Origin: Sphaerisporangium perillae
Lineage (GTDB): Bacteria; Actinomycetota; Actinomycetes; Streptosporangiales; Streptosporangiaceae
Reading direction: 5' to 3'
DNA length: 64,000 nucleotides
NCBI RefSeq assembly: GCF_023276435.1
Contig: NZ_JALLPO010000012.1
Location: forward strand, 62,001-126,000
This document shows positions 1-64,000 of the stretch, in pieces. How positions within the stretch are numbered: the stretch's first letter is position 1; every line of letters starts with the position of its first letter. Position numbers and translations under genes: made by a program. The notes beneath the pieces were generated by a model. The model was not told the DNA's origin, did no database searches, and was given only the letters and a program-made list of their open reading frames with translations.

Positions 1-462
1 TTCCTCCAGGAGCAGCCCTCAAGGTTGCTCCGCACACCGGTGCTCGCCGCACCACTCCTCAGGAGGATCTCCGCCGACCGTCTCGCGATCTCACTCCTCG
101 GCGCGAACGGCGGCGTTTCCTCAGACCAAGCCCGTCCGGCCATTGCGAGTGCCGCCGCCCAACTGCACCGGCCCGGCGTCGCCCGCCGTACGGCCCACCG
201 GCTCCGGGCCGCGAACCACCCCACCGAACGCGCCGCTCTCCAAGCCCTGCTCAGCGGGACAAAGCCGGTCTCAGTCCCGGTCCACATCGTCGCCGGGCAG
301 CTGGATCCGCTGGTCGGCGATCCCGGCCCGGCCACCGTCACGACCATCCCCGCCACCGGACACCACCCGCACCTCACCCACCCCTCCGCCATCGCCACGA
401 TCATGCGGGGCATCATCGACGGATCGGGGCCGGGTGAGTCGGTGGCAGGCCGAACCTCGTGA
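1..462 (+). CDS. alpha/beta hydrolase, C-terminal part (5' end outside window)
   Basis: The reading frame is already open at base 1, so only about the last 153 residues are present. The part seen fits the end of an alpha/beta-hydrolase fold: a VPVHIVAGQLDPLV strand carrying the usual acid residue region, followed about 25 residues later by IPATGHHPHLTHP, where the first His of the HH pair is the expected catalytic histidine. The nucleophile elbow would lie upstream of the window. It converges on the rhomboid-like gene with a gap of about 45 bases. Substrate cannot be told from this half. Confidence 0.6.
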   Translation, partial: FLQEQPSRLLRTPVLAAPLLRRISADRLAISLLGANGGVSSDQARPAIASAAAQLHRPGVARRTAHRLRAANHPTERAALQALLSGTKPVSVPVHIVAGQLDPLVGDPGPATVTTIPATGHHPHLTHPSAIATIMRGIIDGSGPGESVAGRTS

Positions 463-507
463 ACACCGCGGGGTCGTGGAAGGCGTGGGCCCGGCCCAGA
501 CTCGGCC

Positions 508-1272
508 TCACCGGGTAGCCCGCTCTACGCCCCCTGTGCCCGCGAGCGTGGCCTTCTGCGGCACCCGGGACAGGACTGCCGCGGTGACCAGGCCGCACAC
601 CAAGGCGACGCCGTGGTGGTCGGCGAAGGCCACCAGGACGAGACCGGCGACGGCGCCGATGGCAGGAAAGGCCCACCGGGGGAACCGCTCCCGGCGGGCG
701 ACCATCTGCACGCCGAGCGCGCTGATCACCGCCGTGGCTATCACCCCTGCGATGGAGTACCCGAGCACCCCGGTCCCCACGCTAGCGAGGGCGTAGTACG
801 CGCCGGCCGCGCCCGCGAGCCCGCCGTCCGGGACTGCCGCCAGCAGTCCCTTCCCGGAGGCCGTCGTACCCCTGGCGGTCGGCTCGCCTGACAGGGCGGC
901 GATCATCAGGCCGCCCGCGAGCCCGCAGACGGCGATCGAGTTGCCGGCGCCGGCGTGACCGAACAGGCAGCCGGCCGCCTGGCCGCCCGCCGCGCCCGCC
1001 GCGTACAGCAGGAGCCACCGCGCGCGCCCGAGGAGGCGTTCGGCCAGGAAGCCCAGCACCGCGAGCGTCGCGAGGTTGTAGACGGTGCCGAAGACGCCGC
1101 CGTCCTGGAAGACCAGCGAAGTCAGCAGCCGCCACCACTCGCCCGCCGCGATGGCCGAGAGGTCGCGCCTGAACGCCTTCTCCAACGCGGGGTGGGCGAG
1201 CTGAAGCAGGCTCGGCACCGCCGTGATGACGAAGGCGGCGAGGGTCAGGCCTGGGAAGCGGGTCTTGGTCAC
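508..1272 (-). CDS. rhomboid-family intramembrane protein
   Basis: A multi-helix membrane protein of about 254 residues with the rhomboid pattern. An early WWRLLTSLVFQDGG segment (the usual WR...F.H.g..H.l.N region in diverged form) precedes a GNSIAVCGLAGG helix holding a likely catalytic Ser near residue 112 and a DHHGVALVCGL helix holding the likely catalytic His near 219-220. Rhomboids cleave transmembrane substrates within the bilayer. The motif here is GNS-I rather than G-S-G, so activity is not certain. I chose the GTG at 1272, just before TKTRFPG; an upstream start at 1338 would add 22 unlikely residues. The substrate is unknown. Confidence 0.65.
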   Translation of the reverse strand: MTKTRFPGLTLAAFVITAVPSLLQLAHPALEKAFRRDLSAIAAGEWWRLLTSLVFQDGGVFGTVYNLATLAVLGFLAERLLGRARWLLLYAAGAAGGQAAGCLFGHAGAGNSIAVCGLAGGLMIAALSGEPTARGTTASGKGLLAAVPDGGLAGAAGAYYALASVGTGVLGYSIAGVIATAVISALGVQMVARRERFPRWAFPAIGAVAGLVLVAFADHHGVALVCGLVTAAVLSRVPQKATLAGTGGVERATR

Positions 1273-1449
1273 GGCAAGAATCGTGCCAGGAACGGCTCTG
1301 TCCCGGCAGAGAGCGATATCGCACGTGTGCCGGGACAAATGTCACATCAACCGGGGACGGGCAGGATTGACCGGCCGAGAGCGGCAGGCGGCGGGCCCTC
1401 GCGGCCATTCAGGCGGGGGCCCCGCGGCCGGTCAGGCGGGTGGCGAGGC

Positions 1450-2361
1450 TCAACCGATGGTGAGGACGACTCTGCCGCGGCCGTGTCCGGTCTCCACCTC
1501 ACGGTGCGCGTCGGCCGCGCCATCCAATGGGAAGGTGCTACGGACGTGGATGCGCAGTTTCCCCTGCGTGTACAGGTCGGCGAGCTCGGCGAGCCGAGCC
1601 GCCGAGCGCAGGTTGGGCGTGACCCGGATACCGAGTTCCCGCGCCCTGCCGTGCTCGACGAGCGTAAGGATCCGATCCCGGTCGGCTACCAGGGCCAGCG
1701 ACACGGTCAGCGCGTCGCCGCCGGCTCCGTCCAGGGCGGCGTCCACGCCGTCGGGTGCGACCGCCTGCACCCGTTCCAGCAGGCCATCGCCGTACGCGAC
1801 CGGGATCGCGCCGAGCGAGCGGAGGTAGTCGTGGTTCGCCTCGCTGCCGGTGCCGATGACGGTGGCCCCCCACTGCGCCGCCAACTGGACCGCGACCGTG
1901 CCGACCGCGCCGGCCGCCCCATGGACGAGCACGGTGTCGCCCTTGCCGGCGCGCAACTCCTGCAGCGCGATGTGCGCGGTCTGCGCCCCGGCACTGAACC
2001 CACCGGCGACCTCCCACGGCATGCCGGCGGGTTTGGCGGTGACCTGCTCGGCGGGGACGACCAGGTATTCGGCGTAGGAGTTGAGCTGCCCGAAGCCGAG
2101 CACTTCGGCACCGGCCGCGACGCCGGTGACGCCGTCGCCGACCTGGTCGACCACGCCGGCGAACTCGTTGCCAGGAATCTTGGGCAGACCTGGTGCCACA
2201 CCCGGCGGTGTCCAGCCCGCTCGCACCGCACAGTCGTACGGTTGTACTCCGGCGGCCTTGACGTGGACCCGGACCTGCCCGGTACCGGCCTGCGGGGTGT
2301 CGATCTCCATCAGCCGTAGCACGTCCGGACCGCCGTATCGCGAGAATGCCGCTGCTTTCAT
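1450..2361 (-). CDS. NADP-dependent MDR oxidoreductase (quinone oxidoreductase type)
   Basis: About 303 residues of the medium-chain dehydrogenase/reductase superfamily without the zinc ligands, as in NADPH:quinone reductases. The N-terminal GroES-like part starts MKAAAFSRYGGPDVL. A Rossmann motif VLVHGAAGAVGTVAVQLA lies in the middle and the end reads GHGRGRVVLTIG. The ATG at 2361 is preceded by GAAGGTGG. The predicted role is reduction of quinones or enones with NADPH in the cytosol. A MerR/SoxR-like dyad lies about 40 bases upstream, which would suit induction by redox-cycling or electrophilic compounds. The exact substrate is not visible. Confidence 0.85.
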   Translation of the reverse strand: MKAAAFSRYGGPDVLRLMEIDTPQAGTGQVRVHVKAAGVQPYDCAVRAGWTPPGVAPGLPKIPGNEFAGVVDQVGDGVTGVAAGAEVLGFGQLNSYAEYLVVPAEQVTAKPAGMPWEVAGGFSAGAQTAHIALQELRAGKGDTVLVHGAAGAVGTVAVQLAAQWGATVIGTGSEANHDYLRSLGAIPVAYGDGLLERVQAVAPDGVDAALDGAGGDALTVSLALVADRDRILTLVEHGRARELGIRVTPNLRSAARLAELADLYTQGKLRIHVRSTFPLDGAADAHREVETGHGRGRVVLTIG

Positions 2362-2403
2362 CAAGGCCACCTTCGTTGTCGTCAATGACGACCGAGTCTC
2401 TAA

Positions 2404-2421
2404 CTTCAACCTTGGTTGAGG
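2404..2421 (-). promoter_or_regulatory. MerR/SoxR-like operator upstream of the oxidoreductase
   Basis: On the plus strand CTTCAACC-TT-GGTTGAGG is a near-perfect dyad (7 of 8 pairs). Read on the minus strand it follows directly on TTGACC, a good -35 box (2420-2425), and fills the spacer before a weak -10 (GAGACT, spacer about 19). A dyad inside an overlong spacer is the layout used by MerR-family activators, and CCTCAA-N6-TTGAAG resembles SoxR boxes. The regulator itself is not in this window. Confidence 0.45.
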
Positions 2422-2693
2422 TCAAGCGAGGAGCCGCGACGCGCACGCAGCTCGGAAGCAGGGTTGGCGGAAGACGGCTCGACTTCACTGACACAAGGTG
2501 GCAGTGAAGCGGCTCTACGGTGCAGCCATGGCTTTCGCAGACCGATGTGCTTCGTCCGCTTGGGCCGGTCGCTGGTCGGACGCGTAGGGGCGTTGCCGCC
2601 GGTGCTCGGCGATCCGCTTCCCCAAAAGCACGACCTGATCTTGACGCTCATCTCGCCGATTCGCCTCCCCCAAGGCACGACAGGAGACCGCTC

Positions 2694-3161
2694 ATGAACG
2701 ACTTTGACTTCTACGCCGGCACGTGGGACGTCACCAACCGCCGACGGACGGACTTCCTCGAAGAGACGTGCTTCTTCCAGGAAGCGACCGAGTGGGAGGA
2801 GTTCCCGGCCGTCAGCCGGGCCTCCCGGCATTTCGAGGGCGGGGCGAACTTCGACGAGATCGAGTTCCCAACGAAGGGCTTCGGCGGTCTCACCTTGCGG
2901 CTGTACGACCCCGAACGCGAGGAGTGGTCGCTGTACTGGGTCAATAGCCGGACCGGCACGCTGACCACGCCGGTCGTCGGCCGGTTCATCGACGGCCGGG
3001 GTGAGTTCTACGGGGACGACACCCTGGCGGGCAAGGAGATCCGGGTGCGCTACATCTGGTCGGGCATCACCGCGAACTCCGCCCGCTGGGAGCAGGCGTT
3101 CTCGGTGGACGGGGAGAAGACCTGGATCACGAACTGGATCATGGAGTCAACCCGCCGCTGA
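2694..3161 (+). CDS. small uncharacterised protein, lipocalin-like DFDFYAGTWDV family
   Basis: A cytosolic protein of 155 residues with no signal peptide or membrane segment. It opens MNDFDFYAGTWDVTNRR and is rich in short strands with aromatic residues (LRLYDPEREEWSLYWV, WEQAFSVDGEKTWITNW), as expected of a beta-barrel fold of the DUF1579/lipocalin-like kind. The ATG at 2694 has AGGAGA seven bases upstream. It is followed at once by a strong hairpin terminator, so it is a single-gene unit. No biochemical role can be assigned. Confidence 0.7.
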   Translation: MNDFDFYAGTWDVTNRRRTDFLEETCFFQEATEWEEFPAVSRASRHFEGGANFDEIEFPTKGFGGLTLRLYDPEREEWSLYWVNSRTGTLTTPVVGRFIDGRGEFYGDDTLAGKEIRVRYIWSGITANSARWEQAFSVDGEKTWITNWIMESTRR

Positions 3162-3169
3162 CCTTGCGC

Positions 3170-3206
3170 CGTGTGTCTCGTCCTTCATGGATGAGACACA
3201 CGGCCT
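3170..3206 (+). terminator. Rho-independent-like hairpin
   Basis: The 12-bp arms GCCGTGTGTCTC (3170-3181) and GAGACACACGGC (3195-3206) pair perfectly, extended by GTCC/GGAT with a wobble pair around a TTCAT loop. It starts nine bases after the stop of the preceding gene. There is no T-tract, as is common in high-GC actinobacteria. Confidence 0.75.
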
Positions 3207-3348
3207 CTTCGTCATTGGTGGGCGGTCTTGCACGGCCCTGGGGGCCTTGGTGCGGGTGATCCCATGTCGGCCCCTGTCACGGTGGTCGAGGACGACGAGG
3301 TGATCCGTAAGACGGTCACCCGGCTGCCGCTTCCCTGATCCAGGATTG

Positions 3349-3377
3349 GATGTTACTGTAACTTTAGTTACAACATC
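3349..3377. promoter_or_regulatory. overlapping GTTAC/GTAAC operator dyads
   Basis: TGTAAC-TTTA-GTTACA (3357-3372) is a perfect dyad. It shares its left arm with a second dyad GTTAC-T-GTAAC (3352-3362), and GATGTT (3349) / AACATC (3372-3377) flank them. The cluster sits about 35-60 bases before the next gene, where a repressor or activator of the HxlR, MarR or TetR kind would bind. It is AT-rich against its surroundings, so it probably overlaps the promoter. Confidence 0.5.
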
Positions 3378-3410
3378 TAACCAAAGAACCAGCATCTTAG
3401 GAGATGGGTC

Positions 3411-4463
3411 ATGGAAGCGACCGAGATCGTGTTGCCAGGCGTGGTGGAGCCGGAGGCGCTGCAGGTGCGGGTCAGGGAGCTCCCCCGGCTCGAGGTTGGA
3501 CAGGCGCTGGTGCGGGTGGAGGCGAGCGGGGTGTCGTTCGCCGAGCAGCAGATGCGCCGGGGGAAGTACTACGACCAGCCCGCGTTCCCGTTCGTCCCCG
3601 GCTACGACCTGGTGGGGACCGTCGAAGCCGTCGGGGACGAGGCCGCCGCGGACGCCGCCCGCATCTCCGTCGGGCAGCGGGTCGCCGCTCTCACGAAGAT
3701 CGGCGGCTGGGCCGACCGTGTCGTGCTCGACCTGGCCGACCTGGTTCCGGTACCGGACGGGGTGAGCGCCGCGGAGGCCGAGACGGTCGTGGTCAACGGC
3801 ATCACCGCATGGCGGATGCTGCACCGGACCGCCCGGGTGCGCGCCGATCAGACGATCGTCGTGCTCGGGGCGAGCGGCGGGGTCGGGTCGACGCTCGTCC
3901 AGCTGGCCCGGCATGCCGGGATCCGCGTGATCGGGACGGCCTCGCCGCGTGGTCACGACCGCCTCCGCGGCCTTGGCGTGATCCCCGTCGACTACCACGA
4001 TGACGTGCCCGCGCGGGTGCGCGAGCTCGCGCCGGACGGCGTGGCGGCGGTGTTCGACCATGTCGGCGGGCCCGGCGTCGTCGACTCGTGGCGGATGCTC
4101 GGGCGCGGCGGCACGCTGGTCTCGTACGGCAGCGCGTCCACCCGCGACCAGCCGGGCAGCGGGCAACTGACGGTGCTCAAGCTGGTGGCCAGGCTGGCGG
4201 TCTGGAACGCCCTGCCGAACGGGCGTCGCGCGTACTTCTTCAACCTGTGGGCCGGCAAGGCACGCCATCTCGACCGCTATCGCGCCGAGCTGCGCGCCGA
4301 CCTGGGGCGGCTGTTCGCCCTGCTGGCAGCCAGGGACATCACCGCGCAGGTCGCTCGCACCTTCCCGCTGACCGGCGCGGCGGCCGCACTGCGCTACGCC
4401 GAGGCCGGCGGTTTCACCGGCAAGGTCGTCATCGTGCCCGGCCATCCCGAGGCGAACGCGTGA
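3411..4463 (+). CDS. zinc-less MDR oxidoreductase (enone/quinone reductase type)
   Basis: 350 residues of the MDR superfamily. The N-terminal substrate half has GVSFAEQQMRRGKYYDQPAFPFVPGYD and the NADPH site reads IVVLGASGGVGSTLVQLARHAG near residues 150-170. The end, GGFTGKVVIVPG, is typical of quinone oxidoreductases, and no catalytic zinc cysteines are seen. The ATG at 3411 follows AGGAGATGG. The gene stands behind the GTTAC dyad cluster and overlaps the 3' end of the convergent STAS gene by about 35 bases. It is a different branch from the oxidoreductase at 1450-2361. The natural substrate is unknown. Confidence 0.85.
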   Translation: MEATEIVLPGVVEPEALQVRVRELPRLEVGQALVRVEASGVSFAEQQMRRGKYYDQPAFPFVPGYDLVGTVEAVGDEAAADAARISVGQRVAALTKIGGWADRVVLDLADLVPVPDGVSAAEAETVVVNGITAWRMLHRTARVRADQTIVVLGASGGVGSTLVQLARHAGIRVIGTASPRGHDRLRGLGVIPVDYHDDVPARVRELAPDGVAAVFDHVGGPGVVDSWRMLGRGGTLVSYGSASTRDQPGSGQLTVLKLVARLAVWNALPNGRRAYFFNLWAGKARHLDRYRAELRADLGRLFALLAARDITAQVARTFPLTGAAAALRYAEAGGFTGKVVIVPGHPEANA

Positions 4464-4860
4464 ACACGGCCGCGAGCTTCGCGGATCCGGCTCCCGTCCC
4501 GGACGCCGGCGACCAGCCGGTGAGGTCGAGCAGGCGCCGCACCAGTGGGGACGCCGACCGCAACGTCAGAACATGATCGCCCTCCAGCCGGGCGGCGGCG
4601 GCGACCAGGATACGCAGGCTGCCGACATCGATGAACGTCAGGCCGCTCAGATCGACGCAGATGTCGCGGCTGCTCCCCATCGCGGCCAGCGCCCTGATCA
4701 GAGCGGGCAGGGTCGTGGCGTCGAGGTCACCGTCGACGCGCAGGCCACGATGCTCGACGAGCGCGGTGATGCGCGGATCCCGGTCGAAGGCCGCGAGGGG
4801 GGTGCGGATCGGTTCGGCTCCGAGTCCGTGAGCGCTGCCGGCCATTTCCATGCTGTTCAT
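4429..4860 (-). CDS. STAS-domain protein (anti-sigma factor antagonist type)
   Basis: About 143 residues. The core VDGDLDATTLPALIRALAAM followed by DICVDLSGLTFIDVGSLRIL is the STAS fold, with the switch loop DLSGLTFIDVGSL where the phosphorylatable Ser normally follows D; here Gly-Ser occupies that spot. Such proteins bind anti-sigma kinases of the RsbW class. The ATG at 4860 is preceded by AGGAGACGGC. The N-terminal 30 residues are a poorly conserved extension. No kinase or phosphatase partner lies beside it, so its sigma-factor pathway cannot be named. Confidence 0.8.
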   Translation of the reverse strand: MNSMEMAGSAHGLGAEPIRTPLAAFDRDPRITALVEHRGLRVDGDLDATTLPALIRALAAMGSSRDICVDLSGLTFIDVGSLRILVAAAARLEGDHVLTLRSASPLVRRLLDLTGWSPASGTGAGSAKLAAVFTRSPRDGRAR

Positions 4861-5253
4861 GCCGTCTCCTATGGGACTGGACAAGATGACCGCACGGCTA
4901 CAGACGGCATAGAAACGTTGCGATGGTGTCAGCGAGATCGTCGTGATGGCTTAATCATCCGCCCAGCTCGACGGAGCGGAAACCAGCGATCGTGACCTGA
5001 CTTATCACCGCCGGTGATGACTGGAGGTGTCGTCGTGGGCAGGCAGAATGGCCGCCCGGTCCGGGAGCGGGTTCCAACCCCCCATGACACGGCGAGCCGG
5101 ACGAGAATGCCTGGTCAGGTCGACGGCGTCGGACCCGTGATCGCGGCCGGTGATGAGGCTTGCTGGGATTGGACGTTTCCCCTGGTCCGCCGATCGCGTT
5201 GACTGAAAGACGTTCAGTCGGCGCACCTCGCGTCGCTGTCGCCTGGGGGGGAC
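4861..5253. other. intergenic region between STAS and zinc-finger genes
   Basis: No convincing gene is seen in these 393 bases. It holds two dyads: ATCACCG-C-CGGTGAT (5004-5018) and the 19-bp operator listed separately at 5201-5219. It must contain the divergent promoters of the STAS gene and the zinc-finger/desaturase operon. Confidence 0.5.
5201..5219. promoter_or_regulatory. TetR-type palindromic operator
   Basis: GACTGAA-AGACG-TTCAGTC is a perfect 7-5-7 inverted repeat overlapping a TTGACT -35-like hexamer (5199-5204), about 35 bases before the zinc-finger gene. The size and symmetry suit a TetR-family dimer. No TetR gene is adjacent. Confidence 0.5.
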
Positions 5254-5568
5254 ATGATGACCCAGGACATGCAAGGCATGAACATGGCCGTACGCGGCGG
5301 CCTGAACGGTCAGGCGCCGCGCTGTGACCACCTCGATATGGTCCCGGCGGCGGAACCCGGGTTGCCGGAATGCGAGAAGTGCCTGGCGTCCGGCTTGAGC
5401 TGGGAGCGCCTGCTGGTGTGCCTGACATGCGGGTGGGTCGCCTGCTCGGACGATTCGTCGGGTGGTCACGCCCAGGAGCACTACAGGGAGACCGACCACC
5501 CGGTGGTCTCCGCCTTGGAACCTGAGACGGCTTGGCGCTGGTGCTACGTGCACGGGCGGACCGTGTGA
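5254..5568 (+). CDS. UBP-type zinc-finger protein
   Basis: A 104-residue protein carrying a ZnF-UBP domain. Visible ligands are C24/H26, C40/C43, C56/C59, C64, H72, H76 and H82, with the typical LVCLTCGWVACS and GGHAQEHYRETDHPV blocks and a closing WCYVHG. In eukaryotes this fold binds free ubiquitin C-termini, but bacteria lack ubiquitin. The gene lies 16 bases before the desaturase on the same strand behind one operator, so an accessory role in desaturation or its regulation is an inference. The ATG at 5254 has a G-rich ribosome-binding site, and a second ATG follows at once. Confidence 0.85.
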   Translation: MMTQDMQGMNMAVRGGLNGQAPRCDHLDMVPAAEPGLPECEKCLASGLSWERLLVCLTCGWVACSDDSSGGHAQEHYRETDHPVVSALEPETAWRWCYVHGRTV

Positions 5569-5584
5569 GCGGACGGAAGAGGTT

Positions 5585-6604
5585 ATGACTGTTTCCGAAC
5601 AAGCGGTGCGAGATCGGGAGGTCTACGACGGCGTATCCCCCTTCCCCCGGGCCGCGGAGCACGCTCCGGCGGGCGGAGCACAGGTAGGCCTGACCGGGGC
5701 GATCGTCATCGTGCCGTTCGTCGCGTTGGGGACCGGGATCTGGCTGGCGTGGGGCACCGGGGTCACGCTCACCGATCTGCTGCTGGCAGGGGTCTTCTAC
5801 GTGGTGACCGGGCTCGGGGTGACGGTCGGGTTCCACCGGCTGTTCACCCATGGGTCCTTCACGGCCCGGCCGTGGCTGCGCGTTGTCCTGGCGATGGCCG
5901 GGTCGATGAGCTTTCAGGGCAACCTGATCGACTGGGTGGCGGTCCACCGCCGCCATCATGCGTTCACCGACCGCCCTGGCGATCCGCACTCGCCCTACCG
6001 GTACGGCGCCGGCCTGCGTGGGCAGCTACAGGGGCTTGCCCACGCCCACCTCGGCTGGATGTTCGCCGACGATCAGACTCCGGTCACCCGCTACGCCCCC
6101 GACCTGCTCGCCGATCCGGCGATGGCAAGGGTGGCGCGCGCCTTCCCCGCCCTGTGCGCGGTGTCGCTGACGCTGCCGTTCCTGGCCGGCTGGGCGATCA
6201 GCGGCGAGCTGTACGGCGGGCTGACCGCGTTCCTTTGGGCCGGGCTGGTCCGGGTCGCCCTGCTGCAGCACGTCACCTGGAGCGTCAACTCCCTGTGCCA
6301 CGTGATCGGCAGCAGACCCTTCACCACGCGCCGCCATGATCGCTCCACCAACGTGTGGCCACTGGCCCTGTTGTCGTTCGGAGAGAGCTGGCACAACGGC
6401 CACCACAGCGAGCCCAGCTGCGCCCGCCACGGCCTGGACCGGCACCAGGTCGACCCCTCCGCCGGGCTGATCCGGGTCTTCGAGCGCCTGGGCTGGGCCA
6501 CCGGCGTGCACTGGCCCGATCGCGATCGCCTCGAACACCGCCGCGCCGCCCCGTCCGTGGAAGCGCGCGCATCCGCAGGTGATGCCGCCAGGAGGAAGGC
6601 CTGA
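5585..6604 (+). CDS. acyl-CoA/fatty acid delta-9-type desaturase
   Basis: An integral-membrane di-iron desaturase of 339 residues. The three histidine boxes are all present: HRLFTH, HRRHH and HNGHH, plus the later NSLCH motif, set between hydrophobic pairs (IVIVPFVALGTGIWLAW, LLLAGVFYVVTGLGV). It would insert a cis double bond into long acyl chains using O2 and an electron donor, keeping membranes fluid. The ATG at 5585 follows GGAAGAGG. No ferredoxin reductase partner is adjacent, and the upstream neighbour is the UBP-type zinc-finger protein. Confidence 0.88.
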   Translation: MTVSEQAVRDREVYDGVSPFPRAAEHAPAGGAQVGLTGAIVIVPFVALGTGIWLAWGTGVTLTDLLLAGVFYVVTGLGVTVGFHRLFTHGSFTARPWLRVVLAMAGSMSFQGNLIDWVAVHRRHHAFTDRPGDPHSPYRYGAGLRGQLQGLAHAHLGWMFADDQTPVTRYAPDLLADPAMARVARAFPALCAVSLTLPFLAGWAISGELYGGLTAFLWAGLVRVALLQHVTWSVNSLCHVIGSRPFTTRRHDRSTNVWPLALLSFGESWHNGHHSEPSCARHGLDRHQVDPSAGLIRVFERLGWATGVHWPDRDRLEHRRAAPSVEARASAGDAARRKA

Positions 6605-6752
6605 GACCGCATCACCGCCTGGACCGAGAGTGAGACGCGGCTACTCTCCAGGAAACGGTTCGCTTGCTGTACGGCCGCCGGCCGCCGCGGGGACCTAGGG
6701 TGGACCAAGACGGTCCGCATCAGCGCCGCCCAGGTGGAAAGGGGTGGCGGAC

Positions 6753-7694
6753 ATGGAGCTACGCCAGCTCCGCTACTTCGTGACGTTGGCCGAGGAACTG
6801 CATTTCGGCCGGGCGGCGACCCGCGAGCACATCGTGCAGTCCGCGCTGAGTCAGCAGATACAGCGGCTCGAGCGCGAGATCGGGGTGCGACTGCTGAATC
6901 GCAGCACCCACCACGTCGAGCTCACCCCGGCCGGCGTGGTCTTCCTCGTCGAGGCACGGCAGATCCTCGACCATGTGGGCCGGGCGGCGCACGCCGCACG
7001 AAGCGCCGCCGCGTCATCGCCCACGGTCCGGGTCGGCATCATCGACGCCAGCTACGATTCCATGCCGCAGATCCTGCGCGCCGTCCAGCAGAGCCATCCT
7101 GAGCTGACGATCCACCAGGTCGAGGCCGGCACCCCCGAGCAGTACCGGCAACTGGCCGATGGGCGCCTGGACATCGGGATCGGGCGCGCATCACAGGCCC
7201 CTCCCGAGGTGGCCTCCGAGTTGATCCGGCTCGATCCACTCGGCGTGCTCATCCCCGACGACCACCGCTTCGCCGCCCTGGACGGCGTGCCGGTCGCCGA
7301 CCTCGTGAACGAACCGCTCCTGCTCGGCGAGGACAGCCAAACGCCGGAGTTGAACCAGTTCGTCACCGAGCTGTGCCGCTCTGCCGGATTCTCGCCCACC
7401 ATCTACGAGGGAACCGTCGAGAGCAACCGCGCCGCCGCCGACCTCGTGCTCCAGCACCGCTGCGTACTCTGCGTTCCCTCCTCCTACCGCACGTCCAGCC
7501 AGCCGGGCACCATATGGCGTCCCCTGATCGAACCGACGACCCGCTACCCGTGGTCGCTCTTGTGGCGCTCGAGTGACCCGCCCCGCCACGTCGCCGCCGT
7601 CATCGACAGCGCCAGACGACTCGCCCGCCGGCTCGACTGGCTGGACACATCGGCCTCACCCACTAACGATCACCGTCGAGCCGGTACGTCTTGA
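6753..7694 (+). CDS. LysR-family transcriptional regulator
   Basis: About 313 residues. The N-terminal winged helix reads MELRQLRYFVTLAEELHFGRAA...QSALSQQIQRLEREIGVRLLNR, the canonical LysR helix-turn-helix. It is followed by a two-lobed effector domain starting near residue 90 (TVRVGIIDASYDSMPQIL). I prefer the ATG at 6753 because GGAAAGGGG lies about nine bases upstream; the GTG at 6744 would be too close. The neighbours are the desaturase upstream (same strand) and the OsmC gene downstream. Neither makes a clear target, so the effector and regulon are unknown. Confidence 0.85.
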   Translation: MELRQLRYFVTLAEELHFGRAATREHIVQSALSQQIQRLEREIGVRLLNRSTHHVELTPAGVVFLVEARQILDHVGRAAHAARSAAASSPTVRVGIIDASYDSMPQILRAVQQSHPELTIHQVEAGTPEQYRQLADGRLDIGIGRASQAPPEVASELIRLDPLGVLIPDDHRFAALDGVPVADLVNEPLLLGEDSQTPELNQFVTELCRSAGFSPTIYEGTVESNRAAADLVLQHRCVLCVPSSYRTSSQPGTIWRPLIEPTTRYPWSLLWRSSDPPRHVAAVIDSARRLARRLDWLDTSASPTNDHRRAGTS

Positions 7695-7844
7695 CCGCCC
7701 CGCTAAGGACGCTGCGCCCGCTGGACCATGATGGCGGCGTTAGCAGGCCCGGCACGTCGACGTGCCGCTCGCGTGCCCGTTCCAGCACCCTCGCCCATGG
7801 TCCAAGGTCCTCGGCGGTGTCAGGACGTTCGTCCAGCGATCCAC

Positions 7845-7857
7845 GGACGAAGTCCCC
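7845..7857 (-). promoter_or_regulatory. possible DosR/DevR-like box upstream of the OsmC-CBS pair
   Basis: The minus strand reads GGGGACTTCGTCC, close to the GGGACTT-N2-GTCC core of DevR sites. A similar GGACCTTGG element lies nearby at about 7798-7813. CBS-domain proteins are classic DosR-regulon members in mycobacteria, so the context fits, but the match is short and GC-rich background can produce it. Confidence 0.22.
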
Positions 7858-7921
7858 TACCGGACGGAGGCGCCGCGTGTGAACGGTGGAGAAAGGATCC
7901 GGCGGTCAATCGCACACGTTT

Positions 7922-8371
7922 ATGGAGCCATCCGTGGAACACAACCGGAACGGCACGCTGAGCGTGCTCTGGCACGGCGGAAACCGCTTTGACATCCAGG
8001 TCCGCCGCCACACGATCCGCGTCGACCAGTCCATGGACTTCGGCGGGGGCGACACCGGTCCCACTCCTGTGGAGCTGTTCGTCGGGAGCCTCGCGGCCTG
8101 CGTCGCGCACTGCGCCGAACGCTATCTCCACCGCTGCGAGCTGTCCGCAGGGGTGACGGTGACCGCCGACTACGAGATGGGTCTCCGGCCGGCGCACGTC
8201 AGCCACATCAAGCTGGTCATCGAAGCTCCGGGCGTCCCCGAAGGACTGCGGGAGTCCTTCAGCAACGTCATCCAGCACAGCGCCGTGCACAACTCGCTAC
8301 GGCTGCCTCCGGAAACGACCTACGAGATCCGCATCGCGGAGGCCGCCGCCGCCGTCAGAGTCCAGCAGTAG
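7922..8371 (+). CDS. OsmC-like protein lacking the second redox cysteine
   Basis: About 149 residues of the OsmC/Ohr fold, which reduces organic hydroperoxides with a pair of cysteines. The first site, VGSLAACVAHCAERYL, keeps Cys. At the second site, where related proteins have Cys-x-VHNTL, this protein has HSAVHNSL, so the resolving Cys is Ser. Catalysis by the usual disulfide cycle is therefore doubtful. The ATG at 7922 was chosen; a GTG at 7886 is possible and the ribosome-binding site does not settle it. It lies about 40 bases before the CBS-BON gene and may be co-transcribed. Confidence 0.8.
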   Translation: MEPSVEHNRNGTLSVLWHGGNRFDIQVRRHTIRVDQSMDFGGGDTGPTPVELFVGSLAACVAHCAERYLHRCELSAGVTVTADYEMGLRPAHVSHIKLVIEAPGVPEGLRESFSNVIQHSAVHNSLRLPPETTYEIRIAEAAAAVRVQQ

Positions 8372-8412
8372 CCAGGACAGGCGCCGCGGAGCCGTGGCGG
8401 AAGGAGTCGATC

Positions 8413-9108
8413 GTGCACAAGAAGGTGCGGGACGTCATGACCAGGGAGGTCGCGTCCGTCAACGGCAGCACACCGTTCAAGGACGTCGCCGAGGTGCTCG
8501 TCCGGCATGGAGTGAGCGCGGTCCCGGTGGTCGACGGCGAGGGGCACGTCATCGGCGTGATCTCCGAAGCCGACCTGCTCCGCAAGGAGGAGTTCAGGGA
8601 GCAGTACTACGGCGAAGACTACCGGCCTTCCCTTCGTTCCCGGCTTCGCCGGCATATCGGCGGCCAAGGTGGGAGCCCGGAGGAGAAGGCGCGCGGGGAG
8701 AGCGCGGCCGAGTTGATGACCAAACCGGCGATCACGGTGAGGTCGTACACCTCCGTGGTGACCGCCGCCCGTCAGATGAGCGAGCACGGGGTGAAGCGAC
8801 TTCCGGTGGTCGACGACGACGGCCTGCTCGAGGGCATCGTCAGCCGCCACGATCTGCTCACGATGTTCGTCAGAACCGACGACGACATCGCCGACGAGGT
8901 GCGCGATGACATCGTCGAAGGAGCCCTGTGGCCATACTCGCCTGCCGTCCACGTTTCGGTGGCCGGTGGCGTCGTGACGCTGAGAGGCCAGATGGCGACC
9001 CGCGGCGACGCGCGGATGATCGTACGAATGACCGAGCGGGTCAACGGGGTGGTCGACGTGCTCGACGAGCTGGGGTGGAGAGAGGACGACATTCCCGCCG
9101 GCGACTGA
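8413..9108 (+). CDS. CBS-CBS-BON domain protein
   Basis: 231 residues. There are two CBS motifs (residues about 5-60, VRDVMTREVASV...VPVVDGEGHVIGVISEADLL; about 97-155, AAELMTKPAITV...LPVVDDDGLLEGIVSRHDLL) and a C-terminal BON domain (about 160-225, VSVAGGVVTLRGQM). CBS pairs bind adenosyl ligands and BON domains contact membranes or polymers. Proteins of this layout are induced by stress in actinobacteria, but no catalytic role is known. The GTG at 8413 follows GGAAGGAG. It is the likely second gene of a unit with the OsmC-like gene. Confidence 0.85.
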   Translation: MHKKVRDVMTREVASVNGSTPFKDVAEVLVRHGVSAVPVVDGEGHVIGVISEADLLRKEEFREQYYGEDYRPSLRSRLRRHIGGQGGSPEEKARGESAAELMTKPAITVRSYTSVVTAARQMSEHGVKRLPVVDDDGLLEGIVSRHDLLTMFVRTDDDIADEVRDDIVEGALWPYSPAVHVSVAGGVVTLRGQMATRGDARMIVRMTERVNGVVDVLDELGWREDDIPAGD

Positions 9109-9177
9109 AGGCGGCGCCGGTATTGAGGCGGCACAGGACGAGCCGGTTTCCCTTCCCGACCCTGATGATCGGATCCT

Positions 9178-9358
9178 CCGCCACCTCCCCCGGTACGGGG
9201 TCGTCAGGTACGGTGCGCTTGATGATGCACCGTCCGGGCGGCACCGGGTCCTCCACCACGACGGCCTGTCCCGGACGGACCTCCGCTTCTTGAGATCGTC
9301 CGGGTCCACGTCCCGCAGGTCGACTCCTCCCCAGCGGATCGAGCCGGACGTCGGCTCG
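9178..9358 (-). pseudogene. chimeric remnant of S26 signal peptidase and ABC exporter genes
   Basis: Two blocks are near copies of the operon 2 kb away. Bases 9178-9283 match about 11338-11457 (signal peptidase region coding for EVRPGQVVVVEDPVPPGRWI) and 9284-9358 match 12240-12314 (exporter region coding for EPTSGSIRWGGVDLRD). The order is as in the parent, but about 0.78 kb between them is missing and the two parts are in different frames. Substitutions (GRC for GRW, PDDPV for PGDPV) show decay. It is a dead duplicate that went through an internal deletion. Confidence 0.85.
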
Positions 9359-9421
9359 AGCATCGAGCATTCCGCATGCTGTGTTCCTTGCCCTGCGCGC
9401 ACTATGCACCTCTAGGCGATT

Positions 9422-9460
9422 CGGTCAATCTTGACCGGTTTGCGCGGGTCTTTGTACGAT
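9422..9460 (+). promoter_or_regulatory. promoter with overlapping palindrome for the M1 peptidase
   Basis: TTGACC (9431-9436) and TACGAT (9455-9460) are spaced by 18 bases and read towards the metallopeptidase gene, leaving a leader of about 190 bases. The perfect dyad CGGTCAA-TC-TTGACCG (9422-9437) covers the -35 box and could be an operator. Confidence 0.45.
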
Positions 9461-9655
9461 CTTCATCGTCCTATCGGGGCGCCGCCGCGGTGTCGCATCA
9501 GGAGACGCCGCTCCTGTCCGGGAATGGGCGTCGTCCTGCCTCCGATGCATTCTCGGCGAGCGTCCGTAGTGTTGTCGCCGATCACGCGCGCGGCGCCGGT
9601 GTACCCCTGTTCGCGTGACGAGGTGGGCTCCCGCGGGAGCACTGAGAGGAATCGC

Positions 9656-11068
9656 ATGAGGTCTCGTAGTTTGCGTGGCGCGGTCGTCGCGGCAGGGCTT
9701 TCGGTGCTGGTCGGCGCGCAGCCCGCGCTGGCGGCGCCGGCGGGCCACGGTGAGCCGCGCTATTCGGCGGGTGCGCCCAGCGTTGGGGATCCGTACTTCC
9801 CCGACGAGGGCAACGGGGGCTTCGATGTGCTGCACTACGACGTCGCCTTCGACTACGAGCCGGCCACCAGGCACATGGTCGCCACCACGACCATCACCGC
9901 GCTGGCGACCCAGGATCTGGACCGGTTCGACCTTGACTTCCGCGGCCCGGAGATCAGCGCCCTCCTCGTCGGCAAGCATCCGGCGTCGTTCCGGAGGGAC
10001 GGGCAAGAGCTCGTCGTCACCCCGCGCCCGAAGCTGAAAAGCGGCGAGCAGTTCACTGTGGTCGTGAAGTACGCGGGCACGCCCCCGGTCATCACCGACC
10101 CGGACGAGTCCATCGAGGGCTGGGTGCCGACCGACGACGGCGTGTTCGTGCCGGGCGAGCCGCAGGGGTCCCCCGCCTGGCTGCCCGGCAGCGACCACCC
10201 GACGGACAAGGCGACCTTCACCTTCCACGCGACCGTGCCGGAGGGTCTCACCGCCGTCGGCAACGGCCAGTTGCTGTCGCAGAAGACCGTCGGCGGCCGT
10301 ACGACGTTCGTGTGGGACTCCACCGAGCCGATGGCGACCTATCTCGCTACGGTGACGATCGGGAAGTTCCAGGTCGCCCGGTCGGCCACACCGAGCGGGA
10401 TCCCGATCTACACCGCCGTCGACCCGCAGCTCGCGAGCCAGTCGGCGGCGACCGTCGCCAGGATCCCCGACATCATCGAATACTTCGGCTCCCTGTTCGG
10501 CCCCTACCCGTTCGCCTCCGCCGGGGCGATCATCGACCGGGCGCCGGATGTCGGATACGCCCTGGAGAGCCAGACCAAGCCGATCTTCTCCAGCTCGCCG
10601 AGCCTCAACACGATGGCGCACGAGATCGCCCACCAGTGGTACGGGGACAGCGTGTCGCTCAGCCGCTGGTCCGACATCTGGCTCAACGAAGGCTTCGCGA
10701 CCTATGCCCAGTGGATGTGGACCGAGCACAACGGGGGCGCCACGACGCAGCAGACCTTCAACAGCGCGAGCAACTACGGGCGCGCCGCGACCTCGGCGTT
10801 CTGGCAGACCGTCACGACGGACCCCGGCCCGGTGGACATGTTCGGCAGCGTGCCCTACAACCGGGGCGCGATGACGCTGCACGCGCTGCGCGGCAAGATC
10901 GGCGACACCGCGTTCTTCCAGCTGCTCAAGCAGTGGGCCACCGCACACCGGTACGGCAACGTGAGCACCGCCGACTTCATCGGCGAGGCGCAGAGCGTGT
11001 CGGGCATGGATCTGACGAACTTCTTCGACGTGTGGCTGGTTCAGAAGGGCAAGCCGGCCACCTGGTGA
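9656..11068 (+). CDS. secreted M1-family zinc metallopeptidase
   Basis: 470 residues with a signal peptide (MRSRSLRGAVVAAGLSVLV...ALAAPA). An N-terminal beta-sandwich of M1 type is followed by the catalytic domain with H322-E-I-A-H326, then E345 in WLNEGFATY, which is the HExxH-x18-E zinc site. M1 enzymes remove N-terminal residues from peptides. This short form lacks the C-terminal helical domain of 850-residue aminopeptidase N, as do other secreted actinobacterial members. The ATG at 9656 has GAGAGGA upstream. It converges on the peptide-cassette operon and lies between that operon and its decayed copy. Confidence 0.88.
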   Translation: MRSRSLRGAVVAAGLSVLVGAQPALAAPAGHGEPRYSAGAPSVGDPYFPDEGNGGFDVLHYDVAFDYEPATRHMVATTTITALATQDLDRFDLDFRGPEISALLVGKHPASFRRDGQELVVTPRPKLKSGEQFTVVVKYAGTPPVITDPDESIEGWVPTDDGVFVPGEPQGSPAWLPGSDHPTDKATFTFHATVPEGLTAVGNGQLLSQKTVGGRTTFVWDSTEPMATYLATVTIGKFQVARSATPSGIPIYTAVDPQLASQSAATVARIPDIIEYFGSLFGPYPFASAGAIIDRAPDVGYALESQTKPIFSSSPSLNTMAHEIAHQWYGDSVSLSRWSDIWLNEGFATYAQWMWTEHNGGATTQQTFNSASNYGRAATSAFWQTVTTDPGPVDMFGSVPYNRGAMTLHALRGKIGDTAFFQLLKQWATAHRYGNVSTADFIGEAQSVSGMDLTNFFDVWLVQKGKPATW

Positions 11069-11192
11069 TCTCGAACGGCGAGGTCTCCCACCCGTCATCG
11101 AGACGGTCTACGCCGCGAACGCCCGCCGCCTGATCACCTGAAGCACTCCCGGCCTCGCGTCCGTTGACGACATGATCTCCGGCAGCGTGCTC

Positions 11193-11621
11193 TCAACCGC
11201 GGAGACTGCGGGACACCACCCCGAGCAGGCGGCCGGCGGGGATGTAGCCGAACCTGCGGGAGTCGGCGCTGGCCGCGGGGTTGTCGCCCAGGAGGACCAG
11301 GCAACCCGCCGGGACCCGGGAGCCGGGTGCGGCGCCCGCGGCCGCCGCCACCTCCCCCGGTACGGGGTCACCGGGTAGGGCGGCCGCGCGCTTGATGATC
11401 CACCGTCCGGGCGGCACCGGGTCCTCGACCACGACGACCTGGCCCGGACGGACCTCGGCCAGCGGCGCCCTGCGGACCAGGACCCGCTCCCCCTCCCGGT
11501 AGGTGGGCGCCATGCTCTCGCCGTGGACCGTCACCACGAGGTACCGACGCCGTGCCCGGAGCCCGATCGCCAGGATGGCCGACAGGGTGAGCACGACCGC
11601 CAGGGAGACCAGCCCCGTCAT
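11193..11621 (-). CDS. S26-family signal peptidase
   Basis: 142 residues with one N-terminal membrane segment (LVSLAVVLTLSAILAIGL) and the serine/lysine dyad of type I signal peptidases: S36 in HGESMAPTY and K77 in WIIKRAAALPGD, then the LLGDN...DSRRFGYIP box. Its start overlaps the exporter stop (ATGA), so it is the last, translationally coupled gene of the cassette. A dedicated peptidase beside an exporter and a small Cys-rich peptide suggests it removes the leader of that peptide outside the membrane. General secretion use cannot be excluded. Confidence 0.88.
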   Translation of the reverse strand: MTGLVSLAVVLTLSAILAIGLRARRRYLVVTVHGESMAPTYREGERVLVRRAPLAEVRPGQVVVVEDPVPPGRWIIKRAAALPGDPVPGEVAAAAGAAPGSRVPAGCLVLLGDNPAASADSRRFGYIPAGRLLGVVSRSLRG

Positions 11622-13503
11622 GGTTCGATCGCGGTGGCGGTGAGCTCGTCCCGGTGTCCCTCGGCCTGGAGGTCCAGGTGACCCTCAACCTCGGGGCCCC
11701 GGTAGCCCTCGGCTTGGAGGAGGAAGAGCTTCGCGTACGGGCCGTCCGTGCGCAGGAGCTCGTCGTGGGTGCCCTGCTCGGCGATCCGGCCGTCGTCCAG
11801 GACCACGATCAGGTCGGCGTCGCGGATCGCGCCCAGCCTGTGGGAGATGAGCAGGCTCGTCCTGCCCGCTCGAAGCCCGCGCAGCCGGCGGTGGATCTCG
11901 TGTTCGGCGCGGGCGTCGAGCCCGGCGCTCGGCTCGTCGAGGATCATCATGTCGCAGCCTTCCCGGATGAGCGCCCGGGCGAGTGCCAGGCGCTGCCACT
12001 GCCCGCCGGAGAGGACCACGCCCGTGGAGGAGTCGTCCTCTTCCATCTCCCTGAAGAAGCTGCGGCTCAGCATGGTGTCGTAGCCGCGGGGCAGCTTGCG
12101 CACGGCGTCGTCGATGCCCGCCCGCCGTGCGGCGGCCGCGATGCGTTCCCGGTCGCCGATCGCCGTCAGGTCCCCGAGCCCGATGTTCTCCGCGGCGGTG
12201 AAGTCGTAGGACATGTAGTCCTGGAAGACCGCCCCGAGGCGCTTCCTGAGATCGTCGGGGTCCATGTCCCGCAGGTCGACTCCACCCCAGCGGATCGAGC
12301 CGGACGTCGGCTCGTAGAAACGGCACAGCAGTTTCACCAGCGTGCTCTTGCCCGCGCCGTTGAGCCCGACGAGGGCCACGCAGGATCCGCGCGGAATGGT
12401 GAAGTCGACTCCGCGCAGGATCCACGGGTGGTCCTCGCTGTACCGGAACCAGACGTCGCGTAGCTCGATGTCGCCGGCGGCGGGAATCCCCCGGGGGCGT
12501 TCGGGCCGTGGCAGGTCGGGTTCCATGCGGTCGAGGGCCAGGTAATGGCCGAACATCAGCAGTTCCTGGTGGGTATAGGCGGCCTGCTCGGCCAGGGAGC
12601 TCAGCGCCGTCTGCACGGCGGCCACCGCGACCACGAACATGGAGACGTCCCCTGCGGTGCCCTGGCCGTTCAGCGCCGCGTTGATCGCCACGAGCAGTCC
12701 GGCGCCCGCCGTGCCGGCGCTCACCAGGCTCAGCGCCGACTGGGTGAGCAGCTCGCGCCGGTCCAGGCTCCGGTGCTCACCGTTCGCGCGCATACGCTCG
12801 GCCCGCATCCGCCCCTGCAGGAAGTGGCCGAGCCCGAAGAGCCTGATCTCCTTCGCCGCCTGTACATCACCGAGCAGCCGTCCGTAGAAGATCTCCCTGC
12901 GCTCCATGGGGCTGATCTTCCACATCACCTGGGCCCTCCGGCGGCTGAGGGAGAGCTCGGCGATCAGGGTGGGGACGGCGGCGCCCAGCACGGCCGCGGT
13001 GATGACCGGACTGATCACCACGAGGGAGACCAGGAAGCCGAGCACCGTGACGGTGTTCTGGGCGATGCCGAGCGCGCCGTCGACGATCTGGCCGGGCGTG
13101 TGCCGCGCCGCCTGGTCGGCGAGGCGCAACCGGTCCAGGAACGCGGGGTCCTCGAACCTGGACAGGCCGGTGAAGCCGTTGACCTTGGTGTACAGCCGGT
13201 CCTGCGTGCGGAGCGCGGTGGCGCGGCCGAGTTCCGCCCGCAGGTACCGGCGTGCGTGCGGCAGCGTGAGCGCCAGCACCCCGAGGGAGACCAGGGCGAT
13301 CGCCGCGGGCATGACCGCGGTTCCCTCCCCCGTCAGCCCGTCCAGCACGATCTTAGTCAGCCAGGCGGTCGCGACGGGGATGGCCGCCGCGGCCAAGGTG
13401 ACGGCCACGTAGGCCGGCAGCAGCAGCGGACCGGCCTGCCACCCGAGGCGCAGCGCCGCGCCCAGCTCCGCGAGCCGGGACCACCGGACCTCCCTCTGTG
13501 CGG

Positions 13504-13507
<4 letters not shown>
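11618..13507 (-). CDS. ABC exporter, fused membrane and ATPase domains
   Basis: About 629 residues in one chain. The N-terminal part has six membrane helices of ABC-exporter type I (from LLLPAYVAVTLAAAAIPVA to the helices near 290) and the C-terminal part is the nucleotide-binding domain with Walker A GLNGAGKST, Q-loop FQDYMSYD, signature LSGGQWQR and Walker B MMILDEPSAGLD. There is no N-terminal C39 peptidase domain, so leader removal must be done by another protein, presumably the S26 peptidase that overlaps its 3' end. Its ATG overlaps the stop of the thioredoxin-like gene. A fragment of this gene is duplicated at 9284-9358. Confidence 0.88.
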
Positions 13508-14192
<685 letters not shown>

Positions 14193-14261
14193 ATCAAGTC
14201 CTCTCAGGTCGATGTCCCGCCGGCCGAATGGGCTCCGGCCGGCGGGCGGGGAAGGTCGCGG

Positions 14262-14438
14262 CTACGGCCGGTAGACGCAGGAGCCGCAGATGATCACGTT
14301 GTCGTCGGGGTAGTAGCAGCAGTACCGGGAGTGCCGGGCGCCGCACTGCTCGTAATAGCAGGACGCGGCGTCCGCGTGCCCCCTGGGAACCAGGAGCCCG
14401 AGCAGCCGGTCGGCCAGCGAGCCGATTCTTCTCGCCAT
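14262..14438 (-). CDS. small six-cysteine peptide, likely secreted precursor
   Basis: An unlisted-size gene of 58 codons with a strong ribosome-binding site (AGGGGAAG, spacing 5). The N-terminal 25 residues form a basic and hydrophobic leader, MARRIGSLADRLLGLLVPRG, ending HADAAS, which offers an AxA-type signal peptidase site. The rest is compact and rich in Tyr and Cys: C27, C32, C40, C41, C51 and C54 (C-x4-C-x7-CC-x9-C-x2-C), enough for three disulfides. It is the first gene of the operon that continues with a CxxC oxidoreductase, an ABC exporter and an S26 peptidase. I know no named family for it. Roles as a bacteriocin, signal or structural peptide are all open. Confidence 0.75.
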   Translation of the reverse strand: MARRIGSLADRLLGLLVPRGHADAASCYYEQCGARHSRYCCYYPDDNVIICGSCVYRP

Positions 14439-14503
14439 CGTTCTTCCCCTCTCTGAACGCGGATCCGGTTTTCAGTGATCGTCGGAAATTGTTGTTCTCA
14501 GCT

Positions 14504-14532
14504 GTAGAAGTGCCGTAGAAAAGGCGTAGAGC
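14504..14532. promoter_or_regulatory. SARP-type direct repeats in the divergent promoter
   Basis: Three heptamers, GTAGAAG (14504), GTAGAAA (14515) and GTAGAGC (14526), start exactly 11 bp apart with 4-bp spacers. Heptamers at one-turn spacing are the known binding pattern of OmpR-like SARP domains. They lie 66 bases before the Cys-rich peptide and 23 bases before the SARP gene, so the regulator next door is the likely reader. Confidence 0.6.
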
Positions 14533-14554
14533 TTCTGTTCAGGACCACGTCCGA

Positions 14555-17500
14555 ATGGAGATCCGCTTGGCATCGATGAGGTTCCGCTGCCTAGGGCCTC
14601 TGGAGGTGTGGGACGGCGAACGCTGGGTGCCGCCCAGCGGACGCAAGGTTCGCGGTGTGCTGGCCGCCCTGCTGGTCAGGGCGGGGCAGAACGTGTCAAC
14701 GGACTATCTGGTCCAAGAGCTGTGGGGGGAGGCGCCTCCCTCCTCGTGCAGGACGTTGGTTCGCGGATACGTCCTGTCGCTGAGACGGCTGCTCAACGAC
14801 CGCGACGCCGACGTCCTGCGGTACCGCGACGGCGGCTACCGGCTGAACGTCGAACGCGACGCCGTCGACGCTGCCTGTTTCGAGGACCTCTGCGACGAGG
14901 CGGGGCGGTTGCGGGCTCGCGGCGACCCGGCGGGGGCCGCGAAACCGGTGCGGCGCGCCCTCTCGCTCTGGCGCGGGCCGGTGATGGCCGACGTGCCCGT
15001 GACCTCCTCGCTGGCCACGTACGCCGACGTACTGGGCGAGCGCAGGCTGGCGGCGCTCGAATGGCGGATGGAGGCCGACCTAGAGGAGGGCCGGGCGGAG
15101 GATCTCGTCAAGGAGCTGGTGAGCCTCGTGGCGGAGCACCCGTTCCGCGAGGGGTTCGCGGTCCTGCTCATGCGCGCCATGCACCTGTCGGGACGGCGTT
15201 CCGAAGCGCTCAAGTTCTTCGCCGACCACCGGCGGCGGCTGAGGGACGACCTCGGCGTCGGTCCCGGCCCCGAGCTGGGCCGCGTGCACCAGGAGGTCCT
15301 GGTCGACGAGCGCCGCCCGGCGGCGCCGAACCAGCGCCAGGGGCCGGTTCAGACGCCGCCCTGCCTGGCCGACTTCACCGGTCGCCAGAAGGAGATCGAG
15401 CACTGGACGGCGGTGCTGGCCGCGGACGGCCCGCGGGCGCTCAGGACCGTCGCGATCTCCGGCCGCGCGGGGGTCGGGAAGACCACGCTGGCCGTCCACC
15501 TCGCGCATGGCCTCAGGGAGGGCTACCCCGACGGCCAGCTGTGCGCGGACTTCACCGGCCAGACCGCGCCCGCGGCGGTGCTGGGACAGTTCCTGCGCGC
15601 GCTCGGCGTGCCCGGTCCCTCGGTCCCCGAGACCCTCCCCGAGCGGGTCCAGCTCTACCGCAGCCTGCTCGCGGACCGGCGGGTCCTGGTGCTCGTCGAC
15701 AACGCCGACGCCGAAGCGCAGGTACGGGCGCTCCAGCCGGGGTCGGCCGGCTGCGCGGTGGTGGTGACGAGCCGCAAGCGGCTGCTGGGTCTGGAGTCCG
15801 CCTCCTTCGTCGACCTCGACGTCCTAGAGCCCGGCGCGGCTCTCGACCTGTTCGCCAAGATCGTGACCGCCGGGCGGGTCGAGCAGGAGCCCGAATCGGC
15901 GCTGGAGATCGTCGAGCTGTGCGGCCGGCTGCCGTTGGCCGTGCGGATCGCCGGGGCGCGGGTGACGGCACGGCCGGGGTGGCGGCTGTCCGCCTTCGCG
16001 GCGGAGCTGCGCGACGAGGCGTCGCGGCTCGACCGGCTCCGGGCCGGCGACCTCGACGTGAAAGCCGCGATCGGCACCTCCTACGCGGGCCTCGACGAGC
16101 CGCAGCGCCGGCTGTTCCGGCTGCTCGGGCTGCTCGACGCGCCCGACTTCCCCGGCTGGGCCGCGGCCGCGCTGACCGGTACGTCCGAGCGGGTCGCGGA
16201 CGAATGGCTGTTCGGCCTGGTGGACGCGCGCCTCGTCGACGAGATCGGGCCCGACCTCGCGGGACGGGCGCGGTTCCGCCTGCACGAGCTGATCCGGATC
16301 TTCGCCCGCCATCGCGCGGAGACCGAGGACGACGCCGCCGGCGGCCGGGAGGCGCTGTGCCGCGCGTTCGGCGGGTGGCTGCTGCTCGCGGAGGAGGCCG
16401 ACGCGCGCCTTCCCGCACGGACCTTGGCCGCGTTACATCCCAGCGCGTCCCGCTGGCGGCCCGACGCGGCGGAGAGCATGGTGAGCGACCCGTTCGCCTG
16501 GTTCGAGACGGAACGACGGACGATCATCGCTTCGGTGCGGCAGGCGGCCGGCCTGGGCGCGACGGAATACGCGTGGGGGCTGGCGGCCGCCGCCCAGACC
16601 TTCTACGAGCTGCGCGACGCCCCGGAAGGCACGCGTACGCACCAGGTGGCGCTGGCCGCCTGCCGGGAGGCCGGGGACCGCCTGGGCGAGGCGATCATGC
16701 TGCGCAACCTCGCCGACCTGCATTCCGGCAAGTCCGGCACCGCGCTCGACGACAAGCTGGAGTCGACCGGCTCGTCCTGCCGGATCTTCCGCGAGCTCGG
16801 TGAGCGTCGCGGCCTGGCGGACGCGCTGTACCTCTGCGGCGACGCGCACCGGCTGCGGGGTGACCACGACCAGGCCCTCACCCGGCTCCACGAGAGCCTG
16901 GAGATCGCCCGGTCGTGCGATTACCTGCTCGGCGAGCTCCACGTGCTCCAGCAGTTCGGCATCATCGACAACGAGCGGGGACGCCTCGACGAGGCGCTAG
17001 AGCACGCGCGGCGCGCCATGGTGATCGCCGAGAAGCTCGCCGGCCCGCGTGAGGAGTGCGTCGTGCGCACGCTGCTCGGGGTGATCCACAAACGGGCCGG
17101 CCGGTACGACGAGGGCGCCGAGCAGTTGCGCGAGGCCGTGGCCAAGGCCAGGTCGTCGGCCGATCCCCTGCTGGAGGCGCAGGTGCTCGCCCATCTCGGA
17201 CAGCTCTACGCCGATCACGGTCACCCCGACGCCCGCCGGACGCTGGAGCGCGGCCTGGCCGCCGGCTCCGCCTGCCACTACGACTTCGGCCAGGCGGTCG
17301 CCCTCCACGGGCTCGGCCTCCTGGAGAGCGCGGAAGGACGCCACGAACAGGCCATCGCCCGGTTCCGCGCCGCCGCGGTCCTGTGGGAGCGGCTGCAGCA
17401 CGCGTACGGAAGAGCGCGGACCATGGGCGCGCTCGGTGAGGTCTACGCGAAGGCCGGCGACCGGGCGGCCGCACGCCTCTCCCTTGCCGAGGCGCGCCGG

Positions 17501-17566
17501 CAGTACCTCGAACTCGGCAACGAGACCGAGGCCGCACGCCTCACCGCCCTGACCCCAGAGGAATGA
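14555..17566 (+). CDS. AfsR-type SARP regulator (winged helix, BTAD, NB-ARC, TPR)
   Basis: 1003 residues. The order is an OmpR-like DNA-binding domain (residues about 8-105, MRFRCLGPLEVWDGERWVPP...LRRLLNDRDADVLRYRDGGYRL), a BTAD domain (about 105-250), an NB-ARC ATPase (Walker A GRAGVGKTTLA near 305; VVVTSRKRLLG; LPLAVRIAGAR), and TPR-like helices from about 690 to the end. AfsR-like proteins activate nearby genes, usually for secondary metabolites, in an ATP-gated way. It is transcribed away from the peptide cassette with shared direct repeats between. The start at 14555 or the ATG at 14576 are both possible. Confidence 0.88.
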   Translation: MEIRLASMRFRCLGPLEVWDGERWVPPSGRKVRGVLAALLVRAGQNVSTDYLVQELWGEAPPSSCRTLVRGYVLSLRRLLNDRDADVLRYRDGGYRLNVERDAVDAACFEDLCDEAGRLRARGDPAGAAKPVRRALSLWRGPVMADVPVTSSLATYADVLGERRLAALEWRMEADLEEGRAEDLVKELVSLVAEHPFREGFAVLLMRAMHLSGRRSEALKFFADHRRRLRDDLGVGPGPELGRVHQEVLVDERRPAAPNQRQGPVQTPPCLADFTGRQKEIEHWTAVLAADGPRALRTVAISGRAGVGKTTLAVHLAHGLREGYPDGQLCADFTGQTAPAAVLGQFLRALGVPGPSVPETLPERVQLYRSLLADRRVLVLVDNADAEAQVRALQPGSAGCAVVVTSRKRLLGLESASFVDLDVLEPGAALDLFAKIVTAGRVEQEPESALEIVELCGRLPLAVRIAGARVTARPGWRLSAFAAELRDEASRLDRLRAGDLDVKAAIGTSYAGLDEPQRRLFRLLGLLDAPDFPGWAAAALTGTSERVADEWLFGLVDARLVDEIGPDLAGRARFRLHELIRIFARHRAETEDDAAGGREALCRAFGGWLLLAEEADARLPARTLAALHPSASRWRPDAAESMVSDPFAWFETERRTIIASVRQAAGLGATEYAWGLAAAAQTFYELRDAPEGTRTHQVALAACREAGDRLGEAIMLRNLADLHSGKSGTALDDKLESTGSSCRIFRELGERRGLADALYLCGDAHRLRGDHDQALTRLHESLEIARSCDYLLGELHVLQQFGIIDNERGRLDEALEHARRAMVIAEKLAGPREECVVRTLLGVIHKRAGRYDEGAEQLREAVAKARSSADPLLEAQVLAHLGQLYADHGHPDARRTLERGLAAGSACHYDFGQAVALHGLGLLESAEGRHEQAIARFRAAAVLWERLQHAYGRARTMGALGEVYAKAGDRAAARLSLAEARRQYLELGNETEAARLTALTPEE

Positions 17567-17650
17567 GCACAGCCGCGCGGGCGGAGCGGCGAGGTGATCA
17601 CCCCTGACCGCGCAGGTCCGCGCCGGCGCGGGGATGTCCACAGGCTGTGT

Positions 17651-18130
17651 TCAGGTCGCCCGGTACTGGTCGTGGCGGGCGTACAGTTCCGTCCATTCGT
17701 CCTCGGTGAGGGTCCTGCCGGTCTGGCCGATCTCGGCCAGTTCGCGGAAGTACGCCTCCCGGGGCGCGCCCGGCGCGAACAGGATGAGCATGGCGGCGGC
17801 TTCGTCGCTCTCGTTGGCGAAGTTGTGCACTCCCCCTTCGGGGACGTGCAGGAAGTCGCCCGGGGTGGCGTCCACCCAGCGTGCTCCGTCGTAAAGCCGG
17901 ACGGTGCCGGACAGGATGTAGAAGGACTCGGAGAACGTCTTGTGGAAGTGCGGGCTGGACCCGCCCATTCCCGGGAGCATGTTCCACTCGAACAGGCCGA
18001 AGCGCCCCTGCGTCACCGAGCCGGTGGCGACGAAACGGGCGACGGTGCCCGACCGCATCGTCACGTGTTCCACTTCGCCGGGCGGCAGGTAGAGCGCGCT
18101 CGTCTCACCGACGTCTTTCAGGTACGACAC
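17651..18130 (-). CDS. cupin-domain protein
   Basis: About 159 residues forming one cupin barrel. Metal-site motif 1 reads SPHFHKTFSESFYILSGTVRLY (H, H, E spacing normal) and motif 2 reads FLHVPEGGVHNFANES. The C-terminal 25 residues (GRTLTEDEWTELYARHDQY) add a helix. The GTG at 18130 is preceded by AAGGAAGG. Single cupins of this sort may bind a metal and a small ligand, and no substrate is evident. It ends 85 bases from the convergent SARP gene and is divergent from the sulfate-exporter unit. Confidence 0.8.
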   Translation of the reverse strand: MSYLKDVGETSALYLPPGEVEHVTMRSGTVARFVATGSVTQGRFGLFEWNMLPGMGGSSPHFHKTFSESFYILSGTVRLYDGARWVDATPGDFLHVPEGGVHNFANESDEAAAMLILFAPGAPREAYFRELAEIGQTGRTLTEDEWTELYARHDQYRAT

Positions 18131-18494
18131 CTCGGGTTCCTTCCTTGTCGCAGGGCGGCGAAGGCCATCCTCCGGCATTTGATCGGCCGGCCGTAAGCGC
18201 CAATGCCGGTCCGGTCGATTGGGCCAATGCGGTGCCCGAGGTGCCGGATCGCGCCGGATCCCGCCCGTCATCGCCGGGTCCCCGTCTCACCGCGATCCCT
18301 GGCCAGGCAAATCCATGTATTCCCTATTGACTTATAGCAGAATGCGATCGACGCTTGGCCTGAATAACGGCGGGCCTGCGATCACCGCGCCGGTCCGCCA
18401 GGTGACGACGCAGCTCGGCCGGCCGTTCCGACGCGGCCCGCCGGCCGCAGAAAGGCACTCCCATGAGTGAGCAGCGATCGGCGGAGGTGCCGGC
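18131..18494. promoter_or_regulatory. divergent promoter region, cupin / sulfate exporter
   Basis: No gene of normal size lies in these 364 bases. An AT-rich island holds the dyad CTAT-TGACTT-ATAG (18324-18337) overlapping TTGACT, a likely operator-promoter. An 11-codon ORF (18463-18498) overlaps the ATG of the 44-residue gene by ATGA and may serve as a leader peptide. Confidence 0.4.
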
Positions 18495-18629
18495 ATGAGC
18501 GAGGTAGAACCGCCGACCAGCGGCGAGAGCCGTACCGCGCTCAACGAGGACTGGGCTGCCACCATCGTCGGCCTCGTCCTCCTCGTGCTGATCATCACAG
18601 GCGTGATCCCGACAGGGCTGGTGCCGTGA
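18495..18629 (+). CDS. 44-residue single-helix membrane protein, detached first helix of YeiH-type exporter
   Basis: The product starts MSEVEPPTSGESRTALNEDW and continues with one hydrophobic helix (ATIVGLVLLVLIITGVIP). Related YeiH-type transporters begin with just such an EDW-plus-helix stretch in the same chain. Here the stop TGA shares one base with the ATG of the transporter (TGATG), so both are made together and the small protein may supply the first helix as a separate subunit. GCGGAGG precedes the start. Confidence 0.65.
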   Translation: MSEVEPPTSGESRTALNEDWAATIVGLVLLVLIITGVIPTGLVP

Positions 18630-19741
18630 TGAGCACCGAGCAGGCCGCGAACACCGGTGTCCAGGCCGGGACGCCCGCCTGGCGGTGGCCCGCCGCCGGA
18701 GTCCTCGTCGTGCTCCTCCTTGCCGCGGCCACCCGGTTCCTGGAGAAGGGCGTCCCCACCTGGTTCGCCGGGTCGGGCCTGGCCAAGGCCATCGAGTTCC
18801 CCGTGTACGCGATCGTCCTCGGCCTGCTGGGCAACGCCGTCCTCACCGCCACCGGGCTGCGGGACCGGCTGGCCGGCGGCTTCAGGACGGAGTTCTTCAT
18901 CAAGACGGGCCTGGTCCTGCTGGGCGCGTCGATCAACCTCAAGGTGATCGTCACCGCGGCCGGGCCGGCCATCATCCAGGGCATCGTGCTCATCAGCACG
19001 GTCTTCCTGTTCACCTGGTGGCTCGGCGGCAGGCTCGGTCTTGACGACAAGCTCCGGGCGCTGCTGTCGGCCGCCGTGTCGATCTGCGGCGTCAGCGCCG
19101 CCATCGCCGCGGCCGGAGCCGTGCAGGCCAGGCGCGAGCAGCTCGCCTACAGCGCCAGCCTGGTGATCGCCTTCGCCCTGCCGTCCATCTTCATCCTCCC
19201 GGCGCTCGCCTCCGCCCTCGGCCTCAGCCCCGAAGTGGCCGGGGCCTGGATCGGCGGCAACATCGACACCACCGCCGCGGTGACCGCCGCGGGAACCATC
19301 GTGGGCGAGGACGCCCTCGCGATCGCCACCATCGTGAAGGTCACGCAGAACGCCCTCATCGGTGTCGTCGTGGTGGCGCTGACCGCCTGGTTCGCCTTCC
19401 GCGTCGAGCGCCGCGCCGACGCCGCCCGGCCGGGCCTGGGCGAGCTGTGGCGGCGCTTCCCTAAGTTCGTGCTGGGGTTCGTGAGCGCCTCGGTGATCGC
19501 CACCTGGTACCTGACCACCGTCCCCGCCGCCCAGGGCAAAGCCGTCATCGGCGTCGCCAACGACCTGCGCACGTGGTTCCTCATCCTGGCCTTCGTCAGC
19601 ATCGGCCTTGAGTTCCGCGTGGCCTCGCTGAAGGAGGCCGGCTGGCGTCCCGTGGGCGTGTTCGCCGCCGCCACCGTGGTGAACGTCCTGGTCGCCCTGG
19701 GCCTGGCCGCCCTGCTGTTCAGCGGCTACACCGTCGAATAG
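18629..19741 (+). CDS. YeiH-family putative sulfate exporter
   Basis: About 370 residues with ten or so membrane helices. It contains the family blocks EFFIKTGLVLLGASINLK, ALLSAAVSICGVSAAIAAAGAV and GAWIGGNIDTTAAVTAAG, and a C-terminal FLILAFVSIGLEFRV. The family (Cons_hypoth698) is annotated as sulfate or sulfur-compound exporters, sometimes linked to taurine or cysteine use; direct proof is limited. It is coupled to the 44-residue membrane peptide and ends at a bidirectional terminator. Confidence 0.82.
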   Translation: MSTEQAANTGVQAGTPAWRWPAAGVLVVLLLAAATRFLEKGVPTWFAGSGLAKAIEFPVYAIVLGLLGNAVLTATGLRDRLAGGFRTEFFIKTGLVLLGASINLKVIVTAAGPAIIQGIVLISTVFLFTWWLGGRLGLDDKLRALLSAAVSICGVSAAIAAAGAVQARREQLAYSASLVIAFALPSIFILPALASALGLSPEVAGAWIGGNIDTTAAVTAAGTIVGEDALAIATIVKVTQNALIGVVVVALTAWFAFRVERRADAARPGLGELWRRFPKFVLGFVSASVIATWYLTTVPAAQGKAVIGVANDLRTWFLILAFVSIGLEFRVASLKEAGWRPVGVFAAATVVNVLVALGLAALLFSGYTVE

Positions 19742-19810
19742 GCCGCGTCGGAGGTCCCACACGTAGGGGGCCTGGGCAGCGTCAGGCCGAACCACCGTAG
19801 GTCGGCGTCT

Positions 19811-19836
19811 GCCGGTCCCGATACCCCGGGACCGGC
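19811..19836. terminator. bidirectional hairpin between convergent genes
   Basis: GCCGGTCCCG (19811-19820) and CGGGACCGGC (19827-19836) pair perfectly over 10 bp around a six-base loop, between the convergent exporter and the 673-residue protein gene. Confidence 0.7.
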
Positions 19837-19901
19837 ACCCGACGACAGCTGGTGCCTCGACGTTCTATGACGCCAGCTGGAACGCCGTATGTGGGGAGAT
19901 G

Positions 19902-21923
19902 TCAGCGCTTGCGTTTCTTGCCAGGTCTGCCGTGGCGGCCGTGCGATCCGGGAGCCGGGGTACGCACCAGACGCAGCCGGTGAACTCGCGCGCGCATCGG
20001 TTCGGCCACCAGTATGCGCAGTTCCTCCATGGCCGTGTGACCGGCATGGCCTGAGCTCAGCACCGCCTCGACCATCTCAAGGGCGTCCTTCCCCGCCATT
20101 TCCTTGACCTGCTCCATGACGGCTTCAGGACCACCGAGCTCCAGGAGCACGAGCAACCCTTCGGCCAGCAGCGACAGTTGCTCCTGCGGGGTGAGGTCCT
20201 CGGGTCGCAGGTCTCCCGCCTCCAGGAGAGCCGTCACGGCGATCGGGCCCAGCGCCGGATCGTGCCGCGCCCGTGCGAGCATCGACCGCCCGTCAGCGCG
20301 CACCTCCACCAGGGAGGCGAGCATGGCCGCCGCTCGCGTGCGGAAAGGGCAGGCACGGATGGCGCCGAGAAGTGGTGCGATGTCTCCCCCGTGCGCCGTC
20401 AGCCAGCCTTCGAGCTCCAGGGCGGCCTGTTCCGGAGGGTAGTGCTGGGCCAGTACACCCAGCAGCTCCGCCGGTGGAGCATCGGCCAGCTCTCCGACCA
20501 GCGGAACGTCCCGGCCGTCGGCGAGCATCTGCTCCCGTACCGCCCTCAGGCCGAGGGGCGTCAGCTCGATCAGCAGGTCCGGCTTGTCCCGGCCTCTCAG
20601 GAGCCGCGCACAAACCTCAGGCGGCAAGGGCTGCTCAGCTCCCTGAAGATCACTGAAGTACAACTCGTCCGGAACGCCGTGGCTCAGCTCGACCACGCCT
20701 AGCTCGGACAGGACCTCAAACGCCATGAGCAGATCCCGCTCGACCAGCCGCCGCCAAAGCTTCTGCCGGACGTCGTCCCCGGCCTGATCGAGCACGAAGT
20801 ATTCCTGACAGGTAAGCCACACGGTCTCCTTGAGCCGGGCCAGTGGAACAGGACTCGGCATGCCGTACGCGCTGTTCAGCACGTCGGGGAGAACCTCGTC
20901 GAATGTCTCGACGAGCAGGGAGGACGCGCTCCAGGTGGCGGCGGGCACGCCGATCGCGGCGCCCAGCTCGAAGAACACCTCGAACGCACGCGACCACAGG
21001 GCCTCGGGATCGCGCAGGACTGGCGCGGCCTTGGCCACTCGCACCAGGCGTCCCTTGCTGACCCGGAGCAAGCGTGCTTTCTTCGCCCAAGCGAGCAGCA
21101 GCCCGATGCGGGGCATCTCGGCCGAGCTGCGCACCTTCATTTCCTGCTCTTCGGTCTCGAGCAAGCCAGCCAGTTCCCGGGCATCGCCCAGTCTCAGGTG
21201 ACCGGCGGCGGTGAGCTGCCGCCCGTCCGCCCCCACCCAGCCGGCCAGGCGAGTTAGCTGCCATACGACCCTGCTCTTGGCCGCCGCCTCGGCGAGTTCC
21301 GCAGCCGGCGGGAGTGCCACGGGAAGCTGGGCGAAAGCCCGCTCCTGGTAAGAGCGAGGCCCCGAGTCCAGGAATTGGGCCTTCACCAGGTTGTCGAGCA
21401 GGTCGTTGTCGTATCGCACCCGCCCGGCGTCGAGGTCCCGCTGGAACCTCTCCAACGCCCGCCGGTCGGTGAGATCGACACCGTTGTCGAGCGCCGTCCG
21501 TGCCCAGAATTTCCCAACGCTCTGACGCAGCGGATCGGCAAGCGCGACGGGGTACTCCGCCGCGACCTCGGCGACGGCCGCCTCCAGCTCCGCCGGCCCG
21601 GCGCCACGAGGATCACGCAGACCGGACGCGGCCAGATAGCGCAGCAGGGTGAGCAGGCTCTCAGGCGCGGCGTCGAGGACATCCGGGTCGGCCACGACGC
21701 GCTGCGGAATCCACTCCAGCAGTAGCCGCCGCACCTGGCCGGGGCCCCAGAAGGCCAGCCGCCCATCACGACTGTGGTGCCGCGAGTCCAGAGCCGCGGA
21801 GATCATCACCTCTTCGGCCCGCATGCCGTGCTCGGCCGCCCATATCTGGCAGCGCCGGATCAGCAGATCCTTGACCGACGCGAACTCCTCGACCTCGTCG
21901 AGTTCGAAGTGGGTCCGCATCAT
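19902..21923 (-). CDS. large uncharacterised cytosolic protein
   Basis: About 673 residues, no signal peptide or membrane helix, rich in helices and acidic residues, with a very basic tail (GSHGRHGRPGKKRKR). The middle and end contain repeated helical stretches (LLRLSKGRL-like, VRADGRSMLARARHDPALGPIAVTALLEAG) that suggest HEAT-like repeats. I recognise no catalytic motif. I took the ATG at 21923, which has GGAG four bases upstream; the next ATG at 21920 is equally placed. The long open frame reaching 22385 runs through a tRNA-like sequence and should not be taken as coding. The gene is single and faces the exporter. Confidence 0.65.
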   Translation of the reverse strand: MMRTHFELDEVEEFASVKDLLIRRCQIWAAEHGMRAEEVMISAALDSRHHSRDGRLAFWGPGQVRRLLLEWIPQRVVADPDVLDAAPESLLTLLRYLAASGLRDPRGAGPAELEAAVAEVAAEYPVALADPLRQSVGKFWARTALDNGVDLTDRRALERFQRDLDAGRVRYDNDLLDNLVKAQFLDSGPRSYQERAFAQLPVALPPAAELAEAAAKSRVVWQLTRLAGWVGADGRQLTAAGHLRLGDARELAGLLETEEQEMKVRSSAEMPRIGLLLAWAKKARLLRVSKGRLVRVAKAAPVLRDPEALWSRAFEVFFELGAAIGVPAATWSASSLLVETFDEVLPDVLNSAYGMPSPVPLARLKETVWLTCQEYFVLDQAGDDVRQKLWRRLVERDLLMAFEVLSELGVVELSHGVPDELYFSDLQGAEQPLPPEVCARLLRGRDKPDLLIELTPLGLRAVREQMLADGRDVPLVGELADAPPAELLGVLAQHYPPEQAALELEGWLTAHGGDIAPLLGAIRACPFRTRAAAMLASLVEVRADGRSMLARARHDPALGPIAVTALLEAGDLRPEDLTPQEQLSLLAEGLLVLLELGGPEAVMEQVKEMAGKDALEMVEAVLSSGHAGHTAMEELRILVAEPMRARVHRLRLVRTPAPGSHGRHGRPGKKRKR

Positions 21924-21989
21924 GCACTCCGTCTCATGCTCACAGGATCCTGCCATGTGTGAGCCAATCAAAGCGGTAAGCCGCAGTAC

Positions 21990-22040
21990 GGTCACCGCTC
22001 TCCTCACGCGGGACCGCAGGTTCGAATCCTGCTTCGGAGG
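21990..22040 (+). other. 3' half of a tRNA-Arg(CCT)-like sequence, remnant
   Basis: A perfect T-arm GCAGG-TTCGAAT-CCTGC (22016-22032) is preceded by a plausible anticodon arm (CCGCT-CTCCTCA-CGCGG, anticodon CCT, but C at position 37 and one stem mismatch). No matching 5' acceptor strand or D-arm is found, so a full tRNA cannot be folded. tRNA 3' ends are common integration sites, so this may be an attachment-site relic. Confidence 0.4.
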
Positions 22041-22119
22041 ATATGTGATGTCTCCGGACATCCATGTCCATGCTCGACGGCGGTCGCAACCTGAGCACGG
22101 CCCTTCCTCGTGAACAGGA

Positions 22120-22329
22120 TCAGCGGCCTTCCTGCTTGGCGCGCTCCAGCCAGTCGAGGCTGTTCTGCCCGATGGCCTCGCAGGCGAGTTGTTTGGCCGC
22201 AGTGGTGGAGAGGCCGGTGAGTGAGGTGTCGATCCAGGCCTGCACGTTGACGTGACCTTGGTCTTGGTATTCCCGCTCCCATGACCGGCCGCTCGGTGGC
22301 GGGATGGCCCGCCAGGTGACGGCCCGCCG
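22120..22329 (-). pseudogene. C-terminal fragment of an unknown protein
   Basis: An open frame without a start codon reads VTWRAIPPPSGRSWEREYQ, then QAWIDTSLTGLSTTAAKQLA, and ends LDWLERAKQEGR-stop. The composition is that of real protein, unlike the other frames here, but the 5' part is cut by an in-frame stop at 22330. I do not recognise the family. It lies next to the tRNA-like remnant, so both may be debris of one integration or deletion event. Confidence 0.45.
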
Positions 22330-22381
22330 TCACCGGTGGATGCGCGGGCCGTCCTTTCCGGCTCGGAGGGACGAGGACCGG

Positions 22382-22819
22382 TCACGCCCGCAGGTCGTCC
22401 GAGGTGATCACGGGACAGTGGAACAGGCCGGTCAGCGCCTCGCGCTGATGGTCGGTCAGCGGGTTGAGGAAGATGACCGCGTGGGCGCGGCTCTTCTCCC
22501 GCACCAGCGCGATCTCCTCCACCTTGCCGGCGCTGACCAGCGTGCGTGACGAGTACGGCAGGTCCATCGTCCGCACGCCACCGTCGGATACTCCCCGGCG
22601 CTGGACGAACCGCCCCACCACCTGAGCGCCGAGAGCCAGCACCGAGTCCGCGAACTCATCCATGATCGTTAGATACTGCTTCTCCTTGGCGGAGAAGTAA
22701 CCGACGAGCACGACGTTCATGCCAGTCAGATCCACAGCCGGAGGGTCCTTCGCGGGACGGGTGCTCCGCGGGGGGCGGCCGCGCCGCCCCATGGGTCGAT
22801 GTGGCTTCACGATCGCCAC
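22382..22819 (-). CDS. stand-alone HflX N-terminal-domain-like protein
   Basis: About 145 residues. FADSVLALGAQVVGRFVQRRGVS, LVSAGKVEEIA and AVIFLNPLTDHQREALTGLF match the nucleotide-binding N-terminal domain of the ribosome-splitting GTPase HflX (usual forms: GSGKVEEL, FDDELTPSQQRNLE). The GTPase domain that should follow is absent, and the frame ends right after VITSDDLRA. HflX rescues stalled ribosomes under heat and antibiotic stress, and some actinobacterial HflX proteins give macrolide tolerance. A lone N-domain might bind ribosomes or ATP without GTP hydrolysis. The N-terminal 30 residues are basic and variable. Confidence 0.7.
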   Translation of the reverse strand: MAIVKPHRPMGRRGRPPRSTRPAKDPPAVDLTGMNVVLVGYFSAKEKQYLTIMDEFADSVLALGAQVVGRFVQRRGVSDGGVRTMDLPYSSRTLVSAGKVEEIALVREKSRAHAVIFLNPLTDHQREALTGLFHCPVITSDDLRA

Positions 22820-22871
22820 GGTAGCGATCGGATGACCGCCCTTCTATCTGCCGCCCGCCCTCAGGCGATGA

Positions 22872-23111
22872 TCACTGGCCGGACTTGAAGGGAACGATCC
22901 AGGCGAAGACCACGCCGCCGAAGTTCACCAGCATCGTGTGCGGGGCACGGTTGGCCGTTTCGGTGACCTCGAGCCTGATCACGGAGCCCTCGGACATCCA
23001 CGCCGCCACGTCGTCCTCGGTCGGCTGGGCGCCGTGCACCCGCAGCATCAGGTCATGGGGTTGTCCGGCCATCCTGAGATGCAACTCGCACGTGGGCTCG
23101 GGGTACGCCAT
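22872..23111 (-). CDS. small hypothetical protein, 79 residues
   Basis: A short protein of strand-rich character (CELHLRMAGQPHDLMLRVHG, VIRLEVTETANRAPHTMLVNFGG, FAWIVPF) with no membrane segment or signal peptide. The amino-acid make-up is natural and the ATG at 23111 is the only good start, though the ribosome-binding site is weak. I cannot assign a family. It lies 53 bases upstream of the HflX-like gene on the same strand. Confidence 0.5.
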   Translation of the reverse strand: MAYPEPTCELHLRMAGQPHDLMLRVHGAQPTEDDVAAWMSEGSVIRLEVTETANRAPHTMLVNFGGVVFAWIVPFKSGQ

Positions 23112-23381
23112 GGTCGCCGTCCAGGTGAAGGAGATCGCGCCGAGGTGCCGGGCGCCGGCATCCCTCTCAGCGTACTTGCCCGACCGGCCCGGACCGTCGG
23201 GCCAAGGTGCGTGGGCGCGCGTAGGCGCCCTTTCCGGCCGCTATCGTCGGCCATCCATCGGGGCCGGTGAAATAGAAGCGCAGCGATAGGGAGCGGATAG
23301 CGACCCCTAATACCTTCGTAATTGCCAGCAGGGAAACGGCAAAGAAATAAGCCGAAGGTCGCAGAAAAGGGGTCAGCAGAA

Positions 23382-23576
23382 ATGACGAACAACCTCAGGT
23401 CCACCGCCGCCCGGATCGCCATCGTCACCATCATCGCCATCGGCGGCAGCGCGACCGTCACCAGCATGGCCATGGCCCAAACGTCCGCCACGCCCACCAC
23501 GGTCACCTCGGAGACGCAGGCCACGCCGACCCCCACCCCGACCCCCACGAGCAGCTTCGGCACCCCTTGGGGCTGA
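23382..23576 (+). CDS. small secreted Thr/Pro-rich protein
   Basis: 64 residues: a signal peptide (MTNNLRSTAARIAIVTIIAI...SMAMAQ) with an AxA-type site, then only about 35 residues dominated by Thr, Pro and Ser (TPTPTPTPTS) ending SSFGTPWG. The ATG at 23382 follows AAGGGG. A perfect 15-bp hairpin terminator follows within 25 bases, so it is a monocistronic unit. The function is unknown; the mature part may be a wall-associated spacer peptide. Confidence 0.6.
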   Translation: MTNNLRSTAARIAIVTIIAIGGSATVTSMAMAQTSATPTTVTSETQATPTPTPTPTSSFGTPWG

Positions 23577-23600
23577 TGCCCAAGGAGCGGCCACGGCTCA

Positions 23601-23635
23601 AATGCGACCGGAGAATTCATTTCTCCGGTCGCATT
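23601..23635 (+). terminator. strong hairpin terminator
   Basis: AATGCGACCGGAGAA (23601-23615) and TTCTCCGGTCGCATT (23621-23635) form a perfect 15-bp stem with a five-base loop, just after the small secreted protein gene. Confidence 0.8.
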
Positions 23636-23812
23636 CAGCATTTCGACCCCGATTCTCACGCCCGATTTCCCGCCGCCCTCCTTTCCGGATTACGCACCCG
23701 AAAACCCGCACCGCCCCACGTGAGCCGGCCCCCTACTCCGCTATCGAATCCCCGCACGCGCGCGACCTGTCGTGTGCCCGCATCGACGGCATCCGAACGC
23801 CAGGGCAGGCTT

Positions 23813-24658
23813 TCAGGCGGCGCGCAGTGCTCCGGAGAAGTCGCGGGCGAACTCGGCGAACGGCCGGGCGGGGCGTCCCATGACGTCGGGGAAGTCCCGC
23901 GTGGTGAAGTCTCCCCAGCCACCCGCGTAGGCGGTGCCGTACTCGGCGTTGACGGCGGCGATCCATTCGGGCAGCCCCGCGTCGAGCATGGCCTGGTAGG
24001 CCTCCCGCTCGCTCAGCGAGTGGTAGCGGATCGGGGTGCCGAGCACGGGCTCCAGCCGCTCGGCGGCCTCCTTCAAGGAGATGCTCGCGGGGCCGGTCAG
24101 GGTGTACACCTTGCCGGCGTGCGACGCGGGTGCGGCAAGGACGCGCGCGCCGAAGTCCGCGATGTCGCGGACGTCGATGAAGCCGAGCCGGCCGTCCCCC
24201 ACACCCCCGTACAGGGTGTCGCCCTGCACCGAGCCGAGCAAGTTCTGCATGAAGAAGTGCGGCCTGATGATCGTCCATCCCAGGCCGGACGCCATGAGCT
24301 CGGCGTCCGACAGCGCGTGGAGCCGCCCGTTGCGGGTGGGGGCGTCATGGGCGGCGCCGACCGCCGACAGGCGTACGACGTGGCGGACGCCCGCCTGGCG
24401 AGCCGCCCAGAGGGCGTTCATGCTCGCATGCGGCGCCTGCGGGCCCATCGCGTTGAGCAGCCACAGGGTGTCGACCCCCTCGAATGCCGCGCCGAGGGTG
24501 CGCGGCCGCTCGAGGTCGCCGACCACGACCTGCGCTCCGGCGACGCCGGGCGCCCTGTCCGGATCGCGTACGAGCACGCGGACGTCATCGGTGATGGGCA
24601 GGGAGCGGAGGAGCGCGCCGGAGACGTTGCCGCTCGCGCCGGTGATCAGGATGGTCAT
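23813..24658 (-). CDS. NmrA-like NAD(P)-binding protein
   Basis: 281 residues of the atypical short-chain dehydrogenase type. The Rossmann glycine motif ILITGASGNVSGALL opens the chain, VRVLVRDPDRAP gives the second strand, and VVRLSAVGAA and LGWTIIRPHFFMQN are typical of the NmrA/quinone oxidoreductase 2 group. Such proteins sense or use NAD(P)H. Its ATG overlaps the stop of the upstream monooxygenase-like gene, so the two are coupled, and a MarR regulator is divergent. The pair is likely induced together by a MarR ligand. Confidence 0.83.
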   Translation of the reverse strand: MTILITGASGNVSGALLRSLPITDDVRVLVRDPDRAPGVAGAQVVVGDLERPRTLGAAFEGVDTLWLLNAMGPQAPHASMNALWAARQAGVRHVVRLSAVGAAHDAPTRNGRLHALSDAELMASGLGWTIIRPHFFMQNLLGSVQGDTLYGGVGDGRLGFIDVRDIADFGARVLAAPASHAGKVYTLTGPASISLKEAAERLEPVLGTPIRYHSLSEREAYQAMLDAGLPEWIAAVNAEYGTAYAGGWGDFTTRDFPDVMGRPARPFAEFARDFSGALRAA

Positions 24659-24972
24659 CGGGCGTTCTCACTTTCGGTGGTGGTGCCCTCTTCGGAGGAG
24701 AGCACGTCGTCGATGGCCGCGAAGAAGGCCGTGATGCCGGGGAGGTTCGCGCCCTTGGCGCGCGACCGGGTGAAGTCCTCGGAGGTCCGCCAGTAGACGA
24801 TGTCGAGCCACTGGTCGCCGGGCAGGCGTACCAGGCGGGCGTCCAGGAAGCCGGCGCGGTCGGCCCGGAAGTCCGCGAGCATCGCGGGTCGCGCGGCGAG
24901 CAGCGCTTCCACGCGGTCCGGTGCGACGTGGAAGCGGGTGAGTTCTACGGTTGTCAACGCTGTCTCCTCCAT
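24655..24972 (-). CDS. antibiotic-biosynthesis-monooxygenase (ABM)-fold protein
   Basis: About 105 residues of the dimeric ferredoxin-like ABM fold (TTVELTRFHVAPDRVEALLA, FLDARLVRLPGDQWLDIVYW, ITAFFAAIDDVL). ABM proteins include quinol-forming monooxygenases, but many have no known activity. The ATG at 24972 is listed. A TTG at 24957, eight bases behind GGAGGAG, may be the real start. It is coupled to the NmrA-like gene by ATGA overlap and faces a MarR operator. Confidence 0.75.
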   Translation of the reverse strand: MEETALTTVELTRFHVAPDRVEALLAARPAMLADFRADRAGFLDARLVRLPGDQWLDIVYWRTSEDFTRSRAKGANLPGITAFFAAIDDVLSSEEGTTTESENAR

Positions 24973-25005
24973 GGCGACCAGGCGAGATCGACCATAAAGT
25001 AAGAA

Positions 25006-25033
25006 TCAGTGACAGTCAAGATTAGTGACTAAT
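25006..25033. promoter_or_regulatory. MarR-type operator between divergent genes
   Basis: ATTAG-TGA-CTAAT (25021-25033) is a 5-3-5 dyad, and AGTGAC recurs 16 bases apart (25008, 25024). The AT-rich element lies between the ABM/NmrA operon and the MarR gene, the usual place for an autoregulated MarR site. Confidence 0.5.
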
Positions 25034-25057
25034 GAGACCGGTGATCAGGTGACCTCG

Positions 25058-25531
25058 ATGCGGCGCAGCGAACGCAAGCAGATCGACCCCGACCTCGGCA
25101 TGATGGCCGGCCAGACGCTGTTCACCATCCAGAAGGAGCTGTTCGAGACCCTCGCCCAGCAGGGGCACCCCCGCCTGCGGCCCCGGCACGGAGCGGTACT
25201 GGCCTACCTCGACGAGGAAGGCAGCCGGGCGACGGACCTGTCCCTGCAGTCCGGCCAGCACAAGCAGGTCATCGGCACGCTCGTGGACGAGCTGGTCGAG
25301 CTCGGCTACGTGCGCCGCGAACCCGACCCGCAGGACCGGCGCGCCAAGCTGATCGTGCCCACCGCTCTCGGGCTCGACGAGATGGCCCGGTCGGACGCGA
25401 TCATGGCGGCCATCGAGCACCGGCACGCGCGGGCGTTGGGCGAGGACGTCTATGCGGTGTTCAAGCAGGCGTTCCGCCAGGTCACCGAGCTGCAGCGCGC
25501 CCGGCGAGACCAGCACTCCTCCCAGGCCTGA
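25058..25531 (+). CDS. MarR-family transcriptional regulator
   Basis: About 157 residues with the MarR winged helix: LRPRHGAVLAYLDEEGSRATDLSLQSGQHKQVIGTLVDELVELGYVRREPDPQDRRAK, where the wing DPQDRRAKL is diagnostic. Dimerisation helices flank it. It is divergent from the ABM/NmrA pair across a clear dyad, so it most likely represses that pair and itself. Starts at GTG 25025 or 25049 are possible; the ATG at 25058 keeps the operator outside the coding region. Confidence 0.82.
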   Translation: MRRSERKQIDPDLGMMAGQTLFTIQKELFETLAQQGHPRLRPRHGAVLAYLDEEGSRATDLSLQSGQHKQVIGTLVDELVELGYVRREPDPQDRRAKLIVPTALGLDEMARSDAIMAAIEHRHARALGEDVYAVFKQAFRQVTELQRARRDQHSSQA

Positions 25532-25571
25532 ACTCCCCGCGACCCACGCCTGTCCTGCCGTACCTCGCCGA

Positions 25572-26054
25572 TCAGGTGACGGGGACGATCTCCGCGCTCA
25601 CGAGGCGGCCGTCCTCGATCTGGAGCACGCCGATGGTGCCGTGCGGCCGGCGGCGGCGATCGGTCGGCGAGCCCGGGTTGAAGATGCGCAGCCCCTCCTC
25701 GGCGTGATCGAGGGGGATGTGCGAATGGCCGAAGACCACGAGGTCCGCCGAGGGGAAGCGCCGCCGCATCCGGGCCCAGCGCCCCTTGGCCGCCCCGCTG
25801 TCGTGGATCATCGCGACCCGCAGCCCGCCGAGCTCGAGCTCGAGGGTCTCGGGCGCCCGCACGTCGGGTCCGTCGTTGTTCCCCTTCACCGCGTGGACCG
25901 GCGCGTACGCGGCCAGCTCGTCGAGCACACCGGCCGTGCAGACGTCACCGGCGTGCAGGATGGCGTCGGCCCCACGCAGGTGATCGGCCACCCGAGGCGG
26001 GCAGCCCTTCCACCGCCGAGGGGCGTGGGTGTCCGCCAGTACGACGACTCTCAT
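25572..26054 (-). CDS. YfcE/MJ0936-type metallophosphoesterase
   Basis: About 160 residues with all calcineurin-fold metal ligands: VVLADTHAPR (D, H), ILHAGDVC (D), AVKGNNDG (N), MIHDSG (H) and VVFGHSHIPL (H, H). Proteins of this size are Mn-dependent phosphodiesterases acting on small substrates. The ATG at 26054 was chosen over one five codons upstream. Single gene, closely following the MarR gene in convergent orientation. The natural substrate is unknown. Confidence 0.85.
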   Translation of the reverse strand: MRVVVLADTHAPRRWKGCPPRVADHLRGADAILHAGDVCTAGVLDELAAYAPVHAVKGNNDGPDVRAPETLELELGGLRVAMIHDSGAAKGRWARMRRRFPSADLVVFGHSHIPLDHAEEGLRIFNPGSPTDRRRRPHGTIGVLQIEDGRLVSAEIVPVT

Positions 26055-26235
26055 CCCACCTCCGCGCATCGCACCCCCTCATACCCCAGGTCGGCCGCCG
26101 CACAACGGCGCCGGCATCGCCGTACCGCTACCCGCCGTCGCGATGCCCATTGATACGACCACCACGCCGGCCGAGAGGAACACCGGCCCCGGCGAGGAAG
26201 GTACGGGGGTGGGCCGGGGAGTCGAGGCGGGGTGA

Positions 26236-26925
26236 TCAGGGGTGGGCTTGGACGAGGTGGTGTTCGGCGTCTGTCAGATAACTGTCGAGGAGGCGTTCGG
26301 CGCCTTCGGTGTCGCCGGTCTCGATTAGCTGGAGGATGTCGCGGTTGCGCCACAGGTAGGGCTCGTGGAAGGCGCGGGGGTTGTTCATCTCGAGGAAGCA
26401 GAGGCGTAGCTCGGCGAGCAGCCGGCTCATGGTCTCGTCCAGCCGGGGGCTGGCGGCCAGCCGCACGATGGCCTGGTGGAAGCGCATGTTGGCGGTGCCG
26501 ACGTCCTCCCAGCGCTGCTCCCGCGCCGCGAGCTCGGCGCTGCCGACCGCCTCCCGGAGGGCGGCGAGCGCCTCCGCCGAAGGCTTGGCCGCCTGGCGGA
26601 TGGCGGCGCACTCGACGAGGCGCCGGACGCGGTAGAGGTCGACGACGTCGCTCTCGGTGAGCCGGCGGACGAAAACGCCGCGGTTGAGCTCGTGGACGAG
26701 CAGCCGCTCGTGGGAGAGAAGGCGGAAGGCCTCACGGAGCGTGTTGCGTGACACGCCGAGGGCGCTGCCGATCGACTCTTCGGACAGGCGGGTGCCGGGC
26801 GCGAACATGCCCTCGGTGATGCGCTCGCGCAGGATCGCGGCCACGCGTTCGGCGGTGCTGGTGCGCCCGAGCAGGGCGCGGTCCTCGGCAAGGCGCTCGG
26901 TCGCCCTCGCGGCACCATCTATCAC
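26236..26925 (-). CDS. GntR-family regulator, FadR subgroup
   Basis: 229 residues with a GntR winged helix (TSTAERVAAILRERITEGMFAPGTRLSEESIGSALGVSRNTLREAFRLLSHERLL) and a C-terminal all-helical FCD domain carrying the metal-site pattern D...H...H (MRFHQAI; EPYLWRNRDIL). FCD regulators sense carboxylic acids. It is divergent from pxpABC with a dyad between, so it likely controls 5-oxoproline use. The GTG at 26925 starts the chain. Confidence 0.83.
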   Translation of the reverse strand: MIDGAARATERLAEDRALLGRTSTAERVAAILRERITEGMFAPGTRLSEESIGSALGVSRNTLREAFRLLSHERLLVHELNRGVFVRRLTESDVVDLYRVRRLVECAAIRQAAKPSAEALAALREAVGSAELAAREQRWEDVGTANMRFHQAIVRLAASPRLDETMSRLLAELRLCFLEMNNPRAFHEPYLWRNRDILQLIETGDTEGAERLLDSYLTDAEHHLVQAHP

Positions 26926-26975
26926 GACCGCTCAGCCCCTTCGTCGTCGTCGACGGAAGAATCTTAGCACGAGGC

Positions 26976-26998
26976 TATTGTCAGATCGTTGAACAATA
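26976..26998. promoter_or_regulatory. candidate GntR operator before pxpA
   Basis: TATTGT (26976-26981) and ACAATA (26993-26998) form a 6-bp dyad with an 11-base centre in an AT-rich patch between the GntR gene and pxpA. Its place suggests the binding site of the divergent regulator. Confidence 0.45.
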
Positions 26999-27124
26999 CT
27001 TATGTTGAAACCATTGGCTCCACGAGGAGTCGAGAGACGCTCGGGGGTGGCCCTGCTCGGCCTGCCGGAGACCCGGGCCCGGCAACTTTCCTGAATCACA
27101 CGCACGAGGACATGGGAGCTCATC

Positions 27125-27910
27125 ATGTCTGGCCCGATCAGAAAACTGGACCTCAACTCCGACCTCGGAGAGGGGTTCGGACGGTGGGACCTCGGCGATG
27201 ACGAGGCGCTGCTGTCCATTGTCACCAGCGCCAACGTGGCCTGCGGCTTCCACGCCGGAGACCCGACGATCATGCGGCGCACGTGCGAGACGGCGGTCGA
27301 GCGCGGAGTGGCGATCGGCGCCCAGGTGGGCTACCACGACCTGGCGGGCTTCGGGCGGCGCTTCATCGAGGTGCCACCCGAGACGCTCGCCGACGAGATC
27401 GTCTACCAGATCGGCGCCCTGGAGGCCTTCGCGCGGCTCGCCGGATCCAAGGTGAGCTACGTCAAGCCGCACGGCGCCCTGTACAACGCGATCGTGCACC
27501 ACGAGGGGCAGGCGGCCGCCGTCGTCGCGGCCGTCCGCGCCTACGACCCCGGGCTGCCGGTCCTCGGCCTGCCCGGGTCCCAGTGGCTGCGCCTGGCCGA
27601 GCAGGCGGGGCTCACCGTCGTCGCCGAGTGCTTCGCCGACCGGGCGTACACCCCGCAGGGCACGCTCGTGCCGAGGGACCGGCCGGGGGCGGTGCTGCAC
27701 GACCCCGACGAGGTGGCCGCGCGCTGCCTGCGCATGGCGCGCGGCGAGCCGATCGCGGCGATAGACGGCACGCCGCTGTTGGTGCGGGCCGGGTCGATCT
27801 GCGTGCACGGCGACAGTCCCGGCGCCGTGGCCATGGCCCGCCGGGTACGGGAAGTGCTCACGGCGGGCGGCATCGAGCTCGCGCCGTTCGCCATGGAGCG
27901 TGCGCGATGA
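27125..27910 (+). CDS. pxpA: 5-oxoprolinase subunit A (LamB/YcsF family)
   Basis: 261 residues. [28 protein letters not shown] and [10 protein letters not shown] are hallmarks of the family. PxpA with PxpB and PxpC hydrolyses 5-oxo-L-proline to glutamate with ATP, recycling a common metabolic by-product. The ATG at 27125 follows GGGAG. Its stop overlaps a 22-codon ORF that leads into pxpB. The divergent GntR/FCD regulator and dyad suggest substrate-responsive control. Confidence 0.92.
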
Positions 27911-27975
27911 ACCCGCACCTCACTCGCGGAGCCCAGGCCGTGAACGCGCGCCTCGCCGTGGAGCGTGCGGCGTGA
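27907..27975 (+). CDS. 22-codon bridging ORF between pxpA and pxpB
   Basis: The ATG overlaps the pxpA stop (ATGA) and its own stop overlaps the pxpB GTG (GTGA). The product would be [20 protein letters not shown] plus two Ala. The flanking bases are near repeats (GGAGCGTGCGCGATGAACCC against GGAGCGTGCGGCGTGAACCC), so it looks like a duplicated gene junction. It may only carry ribosomes from pxpA to pxpB. Confidence 0.4.
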
Positions 27976-28679
27976 ACCCGCGGTTCCGCCAGTGCGGTGA
28001 CAGCGCCGTCCTGGTCGAGCTGGACGGTGTCGAGGAGGTCCTCGCGCTCTACGACGCGCTCGCCGCCGACCCGCCGAACGGGGTCACCGACCTCCTCCCG
28101 GCGGCCCGCACGCTGCTCGTCCGCTTCGAGCGTCCCGCCCAGCGCGAGGCGGTCCAGTCCGCGATCCTGCGGGCGCGCCCGGCGTACGGCGGGCGGGCGG
28201 CGGGCGGGGAGGTCGTCGTACCCGTCGTCTACGACGGTGCCGACCTCGCCGACGTGGCGGCGCTGACCGGGCTCTCGGAACGCGAGGTGGTGGAGGCGCA
28301 TACCGGGACGGCGTGGACGGTGGCCTTCTCCGGCTTCGCGCCCGGATTCGGGTACCTGGTCGGCGGCGACCCCCGGCTGGCGGTCCCCCGCCGGACCGAG
28401 TCGCGCGTCCGGGTGCCCGCCGGAGCGGTCGCGCTGGCGGCCGGGTTCAGCGCGGTCTACCCGCGCGAGTCGCCCGGCGGGTGGCAGCTCATCGGCCGCG
28501 CCGAGATCACGGTGTGGGACCTCGCCGCCGACCCGCCCGCCCTGCTGCGTCCGGGCATGCGGGTTCGGTTCGCCGAGGCGGGCGCCACCGGAGCGAATCC
28601 GGCGGCCCCAGGCACGACCAGAGGCACGAACCCGGGCGCCACCGGAGCGGCGAGGCCGGCGGAGGCGGGCCGTGGCTGA
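27972..28679 (+). CDS. pxpB: 5-oxoprolinase subunit B
   Basis: About 235 residues of the KipI/allophanate-hydrolase subunit 1 family: FRQCGDSAVLVELD, VVVPVVYDGADLADVA, TAWTVAFSGFAPGFGYL and VPAGAVALAAGFSAVYP. It forms the ATP-using part of the 5-oxoprolinase with PxpC. The C-terminal 30 residues are a low-complexity Gly/Ala/Thr tail with repeated GATGA/GTTRGT units, not conserved. The GTG at 27972 overlaps the bridging ORF, and the 3' end overlaps pxpC by eight bases. Confidence 0.9.
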   Translation: MNPRFRQCGDSAVLVELDGVEEVLALYDALAADPPNGVTDLLPAARTLLVRFERPAQREAVQSAILRARPAYGGRAAGGEVVVPVVYDGADLADVAALTGLSEREVVEAHTGTAWTVAFSGFAPGFGYLVGGDPRLAVPRRTESRVRVPAGAVALAAGFSAVYPRESPGGWQLIGRAEITVWDLAADPPALLRPGMRVRFAEAGATGANPAAPGTTRGTNPGATGAARPAEAGRG

Positions 28680-29568
28680 GATCAGATGGCTGGAGGTGCT
28701 GGTCACCGGGCCGATGACGACGGTGCAGGACCTCGGGCGCCCGGGTCGCGGCGATCTCGGCGTGGGCCGCTCCGGCGCCGCCGACCGTGGCGCGCTCCGC
28801 CTGGCGAACCGGCTGCTCGCCAATCCCGAAGGGGCCGCCGGGCTGGAGGTGACGATGGGCGGGCTGCAGGTGCGCGCGCATGGGCATCTGCTGGTCGCGC
28901 TGAGCGGTGCGCCGTGTCCCGCGACGGTGACCGACGCCGCGGGCCGCACGCGCGGCGCCGGTCACCACGCCGTCGAGTGCTTGCCCGACGGGGCGACGCT
29001 GCGGCTCGGCGTGCCACGGCATGGCCTGCGCACGTACCTGGCGGTCCGCGGCGGGCTGGACGTCCCCGCGGTGCTCGGCTCGCGGGCCACGGACATCATG
29101 GCCGGGGTCGGCCCGGAGCGCCCGGCACCGGGCTCGGTGCTGCCGGTGGGTCCTCCGCCCGAGATGTACCCGGTGGTGGAACTCGCCCCGGTGCCCACTC
29201 CGCACCCGGGTGAGCCGGTGCTCGACATCCTGCCCGGCCCGCGCGACGACTGGTTCGCTCCGGAAGCGTTGCGGACCCTGTGCGCGGAGCCGTACGAGGT
29301 GACCGTCGACAGCAACCGGGTGGGCATGCGGCTGCGCGGGCCCCGGCTGGAGCGGTTGCGCGAGGGCGAGCTTCCTCCCGAGGGGATGGTGCCCGGGGCG
29401 CTTCAGGTGCCGCCCTCCGGCCAGCCGACGCTCTTCCTGGCCGACCATCCGGTGACGGGCGGGTACCCGGTGATCGCGGTGGTGCGCACGCGTGACGTCG
29501 ACCGCGCGGCGCAGGCCCGTCCCGGGCAGCGCATCCGCTTCCGGCTGAGCCGGCCGGAGCGGCGCTGA
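28672..29568 (+). CDS. pxpC: 5-oxoprolinase subunit C
   Basis: 298 residues of the KipA/allophanate-hydrolase subunit 2 family: [60 protein letters not shown] and the late [11 protein letters not shown] and [16 protein letters not shown]. It completes the PxpABC complex. The GTG at 28672 lies inside the pxpB end, so the subunits are translationally coupled. The next gene was a DUF1445 protein, often found beside pxp genes, but here it is broken. Confidence 0.9.
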
Positions 29569-29626
29569 GCAGGCCGAACGGGTAGCAGGCAGAGTCGGAC
29601 GCGATGGGTGGACGAAGGAGGAGAAG

Positions 29627-29983
29627 GTGGAGAGGACCATGGTGGATCAGGCGCGGATCGCACCCGGGGAGGCCCGCTCGCTGTTCCGCGAAGGGCTCGT
29701 GACCCCCACCTCCGGCTGGTCGTCCGGCTGGACGCAGGCCAACCTGCTGGCGCTGCCCAAGGACCACGCGTACGACTTCCTGCTGTTCGCGCAGCGCAAC
29801 CCGCGACCGGCCCGACTTCGGCGAGCCGGTCGAGGTGCGCCGGGGGAGGTTCCGGTCTTCTGGGCCTGCGGGGTGACCCCGCAGGCCGCCGTGATGCGGT
29901 CGCGCCCGCCGTTCGCGATCGGCCACGCGCCGGGGCACATGGCGATCACGGACGTCCGCGACAGCGTGTACCTGGTGCCGTGA
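29627..29983 (+). pseudogene. DUF1445 (YcsI-like, putative hydro-lyase/D-glutamate cyclase) with internal deletion
   Basis: The first 60 residues ([25 protein letters not shown]) and the last 40 ([31 protein letters not shown]) match the ends of DUF1445 proteins, which are about 265 residues long. The product here is only about 118. Roughly 150 residues between are missing, and the join region (29804-29850) reads [14 protein letters not shown] in another frame, one G short of rejoining. So one large deletion plus a one-base frameshift killed it. A good ribosome-binding site (GGAGGAGAAGG) remains. Its family is usually linked to 5-oxoproline or D-glutamate use. Confidence 0.82.
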
Positions 29984-30000
29984 GCCGGTCCGGGACCGGC
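29984..30000. terminator. short hairpin between convergent genes
   Basis: GCCGGTC-CGG-GACCGGC, a 7-bp stem with a three-base loop, starts right after the stop codon at 29983 and precedes the 3' end of the convergent esterase gene. Confidence 0.5.
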
Positions 30001-30004
30001 GGGG

Positions 30005-30847
30005 TCACATGGCCGGCGACGTCTCCCAGCCGTAGCCGGCCTGGTAGGTCACCTCGGCGAGCAGCCGCTGGCCTGTGGTGTTGGGGTGGAAGTAGTCCCA
30101 GGTGCTGAGGTCCGAGAGCGCGAACGGGTGGCCGAAGACGGCGCCGCCGTCGTACCGGCAGGTGGGCTGTTCCCCGCACACCCGCGCGAGCACCGTGTTG
30201 TAGTCGGCGACGCGCTGGCGCACCCGGTCGCGTCTGGCGACGTCGGCCGCGTCGGTGGAGCGGGGGCGGGCGAGCATCGACTGGCAGATGTCGAGGGCCG
30301 CCCACGCGGTGCGGGCCGACAGGCTGCCCTTGCCGACCTCCCACAGGCGCTTGATGTCGGGAATGCTGGCGACGAAGATCGACGCACCCGGCAGGCCGGT
30401 GGTGAGCGTCTGCATGGTGGTGCGGAAGTCGGTCTCGAAGGTGGCGACCGAGGTCATGCCGGCCTCCGAGGAGGCGCAGGCGTCGTTGGCCCCGATCAGG
30501 ATCGTCACGTAGTCGGCGTCCTGCGAGACGGCCTGCTGGGCCTGTCCGGGCATGTCGGCGACCTCGGCGCCGGACTTGGCGTCGTTGTGGGCCACGAGGG
30601 AGGGGTTGGCGGCCCGGATGCGCAGGTAGTGGCTGTTCACGCTGCTGCTGGATCCGGTGGACCACGACCTGGACGGGCAGTCGACGTAGAAGCCGCAGGC
30701 GTTGAAGCCGCGGGTGATGGAGTCGCCCATCGAGGCCATCGAGTCGGGGACGGGTGCCGCGTCCGCCACGGCGGAGGCCGGGAGGAACGGGAGGAGGATG
30801 CACGCTACTGCTGCGAGGAGGACGAGGGTGCGACGGCGGGTGTCCAA
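30005..30847 (-). CDS. secreted SGNH/GDSL-family esterase or lipase
   Basis: 280 residues with a signal peptide (MDTRRRTLVLLAAVACILLP...AVADAAP). Block I MASMGDSITRGF holds the catalytic Ser, block III ILIGANDACAS the oxyanion Asn, and block V STWDYFHPNTTGQ the Asp-x-x-His pair. Several Cys pairs (CGFYVDC, DICQS, CGEQPTC) suggest disulfides, as in Streptomyces secreted lipases. It would hydrolyse ester bonds of lipids or polysaccharide acyl groups outside the cell. It is divergent from the FhuF-like gene across a GTTACT dyad. Confidence 0.87.
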   Translation of the reverse strand: MDTRRRTLVLLAAVACILLPFLPASAVADAAPVPDSMASMGDSITRGFNACGFYVDCPSRSWSTGSSSSVNSHYLRIRAANPSLVAHNDAKSGAEVADMPGQAQQAVSQDADYVTILIGANDACASSEAGMTSVATFETDFRTTMQTLTTGLPGASIFVASIPDIKRLWEVGKGSLSARTAWAALDICQSMLARPRSTDAADVARRDRVRQRVADYNTVLARVCGEQPTCRYDGGAVFGHPFALSDLSTWDYFHPNTTGQRLLAEVTYQAGYGWETSPAM

Positions 30848-30930
30848 GCTGGCTCCTGAGGTGAACCCCCGATCGGCGGTTTGCTCAAAATGTCAGCCCA
30901 CTTGGCCCGATTTACAACCTCACATTACAA

Positions 30931-30950
30931 GTTACTGACCTGTTAGTAAC
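30931..30950. promoter_or_regulatory. GTTACT/AGTAAC dyad operator
   Basis: GTTACT (30931-30936) and AGTAAC (30945-30950) form a perfect dyad with an eight-base centre, in an AT-rich region between the divergent esterase and FhuF-like genes. The half-site recalls the GTTAC elements at 3352-3371. It does not match the iron-box consensus expected for iron uptake genes. Confidence 0.45.
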
Positions 30951-31074
30951 ATCCGGTTCGGTGTCCCGGCCGCCCCGGCGTACGCCGCACTCCGGCCGCC
31001 TGAGGTGAGGGCGGGCGAGGATGGGAACATTGCTCGCGACCGAGCGTGAACGGCGGCGTGGCCGGAGGTGGAAC

Positions 31075-31884
31075 GTGCGGGCGGATCCGAGCCTGGTCGT
31101 GGAGGCGCTCGCCGAGGTGTCCGCCATCGGCCCGTACTTCGCGATCTCCACCGACCCGGCCTGCGAGGACGATGAGGCCTGGCGCCCGCTCGCCGAGCTG
31201 TCCACCGATACGGGCGCTCTGCGGGCGCGCATCGACGACTTCCAGCGGCGCCTCGGCACCGAGGAGAGCCGGGTCGCGGCCTCCATCCTGTTCCAGGGGC
31301 TGGCGGCGCGGCTGTGGTCACCGGTCGTGGGCGCCTTCGCCGCGCGCGGCCTGGTCCCCGTCGCGGCGCCGACCGGCATCCGGTGGCGGCCGGCCGCCAC
31401 CGGCCCGCTCCCCCTGTGCGCCTCCCGGACCTCGCGCTGGTCCATCGTCCCCGATGACCCGCCACGGGACGCCGAGCGGGCGCCGGGCGAGGCCGCCGTG
31501 CTGGTGTACCAGGCCGTCGTGGACGACCTCCTGGCCCCTCTGGTGGCGGCCGTCCGGAGCATCACCAAGATCTCGGCATCTCTGCTGTGGGGCAACGCCG
31601 CGTCGTCGCTGGCCGGGACCCTCCGGACCCTTCCCGCCGCCCGGCCCGACCTCGGGCCCCGGGCGGCGCGGCTGGTCCGGGACGTGCTCCGGCTCGGCGT
31701 GCTCGCGGGGACGGGACGGCTCGCCGAACCGGCGCCCGGCCAGTACTTCTTCGTCCGGGTCAGCTGCTGCCTCTACTACCGTGTGCCCGGCGGCGGGATG
31801 TGCGATGACTGCGCCCTGCTCGACCCGCCCGCCCGTGACACGCAGTGGGCGCGGGCCGTACGACAGGCGGGAGGGACGCGGTGA
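31075..31884 (+). CDS. FhuF-like ferric-siderophore reductase, (2Fe-2S) protein
   Basis: About 269 residues. The C-terminal CCLYYRVPGGGMCDDCALL gives the Cys-Cys-x10-Cys-x2-Cys pattern that binds the 2Fe-2S cluster in FhuF-type ferric reductases, which free iron from siderophores in the cytosol. The N-terminal part is helical and contains RVAASILFQGLAARLWSPVVG, typical of the family. The GTG at 31075 has GGAGGTGG six bases upstream, better than the ATG at 31021. Its stop overlaps the next start (GTGA), so it is coupled to the metal-receptor gene. Confidence 0.82.
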   Translation: MRADPSLVVEALAEVSAIGPYFAISTDPACEDDEAWRPLAELSTDTGALRARIDDFQRRLGTEESRVAASILFQGLAARLWSPVVGAFAARGLVPVAAPTGIRWRPAATGPLPLCASRTSRWSIVPDDPPRDAERAPGEAAVLVYQAVVDDLLAPLVAAVRSITKISASLLWGNAASSLAGTLRTLPAARPDLGPRAARLVRDVLRLGVLAGTGRLAEPAPGQYFFVRVSCCLYYRVPGGGMCDDCALLDPPARDTQWARAVRQAGGTR

Positions 31885-32699
31885 ACGACGCGACGACGGA
31901 CGGCGGCACGATGCAGGACGACCTCGGCCTTCCCGTAAGGCTGCCCGCCCAGGTGCGGCGGGTGGTGTCCCTGGTGCCCTCGCTCACCGAGTCGGTCGCG
32001 GCGACGGCGCCGGAGATCCTGGTCGGCGCGACCAACTGGTGCTCCCACCCCGCCGATCTGGACGTGACGCGAGTGCGCGGCACCAAGAACCCCGACGTGG
32101 AGGCGATCGTCGCGCTCCGACCCGATCTGGTGCTGGCGAACGAGGAGGAGAACCGCGTCCCCGACCTCGACGCGCTGCGGGCGGCAGGGGTGCCCGTGTG
32201 GGTCACGGTGATCCGCACGCTCGACGACGCGCTGGCGTCGCTGCGCAGGTTGCTGGTCACCGCGATGGGGCTCCCCGAGCCGGAGTGGCTGCCCGCCGCC
32301 GAACGGGCATGGAACGCCGGCGACCTGGCCCGGGGGCCGGGCGAACGCCGCGCCGTGATCCCGGTGTGGCGCAAGCCGTGGATGGTCGTGGGGCGGGACA
32401 CCTTCGCCGGTGACCTGCTCCTTCGCCTGGGCGTCCAGAACATCTACGCCGGGCACGCGGAACGCTACCCGCGCATCCCCCTCGACGAACTGCTGGCGGC
32501 CCGCCCCGATCTGGTCGTCCTGCCGGACGAGCCGTACCGGTTCACCTGTGACGACGGCCCGGGATTCTTCCCCGGCGTCCCGGCCGCGCTGGTCAGCGGG
32601 CGGCACCTGACCTGGTACGGCCCGTCGCTGGCCGAGGCCCCCCAGGTGATCGCCGCGGCCCTCGCCGCCGCGCACGCCGCCCCGCCCGGCGCGCGCTGA
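31881..32699 (+). CDS. helical-backbone metal receptor-like protein (BtuF/TroA fold), no signal peptide
   Basis: About 272 residues of the cluster-A-like receptor fold: RRVVSLVPSLTESVAATAPEILVGATNWC, VEAIVALRPDLVLANEEEN, a long backbone helix, then VGRDTFAGDLLLRLGVQNIYA and ARPDLVVLPDEPYRF. Relatives bind cobalamin or ferric siderophores outside the membrane, but this one lacks any signal or lipobox and should stay in the cytosol. It is coupled by GTGA overlap to the FhuF-like reductase, so a cytosolic handling step for a siderophore or corrinoid is likely. No permease or ATPase lies beside it. Confidence 0.78.
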   Translation: MNDATTDGGTMQDDLGLPVRLPAQVRRVVSLVPSLTESVAATAPEILVGATNWCSHPADLDVTRVRGTKNPDVEAIVALRPDLVLANEEENRVPDLDALRAAGVPVWVTVIRTLDDALASLRRLLVTAMGLPEPEWLPAAERAWNAGDLARGPGERRAVIPVWRKPWMVVGRDTFAGDLLLRLGVQNIYAGHAERYPRIPLDELLAARPDLVVLPDEPYRFTCDDGPGFFPGVPAALVSGRHLTWYGPSLAEAPQVIAAALAAAHAAPPGAR

Positions 32700-32738
32700 C
32701 TCCCGCTCCGGAAGGGCGACCTGTTCTAACCTGGTTCG

Positions 32739-33461
32739 ATGGCGGTGGCACTACTCGGCGACCTCGCCGGGCAAGGCTGGACACAGGTCGGTGAGCTGGC
32801 CCTGGCGTTCGTGCTCTCGGCCGCCATCGGCCTGGAGCGGGAGATCCGCCAGAAGAGCGCGGGGCTGCGCACCCACACCCTGGTCGGCTTCGCCTCGGCC
32901 CTCATCATGCTGGTGTCCAAGTACGGCTTCGCCGACGTCCTCGGGCAGAACGTCACCCTGGACCCGTCCCGGGTGGCCGCCCAGATCGTGTCCGGCATCG
33001 GCTTCATCGGCGCCGGGCTGATCTTCATCCGGCAGGACGCGGTGCGCGGGCTCACCACCGCCGCGACGATCTGGCTGACCGCCGCCATCGGCATGGCGGC
33101 CGGGGCCGGGCTGTGGCTGCTGGCGGTCATCGTCACCGTGGGGCATTTCGCGGCGGTGTTCGTGCTCACCCCGGTGGCGGGCCGGCTGCCGCACTCCAAG
33201 TACGCCCCCTCCCGGCTCCACCTCACCTACCAGCAGGGACGCGGCGCGCTGCGGCGGGTGCTCGAGGAGTGCACCCACCGCGGGTTCAGCATGAGCGAGC
33301 TGTCGGTCGACCAGCGGGCCGGGCGGGAGGATTCGGCCTTCGTGACGGTGTGGCTGAGCGTGCACGGCCCGGGCGCGATCTCGGAGCTGACCGCCACGCT
33401 CACCGAGATCGACGGGGTGCTCGCCGTCTCCGGCCAGGACTCCGACTCGGCGATGCCCTGA
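32739..33461 (+). CDS. MgtC/SapB-family membrane protein
   Basis: 240 residues. Four to five membrane helices include the signature ALAFVLSAAIGLEREIRQKSAGLRTHTLVGFASAL and IVSGIGFIGAGLIF. A soluble C-terminal ACT-like domain follows (about 165-235, GALRRVLEECTHRGFSMSELSV...GAISELTATLTEIDGVLAV). MgtC proteins act in magnesium-poor growth and can inhibit the F-type ATP synthase; this full-length form with ACT-like tail is the pathogen-type layout but is common in actinobacteria. No Mg sensor is seen upstream. Confidence 0.85.
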   Translation: MAVALLGDLAGQGWTQVGELALAFVLSAAIGLEREIRQKSAGLRTHTLVGFASALIMLVSKYGFADVLGQNVTLDPSRVAAQIVSGIGFIGAGLIFIRQDAVRGLTTAATIWLTAAIGMAAGAGLWLLAVIVTVGHFAAVFVLTPVAGRLPHSKYAPSRLHLTYQQGRGALRRVLEECTHRGFSMSELSVDQRAGREDSAFVTVWLSVHGPGAISELTATLTEIDGVLAVSGQDSDSAMP

Positions 33462-33501
33462 CAGGCGGTTTCTCCTGTCCGCGCGCGGGGAGGTAGTCGC
33501 A

Positions 33502-33963
33502 ATGATCCACAACCTCGTGCGGGGCGCCTTCAGCGGCGTGATCGCCACCGCTGCCATGAGCGCCGTGATGGTCGCCGGAGACCGGGCCGGGCTGATGGGC
33601 GAGCATCCACCCCAGCGCATCGCCCGGGCGGCCCTCCCGGGTCCGAAGCACCGGCCCAAGCCGGGTGAGGGCGTGCTCGGCGCGGTCGCGCACTTCGGGT
33701 TCGGCGCCGTCAGCGGCGCGCTGTTCGCCGCGGCGGTCGGCCGTCGCGAGCCCCGCCCGCCGCTGGGCGCCGTGTACGGGCTGGCGATCTGGGCCGTCAG
33801 CTACCAGGGATGGGTGCCCGGCCTCGGGATCCTCCCGCCCATCCACCGCGACCGGCCGGGCCGGCAGGCCATCATGGCCGCCGGTCACGTGGTGTACGGC
33901 ACGGCGCTGGTGCTCGCCCTGAACCGCCTGCGCCGGGGCGACCGGACGGCCGTGCGCCACTGA
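33502..33963 (+). CDS. small membrane protein, DUF1440/DUF6789-like
   Basis: 153 residues with about four hydrophobic segments (GAFSGVIATAAMSAVMVAG, VLGAVAHFGFGAVSGALFAAAV, GAVYGLAIWAVSYQGWVPGLG, MAAGHVVYGTALVLAL) and a cytosolic loop. The GxxAT-MS pattern of the first helix recurs in uncharacterised DUF1440/DUF6789 proteins. The ATG at 33502 follows GGGGAGG. It lies 40 bases after mgtC on the same strand and may share its message. Function unknown. Confidence 0.65.
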   Translation: MIHNLVRGAFSGVIATAAMSAVMVAGDRAGLMGEHPPQRIARAALPGPKHRPKPGEGVLGAVAHFGFGAVSGALFAAAVGRREPRPPLGAVYGLAIWAVSYQGWVPGLGILPPIHRDRPGRQAIMAAGHVVYGTALVLALNRLRRGDRTAVRH

Positions 33964-34078
33964 CACAGCGACAGTTCAGCGCCGTTTGTATGGGTTTTTG
34001 GATCTTTTCTATATGAGTCCTCCGGACGCTTTACGGCACGGCCCTCCGAGCCTGGAGCGCCTGCCTTGAGGAGGACTC

Positions 34079-35521
34079 ATGATGGCTTTCCGCGCGCGCC
34101 GCCCCCATCGCCTGGCGGTGGCGCTGGCCGGCTTACTCGCGACACCGATCTGCCTGCTCGGCCAGCCGGCGAGCGCCGCACCGGCCGACCCGCTGGCCGA
34201 CGCCTTCAGCGGTGCTGCATCGGCGTACGAGGTGCCACGCGATCTGCTCGTCGCGCTCGCCTACTCCGAGACCCATCTCGACGGGCATGGCGGCAAGCCG
34301 AGCGCGAGCGGCGGCTACGGCGTGATGCACCTGGTCACCAATCCGACCAACCACACGCTGGAACAGGCCGCGGCGCTCACCGCCAAGCCGGTGGCGACGC
34401 TCAAGTCCAACAGCGCGGCCAACATCGCGGGCGGCGCCGCCGTCCTGCGCGCCCAGGCCGACAAGCTCGGCCTCAGCGCGGCCGGCCGCAAGGACCTCGG
34501 CAAGTGGTACACCGCCGTGGCCAAGTACGGCGGCGCCACCAGCCCCGGATCGGCCCGGCTCTACGCGGACACCGTCTACGACCTGCTCGGCGAGGGCATC
34601 CGCGCCGTCACCCCCAGCGGTGAGACGGTGAGCGTCAAGGCGCAGGCGGTGGAGCCGGACCGTGGCGAGTACGCCGACGCCCCCGACCTGAACGCCCCGC
34701 GCCTCGCGGCCTCCGCGGACTACCCGAGCGCCCAGTGGGTCGCGGCCAGCACCAGCAACTACCGGGTCGCCAGCAGGAACGCGAGCACGATCGACCGCAT
34801 CATCATCCACGTCATGCAGGGCTCCTACGCCGGCACGATCTCCTGGTTCCAGAACCCCAGCGCCAAGGTGTCGGCGCACTACCTCGTGCGGTCCTCGGAC
34901 GGCGACATCACCCAGATGGTCCGCGACAAGGACGTCGCCTACCACGCGACGGTCTACAACGACCGCGCCATCGGAATCGAGCACGAGGGGTACATCAGCG
35001 ACGCCAGCTGGTTCACCGACGCCATGTACCGCTCGTCGGCCGCCCTGACCCGTTACGTCGCCGACAAGTACGGCATCCCGAAGGACCGTACGCACATCAT
35101 CGGCCACGTCCAGGTTCCCGGGACCGACCACACCGACCCGGGGCCCAACTGGAACTGGACCAAGTACATGCAGTACGTCACCGGGAGCACCAGCGGTAAC
35201 CCCTACACCCCCGAGCAGGTCTGCGGGAGCGGCTACAGCGTGATCGACTCCGCCGCCCTCGGCTCGTCGGGGACGGTGTACCTGCTGTACAACACCGACA
35301 CCGGCTACAACTGCGTCGCCACGATCAAGAGCACCTCACTCGGCACCGCCTCCGCCGCCTCGGCGTACCTGGAGGTGCAGGGGTCGACGAGGATCACCGA
35401 CTCGGGCAACTTCGCGTACTACGCGGGACCGGTACGGGCCTCCGCGGCCGACAAGTGCGTCAAGTGGGGCGGCAAGGCGGGCACGTCGACCTACGACAGC
35501 GCCTTCGAACACTGCGGCTGA
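34079..35521 (+). CDS. secreted amidase with SLT-like and SapA-like domains
   Basis: 480 residues. Signal peptide (ending ASAAPAD), a small lysozyme/transglycosylase-like region (residues about 45-130, DLLVALAYSETHLDG...GGYGVMHL), an N-acetylmuramoyl-L-alanine amidase domain of Amidase_2 type (about 225-370; zinc ligands in IIIHVMQGS and DHTDPG, plus HYLVRSSDG and GIEHEGY), and a C-terminal domain of about 105 residues (VCGSGYSVIDSAALG...YAGPVRASAADKCVKWGG) resembling spore-associated protein A of Streptomyces. It would cut peptidoglycan, possibly at the spore or hyphal wall. An AT-rich promoter-like stretch with CTATAT lies about 60 bases upstream and a hairpin follows. Confidence 0.85.
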   Translation: MMAFRARRPHRLAVALAGLLATPICLLGQPASAAPADPLADAFSGAASAYEVPRDLLVALAYSETHLDGHGGKPSASGGYGVMHLVTNPTNHTLEQAAALTAKPVATLKSNSAANIAGGAAVLRAQADKLGLSAAGRKDLGKWYTAVAKYGGATSPGSARLYADTVYDLLGEGIRAVTPSGETVSVKAQAVEPDRGEYADAPDLNAPRLAASADYPSAQWVAASTSNYRVASRNASTIDRIIIHVMQGSYAGTISWFQNPSAKVSAHYLVRSSDGDITQMVRDKDVAYHATVYNDRAIGIEHEGYISDASWFTDAMYRSSAALTRYVADKYGIPKDRTHIIGHVQVPGTDHTDPGPNWNWTKYMQYVTGSTSGNPYTPEQVCGSGYSVIDSAALGSSGTVYLLYNTDTGYNCVATIKSTSLGTASAASAYLEVQGSTRITDSGNFAYYAGPVRASAADKCVKWGGKAGTSTYDSAFEHCG

Positions 35522-35544
35522 TCTCCGGCGACCCGACCGTCTCG

Positions 35545-35570
35545 GGCCGCCTCCCCACCGGGGGGCGGCC
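35545..35570 (+). terminator. G/C-rich hairpin terminator
   Basis: GGCCGCC-T-CCCC pairs with GGGG-G-GGCGGCC around a short ACC loop, about 25 bases after the amidase stop. Confidence 0.65.
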
Positions 35571-35629
35571 TTCGGCCGGGCTCACCGAACGGGGACGGCG
35601 TCATGGCTCCCGGAGAGAGGCCGGTGCCT

Positions 35630-35869
35630 TCACGACCCGCCGAGGCGGCGCAGCAGGGCCTCGCGCCTGGCCTCGAGCGTCGCGATGAGCTCCTCCTGCT
35701 CGTCGGCCATGGCGATCAGCATGGCGACCTCGGCCGCGTCGGTCGGAGCGATGGAGCGTTCCCCGATGGTCCCGCGCAGCTCCGCCACGCTCTCGCGCAG
35801 CTTGGCCAGATCCTCCTCGACCATGCGAAGTTCTTCGCGAAGCTCGGTCTCATCGCCCTCGGCCGCCAT
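35630..35869 (-). CDS. 79-residue coiled-coil protein
   Basis: Two long amphipathic helices with leucine heptads (LREELRMVEEDLAKLRESVA and MADEQEELIATLEARREALL) joined by a short loop (SIAPTDAAEV). This is a small helical hairpin with no membrane segment. The ATG at 35869 has GGAGGG upstream; the listed upstream extension to 35926 is poorly supported. It probably dimerises. I do not know its function, and the neighbours (amidase, EF-hand protein) give no firm hint. Confidence 0.65.
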   Translation of the reverse strand: MAAEGDETELREELRMVEEDLAKLRESVAELRGTIGERSIAPTDAAEVAMLIAMADEQEELIATLEARREALLRRLGGS

Positions 35870-36124
35870 CAGCGCTCCCTCCTTCTCCTCACGCCGGGCC
35901 CCGTGCGAGACCCACCCGCACGGCACCGCCGGGCACCCACCTGATACCCAGTCGGGCGGCGACCACCCCGATCCGGCGGGCGCCGGCGGGCACTATGATC
36001 ACTCGGTCCGCGGCTTCGTACGGGTCTGCCGGAAAAGGGAGTTGTGGGTCAACTGCCTGAAAAGCCGAAATGGTGGCAGTAAGCCGACTAAGGTGCTGGA
36101 CGACCGATCATGCGAGGAGTGGCA

Positions 36125-36334
36125 ATGAGCGAGTACGCGGTGACCTTCGATCTGGTCGACGCCGACAAGGACGGGCTCATCTCGGCCGGAGAGCTGCTGC
36201 GGCTGATGGAGGTGCTCGGCCAGCCGGTGTCGGCGGAGACCGCCGAGACCGCGGTCCAGAAGCTCGACTTGGACGGCGACGGGCGCATCTCCCTGGAGGA
36301 GTTCTCCCGCTACCTGGCCTCCACCACCGGCTGA
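36125..36334 (+). CDS. two-EF-hand calcium-binding protein (CabC-like)
   Basis: 69 residues carrying two full EF-hand loops: residues 12-23 (D-A-D-K-D-G-L-I-S-A-G-E) and 48-59 (D-L-D-G-D-G-R-I-S-L-E-E), each with all calcium ligands. Small EF-hand proteins such as CabC of Streptomyces buffer calcium and affect spore germination and aerial growth. The ATG at 36125 follows GGAGTGG. Single gene, convergent with the PucR-type regulator. Confidence 0.88.
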   Translation: MSEYAVTFDLVDADKDGLISAGELLRLMEVLGQPVSAETAETAVQKLDLDGDGRISLEEFSRYLASTTG

Positions 36335-36389
36335 CCGCACGCCGCGACGATCAGGCGATCCGAGGTCACGGCTTCCCGGCCGCGCCGCT

Positions 36390-37571
36390 TCAGGGCCTCA
36401 TCGCCTGGCGGGCGCGTAGCACGATCTCCAGCTCGAAGCGGATGTCGGGGTCGGCGAGCTGGTCGCCGTACAGCTCCTCCAGTTGCCGCAGCCGGTAGCG
36501 CACGGTCTGCGGGTGGACGTGGAGCCGCGCGGCGACCTCCCCGGCGCCGCGCCCGTGCCGCAGCCAGGCGAGCAGCGTCTCGGCCAGCCGGTCCTGCCGG
36601 CTGGGCGGCAGACCGGCGAGGGGCGCGAGCCGTACCTCCGACAGGGCCCTCACCAGCGCCTCGTCCTTGAACACGATGAGCACGGCCATGTGGTCCGAGC
36701 ATCGCACCACTCCCTTGCGCTCCGGGAGTACGCCGCGCTTGGCGAGGCCCAGCGCGTCCCTGGCCCACTGAAGCGACGTCGCGGCGTCCAGCAGCGGCAC
36801 CGCCGGGCCGATGGCCGCCCGCCAGCCGCGCAGCCCCGCGTCCAGCATCTGGGCCCGGCCCGGTCCCGAAGGATCGGGGACGATGAGGCAAGGAGGCTCG
36901 CGCTCCAGCCCGATCAGGACATCCGGTGGCAGCGACGGCGCGCGGAAGCCGCCCCGCTCCTCCATCGCCACGCCCGCCACCGTTCTCGGCGGCCGCCATC
37001 CGGCGGCCTTGGCCAGGCCGGCGATGACCTCCGGGGACGCGGCCGGCCGGGAGAGCAGCAGGTCCAGGAGGCGATGCCGGCGGCGTTCCATCTCGCCCGC
37101 CGCGTTGGCCCTGGCCTCGTTGTAGCCGTCGGTCGCGGCGTCGGCGAGCTGGTCGAGGAACACGAAGATGGCTTCGCCCATGTCGTAGAGCGTGCGCGGG
37201 TCGAGGGCGAGCCGTTCGGCCTGCTCTGTGAGGCGATGCCACGCCACCCGGGCTCCAAGGCGCATCGCGGTCTGGAGGGGTTCCAGATCGCGGCCCTCGG
37301 CCGCCTCCCCGCGGCCGATCGCGCGGAACACCTCGGGGTCCCAGGCCTCGTGTGGTCGTTCGATACGGCCGAGGAACCGCCGGAGAGCCTCGTCGACGGC
37401 CAGGCGCAGCACCTTGATGTAGATCTCGTCCGCCGGACGGGCGTACTCGGGCACGCGCTGCTGGATCTCGCTGATCATCTGATCGGCGAGGTCGCCGACC
37501 ACCGGCCGGAGAAGTGCGGCCACACCGGCCGGCACGGCGGCCCAGAGCTCGTCGTCCGATGTGATCGCCAA
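36390..37571 (-). CDS. PucR/CdaR-type transcriptional regulator
   Basis: About 393 residues. The N-terminal part (residues about 1-165) is helical and resembles the RsbRD-like sensor found in actinobacterial PucR proteins. A middle GGDEF-like region follows, and the C-terminal helix-turn-helix reads LAETLLAWLRHGRGAGEVAARLHVHPQTVRYRLRQLEELYGDQLADP, diagnostic of the PucR C-terminal domain. I chose the TTG at 37571, which sits four bases behind GGGAGGG, because the open frame beyond it overlaps the divergent sigma-factor gene. Targets unknown. Confidence 0.82.
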   Translation of the reverse strand: MAITSDDELWAAVPAGVAALLRPVVGDLADQMISEIQQRVPEYARPADEIYIKVLRLAVDEALRRFLGRIERPHEAWDPEVFRAIGRGEAAEGRDLEPLQTAMRLGARVAWHRLTEQAERLALDPRTLYDMGEAIFVFLDQLADAATDGYNEARANAAGEMERRRHRLLDLLLSRPAASPEVIAGLAKAAGWRPPRTVAGVAMEERGGFRAPSLPPDVLIGLEREPPCLIVPDPSGPGRAQMLDAGLRGWRAAIGPAVPLLDAATSLQWARDALGLAKRGVLPERKGVVRCSDHMAVLIVFKDEALVRALSEVRLAPLAGLPPSRQDRLAETLLAWLRHGRGAGEVAARLHVHPQTVRYRLRQLEELYGDQLADPDIRFELEIVLRARQAMRP

Positions 37572-37757
37572 CGCACCCTCCCGTCGGAGTCCGTCCAATT
37601 GTGGCGTACGGGACAGCGGGCGCAGGGGTGAGCAGCCCGTTTTCCTTGGCGGGTGGTCATACGACCCGGCCGGATCCTCGCCGGAAGAAAGTGGGACCTG
37701 GGGTCGCACGTGCGGCCAAGTATGGGTGAAAGCATCGAAACCCGGAGAGGACCGCAC

Positions 37758-38357
37758 GTGGTGAGTGCTCAGGCACTGCTCGACGGCTCCACGCTGGACG
37801 ACTCCACCGTGATCGCCCGCTCGCTGGAACAGCCCGAGCTGTTCGCGGTGGTGTTCGACCGGCATGCCGACGAGATGTTCCGGTACGCCGCGAGGCGCCT
37901 CGGAGCCGAGCCGGCCGAAGACGTGGTGGCGGAGGTGTTCCTGGTCGCGTTCCGCCACCGGGGCCGCTACGACCGCACGCGTCCCGACGCCCGGCCGTGG
38001 TTGTACGGCATCACGACCAACGTGGCATCCCAGCACCGCAGGGCGGAACGCAGGCGCATCGACGTCATGGCGAGGATCGGCGCCGACCGCCCGGGATCGT
38101 TCGACGACCGGAGCGTGGAGCGCGTCACCGCCCAGCAGCTCCAGCCCCGGCTGGCCCGGGCCCTGTCCACGCTGTCGTCACGCGAGCGCGACCTGCTGCT
38201 CCTGGTGGCCTGGACGGACCTGAGCTACGAGGACGTCGCCGAGGCGCTTCGCATCCCCACCGGGACGGTCCGTTCCCGGCTGCACCGCGTCCGCGTGAAA
38301 CTCCGCCGGACGCTCGGCGCCATCGACCCCTTCACCTTGGAGACCCAGCATGGATGA
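37758..38357 (+). CDS. ECF-type RNA polymerase sigma factor
   Basis: About 199 residues. Sigma region 2 reads LFAVVFDRHADEMFRYAARRLGAEPAEDVVAEVFLVAFRHR...RPWLYGITTNVASQHRRAERR. Region 4 reads RALSTLSSRERDLLLLVAWTDLSYEDVAEALRIPTGTVRSRLHRVRVKLR. The GTG at 37758 (or 37761) follows GGAGAGG by eight bases. It overlaps the CU044_5270-family gene by eight bases. That pairing is widespread in actinobacteria, and the membrane partner is presumed to control the sigma factor. Confidence 0.88.
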   Translation: MVSAQALLDGSTLDDSTVIARSLEQPELFAVVFDRHADEMFRYAARRLGAEPAEDVVAEVFLVAFRHRGRYDRTRPDARPWLYGITTNVASQHRRAERRRIDVMARIGADRPGSFDDRSVERVTAQQLQPRLARALSTLSSRERDLLLLVAWTDLSYEDVAEALRIPTGTVRSRLHRVRVKLRRTLGAIDPFTLETQHG

Positions 38358-39633
38358 CGAGATCCAGCCGTTCGCGGACGGCCGTCCGGCCGCTCCGCCG
38401 TACCCCGCGGAGGCGCGGGAGGCGGCACGCGACCGCCTGCTCGCCGAAGCCGCCGGCCGACGGCGGACCAGGTTCCGTTTCGGGTCCGGGTCGGGCCGGC
38501 CGGGGGGCCGGTTCGGCGTTCCCCGGCTCGGCTGGCAGGCCGCCGGAGCCTTCGGGGTGACCGTGGCCGTGGTGGGCGGCGTGGTGCTGGCCCTCCCGTC
38601 ACGGCCCGCTCCGGTCGCGGTGCCGGGGGCCATCGCGACCGCGTCGCCGCAGGCCACGGCGGCCGACTCGGTCGCGGTGGCTCCCCCTGTGGACGGCGCG
38701 GAGCTGCACCCGCGGGCCGGCCAGTTCCTCCTGGTGGAGTCCGAGACCATGTACACCGCCGAGACCATGGGCAAGACGGAACGGGCTCGCTACCTCTACC
38801 GGACCAAGCGCCAGATCTGGCAGGCGGCCGACGGGAACGCCGGAGGTCTGCTCCGGATCGAGGGACTCCCGCCCAAGCAGATCCCGGGCTGGCCGCTGCC
38901 GCAGGAGGCGCAGCAGTGGGAGAGCGGCGAGTGGCATGAGATCTCCGGCCACTGCCCCGGGCAGTCCGACGACTTCCGCACGGACTACGTCCACCTCAGC
39001 ACGTTGCCCGCGGACGAGGCCGGGATGCGCGAGCACCTCTACACCGGGTCGCCGACCAAGAACCCCGCCGACGACGCCGCGTTCACCGCGGTCGGCGACC
39101 TGGTGAGGGAGAACTACCTGCCGCGCGCCCAGAGGCAGGCGCTGTTCGAGGCGGCCAAGACCATTCCTGGGGTGGAGGTGGCCGAGCGCGTCAAGGACTC
39201 GGCGGGACGCGAAGGCATCGCGCTGGGCAGGAACGAGCGCGGCACGCTCACCCAGCTGATCTTCGATCCGGAGACGTACATGTTCCTCGGGGAGCGCGGC
39301 ACGGTCGTCGACGCGAAGGCGGCGGAAGCGCCGGCCGGCACCGTCCTGGCGCTGACGGCGCAGCTGAAGGTGTCGGTCGTGGACGAGCTGCCGAAGGTGT
39401 CCGGGGCCGGCAAGGACGGCAGCTGCGACATGCGGCAGCAGGAGCCGACGCCGCCGCCCGACTCCCCCGACCAGAACGGCGACGGAGCCCTTCCGACGCC
39501 GACGCCGACGCGGACGCGGACGCCACAGTCCACGGATGGCGACACCGGCCGTCCGACGGCGCCGCCGCCGAGGCCGGAGCCGCTCACGAACGGCGACGCA
39601 GGTGTCACGACGTGGGCCGTGCCGAGCGACTGA
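38350..39633 (+). CDS. CU044_5270-family membrane protein, presumed anti-sigma partner
   Basis: 427 residues: a cytosolic N-terminal stretch (PAEAREAARDRLLAEAAGRRR), one membrane helix (WQAAGAFGVTVAVVGGVVLAL), then an extracellular domain with the family blocks QFLLVESETMYTAET, TKRQIWQAADGNAGGLLRIE and LIFDPETYMFLGERGTVVD. A Pro/Thr-rich tail (TPTPTRTRTPQSTDGD) closes the chain. The family is always found with ECF sigma factors but has no classical zinc anti-sigma motif. Its translation is coupled to the sigma gene by an eight-base overlap. Confidence 0.83.
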   Translation: MDDEIQPFADGRPAAPPYPAEAREAARDRLLAEAAGRRRTRFRFGSGSGRPGGRFGVPRLGWQAAGAFGVTVAVVGGVVLALPSRPAPVAVPGAIATASPQATAADSVAVAPPVDGAELHPRAGQFLLVESETMYTAETMGKTERARYLYRTKRQIWQAADGNAGGLLRIEGLPPKQIPGWPLPQEAQQWESGEWHEISGHCPGQSDDFRTDYVHLSTLPADEAGMREHLYTGSPTKNPADDAAFTAVGDLVRENYLPRAQRQALFEAAKTIPGVEVAERVKDSAGREGIALGRNERGTLTQLIFDPETYMFLGERGTVVDAKAAEAPAGTVLALTAQLKVSVVDELPKVSGAGKDGSCDMRQQEPTPPPDSPDQNGDGALPTPTPTRTRTPQSTDGDTGRPTAPPPRPEPLTNGDAGVTTWAVPSD

Positions 39634-39686
39634 CCCGTTCTCACCCACCGCGCCGGCATCACCGTCCCGACATCGCCATCACGGGG

Positions 39687-40460
39687 TCAGACGAGGCCGA
39701 TCATGAAGCCTTCGTCGCGTACGCCGAGGTAGATGTTGGGACGGTGCGTCCGCATGCCCTGCTCGATCGGTTCGATGTGCTTGCGGACGGATCCGAGCGG
39801 GAGGCGGTAGCCGTTCACGACGCGGTGGAACTCCCACAGGTGCTCCATCTCGGGATGCCGGGCCCGGAAGCCGGGGTCGGCCGGGAAGAGATCGAGCCGG
39901 AGCATCACCTTGCGGGGCATGAGGTAGTCGTCCAGCCTGAACCGGCGTTGCACGGTCCGGGAGACGGCCACTGCTGCCAGTTCGGACCACGCGACCGCCC
40001 AGGACCTGCCGGCCGGGTCGTCCCACCGGATGCCCGGCTGCTCGATGACGAGCTTGCGCGGTCGGGTGATCTTGCGCCAGGTCAGCACCGGGAGCAGCGC
40101 GATGGCGATGAACACCACACCGAGAACGCCGACGACGGCGGCCGTGGCGCCGCCGCCTTCCACCTGGCCGGTCAGCGCCGAGAACACCGAGATCAGCCCA
40201 AGCGCCCCGGCCACCACGCCACCGGCGACGGCCTTGCCCTTCGACCCGGCTCCCACGTCCACCACGACCGGCTCCGCCCCCGGCTGCGGCCGCGGGACGT
40301 CCCCCTGCTCTCCGAACGCACGAGCCGGCACCGCCGGCTGAACGAACTGCCCGGGCGGCACAGGGGGCTGGACGAACTGCCGTGCTGCGTGCTGCCTGCC
40401 TGGCGGCGGTGGAGGCGCCTGCTGTGATGGGAACTGCTGCCCCGGTCCCGTATATGCCAC
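39687..40460 (-). CDS. membrane protein with Pro-rich N-terminus, possibly leaderless
   Basis: 257 residues: a disordered Pro/Gln-rich N-terminal part (QQAPPPPPGRQHAARQFVQP), two membrane helices (AVAGGVVAGALGLISVFSAL, ATAAVVGVLGVVFIAIALLPVL), then a soluble PH-like domain (RPRKLVIEQPGIRWDDPAG...WSELAAVAVSRTV...HIEPIEQGMRTHRPNIYLGV). I recognise no catalytic motif. The GTG at 40460 has no ribosome-binding site, but TAGCAT lies about seven bases upstream of it, so a leaderless message is plausible. Confidence 0.65.
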   Translation of the reverse strand: MAYTGPGQQFPSQQAPPPPPGRQHAARQFVQPPVPPGQFVQPAVPARAFGEQGDVPRPQPGAEPVVVDVGAGSKGKAVAGGVVAGALGLISVFSALTGQVEGGGATAAVVGVLGVVFIAIALLPVLTWRKITRPRKLVIEQPGIRWDDPAGRSWAVAWSELAAVAVSRTVQRRFRLDDYLMPRKVMLRLDLFPADPGFRARHPEMEHLWEFHRVVNGYRLPLGSVRKHIEPIEQGMRTHRPNIYLGVRDEGFMIGLV

Positions 40461-40573
40461 ACGGGGATGCTAGGCCGAACGATGAATGGAATACCGGAAT
40501 TCGGGATGACTCGCCGTAGATAAGTCGAGTTATCACGCTATGTCATGAAAAAATCCCATGCCGTACCCCACGT

Positions 40574-40621
40574 CCGGCCTACCCCATACCGCAGGTAAGG
40601 CGTGGTAGCGGGGCAGGCCGG
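40574..40621. terminator. long imperfect hairpin
   Basis: CCGGCCT-A-CCCC-A-TACC on the left pairs with GGTA-GC-GGGG-C-AGGCCGG on the right, just beyond the stop of the 426-residue secreted protein (minus strand). Confidence 0.55.
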
Positions 40622-40641
40622 GGGTGGAGGTGGGGTGGGGG

Positions 40642-41922
40642 TCAGTCGGTGATGTAGATCTGGCTGAAGACTTCCGAGAGCTTCTTCACGTCCTGGGTGA
40701 TGCCGACCTCGGGGGAAGCCGCGCTGTACATGGTCGACAGGCGACGCTGGAGGGGCTGCAGCTTGGTGAGCTGCTCCCAGGCGGGCGTGGCGGTCAGGCC
40801 GGAGCCCATGACGCGGTACGTGGCGCCCGTGCCGTCCTCCCAGCGGGTCCACAGGTTGACGGTGGCGGCGCCGTCCTTGAGCGGGGTGGCGATGCGGTCC
40901 TGCGCGGCGGTGGCGGCCTGCTCGGCGGTCAGCGGCGAGGCGTCCTTGCCGGCGAGCCCGGCGTCCTCGGCGGCGATCTGCGCGAGCGTGTCCCACGCCA
41001 GGGACTTGACCTTGGTCCACTGGTTGCGCTGCGCCTGCTGGGGGGTGATCTTCCAGGTGGCGTAGGCGCTCTGCAGCAGTCCGGAGTCGAGCGCGAGCTG
41101 GTCCACCGAGCCGGAGGTGAGCAGCGGCTCGATGTGCTCAGGCGTGAGCAGCGGGTACTTCTTGGTCATCTCGGCCTTGCAGGAGTCGTCGGCGCCGCAG
41201 CCGAACTCCGGGACCACCGTGTGGACGCCGAGCTTCTTGCCGGGGGCGACGGTGTGCAGCGCCGCGGCGGCGGCCGAGACGAAGGTGCTCATCTCCTCGG
41301 GCGTCTTGACGGCGCCGTTGTAGCCGAGCTGGGAGGTGAACCGGATCCCGACGACGCCCGGCTGGGCGGCGAGCGCGCCGGCCTTCTTGACCGCGGTGGC
41401 GAAGGCGGCGGCACCGGCCTTGTAGTCGTCGAGGAGCTCGGTGTCGACCCACACCCGCATGTTGCTCGCCGCGGCGGCGGCGATGGCCTGCCCGGCGGGC
41501 GTCTGCGCGGCGGCGGCGATCTCCTCGGGGGTCACCGAGCAGGTCTCGCCGGCGGTCTGGCAGGTGGGCGGCGTGTTGTCGTCCTGGTACCCCTCAGGGG
41601 CGGGGTCGCCCTCGTCGTGGGCCTGGCCGTCACCCTCACCGCCGGTCGCGCACGCCTCGACGGTGCAGTCGATCCAGCCGACGGGGTACTCGGTGGCCCC
41701 TTTCAGATTCGCACCGTCGTCCTTCGCCCAGAACCGGACGATGTCCAGCGCCTCCTGCGGGGTCGGCGCCAGCCAGAAGCACTGGGGGTCCGACTGCGAG
41801 GCACCGTTGGTGTAATTACGGCAGTCGTCGGCACCGTCCTCGGAGAACGCCGTGGCGGCCGGGATGCCCACCGCGAGAACGGTGAGGGCGGCGCTGAGGG
41901 CGAGTGCTCTCCTGATTCGCAT
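40642..41922 (-). CDS. secreted uncharacterised protein, about 426 residues
   Basis: A signal peptide (MRIRRALALSAALTVLAVGI...AATAFSE) is followed by an exported domain with conserved-looking Cys (DDCRNY, QCFWL, IDCTVEAC, TCQTAGETCS, GCGADDSCKAE), probably disulfides. The rest is a mixed alpha/beta region with MRVWVDTELLDDYKAGAAAF and VGIRFTSQLGYNG, which is reminiscent of a TIM-barrel glycosidase-like fold but lacks a clear pair of catalytic acids that I can place. The ATG at 41922 has AAGGAG seven bases upstream. Single gene under a GATCGT dyad. Confidence 0.7.
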   Translation of the reverse strand: MRIRRALALSAALTVLAVGIPAATAFSEDGADDCRNYTNGASQSDPQCFWLAPTPQEALDIVRFWAKDDGANLKGATEYPVGWIDCTVEACATGGEGDGQAHDEGDPAPEGYQDDNTPPTCQTAGETCSVTPEEIAAAAQTPAGQAIAAAAASNMRVWVDTELLDDYKAGAAAFATAVKKAGALAAQPGVVGIRFTSQLGYNGAVKTPEEMSTFVSAAAAALHTVAPGKKLGVHTVVPEFGCGADDSCKAEMTKKYPLLTPEHIEPLLTSGSVDQLALDSGLLQSAYATWKITPQQAQRNQWTKVKSLAWDTLAQIAAEDAGLAGKDASPLTAEQAATAAQDRIATPLKDGAATVNLWTRWEDGTGATYRVMGSGLTATPAWEQLTKLQPLQRRLSTMYSAASPEVGITQDVKKLSEVFSQIYITD

Positions 41923-41955
41923 CAAGCGTCTCCTTGGGCGGCGCGAAATATTGGT

Positions 41956-41973
41956 GATCGTCCATAAACGATC
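41956..41973. promoter_or_regulatory. GATCGT/ACGATC dyad upstream of the secreted protein
   Basis: GATCGT-CCATAA-ACGATC is a perfect 6-6-6 dyad about 35 bases before the minus-strand ATG at 41922, next to AT-rich sequence that may hold the -10 box. Confidence 0.4.
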
Positions 41974-42215
41974 GAAACGACTGTATCGGGCACATCATTA
42001 CTCGACCAGTGGCTCTCCAGGATTCCTTGACCGGCGAGCGCCCCACCTGCCCGTCCGTCCCATCAGTTCACCTGGTGTGATCCTCCACGTTCCCAGGCCG
42101 GCGGCGGAACGCCGCACGCTTCCAGCGGCGTGTCGCCGCTTCCCCGACGCGCCGGGGCCCGGCCGTGCTCACCCTCCTTCCTCCTGAAGGCGGCCTCACC
42201 TCGCATAATCGGGAG

Positions 42216-42863
42216 ATGCGCGACCATAAGGGGAGCCCGGAGTCGGCCCAGACCCTGGAACGAGGGCTGCGGCTGCTCCGCCTGCTCGCCGACGGGCATC
42301 GCGGGCGCACACCCACCGAGCTGGCGCAGGAGCTCGGGCTGAGCCGCCCGATCGTCTACCGGCTCCTGACGACATTGCAGAACGAAGGGTTCGCGCGGCG
42401 GGACGCCGAAGGGCGGGCCCATCTCGGCTTCGGCGTCCTCGCGCTGGCCCGCGCCGTCCAGCCGCTGCTCCGGGCGGCCGCGCTGCCGGCGCTGCGCCGC
42501 CTGGCCGAGGACACCGGGGCGACCGCCCACCTGACCGCGGCCGAGGGCGACGAGGGGCTGGCCATCGCCGTCGTCGAACCGACGTGGACCGACATGCACG
42601 TGGCCTACCGGGAGGGCTCGCGCCATCCGCTGTCGCGCGGAGCCGCGGGGCTGGCGATCCTGGCGCTGCGCGAGGGCCGTACGGAGTACATGGTCACCGA
42701 GGGACAGCTCCAGGAGGGGGCGCGCGGCGTCGCGGCTCCGCTGCCGGGGCTGCCGTGGCTGGAGGCCTCCGTGGGCATCGTGACGTTCGGCCCGATCGAC
42801 GCCGCCACCCTCGGCCCCCGCGTGGTCGCCGCCGCCGTCGAACTGGGCGGGGCCCTGACGTAG
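42216..42863 (+). CDS. IclR-family transcriptional regulator
   Basis: About 215 residues. The winged helix reads QTLERGLRLLRLLADGHRGRTPTELAQELGLSRPIVYRLLTTLQNEGFARRD, and a shortened effector domain follows (LPALRRLAEDTGATAHLTAAEGDEGLAIAVVEP...GSRHPLSRGAAGLAIL). It lies just before hmgA and the fumarylacetoacetase on the same strand, as homogentisate-pathway IclR regulators often do. A 36-bp dyad before hmgA is its probable site. The ATG at 42216 is preceded by GGGAG at close spacing. Confidence 0.83.
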   Translation: MRDHKGSPESAQTLERGLRLLRLLADGHRGRTPTELAQELGLSRPIVYRLLTTLQNEGFARRDAEGRAHLGFGVLALARAVQPLLRAAALPALRRLAEDTGATAHLTAAEGDEGLAIAVVEPTWTDMHVAYREGSRHPLSRGAAGLAILALREGRTEYMVTEGQLQEGARGVAAPLPGLPWLEASVGIVTFGPIDAATLGPRVVAAAVELGGALT

Positions 42864-42887
42864 CACGCGGCCTTGTGTGGCCCACGA

Positions 42888-42945
42888 GCGTGGCGTGGCG
42901 CACGGGCGTCGCGTGGCGTGGCGCACGGGCGTCGCGTGGCGTGGC
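42888..42945 (+). repeat. 2.5 copies of a 23-bp tandem repeat
   Basis: The 23-bp unit beginning GCGTGGCGTGGCGCACGGGC is present at 42888-42910 and 42911-42933, exactly repeated, then half a unit follows (42934-42945). It is non-coding, between the IclR gene and hmgA, and may vary in copy number between strains. Confidence 0.7.
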
Positions 42946-43024
42946 CGGAGGGTGACGACCGTCTGTGACCAGCGAGGGAGACGCGACGATCAGGTTGACA
43001 TCGCCGGGATGATGGCGGATCGTC

Positions 43025-43060
43025 GTACGTATAGAGGACATCATTGTCCGATATGCGTAC
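43025..43060. promoter_or_regulatory. 36-bp dyad operator before hmgA
   Basis: Outer arms GTACGTAT (43025-43032) and ATGCGTAC (43053-43060) pair with one mismatch, and inner arms GGAC (43036-43039) and GTCC (43046-43049) pair perfectly about the same centre. It lies 14 bases before the hmgA start, fitting an IclR-type repressor site. Confidence 0.6.
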
Positions 43061-43073
43061 ACCGGGAGGGGCG

Positions 43074-44249
43074 ATGCCGCACTACCGCACCGTCGGCGAG
43101 GTGCCGCGCAAACGGCATATCCAGTTCCGCAAGCCCGATGGCGGGCTGTACTCCGAGGAACTGATGGGCGAGGAGGGCTTCTCCTCCGACTCCTCGCTGC
43201 TGTACCACCGGCACCTGCCCACCGCGATAGTCAAGGCGGAGGCGGTGCCCGACATCGTGCGCGCCACCCTGTCGCCGAACCTCCCCCTCTCGCCGCGCCA
43301 CTTCCGCACCCAGGGGCTCCCGGTGGGCGGCGACCTGGTCACCGGGCGGCAGCCGCTGGCCGGCAACGCCGATGTCCGCATGTCGTACGCCGCCGCCGAC
43401 CGGCCGAGCGAGCTGTACCGCGACTCCAAGGGCGACGAGTGCGTCTACATCGCGAGCGGCCGGGTGCGCTTCGAGTCCACCTACGGCGCGATCGAGGCCG
43501 GCGAGGGCGACTACGTGGTGGTCCCCACCGGGACGATCCACCGCTGGGTGCCGCTGGACGGCACGACGGTGCGCGCGCTGACCATCGAGGCCGCCGGGCA
43601 CATCCGCCCACCGAAGCGCTACCTGTCGCAGTACGGCCAGTTCCTGGAGCACGCCCCGTACTCCGAGCGCGACCTGCGCGCTCCGGACGAGCCGCTGATC
43701 GTCGAGGAGTCCGAGACGCCCGTCCTGGTCAGGACCCGGGGCGGCCTGACGCGGCTGACCTACGCCCATCATCCGTTCGACGTGGTCGGCTGGGACGGCT
43801 GCCTCTACCCGTACGCCTTCGACATCAACGACTTCGAGCCGGTCGTGAAGCGCACCCACGCGCCGCCACCGGTCCACCAGACCTTCGAGGGGCCGGGCTT
43901 CGTCATCTGCTCGTTCTGCCCCCGGCCGCTGGACTTCCACCCCGAAGCCGTGCCGATCCCCTACAACCACCACAACGTCGACTCCGACGAGTTCATGTTC
44001 TACGCCGGCGGCGACTACACGGCGCGTAAGGGCTCGGGCATCGACGTCGGGTCCATCTCCCTGCACCCCGCCGGCTTCACGCACGGTCCCCAGCCCGGGG
44101 CGGTGGAGGCGGCCGTCGAGGCCGTGCGGCGGGGCACCACCGTCACCAGCGAGCTCGCCGTGATGATCGACACCTTCCGCCCGCTCGACCTCGGCGACGC
44201 CGCGCTGTCCTGTGAGGACCCGTCCTACGCATGGACGTGGGCCCGATGA
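43074..44249 (+). CDS. hmgA: homogentisate 1,2-dioxygenase-family protein
   Basis: About 391 residues with a double cupin fold. The late block IPYNHHNVDSDEFMFYAGG supplies the iron ligands (His, Glu) and SISLHPAGFTHGPQPG the last His. Early blocks HFRTQGLPVGGDLVTGRQPL and DECVYIASGRVRFESTYGAIEAGEGDYVVVPTGTIHRW also fit the family. It opens the ring of homogentisate to maleylacetoacetate in tyrosine and phenylalanine breakdown. The ATG at 43074 follows GGGAGGGGCG. It is coupled by ATGA overlap to the fumarylacetoacetase gene. A maleylacetoacetate isomerase gene is not present here. Confidence 0.87.
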   Translation: MPHYRTVGEVPRKRHIQFRKPDGGLYSEELMGEEGFSSDSSLLYHRHLPTAIVKAEAVPDIVRATLSPNLPLSPRHFRTQGLPVGGDLVTGRQPLAGNADVRMSYAAADRPSELYRDSKGDECVYIASGRVRFESTYGAIEAGEGDYVVVPTGTIHRWVPLDGTTVRALTIEAAGHIRPPKRYLSQYGQFLEHAPYSERDLRAPDEPLIVEESETPVLVRTRGGLTRLTYAHHPFDVVGWDGCLYPYAFDINDFEPVVKRTHAPPPVHQTFEGPGFVICSFCPRPLDFHPEAVPIPYNHHNVDSDEFMFYAGGDYTARKGSGIDVGSISLHPAGFTHGPQPGAVEAAVEAVRRGTTVTSELAVMIDTFRPLDLGDAALSCEDPSYAWTWAR

Positions 44250-46339
44250 CCGGACACGTCGTGGGCACCGAGACCACCACCCCCCGTACGGCCGACGAGG
44301 AGATCGCGGTGAGCACGCTCTTCCGGTCCCTGGTCGACGACGCCGGCCTGTTCCCGCCCACGCTGCTGCCCATGTCGAGGGCGCTGGCCCGCCATTACGC
44401 CGACGAGGACGCCGGCAACCCCGTGCTCACGCACCGCCTCGTCTGCCCGGCCAGCCGCCTGGACGAGCTGCGCGCCTCCCTGACCCGTCCCGTCCGGGTG
44501 GGGGTCATCGTCGACACGCCCCTGTCACCGGAACTCCTCGGACTGACGTCCTGCGACCCGAGCGTGGAGGTCGAACTGGTCGAGGCGCCCCTCCCGCCCG
44601 ACGCCACCGTCGTCGACGTGGCGGAACGGCTCGGGCCGGCCCGCTCGCGGGCGCGGCTGTTCGTCGAGGTCTCGCCCACCGACCTGCACCATGTTCCGCA
44701 CGACGTGGGGCTGAAGGTCCGCTGCGGAGGGCTCAACCCCGAGGACTTCCCCTCCACGCACGAGCTCGGGGCCTTCATCCGCAACTGCGTCGAGCAGGGC
44801 ACGCCGTTCAAGGCCACCGCCGGCCTGCACCGCGCCGTCCGCCACCCCGACCCCAGCCTCGGCGTCTACCGGCACGGGTTCCTCAACCTGGTACTGGCCG
44901 TGTGCGCGGCCGTCCAGGGCCGCGACCCGGTCCCCGTGCTGGACGGCATGGACGAGGACGAGCTGGTCGCGATGGCGCGTGCCATGCCCGAGGAGGTGGC
45001 GCGGCGCGCGAGGGAGCTGTTCGTCTCCTACGGCTCCTGCAACACCAGCACTCCCATCGAGGAACTGCGGGCGCTCGGGCTCGCCGAACGGCGCCCCCGC
45101 CGCGAGACGCCCGTCGTAGTCAGAGAGGAGATCGTGATCCGCAGCTGGGTGCCCGGGGCGGACGCGAGCCCCTACACGGTGGCCAACCTCCCCTACGGCG
45201 TGTTCTCCCGCCCAGGTGAGCCCCCGAGGGCCGGGGTGCGCATCGGCGACCACGTCCTCGACCTCGCACCCGTGCTGCACGACGAGATGTTCGCCACCGG
45301 CAGCCTCAACGGCTTCCTCGCCAGAGGGCGCACCGCGTGGCGGGACACCCGGCGGCTGCTCCAGCGGCTGCTGTCCGCGGACGCCAAGGAGGCCGCGGCC
45401 AACCGGGCGGCGCTCCAACCACACCTGATCCCGCTCCGCCAGGTGCGGCTCCACCTGCCGATCGAGATCGGCGACTACGTCGACTTCTACTGCTCGCTGG
45501 AGCACGCCACCAACCTCGGCCGCATGTTCCGGCCCGGCGACGAGCCCCTCAAGCCCAACTGGCGGCATCTCCCGGTCGGGTACCACGGCCGTTCCGGCAC
45601 CGTCGTGGTCTCCGGCACGCCGGTCACCCGTCCCCGGGGTCAGCGCGCCTCGGCCTCCGGCGGCGAGCCCGTCCTCGGGCCGTCGGTCAGGCTCGACATC
45701 GAGGCCGAGCTGGGGTTCGTCGTCGGCACGCCGACCCGTCTCGGTGAGAGCGCGGGCGACTTCGCCGACCACGTCTTCGGGGTGACGCTGGTCAACGACT
45801 GGAGCGCCCGTGACATCCAGGCCTGGGAGTACGTCCCGCTCGGGCCGTTCCTCGGCAAGTCGTTCGCCACGTCGATCTCCCCCTGGATCACGCCGCTGGA
45901 GGCCCTTTCCGACGCCCGCCTGCCGGGGCGCGCGCAGGACCCCGAGCCGATGGACTACCTGCGCAGGCGGGAACCCTGGGGGCTCGACATCAGCCTGGAG
46001 ATCACGTTGAACGGCGAGCCGATCTCCACCCCGCCGTACCGCGACATGTACTGGACGCCGGACCAGATGCTCGCCCACATGACCGTCAACGGCGCCTCCC
46101 TGCGCACAGGCGACCTGTTCGCCAGCGGCACCGTCTCCGGCGCCGATCCGTCGCAGCGGGGATCACTCATCGAGATGAGTTGGAACGGCGCCGAGCCGGT
46201 CAAGCTGTCCGACGGACAGTCCCGTTCCTTCCTCGAGGACGGCGACACCGTGACGATCACCGCGACGGCGCCGGGACCGAACGACACCCGCATCGCGCTG
46301 GGCGAGGTGACGGGCACGGTCCTTCCCACCCCGAGCTGA
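44246..46339 (+). CDS. fahA: fumarylacetoacetase fused to an extra N-terminal domain
   Basis: About 697 residues, far above the usual 400-420. Residues about 297-697 are a full fumarylacetoacetase: SWVPGADASPYTVANLPYGVF, HATNLGRMFRPG, LPVGYHGRSGTVVVSGTP, IEAELGFVVG, VNDWSARDIQAWEYVPLGPFLGKSFA and SGTVSGADP. It hydrolyses fumarylacetoacetate to fumarate and acetoacetate, the last step of homogentisate breakdown. Residues 1-295 form an extra domain (STLFRSLVDDAGLFPPTLLP, GLKVRCGGLNPEDFPS, PFKATAGLHRAVRH) of unknown role, possibly a TIM-barrel. A GTG at 45134 behind AGAGAGGAG could start the enzyme alone. Start at ATG 44246, overlapping hmgA. Confidence 0.85.
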   Translation: MTGHVVGTETTTPRTADEEIAVSTLFRSLVDDAGLFPPTLLPMSRALARHYADEDAGNPVLTHRLVCPASRLDELRASLTRPVRVGVIVDTPLSPELLGLTSCDPSVEVELVEAPLPPDATVVDVAERLGPARSRARLFVEVSPTDLHHVPHDVGLKVRCGGLNPEDFPSTHELGAFIRNCVEQGTPFKATAGLHRAVRHPDPSLGVYRHGFLNLVLAVCAAVQGRDPVPVLDGMDEDELVAMARAMPEEVARRARELFVSYGSCNTSTPIEELRALGLAERRPRRETPVVVREEIVIRSWVPGADASPYTVANLPYGVFSRPGEPPRAGVRIGDHVLDLAPVLHDEMFATGSLNGFLARGRTAWRDTRRLLQRLLSADAKEAAANRAALQPHLIPLRQVRLHLPIEIGDYVDFYCSLEHATNLGRMFRPGDEPLKPNWRHLPVGYHGRSGTVVVSGTPVTRPRGQRASASGGEPVLGPSVRLDIEAELGFVVGTPTRLGESAGDFADHVFGVTLVNDWSARDIQAWEYVPLGPFLGKSFATSISPWITPLEALSDARLPGRAQDPEPMDYLRRREPWGLDISLEITLNGEPISTPPYRDMYWTPDQMLAHMTVNGASLRTGDLFASGTVSGADPSQRGSLIEMSWNGAEPVKLSDGQSRSFLEDGDTVTITATAPGPNDTRIALGEVTGTVLPTPS

Positions 46340-46526
46340 CCGCCTACGGCATGGCTCACTCAGGCCCGGCGCCTTCGCCGTGCCCCACCGAGCCGGCCGC
46401 CTTCGCCGTCCCCCGCCGGACCGGCCACCTTTGCCGTGCCATGCCCGTCGAATTGGGGATACCGTGGGAATTCAGGAACCACCGAAGCCCAAAGCGCGTT
46501 CTCACTAATAAGGGAGGGCCGGGGCG

Positions 46527-46958
46527 ATGGACTCATGGATCTTCTGGTTGATAATGGCGGCGGCGCTCGGTGTGGCGGAGATCTTCACGCTCACCGCGGC
46601 GCTCGGGCTCCTCGGTGCCGCCGCGCTGCTGACGGCCGCCGTCGCGGCCATCGGCCTGCCGACCGGCATCCAGCTCGCCGTCTTCATCCTGTCCTCGGTG
46701 TCCGGCCTCGTCCTCATCCGGCCCGTCGCCCAGCGCCACATCAAGCAGCCTCCGGTCCAGCGATTCGGTGTCTCCGCCCTGGTCGGAAGGCCCGCCTACG
46801 TCACCCGTGAGGTCACCGGGCTGAACGGCCGGGTGCGCATCGGCGGGGAAGAGTGGTCGGCCCGCGCCTACGACGAGACGCTGGTGATCCCGGCGGGCGC
46901 GACAGTGGACGTCATCGAAATCGAGGGCGCGACCGCGCTCGTCTATCCCCGGGGGTAA
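46527..46958 (+). CDS. NfeD-family membrane protein
   Basis: 143 residues: two or three membrane helices (FWLIMAAALGVAEIFTLTAALGLLGAAALLTAAVAAIG, GIQLAVFILSSVSGLVLIRPV) and a C-terminal OB-fold domain (SALVGRPAYVTREVTGLNGRVRIGGEEWSARA). Short NfeD proteins work with SPFH proteins in membrane microdomains. Two bases separate it from the SPFH gene, so the pair is one unit. The ATG at 46527 follows GGGAGGG. Confidence 0.87.
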   Translation: MDSWIFWLIMAAALGVAEIFTLTAALGLLGAAALLTAAVAAIGLPTGIQLAVFILSSVSGLVLIRPVAQRHIKQPPVQRFGVSALVGRPAYVTREVTGLNGRVRIGGEEWSARAYDETLVIPAGATVDVIEIEGATALVYPRG

Positions 46959-46960
46959 GC

Positions 46961-48061
46961 ATGGACGCCGCTTTGATCGCCGGAATCCTCATCGTGCTGT
47001 TCGCGGTGTTCACCGTCCTTCGTTCCGTCCGCATCGTCCCGCAGGCCAGAGCCGGCAACGTCGAACGCCTCGGCCGCTACTCGCGCACGCTCGGGCCCGG
47101 GCTCAACTTCGTGATCCCCTTCGTGGACCGCGTCCGGCCGCTCATCGACCTGCGCGAGCAGGTGGTGTCCTTCAAACCGCAGCCGGTCATCACCGAGGAC
47201 AACCTCGTCGTCGACATCGACACGGTGCTGTACTTCCAGGTCACCGACCCGCGCGCGGCGGCGTACGAGATCGCGAACTTCATCCAGGGCGTGGAGCAGC
47301 TCACCGTCACGACGCTGAGGAACGTCGTCGGCGGCATGGACCTGGAGAAGACCCTCACCTCCCGCGACACCATCAACAGCCAGCTGCGCGGAGTGCTCGA
47401 CGAGGCCACCGGCAAGTGGGGCATCCGGGTCAACCGGGTGGAGATCAAGGCGATCGACCCGCCGAGGACGATCAAAGAGGCGATGGAGAAGCAGATGCGC
47501 GCCGAGCGTGACAAGCGCGCCGCCATCCTCACCGCCGAGGGCTTCCGCCAGTCGCAGATCCTCACCGCCGAAGGTGAGAAGCAGAGCGCGATCCTGCGAG
47601 CCGAAGGCGACCGGACCGCGGCCATCCTGAAGGCCGAAGGCCAGTCGCAGGCCATCGACGAGGTGTTCCAGGCCGTCCACCGCAACGACCCCGACCCCCA
47701 GCTGCTCGCCTACCAGTACCTGCAGGTCCTCCCACAGCTCGCACAGGGCCAGGGCAACACCTTCTGGGTCATCCCGAGCGAGGTCACCTCCGCCCTGCAG
47801 GGGGTGTCCAGGGCGTTCACCGAGTCCCTGCCCAGGTCCCCGGCGACCCGGGAGGTCACCGAAGGCAGGAGCGACGCCAAGCAGGAGGCCGTGAAGGCCC
47901 AGGAGGCCGCGGACGCGGCCATCGCCGACGCCGAGGAGTCCGGCCCGCGCCGGCTCGGCCCCGGCACCTCCATCCCCGACCCCCTGACCGGCCTGGACCA
48001 GACCGCTGCCGCCCAGCAGGCCGTCCACGCCCGGAAGGACACCGCCTCCGACGACTCCTGA
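46961..48061 (+). CDS. SPFH/band 7 (stomatin-like) protein
   Basis: About 366 residues. An N-terminal membrane segment (LIAGILIVLFAVFTVL) precedes the band 7 domain (residues about 25-190: VPQARAGNVERLGRYSRTLGPGLNFVIPFVDRV, MDLEKTLTSRDTINSQL, RTIKEAMEKQMRAERDKRAAI), then a helical region with repeated ILTAEG/ILRAEG/ILKAEG units that drives oligomer assembly. The tail is disordered and Ala/Glu-rich. Stomatin-like proteins form membrane rings that hold proteases or transporters, and the NfeD protein upstream is the usual partner. Confidence 0.88.
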   Translation: MDAALIAGILIVLFAVFTVLRSVRIVPQARAGNVERLGRYSRTLGPGLNFVIPFVDRVRPLIDLREQVVSFKPQPVITEDNLVVDIDTVLYFQVTDPRAAAYEIANFIQGVEQLTVTTLRNVVGGMDLEKTLTSRDTINSQLRGVLDEATGKWGIRVNRVEIKAIDPPRTIKEAMEKQMRAERDKRAAILTAEGFRQSQILTAEGEKQSAILRAEGDRTAAILKAEGQSQAIDEVFQAVHRNDPDPQLLAYQYLQVLPQLAQGQGNTFWVIPSEVTSALQGVSRAFTESLPRSPATREVTEGRSDAKQEAVKAQEAADAAIADAEESGPRRLGPGTSIPDPLTGLDQTAAAQQAVHARKDTASDDS

Positions 48062-48068
48062 CCCGAGC

Positions 48069-48209
48069 AACCTGTCGGACCCGGTCTTCAGAAGGAAGAT
48101 CTCGCGACAACTGAACAAGGGCGAGAGCCTGCACGCGCTGCGCCGCGACCTGCACTACGCCCAGCAGGGCACGATCACGCGCCCGCACCTGGAGCAGCAG
48201 AGGCGTTGA
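48069..48209 (+). mobile_element. fragment of a Tn3-family transposase gene
   Basis: In one frame the sequence reads DPVFRRKISRQLNKGESLHA, then LRRDLHYAQQGTITRPHLEQ and stops. This matches a conserved stretch in the C-terminal part of Tn3 TnpA (QLNKGESLHALRRDL). Only about 45 codons survive, with no inverted repeats recognised and no resolvase, so it is a relic. It begins directly after the SPFH gene and precedes the TetR-controlled group. Confidence 0.8.
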
Positions 48210-48267
48210 TCCAGCGGGCGGCCAGCAGCTCCGAACCGGCGGTCGGGACGGGGCGCGGATGCGCCTG

Positions 48268-48915
48268 TCAGGCGGTGCCGTAACCGGACAGGGCGGGCTC
48301 CAGCAGGTCGAAGGCTTGGGTGGCTTCGGCGGCGATGGCCTGGGCGATCTGATCGTTGGGGTGTCCGGCGAGGGTGAGGGTTTGGATGCGCTGGAACAGC
48401 ACACGGTGGACGGTGCTCAGCAGGCCGGCGGCGGTCTGGACGGTGATGTCGTCGGACTGGGCGCCGGTGGCCTCGGCCAGGGCCCGCGCCAGGTGGTGTT
48501 CACGCTGGTCGTGCAGGCCACGCAGGCAGGCGCTCAGGGTCGGGCTGTTGGCGATCATGCGGGCGAATTGCTGGCCGGAGAACCCGGCGATGGGGTCCTG
48601 GGCGGCCACGGCGTCGATGAACGCGCGGCGCAGTGCGGCCAGCGCCGACTCTCCTGGGTGCCGGGCGGCTACGGCGCCGGCCAGGGAGGCGGCGAACTGC
48701 TCCTGGTGGTCCAGGGCCAGGTCTTCCTTGCGGGGGAAGTAGTTGGTGACGGTCTTCTTGGCCACGCGGGCGGCGGCGGCGATCTCGGCGATGGTCGTCT
48801 GCTCGAAGCCCTGGGCGATGAACAGCCGGGTCGCGTGGTCGGAGATCAGCTGCCGGGTCTCCTGCTTCTTGGTCTCGCGCAGCCCGGTGGTCGCGGGGGG
48901 TGTCTGGATGCCCAT
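48268..48915 (-). CDS. TetR-family transcriptional regulator
   Basis: 215 residues with a TetR helix-turn-helix (ETKKQETRQLISDHATRLFIAQGFEQTTIAEIAAAARVAKKTVTNYFPRKEDLAL) and a helical ligand domain. It is divergent from the small gene, the VOC protein and the RibD-like reductase. A strong promoter with a 22-bp palindrome lies between them, so it probably represses that group. The ligand is unknown. Confidence 0.86.
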   Translation of the reverse strand: MGIQTPPATTGLRETKKQETRQLISDHATRLFIAQGFEQTTIAEIAAAARVAKKTVTNYFPRKEDLALDHQEQFAASLAGAVAARHPGESALAALRRAFIDAVAAQDPIAGFSGQQFARMIANSPTLSACLRGLHDQREHHLARALAEATGAQSDDITVQTAAGLLSTVHRVLFQRIQTLTLAGHPNDQIAQAIAAEATQAFDLLEPALSGYGTA

Positions 48916-48947
48916 GGTCGCAATCTTACCCTCGTAGCATCTTTATG

Positions 48948-49003
48948 TTGACACTCTCGAACATCTCAGGATAAATTTACGTCCGTCGCAAACTTGCGAC
49001 GGA
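48948..49003 (+). promoter_or_regulatory. promoter with TetR operator
   Basis: TTGACA (48948-48953) and TAAATT (48972-48977) make a good -35/-10 pair (spacer 18). Just downstream, at the expected start of transcription, TCCGTCGCAA (48982-48991) and TTGCGACGGA (48994-49003) form a perfect dyad with a two-base centre. A TetR dimer bound there would block the plus-strand genes. Confidence 0.65.
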
Positions 49004-49031
49004 TGGAACGCTGAGTGTGAAAGGGACACCC

Positions 49032-49217
49032 ATGCGCAAGCTCACTCACGACCTCGTCCCGCCCGTGGTCGAGTCCGTCCCTATGCCCCAGCCGCAGCTG
49101 CCCCAGCGGTCCGCGCTGCGCGGCGCCGAACTGCGTCGCCCGCCCGCCGCCCACAGCATTCGCGCGTCGCGGCAGACCCGGCACCTGCGCTCCCTGCCCC
49201 GCCGCCGCAGCTACTGA
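49032..49217 (+). CDS. small basic hypothetical protein
   Basis: About 61 residues starting MRKLTHDLVPPVVESVPMPQ, then Gln/Pro- and Arg-rich with a basic end (LRSLPRRRSY). There is no domain, signal or membrane segment. The ATG at 49032 follows GAAAGGGAC behind the TetR-regulated promoter, and the next gene starts 29 bases later, so it may be a real leader gene of the operon. Composition alone does not prove it is coding. Confidence 0.4.
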   Translation: MRKLTHDLVPPVVESVPMPQPQLPQRSALRGAELRRPPAAHSIRASRQTRHLRSLPRRRSY

Positions 49218-49245
49218 CCCCGCTCCAACCGCACCAAGGAGACTC

Positions 49246-49635
49246 GTGCAGTTCACCGCCTCCACCATTTCGCTGACCGTTGACGACGTCACCGCCTCCC
49301 AGGAGTTCTTCACCGCCCATCTGGGCTACAGCCTCCAGCAGGCCGCCGACGGTTTTGCGTCCCTGACCCGCCCCGACGCGGTCGATGTCGTCCTGCTCGC
49401 CCGTGGCATCCAGGTGCTGCCGCCCGAGCAGCGCGACCAGCGCGCCAGCGGCGTGATCCTGGCCTTCACCCTCGCCGGCGGCCTGCAGGAACAGGAGAAG
49501 CGGCTGCGTGACGCCGGTGTGGAGATCACCATGCCGCTGCGTCAGGAGCCCTGGGGCGAGCGCCTGTTCCAGGTCACCGACCCCAACGGAGTGATCGTCC
49601 AGTTCGTCGAGTGGGCCGCCCCGGACACCGCCTGA
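49246..49635 (+). CDS. VOC-family (glyoxalase/bleomycin-resistance fold) protein
   Basis: 129 residues with the paired beta-alpha-beta modules of the vicinal oxygen chelate fold: STISLTVDDVTASQEFFTAHLGYSL and GVEITMPLRQEPWGERLFQVTDPNGVIVQFVEW. Metal-ligand positions in the first module are not typical, so it may bind a ligand rather than catalyse. The GTG at 49246 has AAGGAGA upstream. It belongs to the TetR-controlled group. Confidence 0.82.
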   Translation: MQFTASTISLTVDDVTASQEFFTAHLGYSLQQAADGFASLTRPDAVDVVLLARGIQVLPPEQRDQRASGVILAFTLAGGLQEQEKRLRDAGVEITMPLRQEPWGERLFQVTDPNGVIVQFVEWAAPDTA

Positions 49636-49699
49636 CATTCCCCCGCCATCGCCCAGGCCAGCCGCCCCGGCCACGAACATCACGAAAGAGAGCCTCCCG

Positions 49700-50311
49700 T
49701 TGCGCAAGCTGGTGTACTACATCGCCACCACCCTCGACGGTTTCATCGCCGGTCCGGACGGCGCCGACCCCACCGGCCCGGACGGCTTTTGGCCCCTGCC
49801 CGCCGACTACATCCAGCACATCGCGGCCCACTACCCCGAGACCCTGCCCGCCCCGGCCCGCACCGCCCTGTCGGTCACCGCCGAAGGCACCCACTTCGAC
49901 ACCGTCCTGGAAGGGCGCCGCACCTACGAGATCGGACTGAAGGCCGGGATCACCGACGCCTACCCTCACCTGCGCCACCTGGTCTTCTCCGGGACCCTCA
50001 CCAAGAGCCCCGACCCCGCCGTCGAACTGGTCGCCACCGATCCCGCCCAGACGGTACGCGACCTCAAACGCCAGGACGGCAAGGACATCTGGCTGCTCGG
50101 CGGCGCCGAACTGGCCGGCGCGCTCTACCAGCAGATCGACCAGCTGATCCTCAAAGTGGGCGCACTGACCGTCGGCACCGGCATCCCGCTGTTCTCCCGC
50201 ACTGCCACCTTCGACCCACGCGCCTGGAAACTCACCGATCACACCGTGCTCGACAGCGGTGCCGCCTTCCTCACCTACAACCGCCCCGCCGAATCCGCCA
50301 CCGTCGCATAA
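49700..50311 (+). CDS. RibD C-terminal/dihydrofolate reductase-fold protein
   Basis: 203 residues. RKLVYYIATTLDGFIAGPDG at the N-terminus, TVLEGRRTYEIG, HLVFSGTLTKSPD, DIWLLGGAELAGALYQQIDQLIL and PLFSRTATFDPRAWKL follow the pattern of the DHFR/RibD-C superfamily, which uses NADPH. Stand-alone members have no settled substrate and are often in TetR or VOC gene neighbourhoods. The start is TTG at 49700 behind GAAAGAGAG. Confidence 0.83.
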   Translation: MRKLVYYIATTLDGFIAGPDGADPTGPDGFWPLPADYIQHIAAHYPETLPAPARTALSVTAEGTHFDTVLEGRRTYEIGLKAGITDAYPHLRHLVFSGTLTKSPDPAVELVATDPAQTVRDLKRQDGKDIWLLGGAELAGALYQQIDQLILKVGALTVGTGIPLFSRTATFDPRAWKLTDHTVLDSGAAFLTYNRPAESATVA

Positions 50312-50524
50312 GGACGTGGGCATACGACCCTGCTCCGCCCCCGGTCGGCCAACGGCACACCGGCCTCAGGTGAGGTGCCGGAAGGCTGGCCGGGGCCCCT
50401 TCCACCGCGACGGCGCCGCGGGCGGCGAAAGTGGCGTTGGCGATCTCGACCGCGATGGTGCGGGCCACTTCCGGGGTCAGGTAGCGGCGGGAAGGGGGTC
50501 CGCGGGCCGCGCAGCGGGACGCGG

Positions 50525-52285
50525 TCAGCCGCGGGCGGTGGTGAGCAGGGCGGCGAAGCGACGGGCGCGCGACAACTCGTCCCGTACCGGGTCGAGGACC
50601 AGCTCGCGGCCCACCTCGCCCACGCTGCCCCACAGCGCCCGCCGCGCCTTGCGTGCCCTGCGGGCGCCGCCCAGGGCCGCGGCCACCCTGGACAGCAACG
50701 CGATCAGCAACCCGGCCAGCGCTCCGCCGACCAGCAGGACGGTGGGCCACGGGACGGTCTGAAGCGTCGGCGTCGGCACCTCGGGGAACCTCAGGTAGTC
50801 GACGACGAACAGCACGGACAGCCAGGCGACCCCGGCGACCATGGCGGCGAACAGCAGCCACTGGAGCAGGCCGACCGCCCGCCACCACCGGGGCCGGCGG
50901 CCCGCGCCCATCGACGTCACCGACACCGCGCGGTCCAGCGCCTCGGCGAGCTCGTCCGCCCGTGACCGGGCCGCCCCGCGCACGGCGACCGCCCACGGCT
51001 CGGGGAGGTCGGCCGAGGCGGCGGAACCGACGTCCCGGATCGCCGTATCCATGCGCGAGCGCTGCACCCCCGTGGCGGCCGGGATCGACGTGCGCCCACC
51101 GGCGGCCGCCGAAGGAGTGCCGAGGTGCAGGCGGCGCAGCGGGTCCGGCCTGAACCGCCGCAGCCAGCGGGTGACCGGCCAGCCGGTGGCCGCGATCGAC
51201 CGGTGGCGGTGCGCCTTGGCGACGGCCTCCACCACCAGAGGCACGCCCGCCGCCTCCGCGAGCGCGGCCGTCAGCGGCCTGCCCAGCGCGTCCGGCACCG
51301 CCTTCTCCGCGGCCTCGGCCCGCTTCTCCAGCCCTCGCGCCGCCTCCGTCCACGTCTCCACCGGCCCTCGCGCCGCCTCCGCCCGCATCTCCAGGCCTCG
51401 GGCCTCCTCCGCCCAGGTCTGGGAGCCGTCCGCGCTCCCGCTCGTGCCGGCCGGTACCTGCGCGACCAGGGCGCCCGACGAGGCCGCGGCGAGCAGGTCG
51501 GCGGCCCTCTCTGCGTCCGCTTCCAGGCGGGCGGCCCACGCGCGCCGGTCCGCGACCCTCTTGGCCAGCGTCGACCGCAGGTCGGCGATGCCCCTGCCTT
51601 CCGGGACGGAGGTCCCGATTACGGGCACGTCCGACAGGCCGTCCTCGGCCAGCAGCCGGCGCAGGTCCCCCATGCAGCGGTCCGCCGCCGCCGGGGTCAG
51701 GCGGTCGGTCTGGTTCAGCACGATCACCGTCACGTCCCGGTGCCGGCGGAGGGGCCGCAGATAGCGCTCGTGGACGGCCGCGTCGGCGTACTTCTGCGGA
51801 TCGAGCACCCACACCAGGAGGTCCACCACGGAGACCAGGCGGTCCACCTCCAGGCGGTGGGCCGCCTCGATCGAGTCGTGGTCGGGCAGGTCGAGCAGGA
51901 TCAGGCCGGCCAGCGTGCCGTCGGCGCCGTCGACCATGTGGCGGCGCGGGATCTCCAGCCAGTCGAGCAGCGGCCCGGCGCCCTCCGGATCCCACATCGC
52001 GGCCTGCGCCGCCGACGTCGTCGGCCGGGTCACCCCGACTCTCGCCAGCGACGTTCCCGACAGCATGTTGAACAGCGAGGACTTACCGCTGCCCGTCGCC
52101 CCGGCGAGCGCCACCACCGTGTGATCCACTGAGAGGCTCCGCCGCGCCCCCGCGCGGGACACCACGTCCCCGACCCTGGCCAGCGCCGTCGCCTGGAGCC
52201 GCCCTTGGGCGAGCTCCGCCGCCTCGGCCAGCGCGGCGAGCCTGTCGTCCAGCGATACGGCCTTCGGCCGCCGGAGCACCTTCAC
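50525..52285 (-). CDS. dynamin-like/YfjP-type GTPase with two membrane helices (DynB-like)
   Basis: About 586 residues. The G domain has G1 VVALAGATGSGKSSLFNML, G3 ILLDLPDHDS and G4 VLNQTDRL. A long helical middle includes a repeated AEEARGLEMRAEAARG/TEAARGLEKRAEAAEK stretch, and two membrane helices lie near the end (LLQWLLFAAMVAGVAWLSVLFV, TVLLVGGALAGLLIALL). The GTG at 52285 overlaps the stop of the first GTPase. The pair resembles DynA/DynB of Streptomyces, which stabilise FtsZ ladders in sporulation septation; that assignment is by layout and is moderately sure. Confidence 0.75.
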   Translation of the reverse strand: MKVLRRPKAVSLDDRLAALAEAAELAQGRLQATALARVGDVVSRAGARRSLSVDHTVVALAGATGSGKSSLFNMLSGTSLARVGVTRPTTSAAQAAMWDPEGAGPLLDWLEIPRRHMVDGADGTLAGLILLDLPDHDSIEAAHRLEVDRLVSVVDLLVWVLDPQKYADAAVHERYLRPLRRHRDVTVIVLNQTDRLTPAAADRCMGDLRRLLAEDGLSDVPVIGTSVPEGRGIADLRSTLAKRVADRRAWAARLEADAERAADLLAAASSGALVAQVPAGTSGSADGSQTWAEEARGLEMRAEAARGPVETWTEAARGLEKRAEAAEKAVPDALGRPLTAALAEAAGVPLVVEAVAKAHRHRSIAATGWPVTRWLRRFRPDPLRRLHLGTPSAAAGGRTSIPAATGVQRSRMDTAIRDVGSAASADLPEPWAVAVRGAARSRADELAEALDRAVSVTSMGAGRRPRWWRAVGLLQWLLFAAMVAGVAWLSVLFVVDYLRFPEVPTPTLQTVPWPTVLLVGGALAGLLIALLSRVAAALGGARRARKARRALWGSVGEVGRELVLDPVRDELSRARRFAALLTTARG

Positions 52286-54108
52286 GGCATGTCCACGGGG
52301 TACGAAGGAGCCGGCGCGGCGCCTCCGGCGGCGGGGGCGTCGACCTCCCATGAGGCGGCTGCCGCCGGAGCCGGCCTGTCGATGTCGCCGCGGTAATCCC
52401 GTACGGCCTGCGCCGCCCGCCGGAGGTCGGCGGAGATCTCCTCGGGCGGGCCGACGCCGTCGAGCAGTGAGGTGAAGCGGCCGGCCTCCTCCTCGAGCAG
52501 CGCGCGCACCCGCTCCTGGAGGTTCTCGCGGGCCGCCTGGGTGAGGGTGCGCACGGCCTGGTCCCCGAACACGGCCTCCAGCAGCTTCTGGCTCAGCACA
52601 CTCGTCCCTCCGGCGATGCCGACCTCGATGCCGGTGAGCCCTCCGGTGGAGGAGAACACCAGCAGCATGAGCAGCAGGCCCGCGCCGTTCAGGCTGAAGG
52701 AGGCGAGCCTCGCGGTGGTGCGCTTCTCGGCGCCCTCCTTGGCCACGAGATCGAGGACGTACGCCTGCCAGCCGCGCACCGTCGAGGCGGCCCGGTCGGG
52801 CAGCGTGGAGGACGCGCGGCCGAGGCGGCCCGCCGCGACGGCGCCGGCGCGCTCGATGACGTCGCGGCCCGCGGGCATGCCCGACCAGGCCTCCAGCGCG
52901 CGTTCCGCGGCGGCGTCCGCGGCCGAGCGGATCAACGACTCCACCCCGGTCTCCAGGGCGACCTTCAGCCGGGTGTCGGGGGGAGGCGTGCCCATGAACA
53001 CCGAGACGATCCGCTCGCGAAGCCAGCCGATGCGCGACTCCAGCGAGCGCATGAGATCGCCGGTTCCGATGAAGTCCTGCCAGCGGGTCAGCACCTCGCC
53101 GCGCAGCAGGGAACCGTCCCGTATCCCGTCGTCGAAGGTGGCCATGGCCGCCCCGTAGGCCGACTCCACCGACAGCAGCAGGTCGGCGACGCCCGCCCGT
53201 TGCCGGTCCGCCTCGTCGGCGAGGGCCGGGACCCGGGTCGCGATGCTGTCCAACGCTCCGGAAAGCGTCCTGCGCACGACCTGCGCGCGAGTGTGGGCAT
53301 CGGCCGCGATCTCGGCCAGCCAGCCGCGCACGGCCCGTACGGCCTCCTCCGGCAGGCGGGCGTTCTCCTCGGGCAGCGCCACCTCCGGCACGCTGAACAG
53401 CGGCGTGCCGGCGAGCCCGTTGGCGTCGAGCAGGCGGGTCAGGTGCGCGGTGACCGGCTCCAGCGCCTCAGGAGGCACCCGGTCGAGGACCACCGCGAGG
53501 GCCGTGCTCCGCTCCCTGGCACTGCGCAGGAAGCCCCACGGGACCTCATCGGCGTAACGGGCGGCCGTGGTGACGAACAGCCACAGATCGGCGGCGGCGA
53601 GAAGCTGGGCCGCTATCTCGCGGTTGGCGGTGACCACCGAGTCGATGTCGGGCGCGTCCAGCAGCGCGAGCCCGGGCGGAAGGGTGTCGGCCGTGACGAT
53701 GCGCAGCGTGCCCGGCTCACCGCGACCGCGTCCGGTCGTCCTGGACAGGCCCGGCAGGACGTTCTGCCGGGTGAACCACGCCTCGTCGGCAGGGTTCGCG
53801 ACCAGCGTCGGCGCGAGGGTCGTCGGGCGCAGCACCCCCGGCTCGGCGACGTCGGCGCAGGCCAGCGAGTTGACCAGCGTGGACTTGCCCGCCCCGGTCG
53901 AACCGCCGACCACGGCCAGCAACGGGGCGTCCATGGCCGCGACGCGCGGCAGCAGGTAGTCGTCGAGCTGCCCTCTCAGCTCCTTGAGGGCACGACGATG
54001 CGATGCGACGTCCCCGATCGCGAGGGGGAACAGATCGTGATCGAGCTGACGCCGCAGGGTCTCCAAAGCCGCGAGCAGCCCATTGTTCCCTGCCATATGA
54101 CCGGTCAT
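52282..54108 (-). CDS. dynamin-like GTPase (DynA-like)
   Basis: About 608 residues. G1 reads LAVVGGSTGAGKSTLVNSL, the G2-like Thr lies in GVLRPTTLAPTLVA, G3 is LALLDAPDIDSV and G4-like AVVLDRVP. A helical stalk follows, with a hydrophobic hairpin near residues 480-520 (LNGAGLLLMLLVFSSTGGLTGIEVGIAGGTSVL) that may insert in the membrane. The tail is Ala/Pro-rich. It is translated together with the second GTPase (GTGA overlap), as expected for a hetero-oligomeric bacterial dynamin pair. The ATG at 54108 was preferred. Confidence 0.78.
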   Translation of the reverse strand: MTGHMAGNNGLLAALETLRRQLDHDLFPLAIGDVASHRRALKELRGQLDDYLLPRVAAMDAPLLAVVGGSTGAGKSTLVNSLACADVAEPGVLRPTTLAPTLVANPADEAWFTRQNVLPGLSRTTGRGRGEPGTLRIVTADTLPPGLALLDAPDIDSVVTANREIAAQLLAAADLWLFVTTAARYADEVPWGFLRSARERSTALAVVLDRVPPEALEPVTAHLTRLLDANGLAGTPLFSVPEVALPEENARLPEEAVRAVRGWLAEIAADAHTRAQVVRRTLSGALDSIATRVPALADEADRQRAGVADLLLSVESAYGAAMATFDDGIRDGSLLRGEVLTRWQDFIGTGDLMRSLESRIGWLRERIVSVFMGTPPPDTRLKVALETGVESLIRSAADAAAERALEAWSGMPAGRDVIERAGAVAAGRLGRASSTLPDRAASTVRGWQAYVLDLVAKEGAEKRTTARLASFSLNGAGLLLMLLVFSSTGGLTGIEVGIAGGTSVLSQKLLEAVFGDQAVRTLTQAARENLQERVRALLEEEAGRFTSLLDGVGPPEEISADLRRAAQAVRDYRGDIDRPAPAAAASWEVDAPAAGGAAPAPSYPVDMP

Positions 54109-54200
54109 GCCCCAGCGGCGCCGAGGTATCCCCACTCAACGCAAACCACCCGCTCCACCGGCCCACCCGCCGTACACAATGGCCTGGCCGGGGGTCTGGG

Positions 54201-54731
54201 TCAGGTGCTGGGTTGGGGGGTGGCGGTGGCGGTGGGGAGGAGGGGGCCGCACTTTTTGAGGGCCTGGGCGATGGCGGGGTCGTCGGTCTTCAGCTGGCGC
54301 ATGCCGCCGTTGGCCGGGATCTCGGCGCCGTTGTCCTTCATGCACGAGCGGAACGCCTGCATCGCGGAGTCGTCAATACCGCCACGCGGGCCGCCGCCCT
54401 GCCCGGAGCGGCCTTGGGGCATCAGCGAGCGGCACGCCTCGAACGCCTTGCGCGCTTCCGGCGACATGGTGCCGAAGCCCCCCGGTCCCCCGCTCGGCCG
54501 AGCTGACGGGGAACCGCTCGGTCGAGCCGTGGGTGCGCCGCTTGGGCGGCCATCAGGCATGTTCACGCCGTTCTTGCGCATGCACTCAGCGAATGCCGCG
54601 GCAGCCTGGCCGGCGGAACCACTAGGTGACGCCTGGGCGCCGGTCGTGGCGTTCGAGTCGGCACCACATCCGGAGACCAGCAGCACGGCCGCTACGGTGG
54701 CGAAGCTGAGAGCACGGGGCAACACATTCAC
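54201..54731 (-). CDS. lipoprotein with CMR-x2-GVNMPD repeats
   Basis: About 176 residues. A signal peptide ends in a lipobox (LLVSGCGAD), then a Ser/Pro-rich linker. Two or three copies of a cysteine motif follow (FAECMRKNGVNMPDGRPS, FEACRSLMPQG, FRSCMKDNGAEIP, KKCGPLLP). A related lipoprotein lies at 63489-63977, at the other end of the efflux locus. The GTG at 54731 has GGAG eight bases upstream. The paired Cys suggest disulfides. Its function is unknown, probably linked to the efflux system or its signal. Confidence 0.75.
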   Translation of the reverse strand: MNVLPRALSFATVAAVLLVSGCGADSNATTGAQASPSGSAGQAAAAFAECMRKNGVNMPDGRPSGAPTARPSGSPSARPSGGPGGFGTMSPEARKAFEACRSLMPQGRSGQGGGPRGGIDDSAMQAFRSCMKDNGAEIPANGGMRQLKTDDPAIAQALKKCGPLLPTATATPQPST

Positions 54732-54855
54732 GAAGCGAACTCCATCGGGAAACCGAGGGACTTGGGCAATCACCATTACAGGCCATCAAACTCAGCGTCA
54801 GGTGGGACCGACCTGAATTTCGCCTGTCAACCTGTCCGGTCCCTCCCCGGGCCCG

Positions 54856-56340
54856 TCAGCCGTCGTTGGGGAGGACGACGCGGAAGGTGGCGCCGTGCCC
54901 CGGTTCGCTGTCCAGGGTGATCACGCCTCCGTGCGCCTGGACCAGGGCGGCGGCGATCGACAGGCCGAGGCCGGTGCCGCCCGCGCCGTTCCGCGACCGG
55001 GAGGGGTCGGCCCGGTAGAAGCGCTCGAACACCCGCTCGGCGTCCTGCAACGGCAGTCCGGGCCCCTCGTCCGCCACCTCCACCACGACCTGGCCTTCGA
55101 GGTTGCCGACGCCCACGCGGAACGCCGTGCCGGCCGGGGTGTGCCGGAGCACGTTGCCGACCAGGTTGGTGATCACCTGGCGGAGCCGCGTCTCGTCGCC
55201 GGTCACGGTGACCGCCCTGTCGGAGTCGTCCAGCCGGACGAGATCGATCTCGCGGTCCGGGGCGAGCGTCTGGGCGTCCAGCACGGCTCCGGCCGCCACG
55301 CTGAGCACGTCGACGGGCTGCCGTTCGAGGGGGCGCTGCTGGTCGAGCCGGGCGAGGAGCAGCAGGTCGTCGACGAGAAGGCCCATGCGGGTGGCCTCGT
55401 CCTCGATCCTTCGCAGGAGCCTCGCCGCCTCCTCCAGGTCCGGAGTCTCGTGGCGGTACAGCTCGGCGAACCCTCTGATCGAGGTGAGCGGCGTGCGGAG
55501 CTCGTGTGAGGCGTCGGCGACGAACCTGCGCATCCGATCCTCCGACCTGCGCGCCTCGAAGGCCGACTTGCGTGCCGCGATCTCGGAGGCCTCACGGTCG
55601 TCGAAGGCGGCCTCGATCTGGGCGAGCATGCCGTTGATCGCCCTGCCGAGCCGTCCCATCTCGGTACGGCGATGCCGCAGCGGCACGCGCCGGGACAGGT
55701 CGCCTTCCGCGATGGCCCCCGCGGTCCGTTCGATCTCTCCCAGGGGGCGCAGGCTGCGCCGTACGAGCCAGTGGCAGGCGATTCCGAGGACCACCAGCAC
55801 ACCCCCTCCGACGCTGGCCACGATGACCGCGAGCCGGGTGACGGTGGCGTCGATGTCGTCCATGCGGATCGCGATCACCCGGAACCGCGCGCCGTCGGCC
55901 ACCGAGAACGCCCGCCAGCGCGTCCCTGCGTTCGATTCCACGGTGAACGGTTGGGGCTTCCCGGAGCGCGGCGCGCCCATCCTGAGCAGCGACAGGGCGG
56001 GGGGCGGGTCCCCGCCGTCAGGGGGTTCCTGGAGCGTTCGCTCGATGGTGCCGTCAGGCCGGAGCACGGCCATGTAGAACTGGCCGAACTGCCGCGGAAG
56101 GCGGGTGGGGTCCCGCAGTTGCGGCGGGGGCGGGGCGTTGACGTCGCGCCGTGCCATGCCGGCGAGTTCGAGCTGCTGGTCCACCCGGTCGACGAGGTAC
56201 CCGCGGAGCAGCTGGACGGCGACCCCGCCGGTCAGGGTGATCGCGAGGGTGACCAGCAGGAGCGTTCCCACGACCAGGCGGAGCCACAACGGCGATCGCG
56301 CGAGCCGCCGCTTCAGCACCTGGAGGGGCTTCGGTGTCAT
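54856..56340 (-). CDS. sensor histidine kinase with HAMP domain
   Basis: 494 residues: membrane helix 1 (WLRLVVGTLLLVTLAITLTGGVAV), an extracellular sensor of about 120 residues, helix 2 (AVIVASVGGGVLVVLGIACHWLV), a HAMP domain, HisKA with the phospho-acceptor in FVADASHELRTPLTSIRGFAELY (near residue 280), and an ATPase domain with N-box NLVGNVLRHTP and G-boxes DEGPGLP and GGTGLGLSI. The ATG overlaps the response-regulator stop (ATGA). Together they form the two-component system at the end of the efflux operon. Confidence 0.9.
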   Translation of the reverse strand: MTPKPLQVLKRRLARSPLWLRLVVGTLLLVTLAITLTGGVAVQLLRGYLVDRVDQQLELAGMARRDVNAPPPPQLRDPTRLPRQFGQFYMAVLRPDGTIERTLQEPPDGGDPPPALSLLRMGAPRSGKPQPFTVESNAGTRWRAFSVADGARFRVIAIRMDDIDATVTRLAVIVASVGGGVLVVLGIACHWLVRRSLRPLGEIERTAGAIAEGDLSRRVPLRHRRTEMGRLGRAINGMLAQIEAAFDDREASEIAARKSAFEARRSEDRMRRFVADASHELRTPLTSIRGFAELYRHETPDLEEAARLLRRIEDEATRMGLLVDDLLLLARLDQQRPLERQPVDVLSVAAGAVLDAQTLAPDREIDLVRLDDSDRAVTVTGDETRLRQVITNLVGNVLRHTPAGTAFRVGVGNLEGQVVVEVADEGPGLPLQDAERVFERFYRADPSRSRNGAGGTGLGLSIAAALVQAHGGVITLDSEPGHGATFRVVLPNDG

Positions 56341-57026
56341 AGCCGTGGTGCGCGTAGTACGTAACCCACCCCTCGGAGGGTGTGGATGAGCCGGGGTTCC
56401 ACGGTGTCGATCTTGCGCCGCAGGTACGAGACGTACGACTCGACCACGTTCCTGTCCCCGCCGAAGTCGTAGTTCCAGACATGGTCGAGGATCTGCGCCT
56501 TGGACAGCACGCGACCGGCGTTGACCATGAAGTAGTGCAGCAGCTTGTACTCGGTGGGCGACAGCTTCACCCGCTCGCCGGCCCGCCAGACCTGGTGGCC
56601 CTCCTCGTCCAGCTCCAGATCCGCCACCTGGAGCCGGGTGGGAAGGTCCAGGTCGGCCCTCGTGCGGCGGAGCACCGCCCGGATCCTGGCCAGCACCTCC
56701 TCCAGGCTGAACGGCTTGGTCACGTAGTCGTCGCCCAGCCCGAGCCCGGTCAGCTTGTGCTCGCTCTCGTCACGGGCCGTGAGAAAGACCACGGGGGTCC
56801 GCCTGCCGCCGGCACGGAGCCGGTTCGCCACCGCGAAGCCGTCCATGTCGGGGAGCATCACGTCGAGGACCACCAGATCGGGCCGGACGCGCTCCACGAG
56901 CTGGACCGCCTCGCGCCCGTCGGCGGCGGTCATGACGTCGAACCCGGCGTAGCGCAGGGTCGCGGACAGCAGCTCGCGGATGTTCGGCTCGTCGTCGACG
57001 ATCAGCAGCTTCGCCTCACCAGGCAC
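56337..57026 (-). CDS. OmpR/PhoB-family response regulator
   Basis: 229 residues. The receiver domain has D11, D12 and phospho-acceptor D55 in LVVLDVMLPDMDG, the conserved T and K in FLTARDE and YVTKPFS. The winged helix closes with VVESYVSYLRRKIDTVEPRLIHTLRGVGYVLR. It likely binds the 11-bp-spaced CCTGA repeats found in the adaptor promoter region and so controls the efflux genes and its own operon. Start GTG at 57026. Confidence 0.9.
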   Translation of the reverse strand: MPGEAKLLIVDDEPNIRELLSATLRYAGFDVMTAADGREAVQLVERVRPDLVVLDVMLPDMDGFAVANRLRAGGRRTPVVFLTARDESEHKLTGLGLGDDYVTKPFSLEEVLARIRAVLRRTRADLDLPTRLQVADLELDEEGHQVWRAGERVKLSPTEYKLLHYFMVNAGRVLSKAQILDHVWNYDFGGDRNVVESYVSYLRRKIDTVEPRLIHTLRGVGYVLRAPRL

Positions 57027-57089
57027 GTCGTGTCCCCCCTCGGCTTGCCGCCTGCTCGTGCTCCCCCGGCCGGCGTTCCGGGGGACGCA

Positions 57090-57728
57090 TCAGCCACCAC
57101 CCCGGTTGCCGCCGAAGCCGCTGGTGGCGCCGCCCTGGTTCACCGAGGTCGCGTTGACGGAGCCGTCACTGGCGCGCTCGCCCTGGACGACGGCGGTGCT
57201 GCCGGGCTTCAGGTCCTTCAGCTTGCCTTCCTTGCTGACCTGAACCTTGGTGTCGCCCGACGTCTTGACGGTGACGACGCCGCCGCCCGCCGTCTCCAGG
57301 TAGATCTTGTCGCCGTCGACGAGCTTGACCGTGCCGACCGTCACGTTGCCGAACGCGCCGCCGGCGGCCTGGCCGGCCCCCTGCCCCTGTCCTTGGCCCT
57401 GGCCGGCGCCGGGGTATCCGAGCCGGGCGCCGCCGGTCCGCTGCCCGCCGTAGCCGCCGGCACCGGCACCGGCGAGAAGGCTCTGCCCCGCGGCCGCCCG
57501 ATCGCCGCTGGAGGAGCCCCATGTCTTATGCGCCTGGATGCCCGCGAGCATGCCGACCACGAGCACCACGCCCGCGCCGAGGACCAGGGTCAGCGTGGAC
57601 ATCCGGCGTCCCTCGGGGCGGGCCGCGAGCTCGGCGTCGAGGTCACCCTCGAACGGCGAGCTGTCCAGCAGATCGTCCGCCGTCACCGGTTCCTCCGTCG
57701 CGTACGGCTTGCGCCTGCTCGTACTCAT
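57090..57728 (-). CDS. membrane-anchored DUF5666-like protein with Gly/Gln linker
   Basis: 212 residues: a cytosolic N-terminal part, one membrane helix (LTLVLGAGVVLVVGMLAGIQA), a Gly/Gln-rich linker (PGAGQGQGQGQGAGQAAGG) and an external small beta domain (NVTVGTVKLVDGDKIYLETAGGGVVTVKTSGDTKVQV) like DUF5666/OB-fold domains. It lies between the ABC permease and the response regulator in the operon. It may be an accessory to the adaptor or the sensor. Confidence 0.75.
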   Translation of the reverse strand: MSTSRRKPYATEEPVTADDLLDSSPFEGDLDAELAARPEGRRMSTLTLVLGAGVVLVVGMLAGIQAHKTWGSSSGDRAAAGQSLLAGAGAGGYGGQRTGGARLGYPGAGQGQGQGQGAGQAAGGAFGNVTVGTVKLVDGDKIYLETAGGGVVTVKTSGDTKVQVSKEGKLKDLKPGSTAVVQGERASDGSVNATSVNQGGATSGFGGNRGGG

Positions 57729-57752
57729 GATTTCTCCTTGGATGGCCGTACG

Positions 57753-59045
57753 TCACTCGTGCCGCAGCGCCTCGATGGGGCGCAGCTTGGCCGCCCGGTT
57801 CGCCGGATAGCTGCCGAAGAACAGCCCGATCGCGACCGAGACGCCGAGGGCCAGAACGATCGAGGTGGGCACGATGACCGGTTGTACGCCGGCGATCGTG
57901 AACCTGCTGCCGATCAGCGCGATGGCGACGCCCAGCAGGCCGCCGACCAGGCTGAGCATCGTGGCCTCCGCGAGGAACTGGCCGAGGATCGCGCCGCGCG
58001 GCGCGCCGATGGCCTTGCGGATGCCGATCTCGCGGGTCCGCTCGGTGACGGTCACGAGCATGATGTTGGTGATGCCGATGCCGCCGACGAGCAGGCTGAT
58101 CGCGGCGACGGCGCCGAGGAGCACCGTGAAGGTGCCGGTAGCGGCGCTGACCGTCTCCTGGAGTGTCGCCTGGTTGAGGATCCGGTAGTCGGCGGTGGTG
58201 GTTCCGGTGATGCCGTGACGCTGGTCCAGGATCTGCGTGATCTCCGACTGCGCCGCGTCCACCGCGCTCGCGGTCTTGGCCTGGACGATGATCTGGCCGA
58301 GGGACCCGAACCCGGTGAGGCTCTGCTGTACGGCGGGCAGCGGCGCGATCGCGACGTCGTCGCCGTCCTGGAAGCCGGACGAACCCGCCTCCTTCAGGAC
58401 GCCGACCACGGTGAACGGCACGCCGGTGATGCTGATCTGCTTGCCCAGCGGGTCGACGGTGCCGAACAGGTCCTCCGCCACCGTCTGCCCGATCACGATG
58501 ATCTTCCTGGCGGCCAGCACGTCGTCGTTGACGAAGTACGACCCCTTGGCCACCGGCTTGTTGGACGCCTCGAAGTAGCTCGGGTAGGTGCCGACGAGCT
58601 GCTGGATGGAGTGGCTCGCCCCCTGGTACGTCGCCGTCTGGGCCGAGGCGGTGACCACCGGGGACACGCTCTTGACCGAGGGCGCGTTGGTCGTGTCGGC
58701 GAGGGCCTTGGCGTCGTCGAGGGTCAGCTCCTTGGCCTGGGTGCGCGGGCCGGTGCCGCCCTGCTGCTGCTGCGCCCCGCCCGCGCCGCCCCCGGCGACC
58801 ACGCCGCCTCCGCCGCCGCCGCGTCCCCCGCCTCCGCCGCCCGAGAAGGACTGCATGACGGTGAGGGTGTTGGAGCCGAGCCGCTGGATGTTCTGCTGGA
58901 TGGCCTGCGAGGAGCCCTCACCGACCGCGACCAGCAGGATCACCGCGGCGACTCCGATGAGGATGCCGAGCGTGGTGAGGGCGCTGCGCATCTTGTTGGC
59001 CGTCAGGCCGCGTACGGCGAAGCGCAGGACCTCCAAGGCGTTCAT
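57753..59045 (-). CDS. MacB-type ABC transporter permease
   Basis: 430 residues. An N-terminal membrane helix (SALTTLGILIGVAAVILLVAVG) is followed by a long external MacB-PCD domain with a Gly-rich loop near residues 68-100, then three C-terminal FtsX-type helices (FTVLLGAVAAISLLVGGIGITNIMLVTVTERTREIGIRKAIGAPRG; MLSLVGGLLGVAIALIGSRF; LALGVSVAIGLFFGSYPANRAAKLRPIEALR). MacB dimers drive a mechanical pump that expels drugs or peptides from outside the membrane. Works with the ATPase gene 58 bases upstream. Confidence 0.9.
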   Translation of the reverse strand: MNALEVLRFAVRGLTANKMRSALTTLGILIGVAAVILLVAVGEGSSQAIQQNIQRLGSNTLTVMQSFSGGGGGGRGGGGGGVVAGGGAGGAQQQQGGTGPRTQAKELTLDDAKALADTTNAPSVKSVSPVVTASAQTATYQGASHSIQQLVGTYPSYFEASNKPVAKGSYFVNDDVLAARKIIVIGQTVAEDLFGTVDPLGKQISITGVPFTVVGVLKEAGSSGFQDGDDVAIAPLPAVQQSLTGFGSLGQIIVQAKTASAVDAAQSEITQILDQRHGITGTTTADYRILNQATLQETVSAATGTFTVLLGAVAAISLLVGGIGITNIMLVTVTERTREIGIRKAIGAPRGAILGQFLAEATMLSLVGGLLGVAIALIGSRFTIAGVQPVIVPTSIVLALGVSVAIGLFFGSYPANRAAKLRPIEALRHE

Positions 59046-59103
59046 CGATCGCTCACCGCTCCTCGCCCGAGTCGCTCCGTGCCCTGATGTTCATGGCGGC
59101 TGT

Positions 59104-59874
59104 TCATGGCCCCACCCTCGAGAGCCTCGGCGGGGGCCCGTCCACGGGCGCCTGGCGGCGGTCCTCGACGATCAGGCCGTCGACCAGGCGGATGACCCGC
59201 TTGGCGTGAAGGGCCACGTCGTCCTCGTGAGTGATCAGTACGATCGTGCGTCCCATGTCGCTGAGCCGGTCCAGGATCTGCAGCACGTCGGCGGTCGACT
59301 TGGTGTCGAGGTTTCCCGTCGGCTCGTCCGCCAGGAGCAGCGACGGCGCGGTGACCAGGGCTCGGGCGACGGCGACCCGCTGCTGCTGTCCACCGGACAG
59401 CTCGTTCGGGTCGTGGTGCGTGCGGTCCGCGAGACCCACCTGGTCCAGCGCCGCGAGCGCCCGCTCGCGGCGCGTGCTCGCGCTCACGCCTCCGTACGCC
59501 AGGGGCAGCTCGACGTTCGCCAGCGCGCTCATGCGGGGGATGAGGTTGAACGACTGGAAGACGAAGCCGATCTTCCTGTTGCGCAGGACGGCCAGCTGCC
59601 GGTCGTCGAGGGAGCCGACGTCGGTGCCGTCGACGAGATAGCTGCCGGCGCTGGGCACGTCCAGGCAGCCGAGGATGTTCATCAGCGTCGACTTGCCGGA
59701 CCCGGAGGCTCCCATGATCGCGACGTAGTCGCCGCGCTCGAGGATGAGCGAGACCCCCCGCAGGGCGTGCACCGTGGCGTCGCCGTCGCCGTAGACCTTG
59801 GTCACCTGGCGCACGTCCAGGACCGGAGGCGCACCCGCGGGACCGTCTGGCAGTGGACCACCGGGAAGGGTCAT
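59104..59874 (-). CDS. MacB/LolD-type ABC ATPase
   Basis: 256 residues with Walker A GASGSGKST, Q-loop FVFQSFNLIPRM, signature LSGGQQQRVAVA, Walker B LLLADEPTGNLD and the H-loop ITHEDDVA. These are the marks of the MacB/LolD group of ATPases that pair with FtsX-type permeases. Its start overlaps the adaptor gene stop (ATGA), and the permease follows. Residues after about 230 are a short Arg/Pro-rich tail. Confidence 0.9.
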   Translation of the reverse strand: MTLPGGPLPDGPAGAPPVLDVRQVTKVYGDGDATVHALRGVSLILERGDYVAIMGASGSGKSTLMNILGCLDVPSAGSYLVDGTDVGSLDDRQLAVLRNRKIGFVFQSFNLIPRMSALANVELPLAYGGVSASTRRERALAALDQVGLADRTHHDPNELSGGQQQRVAVARALVTAPSLLLADEPTGNLDTKSTADVLQILDRLSDMGRTIVLITHEDDVALHAKRVIRLVDGLIVEDRRQAPVDGPPPRLSRVGP

Positions 59875-61058
59875 CGTCCACCCCCGCCGCCGCCGCCACC
59901 GATGCGGATGCCGCCACCGCCGCCGCCGCCGGGGAAGCCGCCGCCCGGGAAGCCGCCCTGCGTGCCGGTACCCGTCCCGGCCGCCGTCGTGCGCACCACC
60001 TGGTCGCCCTCTTGGACGCCGGACTTGATCTCGGTCGTCGAGTCGCCCTTGACCCCGATCTCCACGGTCTTGGCGACCTGCTTCCCGTTCACCAGCACGG
60101 TGACCGTGTTCTGGCCGCCGGCGGTCCTGACCGCCGAGGTGGGAACCGTCAGGACGTCGTCCGCCTTGGCGACGATGACCTGGACGCTCGTCGTCTGCCC
60201 CAGCCGCACCGCCTTCGGCACGTCGGTGAGGGAGACGGTCGCGGCGTACTGGACCACGTTGTTGCTGGTCTGCGCGACCGGGTCGATCAGCGTGACCTTC
60301 CCCGACGCGGTGACACCGGGCAACGCGTCGAAGGTGACGGTCGCCGTCTGGCCGGCCTTCAGCTTGGTGACGTCCGACTCGGTGAAGTTACCGACCACCT
60401 GGAGCCGCTTGGTGTCGGCGATCTCGATGAAGCCGCTCGAGGATCCCGAGCTCCCAGACGACGAACTCCCCGAACCTCCGGAGGCGGCCGAAGAGCCGGA
60501 GGAGCCAGCGGAGCCGGAGGAGCCCGAACTCGCCGACGACGTGCCCGATCCGGAGGACGAGCCGCCGACCGTGCCGTTCACGGCGGTGATCGTGCCGCTG
60601 AACGGGGCCTTGATCACGGTGCCGTCGAGCGTCCGCTTGGCGTCCCGATAGGAGTTCCTGGCCTGGACGTACTGCGAGTAGCCCGACGCCGTCGAGGTGT
60701 CGCCGTCCTGCGCCGCGGTCAGGCCGGCCGTCGCGGCGTCCAGGCTCTCCTGCGCGGCCGTGTCGTCGATGCGGGCGAGGAGCTGGCCCTTGGTGACCTT
60801 GTCACCGCTCTCAACATAGATCTTCTCGACCGTGCCGCTCGTGCTGAAGCCGAGTGACCGGGTCCTGGCGCTCTCCACCGCGCCTGAGGCCGATATCGAC
60901 GACAGGACGGTGCCTCGGGTGACGGGCGTGGTCGAAGGCGCCACCTCGGCGGAGGAGCCCCCGTTCAGGGAGGCATAGGCCACGCCGGCGCCTCCCAGCA
61001 ACAGCACCCCGAGGGCACCGTTCACGATCAGCGCTCTGCGCTTCGTCGACAGCTTCAC
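59871..61058 (-). CDS. HlyD/MacA-type efflux adaptor
   Basis: 395 residues. N-terminal membrane helix (RALIVNGALGVLLLGGAGVAYASL), biotinyl-lipoyl half-motif (GTVEKIYVESGDKVTKGQLLARIDD), short helical hairpin, second half-motif (GTVIKAPFSGTITAVNGTVG), a Ser/Gly-rich spacer of about 60 residues, then beta-barrel (VGNFTESDVTKLKAGQTATVTFD) and membrane-proximal domains. The tail is Gly-rich. It leads a six-gene minus-strand operon with the ATPase, permease, DUF5666-like protein and two-component system. It is divergent from a second adaptor. Confidence 0.88.
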   Translation of the reverse strand: MKLSTKRRALIVNGALGVLLLGGAGVAYASLNGGSSAEVAPSTTPVTRGTVLSSISASGAVESARTRSLGFSTSGTVEKIYVESGDKVTKGQLLARIDDTAAQESLDAATAGLTAAQDGDTSTASGYSQYVQARNSYRDAKRTLDGTVIKAPFSGTITAVNGTVGGSSSGSGTSSASSGSSGSAGSSGSSAASGGSGSSSSGSSGSSSGFIEIADTKRLQVVGNFTESDVTKLKAGQTATVTFDALPGVTASGKVTLIDPVAQTSNNVVQYAATVSLTDVPKAVRLGQTTSVQVIVAKADDVLTVPTSAVRTAGGQNTVTVLVNGKQVAKTVEIGVKGDSTTEIKSGVQEGDQVVRTTAAGTGTGTQGGFPGGGFPGGGGGGGIRIGGGGGGGGR

Positions 61059-61103
61059 GACCCCTGAGCCTGGACCACCCCGCTTGGGCGAACCTCCGCC
61101 GTC

Positions 61104-61237
61104 CCTGAAGGTTTCCTGAAAGACCGGGACGTTTCCGCCGCCGAAATCATCGCCTGCCCTGCCCGCGCGCGCCTGGAAACTCGAAACCGCAGCTCAGCAT
61201 GGCCTCCCCCCCCGCCGATACACAGGAAACTCTCAGG
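61104..61237. promoter_or_regulatory. two pairs of 11-bp-spaced CCTGA repeats between divergent adaptors
   Basis: On the plus strand CCTGAA occurs at 61104 and 61115. On the minus strand CCTGA (61237-61233) and CCTGT (61226-61222) are also 11 bp apart, with GTTT before the second copy in both pairs. Direct repeats one helical turn apart are typical OmpR/PhoB-family sites, so the response regulator of this locus is the likely binder at both promoters. Confidence 0.55.
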
Positions 61238-61280
61238 CCGGGCTGAGCTGGGAGTGACGTCGGCTGACCAGGATGGCCGC

Positions 61281-63401
61281 ATGAGATCGAGCACTCCGCC
61301 TACCGCCGTACGCGTCGGGGGACTCGCCCTTGCCGGAGTCGTCCTCGTGGCGGCCGGCCTGGTCTACCTCGGCGGCGGAGACGCCTCCTCGGGGGCGCGC
61401 ATCGAACTCGCGTCGGCCAGGCGGGGCACGATCGTGAGCGGTGCCTCGGCCGCGGGCAACACGGTGGACGCCAACACCCGCGACCTGGCCTTCGGCGCCT
61501 CGGGCACGGTCGAGAAGGTGTACGTGTCCGTCGGGCAGAAGGTCGCCAAGGGACAGGTGCTGGCCCGCATCGACGACACGCTCGCGCGCGAGGACTACAC
61601 GGCCGCGAAGGCGTCCCTCGCCGCGGCGGAGGAGACGCGCGACAAGCTGGAGGAGGCCCAGAACGCCCCGTCCGGCGCCTCCGGTGGTTCCGGCGGTTCC
61701 GGCACCTCCGGCAGCGGCGCACCCTCGGCCGTCCCCAGCGGCGGCGGCACACCCTCCGCCGTCCCCACCGGCCGCTCGACGGCCCGGCCGTCCGCCGGAC
61801 CGTCGGCCCAGCCCTCGGCACGGCCGTCCACGCCGGCGCCGACGGGTTCGCCGTCAGGGCGGCCGTCCGCTTCGCCTTCCACCCAGCCGTCGTGCCCGCC
61901 GTCGTCCGCCGCCCCCGCGCCTACGGGGAGGCCCGACACCTCGCCCACCTCCGAGCCCAGTGCCGTCCCGAGCATCGGCGTCACCATCACTCCGAACGCG
62001 GCCAGGCTGGCGGCGGCGGAGATCCCCGTGGCGGATCCGGCCGACCGGACCGTGGCCGAGGCCGGCGACGGTCCGGCCCCGGCGGATCCCTCCCCGGCAC
62101 CGAGCTCCGCGCCCGCTCCGAGCCCCTCGGCCACCCCGTCGCCGACCCCCACCCCCACTCCTACGCCCAGTCCCACCGCGACATCGACCTCCACCCCGAA
62201 ACCCGCGGCGACCGAGCGGGCCGAAGGCGGTACCGGGTCCCGCCGGCCCACCCCGTCGAAGACCGCGCACAAGCCGGCACCGACGAGGACGAAGAGGACG
62301 CTCAAGGAGACCGCTCGGCACGCCGCGCCCACGGCGACACCGACGAAGGCCACGCCCGTCGCCTCCCCGTCGCACACGTACACGGCACGGCCCACCGTGA
62401 AGCCGACGGCACGGCCCACGGCGCAGCCCACCGTCAAGCCCACGGCGCAGCCCACCGTGAAGCCGACGCCGAGGCCGTCGGGGACGGTCGTCATCGTCGT
62501 ACCGCCGGCCGGCGGGCCGACCGCCGCCCCCGAGGCGAGCGGGACGCCCACCGCGCGGCCGTCCGCCACCTGTGGCGCGAACGGCGGCCAGACCGGCAAG
62601 CCCAGCCCGTCGCCTCAGGGCGGCAAAGGCCAGGGTGGCCAAAGCGGGCAGAACGGCCGTGGCCAGGCCGGTCAGGGGGCGCAGGGCGGCCAGGGAGGCA
62701 CCCGCGCCGGCCAGGGCGGGCAGGTGACCACCGTGGCGCAGGCCGAGGCGAACGTCAGCAAGGCGACGACGGCGCTGCGGAACGCCGAGGACGCGCTGGC
62801 CGGGGTGACCATCAAGGCGCCCGCGAAGGGCACGATCTTGACCGTGTCCGGCACGGTCGGCACGCAGGCCGTCGCTGGGTCGGCGTTCATCACCCTCGGC
62901 AACCTGGACGAGCTCCAGGTGAAGGCCATGTTCTCGCAGACGGACGTCGGCCGCCTGAAGGTCGGCCAGCCCGCGTCGGTGTCGCTGGCCACCCGGACCG
63001 GGGAGACCTACGACGGCAAGGTAGCCCATATCGACGTCACGGCGACCACCACCAACAAGCTCGTGCAGTACGGCGTGATGATCGCGTTCGACCGCCGACC
63101 GAAGGGCCTGCTGCTGGGGCAGACCGCGACCGTCCAGGTCACGCTCGACGAGGCCGAGAACGCCGTGTACGTGCCCGCGCAGGCCGTACGGACCCGGGCG
63201 GACGGCGTGGCGACCGTGCTCGTCCGCAACGGCGGGCAGAGCGTCGAGCGGACGGTCGAGCTGGGCGTGCGCGGCGACCAGTACGTCGAGATCCGCTCCG
63301 GCCTCTCGGAGGGCGACCAGCTCGAACTGCCGGGCAGCACCACTTCTGGCGACTTCCCGGACGACGCCTTCCCCGGCCTCGCGGCCACCCCTGCCACCTG
63401 A
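61281..63401 (+). CDS. HlyD-type adaptor with a long Pro/Thr/Ser-rich insert
   Basis: About 706 residues. The start mirrors the other adaptor: membrane helix (VRVGGLALAGVVLVAAGLVYL), lipoyl half-motif (GTVEKVYVSVGQKVAKGQVLARIDD), then LAAAEETRDKLEEAQNA. At about residue 128 a low-complexity insert begins and runs to about 485 (Pro/Ser/Thr-rich with KPT-A-RPT units, then Gly/Gln-rich). After it the helix resumes (AQAEANVSKATTALRNAEDALAG), with the second lipoyl half (VTIKAPAKGTILTVSGTVG) and barrel (VKAMFSQTDVGRLKVGQPASV). The hairpin tip is thus replaced by a flexible spacer. Start ATG 61281 after AGGATGG. Confidence 0.82.
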   Translation: MRSSTPPTAVRVGGLALAGVVLVAAGLVYLGGGDASSGARIELASARRGTIVSGASAAGNTVDANTRDLAFGASGTVEKVYVSVGQKVAKGQVLARIDDTLAREDYTAAKASLAAAEETRDKLEEAQNAPSGASGGSGGSGTSGSGAPSAVPSGGGTPSAVPTGRSTARPSAGPSAQPSARPSTPAPTGSPSGRPSASPSTQPSCPPSSAAPAPTGRPDTSPTSEPSAVPSIGVTITPNAARLAAAEIPVADPADRTVAEAGDGPAPADPSPAPSSAPAPSPSATPSPTPTPTPTPSPTATSTSTPKPAATERAEGGTGSRRPTPSKTAHKPAPTRTKRTLKETARHAAPTATPTKATPVASPSHTYTARPTVKPTARPTAQPTVKPTAQPTVKPTPRPSGTVVIVVPPAGGPTAAPEASGTPTARPSATCGANGGQTGKPSPSPQGGKGQGGQSGQNGRGQAGQGAQGGQGGTRAGQGGQVTTVAQAEANVSKATTALRNAEDALAGVTIKAPAKGTILTVSGTVGTQAVAGSAFITLGNLDELQVKAMFSQTDVGRLKVGQPASVSLATRTGETYDGKVAHIDVTATTTNKLVQYGVMIAFDRRPKGLLLGQTATVQVTLDEAENAVYVPAQAVRTRADGVATVLVRNGGQSVERTVELGVRGDQYVEIRSGLSEGDQLELPGSTTSGDFPDDAFPGLAATPAT

Positions 63402-63488
63402 GCGCGCGATCCGAAATCATCGGAGATAAAAACCACGTAAGCAAATTCGCTTAACGCATGTTTAATGGGCTCTCGGTATTTGTCTGAC

Positions 63489-63977
63489 ATGGCAAACACG
63501 AGAATCCGGATCGCCGCTCTGGTCGCGATCCCGCTCATCCTCGGCGCGTGCGGCGGTGACCCGCCGGATGCCGGGGTGGCCTCCGGCGGAAACGGCGCAG
63601 GCTCGCCGACCTCCTCCGCCGACCTCGCGAAGTACGCGTCCTGCCTGCGCGAGCACGGCCTCACCGTGGTCGAGAGGGACGACGGGCTGAGCGTCCGCGG
63701 CCCCGACCCGCGGACGGGACAGGCCGCGGAGGAGGCCTGCAAGCAATACGCCCCGAACCTTCCGGAGATGCCGGCCGATGAGAAGAAGAAGCTCATGGAC
63801 CAGGCCCTGAAATTCGCCGTATGCATGCGCGAGCACGGGGTGAACATGCCCGACCCGCAACAAGATGCGAAAGGCGGCATCAAACAGGAATTACCCACAG
63901 GGATGGACAAGGACGCGCCGGTCGTGCGGGCGGCGCAGGAGGCGTGCCGGCCCCTCATGATCCAGGAAGCACGGTGA
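63489..63977 (+). CDS. lipoprotein with CLREHG/CMREHG motifs
   Basis: About 162 residues. A lipobox LILGACGG follows a short signal. The mature part has YASCLREHGLTVVERDDG, EACKQYAPN, FAVCMREHGVNMPDPQ and EACRPLM, the same Cys pattern as the lipoprotein at 54201-54731. An ATG at 63465 is an alternative start. A TAAGC/GCTTA dyad (63438-63453) lies just upstream. Its stop overlaps the next start. Function unknown. Confidence 0.72.
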   Translation: MANTRIRIAALVAIPLILGACGGDPPDAGVASGGNGAGSPTSSADLAKYASCLREHGLTVVERDDGLSVRGPDPRTGQAAEEACKQYAPNLPEMPADEKKKLMDQALKFAVCMREHGVNMPDPQQDAKGGIKQELPTGMDKDAPVVRAAQEACRPLMIQEAR

Positions 63978-64000
63978 GCCGCAGGACGGTGGTGATGGCC
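63974..64000 (+). CDS. start of a further gene, cut by the window end
   Basis: A GTG overlaps the lipoprotein stop (GTGA) and opens VSRRTVVMA, a basic start leading into hydrophobic residues. By context it could be another adaptor-like or membrane protein, but nine codons are too few to tell. Confidence 0.35.

Follow-up and report, generated by a model that had tools for sequence, protein, structure and literature searches.

A gene of Sphaerisporangium perillae (contig NZ_JALLPO010000012.1) raises the question of which function has been joined to a fumarylacetoacetase (FAH), an enzyme of the homogentisate route; this is the textbook pathway of tyrosine breakdown, whose known isomerase is often absent from bacteria without glutathione. 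In the window, i.e. the whole 64,000-nucleotide stretch analysed, a single open frame on the forward strand runs from an ATG at 44246 to a TGA at 46339 and encodes 697 amino acids (702 if translation begins at an alternative in-frame ATG at 44231). As a preliminary description of this DNA had proposed, the C-terminal part of this uninterrupted frame is a fumarylacetoacetase (45143-46336; residues 305-700 of the 702-residue reading), which scores 446.9 bits against the FahA model TIGR01266 (curated cut-off 375.3) over model positions 1-419 of 420 and matches fumarylacetoacetases of the PDB (E about 4e-119). While these C-terminal 400 residues constitute a full family member close to solved enzymes, the window's enzyme differs in bearing at its N-terminus a domain of 260 residues, here termed X (44300-45079). 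The two parts are connected by a 63-base linker (45080-45142), the length of which ranges from 42 to 273 bases in fused relatives.

The motifs previously pointed out in the extra domain (VDDAGLFPP, LKVRCGG and FKATAGLH) are all found in the translated frame, and its assignment to no known family was borne out. Searches with X of Pfam and of NCBIfam, the latter including the maleylacetoacetate isomerase model TIGR01262, returned no match at E up to 1, PDB sequences gave chance-level matches only, and 21 relatives of X produced single chance matches to Pfam. A PHROGs search with 13 X members was likewise without match, and none of 79 pattern matches from a scan of viral contigs was a relative.

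Of the 11 genomes of Sphaerisporangium, a genus of soil bacteria, 10 encode X and FAH in a single frame, among them G009 and G008 (assembled in one and two contigs, respectively); the fusion is therefore genus-wide, and a sequencing error as its origin was ruled out. Among the ten is S. melleum, in which the FAH part is itself frameshifted. From the eleventh genome (G003) X has been excised, with HmgA and FAH retained. Outside the genus, X and FAH are separate genes in all 42 distinct neighbour pairs of the fetched loci, a count that excludes the window's own copy, enters near-identical pairs once and uses candidate codons as starts. Separate genes are thus the arrangement elsewhere, but not throughout. 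Among 87 X-FAH pairs of the class survey, compared by eye, open frames of equal length for both parts occurred only in the window's own genome. The fusion would derive from neighbouring X and fahA genes in which the stop codon of the first overlapped the start codon of the second.

It had also been suggested that two products may arise from the fused gene. The in-frame GTG at 45134, behind AGAGAGGAG (45122-45130; whole feature 45122-45136, forward strand), is present in the sequence and is probably the remnant of a separate fahA start. Were this GTG to work as a start, the single gene would give rise to FAH alone (43 kDa) beside the fusion (75 kDa), an outcome compatible with any reading of X. 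A GTG or ATG 6 or 9 bases ahead of the FAH match, mostly after purine-rich sequence, is kept in eight of ten fused species, so that two products are conceivable; however, this is not general, as G009 and G002 have no start codon at that place and a GTG only further in (+6) or further out. The codon could also merely be inherited, and we regard a functional internal start as doubtful, a leftover of the ancestral separate fahA start being the likeliest reading.

Directly upstream of the fusion lies a short, divergent homogentisate 1,2-dioxygenase (HmgA-like; 43044-44249, forward strand), whose TGA overlaps the ATG of the fusion by 4 bases. The protein exceeds the cut-offs of Pfam HgmA_C and HgmA_N and scores 66.5 bits against the equivalog model TIGR01015, below the cut-off of 510.75. 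Alignment to PDB 3zds indicated that a His, a Glu and a His, which we take to be the iron ligands, are kept (HHNVDSDEF under HRNLMNEF; THGP under AHGP). Upstream of the cluster is an IclR-type regulator (42165-42863, forward strand) that exceeds the Pfam cut-offs for HTH_IclR (55 bits) and IclR_C (34 bits); a homologue also precedes HmgA in several relatives. Outside the genus, X is found just upstream of fahA, often behind the homogentisate dioxygenase gene. It stands directly before fahA in all six annotated records examined, from Priestia (Bacillota) to Rhodococcus, and also in Kovacikia (Cyanobacteriota). The Priestia and Tsukamurella clusters hold hppD and homogentisate dioxygenase beside X-fahA (in Priestia megaterium in the order hppD-X-fahA-hisC-hmgA), with no maiA annotated within the stretch shown; in the window's own genome, HPPD is present and maiA was not found.

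The preliminary description had offered two roles for the extra domain, the missing isomerase step or regulation. The adjacency to fahA and the HPPD of the window's own genome argue for the former, as do the co-occurrence, the absence of maiA over cut-off and the residue conservation described below, which together make X a candidate for this step. Under this proposal, the HmgA-like dioxygenase would open homogentisate to maleylacetoacetate, domain X, by sequence unrelated to the glutathione-dependent MaiA, would isomerise it to fumarylacetoacetate with no need of a thiol cofactor, and the FAH part of the fusion would release fumarate and acetoacetate. We put it at about even odds that the maleylacetoacetate isomerase which these pathways lack is X, working thiol-free, and that the fused gene encodes a bifunctional enzyme, in which the labile intermediate may be passed directly from X to FAH. 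X would thereby act, like the zeta-class glutathione S-transferase (GST) MaiA, between HmgA and FAH, but it has no match to the MaiA model TIGR01262 and is predicted to be a TIM barrel, whereas MaiA has the GST fold.

The TIM barrel was obtained by modelling domain X on its own (model m6fbc2049bba1, pLDDT 90.3); the whole 702-residue fusion, folded without alignment, gave no usable model (pLDDT 33). The closest fold is that of deoxyribose-phosphate aldolase (DeoC): in VIA-align the best match was entry 1n7k (Z 14.1, rmsd 3.2 over 194 residues), the top 37 rows were all DeoC-fold entries, designed KE70 variants included (Z 12.3-14.1), and Foldseek matched the model to 3ndo (E 1.1e-3). DeoC carries lysines on strands 6 and 7, and K139 and K171 of X likewise lie on strands 6 and 7, a comparison at the level of strands. 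Descent from DeoC, considered because of the fold match, was dropped upon profile comparison, since hhalign, run with 21 sequences of X and 17 of DeoC, gave a probability of 0.2% over 17 columns, i.e. no profile similarity; X also differs from DeoC in gene context. The same DeoC-like fold with lysines on two successive strands would suit an enzyme that cleaves maleylacetoacetate directly, as a hydrolase or aldolase-type lyase, to maleate or related acids and acetoacetate, in parallel to FAH. A maleylacetoacetate hydrolase is reported for some Bacillus (PMC4457819), which also counts against an isomerase. Still, X has no profile similarity to DeoC and is tied to FAH, within one genus by outright fusion. 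FAH takes the fumaryl isomer, and a parallel route would have no need of an adjoining FAH; we consider direct cleavage decidedly improbable.

Conserved residues of X map to the ends of the predicted barrel strands. Among 61 X sequences from the fetched loci, many of which were fetched for holding X, E123 at the end of strand 5 (44666-44668) is kept in all; on strand 6, K139 and R141, within the KVR of KVRCGG (44714-44722), are kept in 57 and 59, respectively; and K171 on strand 7, in PFKATAGLH (44810-44812), is kept in 57 (all on the forward strand). E123, R141 and K171 are nearly fixed in copies beside FAH, with K171, the candidate catalytic lysine, present in 50 of 51 such copies, a count in which L093 was entered as unpaired though an FAH start follows at the contig end. 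Retention across distance and the pattern of K171 both favour the isomerase. The Priestia copy, at about 25% identity, keeps D13, E123, K139, R141, K171, T173, H177, R181, H192, N196 and C247. K171 is missing from four copies: three belong to genomes without an HmgA-like match (G049, G413 and G020; genomes checked for HmgA were picked after the residue pattern was known), and the fourth (G040) is a spare that lies beside another, intact X. Counting against the isomerase, one FAH-paired copy (L057) has altered K139 and H177. In the proposed reaction, R141 and its neighbours would hold the carboxylate, E123 could serve as acid/base, and K171 may add reversibly to the substrate (as an imine/dienamine or by addition to the double bond), letting the cis bond rotate. 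A purely regulatory role, by contrast, is unlikely because X, with conserved residues where its strands end, resembles the barrel of an enzyme. Similarly, although the tight neighbourhood and the fusion would fit a partner of FAH with a stabilising or regulatory but no catalytic role, the strand-end residues are shared by copies from Priestia to Sphaerisporangium and changed in copies for which no HmgA was found, and 65 FAH genomes manage without X, such that we give this reading very little credence.

A glutathione-independent maleylacetoacetate isomerase was reportedly described by Hagedorn and Chapman (J Bacteriol, 1985) from relatives of Bacillus megaterium and other Gram-positives, and we know of no gene for it. 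Its activity is the one proposed here for X, and Priestia megaterium carries X. By this analogy, X may be the long-missing gene of the Gram-positive enzyme, a new TIM-barrel solution unrelated to GST- and mycothiol-type isomerases, found across Actinomycetota, Bacillota and Cyanobacteriota and, within a single genus, fused to the enzyme of the following step, an identification that we advance tentatively, as falling just short of probable. According to two papers, Bacillus has no identifiable gene for the isomerase and, as a point against our reading, B. thuringiensis and B. anthracis have a three-gene operon hppD-fahA-hmgA (PMC6193087, PMC4457819). A literature search with few subscription journals in its scope yielded no paper that, judged by title, opening of the abstract or selected passages, ascribes a gene to glutathione-independent maleylacetoacetate isomerisation. 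Among bacteria without glutathione, Corynebacterium offers a comparable cis-trans isomerisation through its mycothiol-dependent maleylpyruvate isomerase (cited in PMC5815605). Unlike that enzyme, X has no detected MDMPI-type domain, as it lacks any Pfam match. A maleylpyruvate-isomerase-type gene about 3.3 kb from X on one X-bearing Streptomyces plasmid was also counted against an isomerase role for X.

Across the Actinomycetes survey, X was identified in 94 of 296 genomes, 90 of which also have FAH (p = 5.7e-28, kinship ignored), where FAH was called present at E up to 1e-80 (155 genomes, 139 of them over the curated cut-off). FAH followed downstream on the same strand at at least 87 of 99 X places, gaps being measured between the ends of profile matches. 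No maiA exceeded the cut-off in any of the 296 genomes (one weak match, in G304, 61 bits) or in 10 further X genomes (four weak matches, all in G221), against a thin control in which maiA was over cut-off in 1 of 14 genomes and gave some match in 3. A further survey of 198 genomes, intended as a phylum sample for a metagenome-assembled genome titled Armatimonadetes, contained X in 10; no phylum is drawn from it because some rows share coordinates with genomes of the window's class (G150, G094).

The main objection to the isomerase comes from the same survey, in that 65 of the 155 FAH genomes have neither X nor a maiA over cut-off, and another solution to the isomerase step therefore exists. 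Some of these X-less genomes hold hppD, hmgA and fahA side by side. In a tree of 81 FAH sequences from fetched loci, many of them fetched for holding X, the label 'X in the locus' requires 14 changes, at least five of these on well-supported branches, which likewise counts against the isomerase; here 'no X' refers to the fetched stretch, and G016, G032, G035 and G047 carry X at another place in their genomes (the S. melleum locus was skipped as too short, and 17 loci, most of them duplicates, were left out). Such repeated absence with HmgA and FAH kept, including the loss in G003 within the genus, which also counts against the isomerase, would be expected if X were a helpful but dispensable repair enzyme, clearing an off-pathway form (a wrong tautomer, a cyclised form or an adduct) of the HmgA product or FAH substrate. 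Isomerisation would then fall to a mycothiol- or bacillithiol-dependent enzyme, for which the Corynebacterium gentisate route offers a precedent (cited in PMC5815605), to free thiol or to a tolerant FAH. By itself, repair leaves the absence of maiA over cut-off in 296 genomes unexplained, and 20 FAH neighbours from X-less loci revealed no thiol-dependent isomerase, although such an enzyme could be encoded elsewhere; we judge this reading improbable, if less so than direct cleavage.

Should X be the isomerase, a function would be gained for a family whose members in Actinomycetota and Priestia are at present labelled 'hypothetical protein', the labile intermediate could stay with the protein in the fused genus, and the remaining question would be what X-less genomes use. 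With a conserved soluble candidate, mutable residues, a natural fusion to FAH and a natural loss in G003, the question is directly testable. When the open reading frames of 22 X-less loci (L070-L089, L108 and L109) were clustered with those of other loci, no replacement isomerase was seen beside FAH, and Pfam typing of part of the clusters, covering the 20 FAH neighbours, revealed no isomerase-like or thiol-dependent isomerase protein. Besides some proteins without a match, the FAH neighbours in these loci comprised regulators, a transporter, a lipase, a pirin and others.

The window contains a continuous frame on the forward strand (44246-46339; 697 aa, or 702 aa if the upstream ATG at 44231 is used) that joins an N-terminal domain, here termed X (44300-45079, same strand, 260 aa), to a complete fumarylacetoacetase (FAH). 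In the 702-aa reading the latter spans residues 305-700, scoring 446.9 bits against TIGR01266 (cut-off 375.3), and matches fumarylacetoacetases of the PDB at an E-value of about 4e-119. Both the continuous frame and the placing of the extra domain outside the known pathway enzymes, as proposed in the preliminary description, are borne out: X has no Pfam or NCBIfam match with an E-value of 1 or lower, and only chance-level rows among PDB sequences. The ATG of the fused gene shares four bases with the TGA of the directly preceding gene (43044-44249, forward strand), a short and divergent relative of homogentisate dioxygenase (HmgA) that passes two Pfam cut-offs and falls far below that of TIGR01015 (66.5 bits; cut-off 510.75). 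Alignment of its product to the solved enzyme 3zds revealed conserved His, Glu and His positions, which we take to be the iron ligands. A regulator of the IclR type lies upstream of this gene, 4-hydroxyphenylpyruvate dioxygenase is encoded elsewhere in the same genome (G000, contig C30; 436 bits, over cut-off), and no known maleylacetoacetate isomerase (maiA) was found in that genome. On the 3' side of the fusion, two ORFs (46527-48061) resemble, by eye, an NfeD-type membrane protein and an SPFH/band-7 protein.

X and FAH occupy a single frame in 10 of the 11 Sphaerisporangium genomes, a genus assigned through match scores equal to those of the named loci L001-L004, whereas in all 42 distinct neighbour pairs from fetched loci outside the genus they are two genes. 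The fusion is real and specific to one genus, uniting two genes that adjoin in many bacteria, and we found no earlier report of it in the literature searched. Of the pairs outside the genus, 24 have a possible FAH start that shares four bases with the X stop and 4 have one that shares a single base; a small insertion or deletion in coupled genes of this overlapping type would produce a fusion. Linkers between X and FAH in the fused species range from 42 to 273 bases. In the eleventh genome (G003), FAH directly follows HmgA (loci L022, 1465-2715, and L090, 5349-7771), its frame opening with a GTG (GTGA) that overlaps the HmgA stop at the site where X starts in the others, followed by a short leader. 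Since no X match was found anywhere else in this genome, X was evidently excised from the fused gene, and G003 offers a natural comparison without X for the fused species. In S. melleum, one of the 10 with a fusion, the FAH part is frameshifted ~122 residues into FAH (L001, 5952-7173; genome G001, contig C24, 61306-63061), through either sequencing error or gene decay.

An internal start yielding a second product had also been proposed. The GTG at 45134 is preceded by a purine run, and from its sequence the fused gene of the window could give rise to two products. A GTG or ATG 6 or 9 bases upstream of the FAH match is kept in 8 of the 10 fused species; in the other two (G009 and G002) no start codon occurs at that place before FAH, with GTGs only further in or out. 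Two products are not a trait of the fused group as a whole.

We searched 296 Actinomycetes genomes (completeness 90% or higher) with a profile of 21 X sequences (A2) and identified X in 94. FAH exceeded the TIGR01266 cut-off in 139 genomes and reached E up to 1e-80 in 155, including 90 of the 94 with X; the remaining four were G049, G413, G344 and G087, the last carrying X, HmgA and the beginning of FAH at a contig end. FAH lies downstream of X on the same strand at no fewer than 87 of 99 X places. X was also present in 24 plasmid records, which among the matches listed belong to Streptomyces, Rhodococcus, Pseudonocardia, Tsukamurella, Nonomuraea, Priestia (Bacillota) and Kovacikia (Cyanobacteriota), and is named hypothetical protein in 18 of the best 20 of these 24 (the other two having no listed gene or no annotation). 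All six annotated plasmid records inspected have fahA directly after X; the cluster also includes a gene for a homogentisate dioxygenase or cupin in five of them, and hppD, the 4-hydroxyphenylpyruvate dioxygenase gene, in two; in Kovacikia, hppD and HmgA adjoin X and FAH. A 30% relative of X occurs in a metagenome-assembled genome titled Armatimonadetes. On one Streptomyces plasmid (L045), a gene with a maleylpyruvate isomerase N-terminal domain (3994-4650) lies ~3.3 kb before an X-fahA pair that has no hmgA within the stretch inspected. At locus L095 (1964-4634) an FAD-binding monooxygenase (PF01494) precedes HmgA, with the same ORF clusters in L098 (in part), L100 and L108, and some of these four loci also carry a metallo-beta-lactamase-fold protein upstream of HmgA, perhaps a second route supplying homogentisate.

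Tyrosine is degraded via 4-hydroxyphenylpyruvate, homogentisate, maleylacetoacetate and fumarylacetoacetate to fumarate and acetoacetate. Ring-opening and all later steps were found in these genomes, the known isomerase excepted: maiA exceeded its cut-off in none of the 296 (single weak match, 61 bits versus 171), and did so in 1 of 14 control genomes. Isomerase activity without thiol was reportedly described in Gram-positive bacteria by Hagedorn and Chapman in 1985. X is a natural candidate for the missing isomerase, a reading to which we assign an even chance, and the larger interest lies in a family without assigned function as candidate for an orphan enzyme. For B. anthracis and B. thuringiensis, two studies state that no gene for the isomerase can be recognised (PMC4457819, PMC6193087).

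Counting against an isomerase, 65 of the 155 FAH genomes have neither X nor maiA over cut-off; in some X-less genomes hppD, hmgA and fahA are adjacent, and ORF clustering and Pfam searches identified nothing isomerase-like among the inspected neighbours of FAH. The same two sources describe Bacillus hppD-fahA-hmgA operons of three genes with no fourth (PMC4457819, PMC6193087); a maleylacetoacetate hydrolase is also mentioned for certain Bacillus in one of them (PMC4457819). Either X-less genomes rely on another isomerase, free thiol or a tolerant FAH for this step, or X has a different function close to it; a repair role for X appears rather unlikely, and direct cleavage by X less likely still. 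When presence of X in the locus is mapped onto a tree built from 81 FAH sequences, 14 changes are required, compared to 24.5 with shuffled labels (quick method), and at least five of the 14 changes fall on well-supported branches. Three genomes of one genus (G081, G341 and G525; g70 of family f20) possess FAH but no X and match the short HmgA only weakly (61 to 69 bits), possibly reflecting the classical dioxygenase type with a different isomerase solution.

AlphaFold2 modelling of X from 13 sequences (best of five models pLDDT 90.3, pTM 0.89; others 75 to 84) predicted a barrel of alternating strands and helices. In Foldseek a designed barrel was the one match to reach E up to 0.001, with DeoC (3ndo, 1.1e-3) next and many TIM barrels among the rows. 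DeoC aldolases were the top VIA-align matches (1n7k: Z 14.1, rmsd 3.2 A, 194 residues), ahead of pyridoxine phosphate synthase and pyruvate kinase (11 to 12), whereas profile comparison of X with 17 DeoC sequences gave a probability of 0.2%. The model therefore suggests a TIM barrel with DeoC-like layout, kinship to DeoC being undemonstrated.

E123 is identical in all 61 distinct X sequences, D13, R141 and N196 are each retained in at least 59 of these, and K139, K171 and H177 in 57, 57 and 58, respectively; that X is merely a non-catalytic partner seems very improbable. D13, E123, K139, R141 and K171 map to strands of the model, the remaining conserved residues to loops or helices behind, and X, if an isomerase, may employ a lysine-based mechanism. 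K171 is retained in 50 of 51 copies adjoining FAH versus 7 of 10 others, and is absent from L091 (G049), L092 (G413), L096 (second copy in G040) and L042 (G020, adjoining FAH). An HmgA-like protein, sought in 22 genomes, was present in 17 and absent from G049, G413 and G020, all with K171-less X, as well as from G344 (weak, partial X match) and G069 (FAH without X). The single HmgA-like protein of G040 adjoins its other, intact X, and G087, G352, G035 and G047 each combine intact X with one such protein. The barrel site is thus altered where its presumed substrate is not made, in a small set of genomes picked after the residues were seen. Two of the K171-less copies belong to genomes that lack both FAH and HmgA, and could serve a different function or be degenerating. 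All four copies are also changed at other conserved residues (L091, 6007-6870; L092, 5834-6691; L096, 5819-6694; L042, 527-1357).
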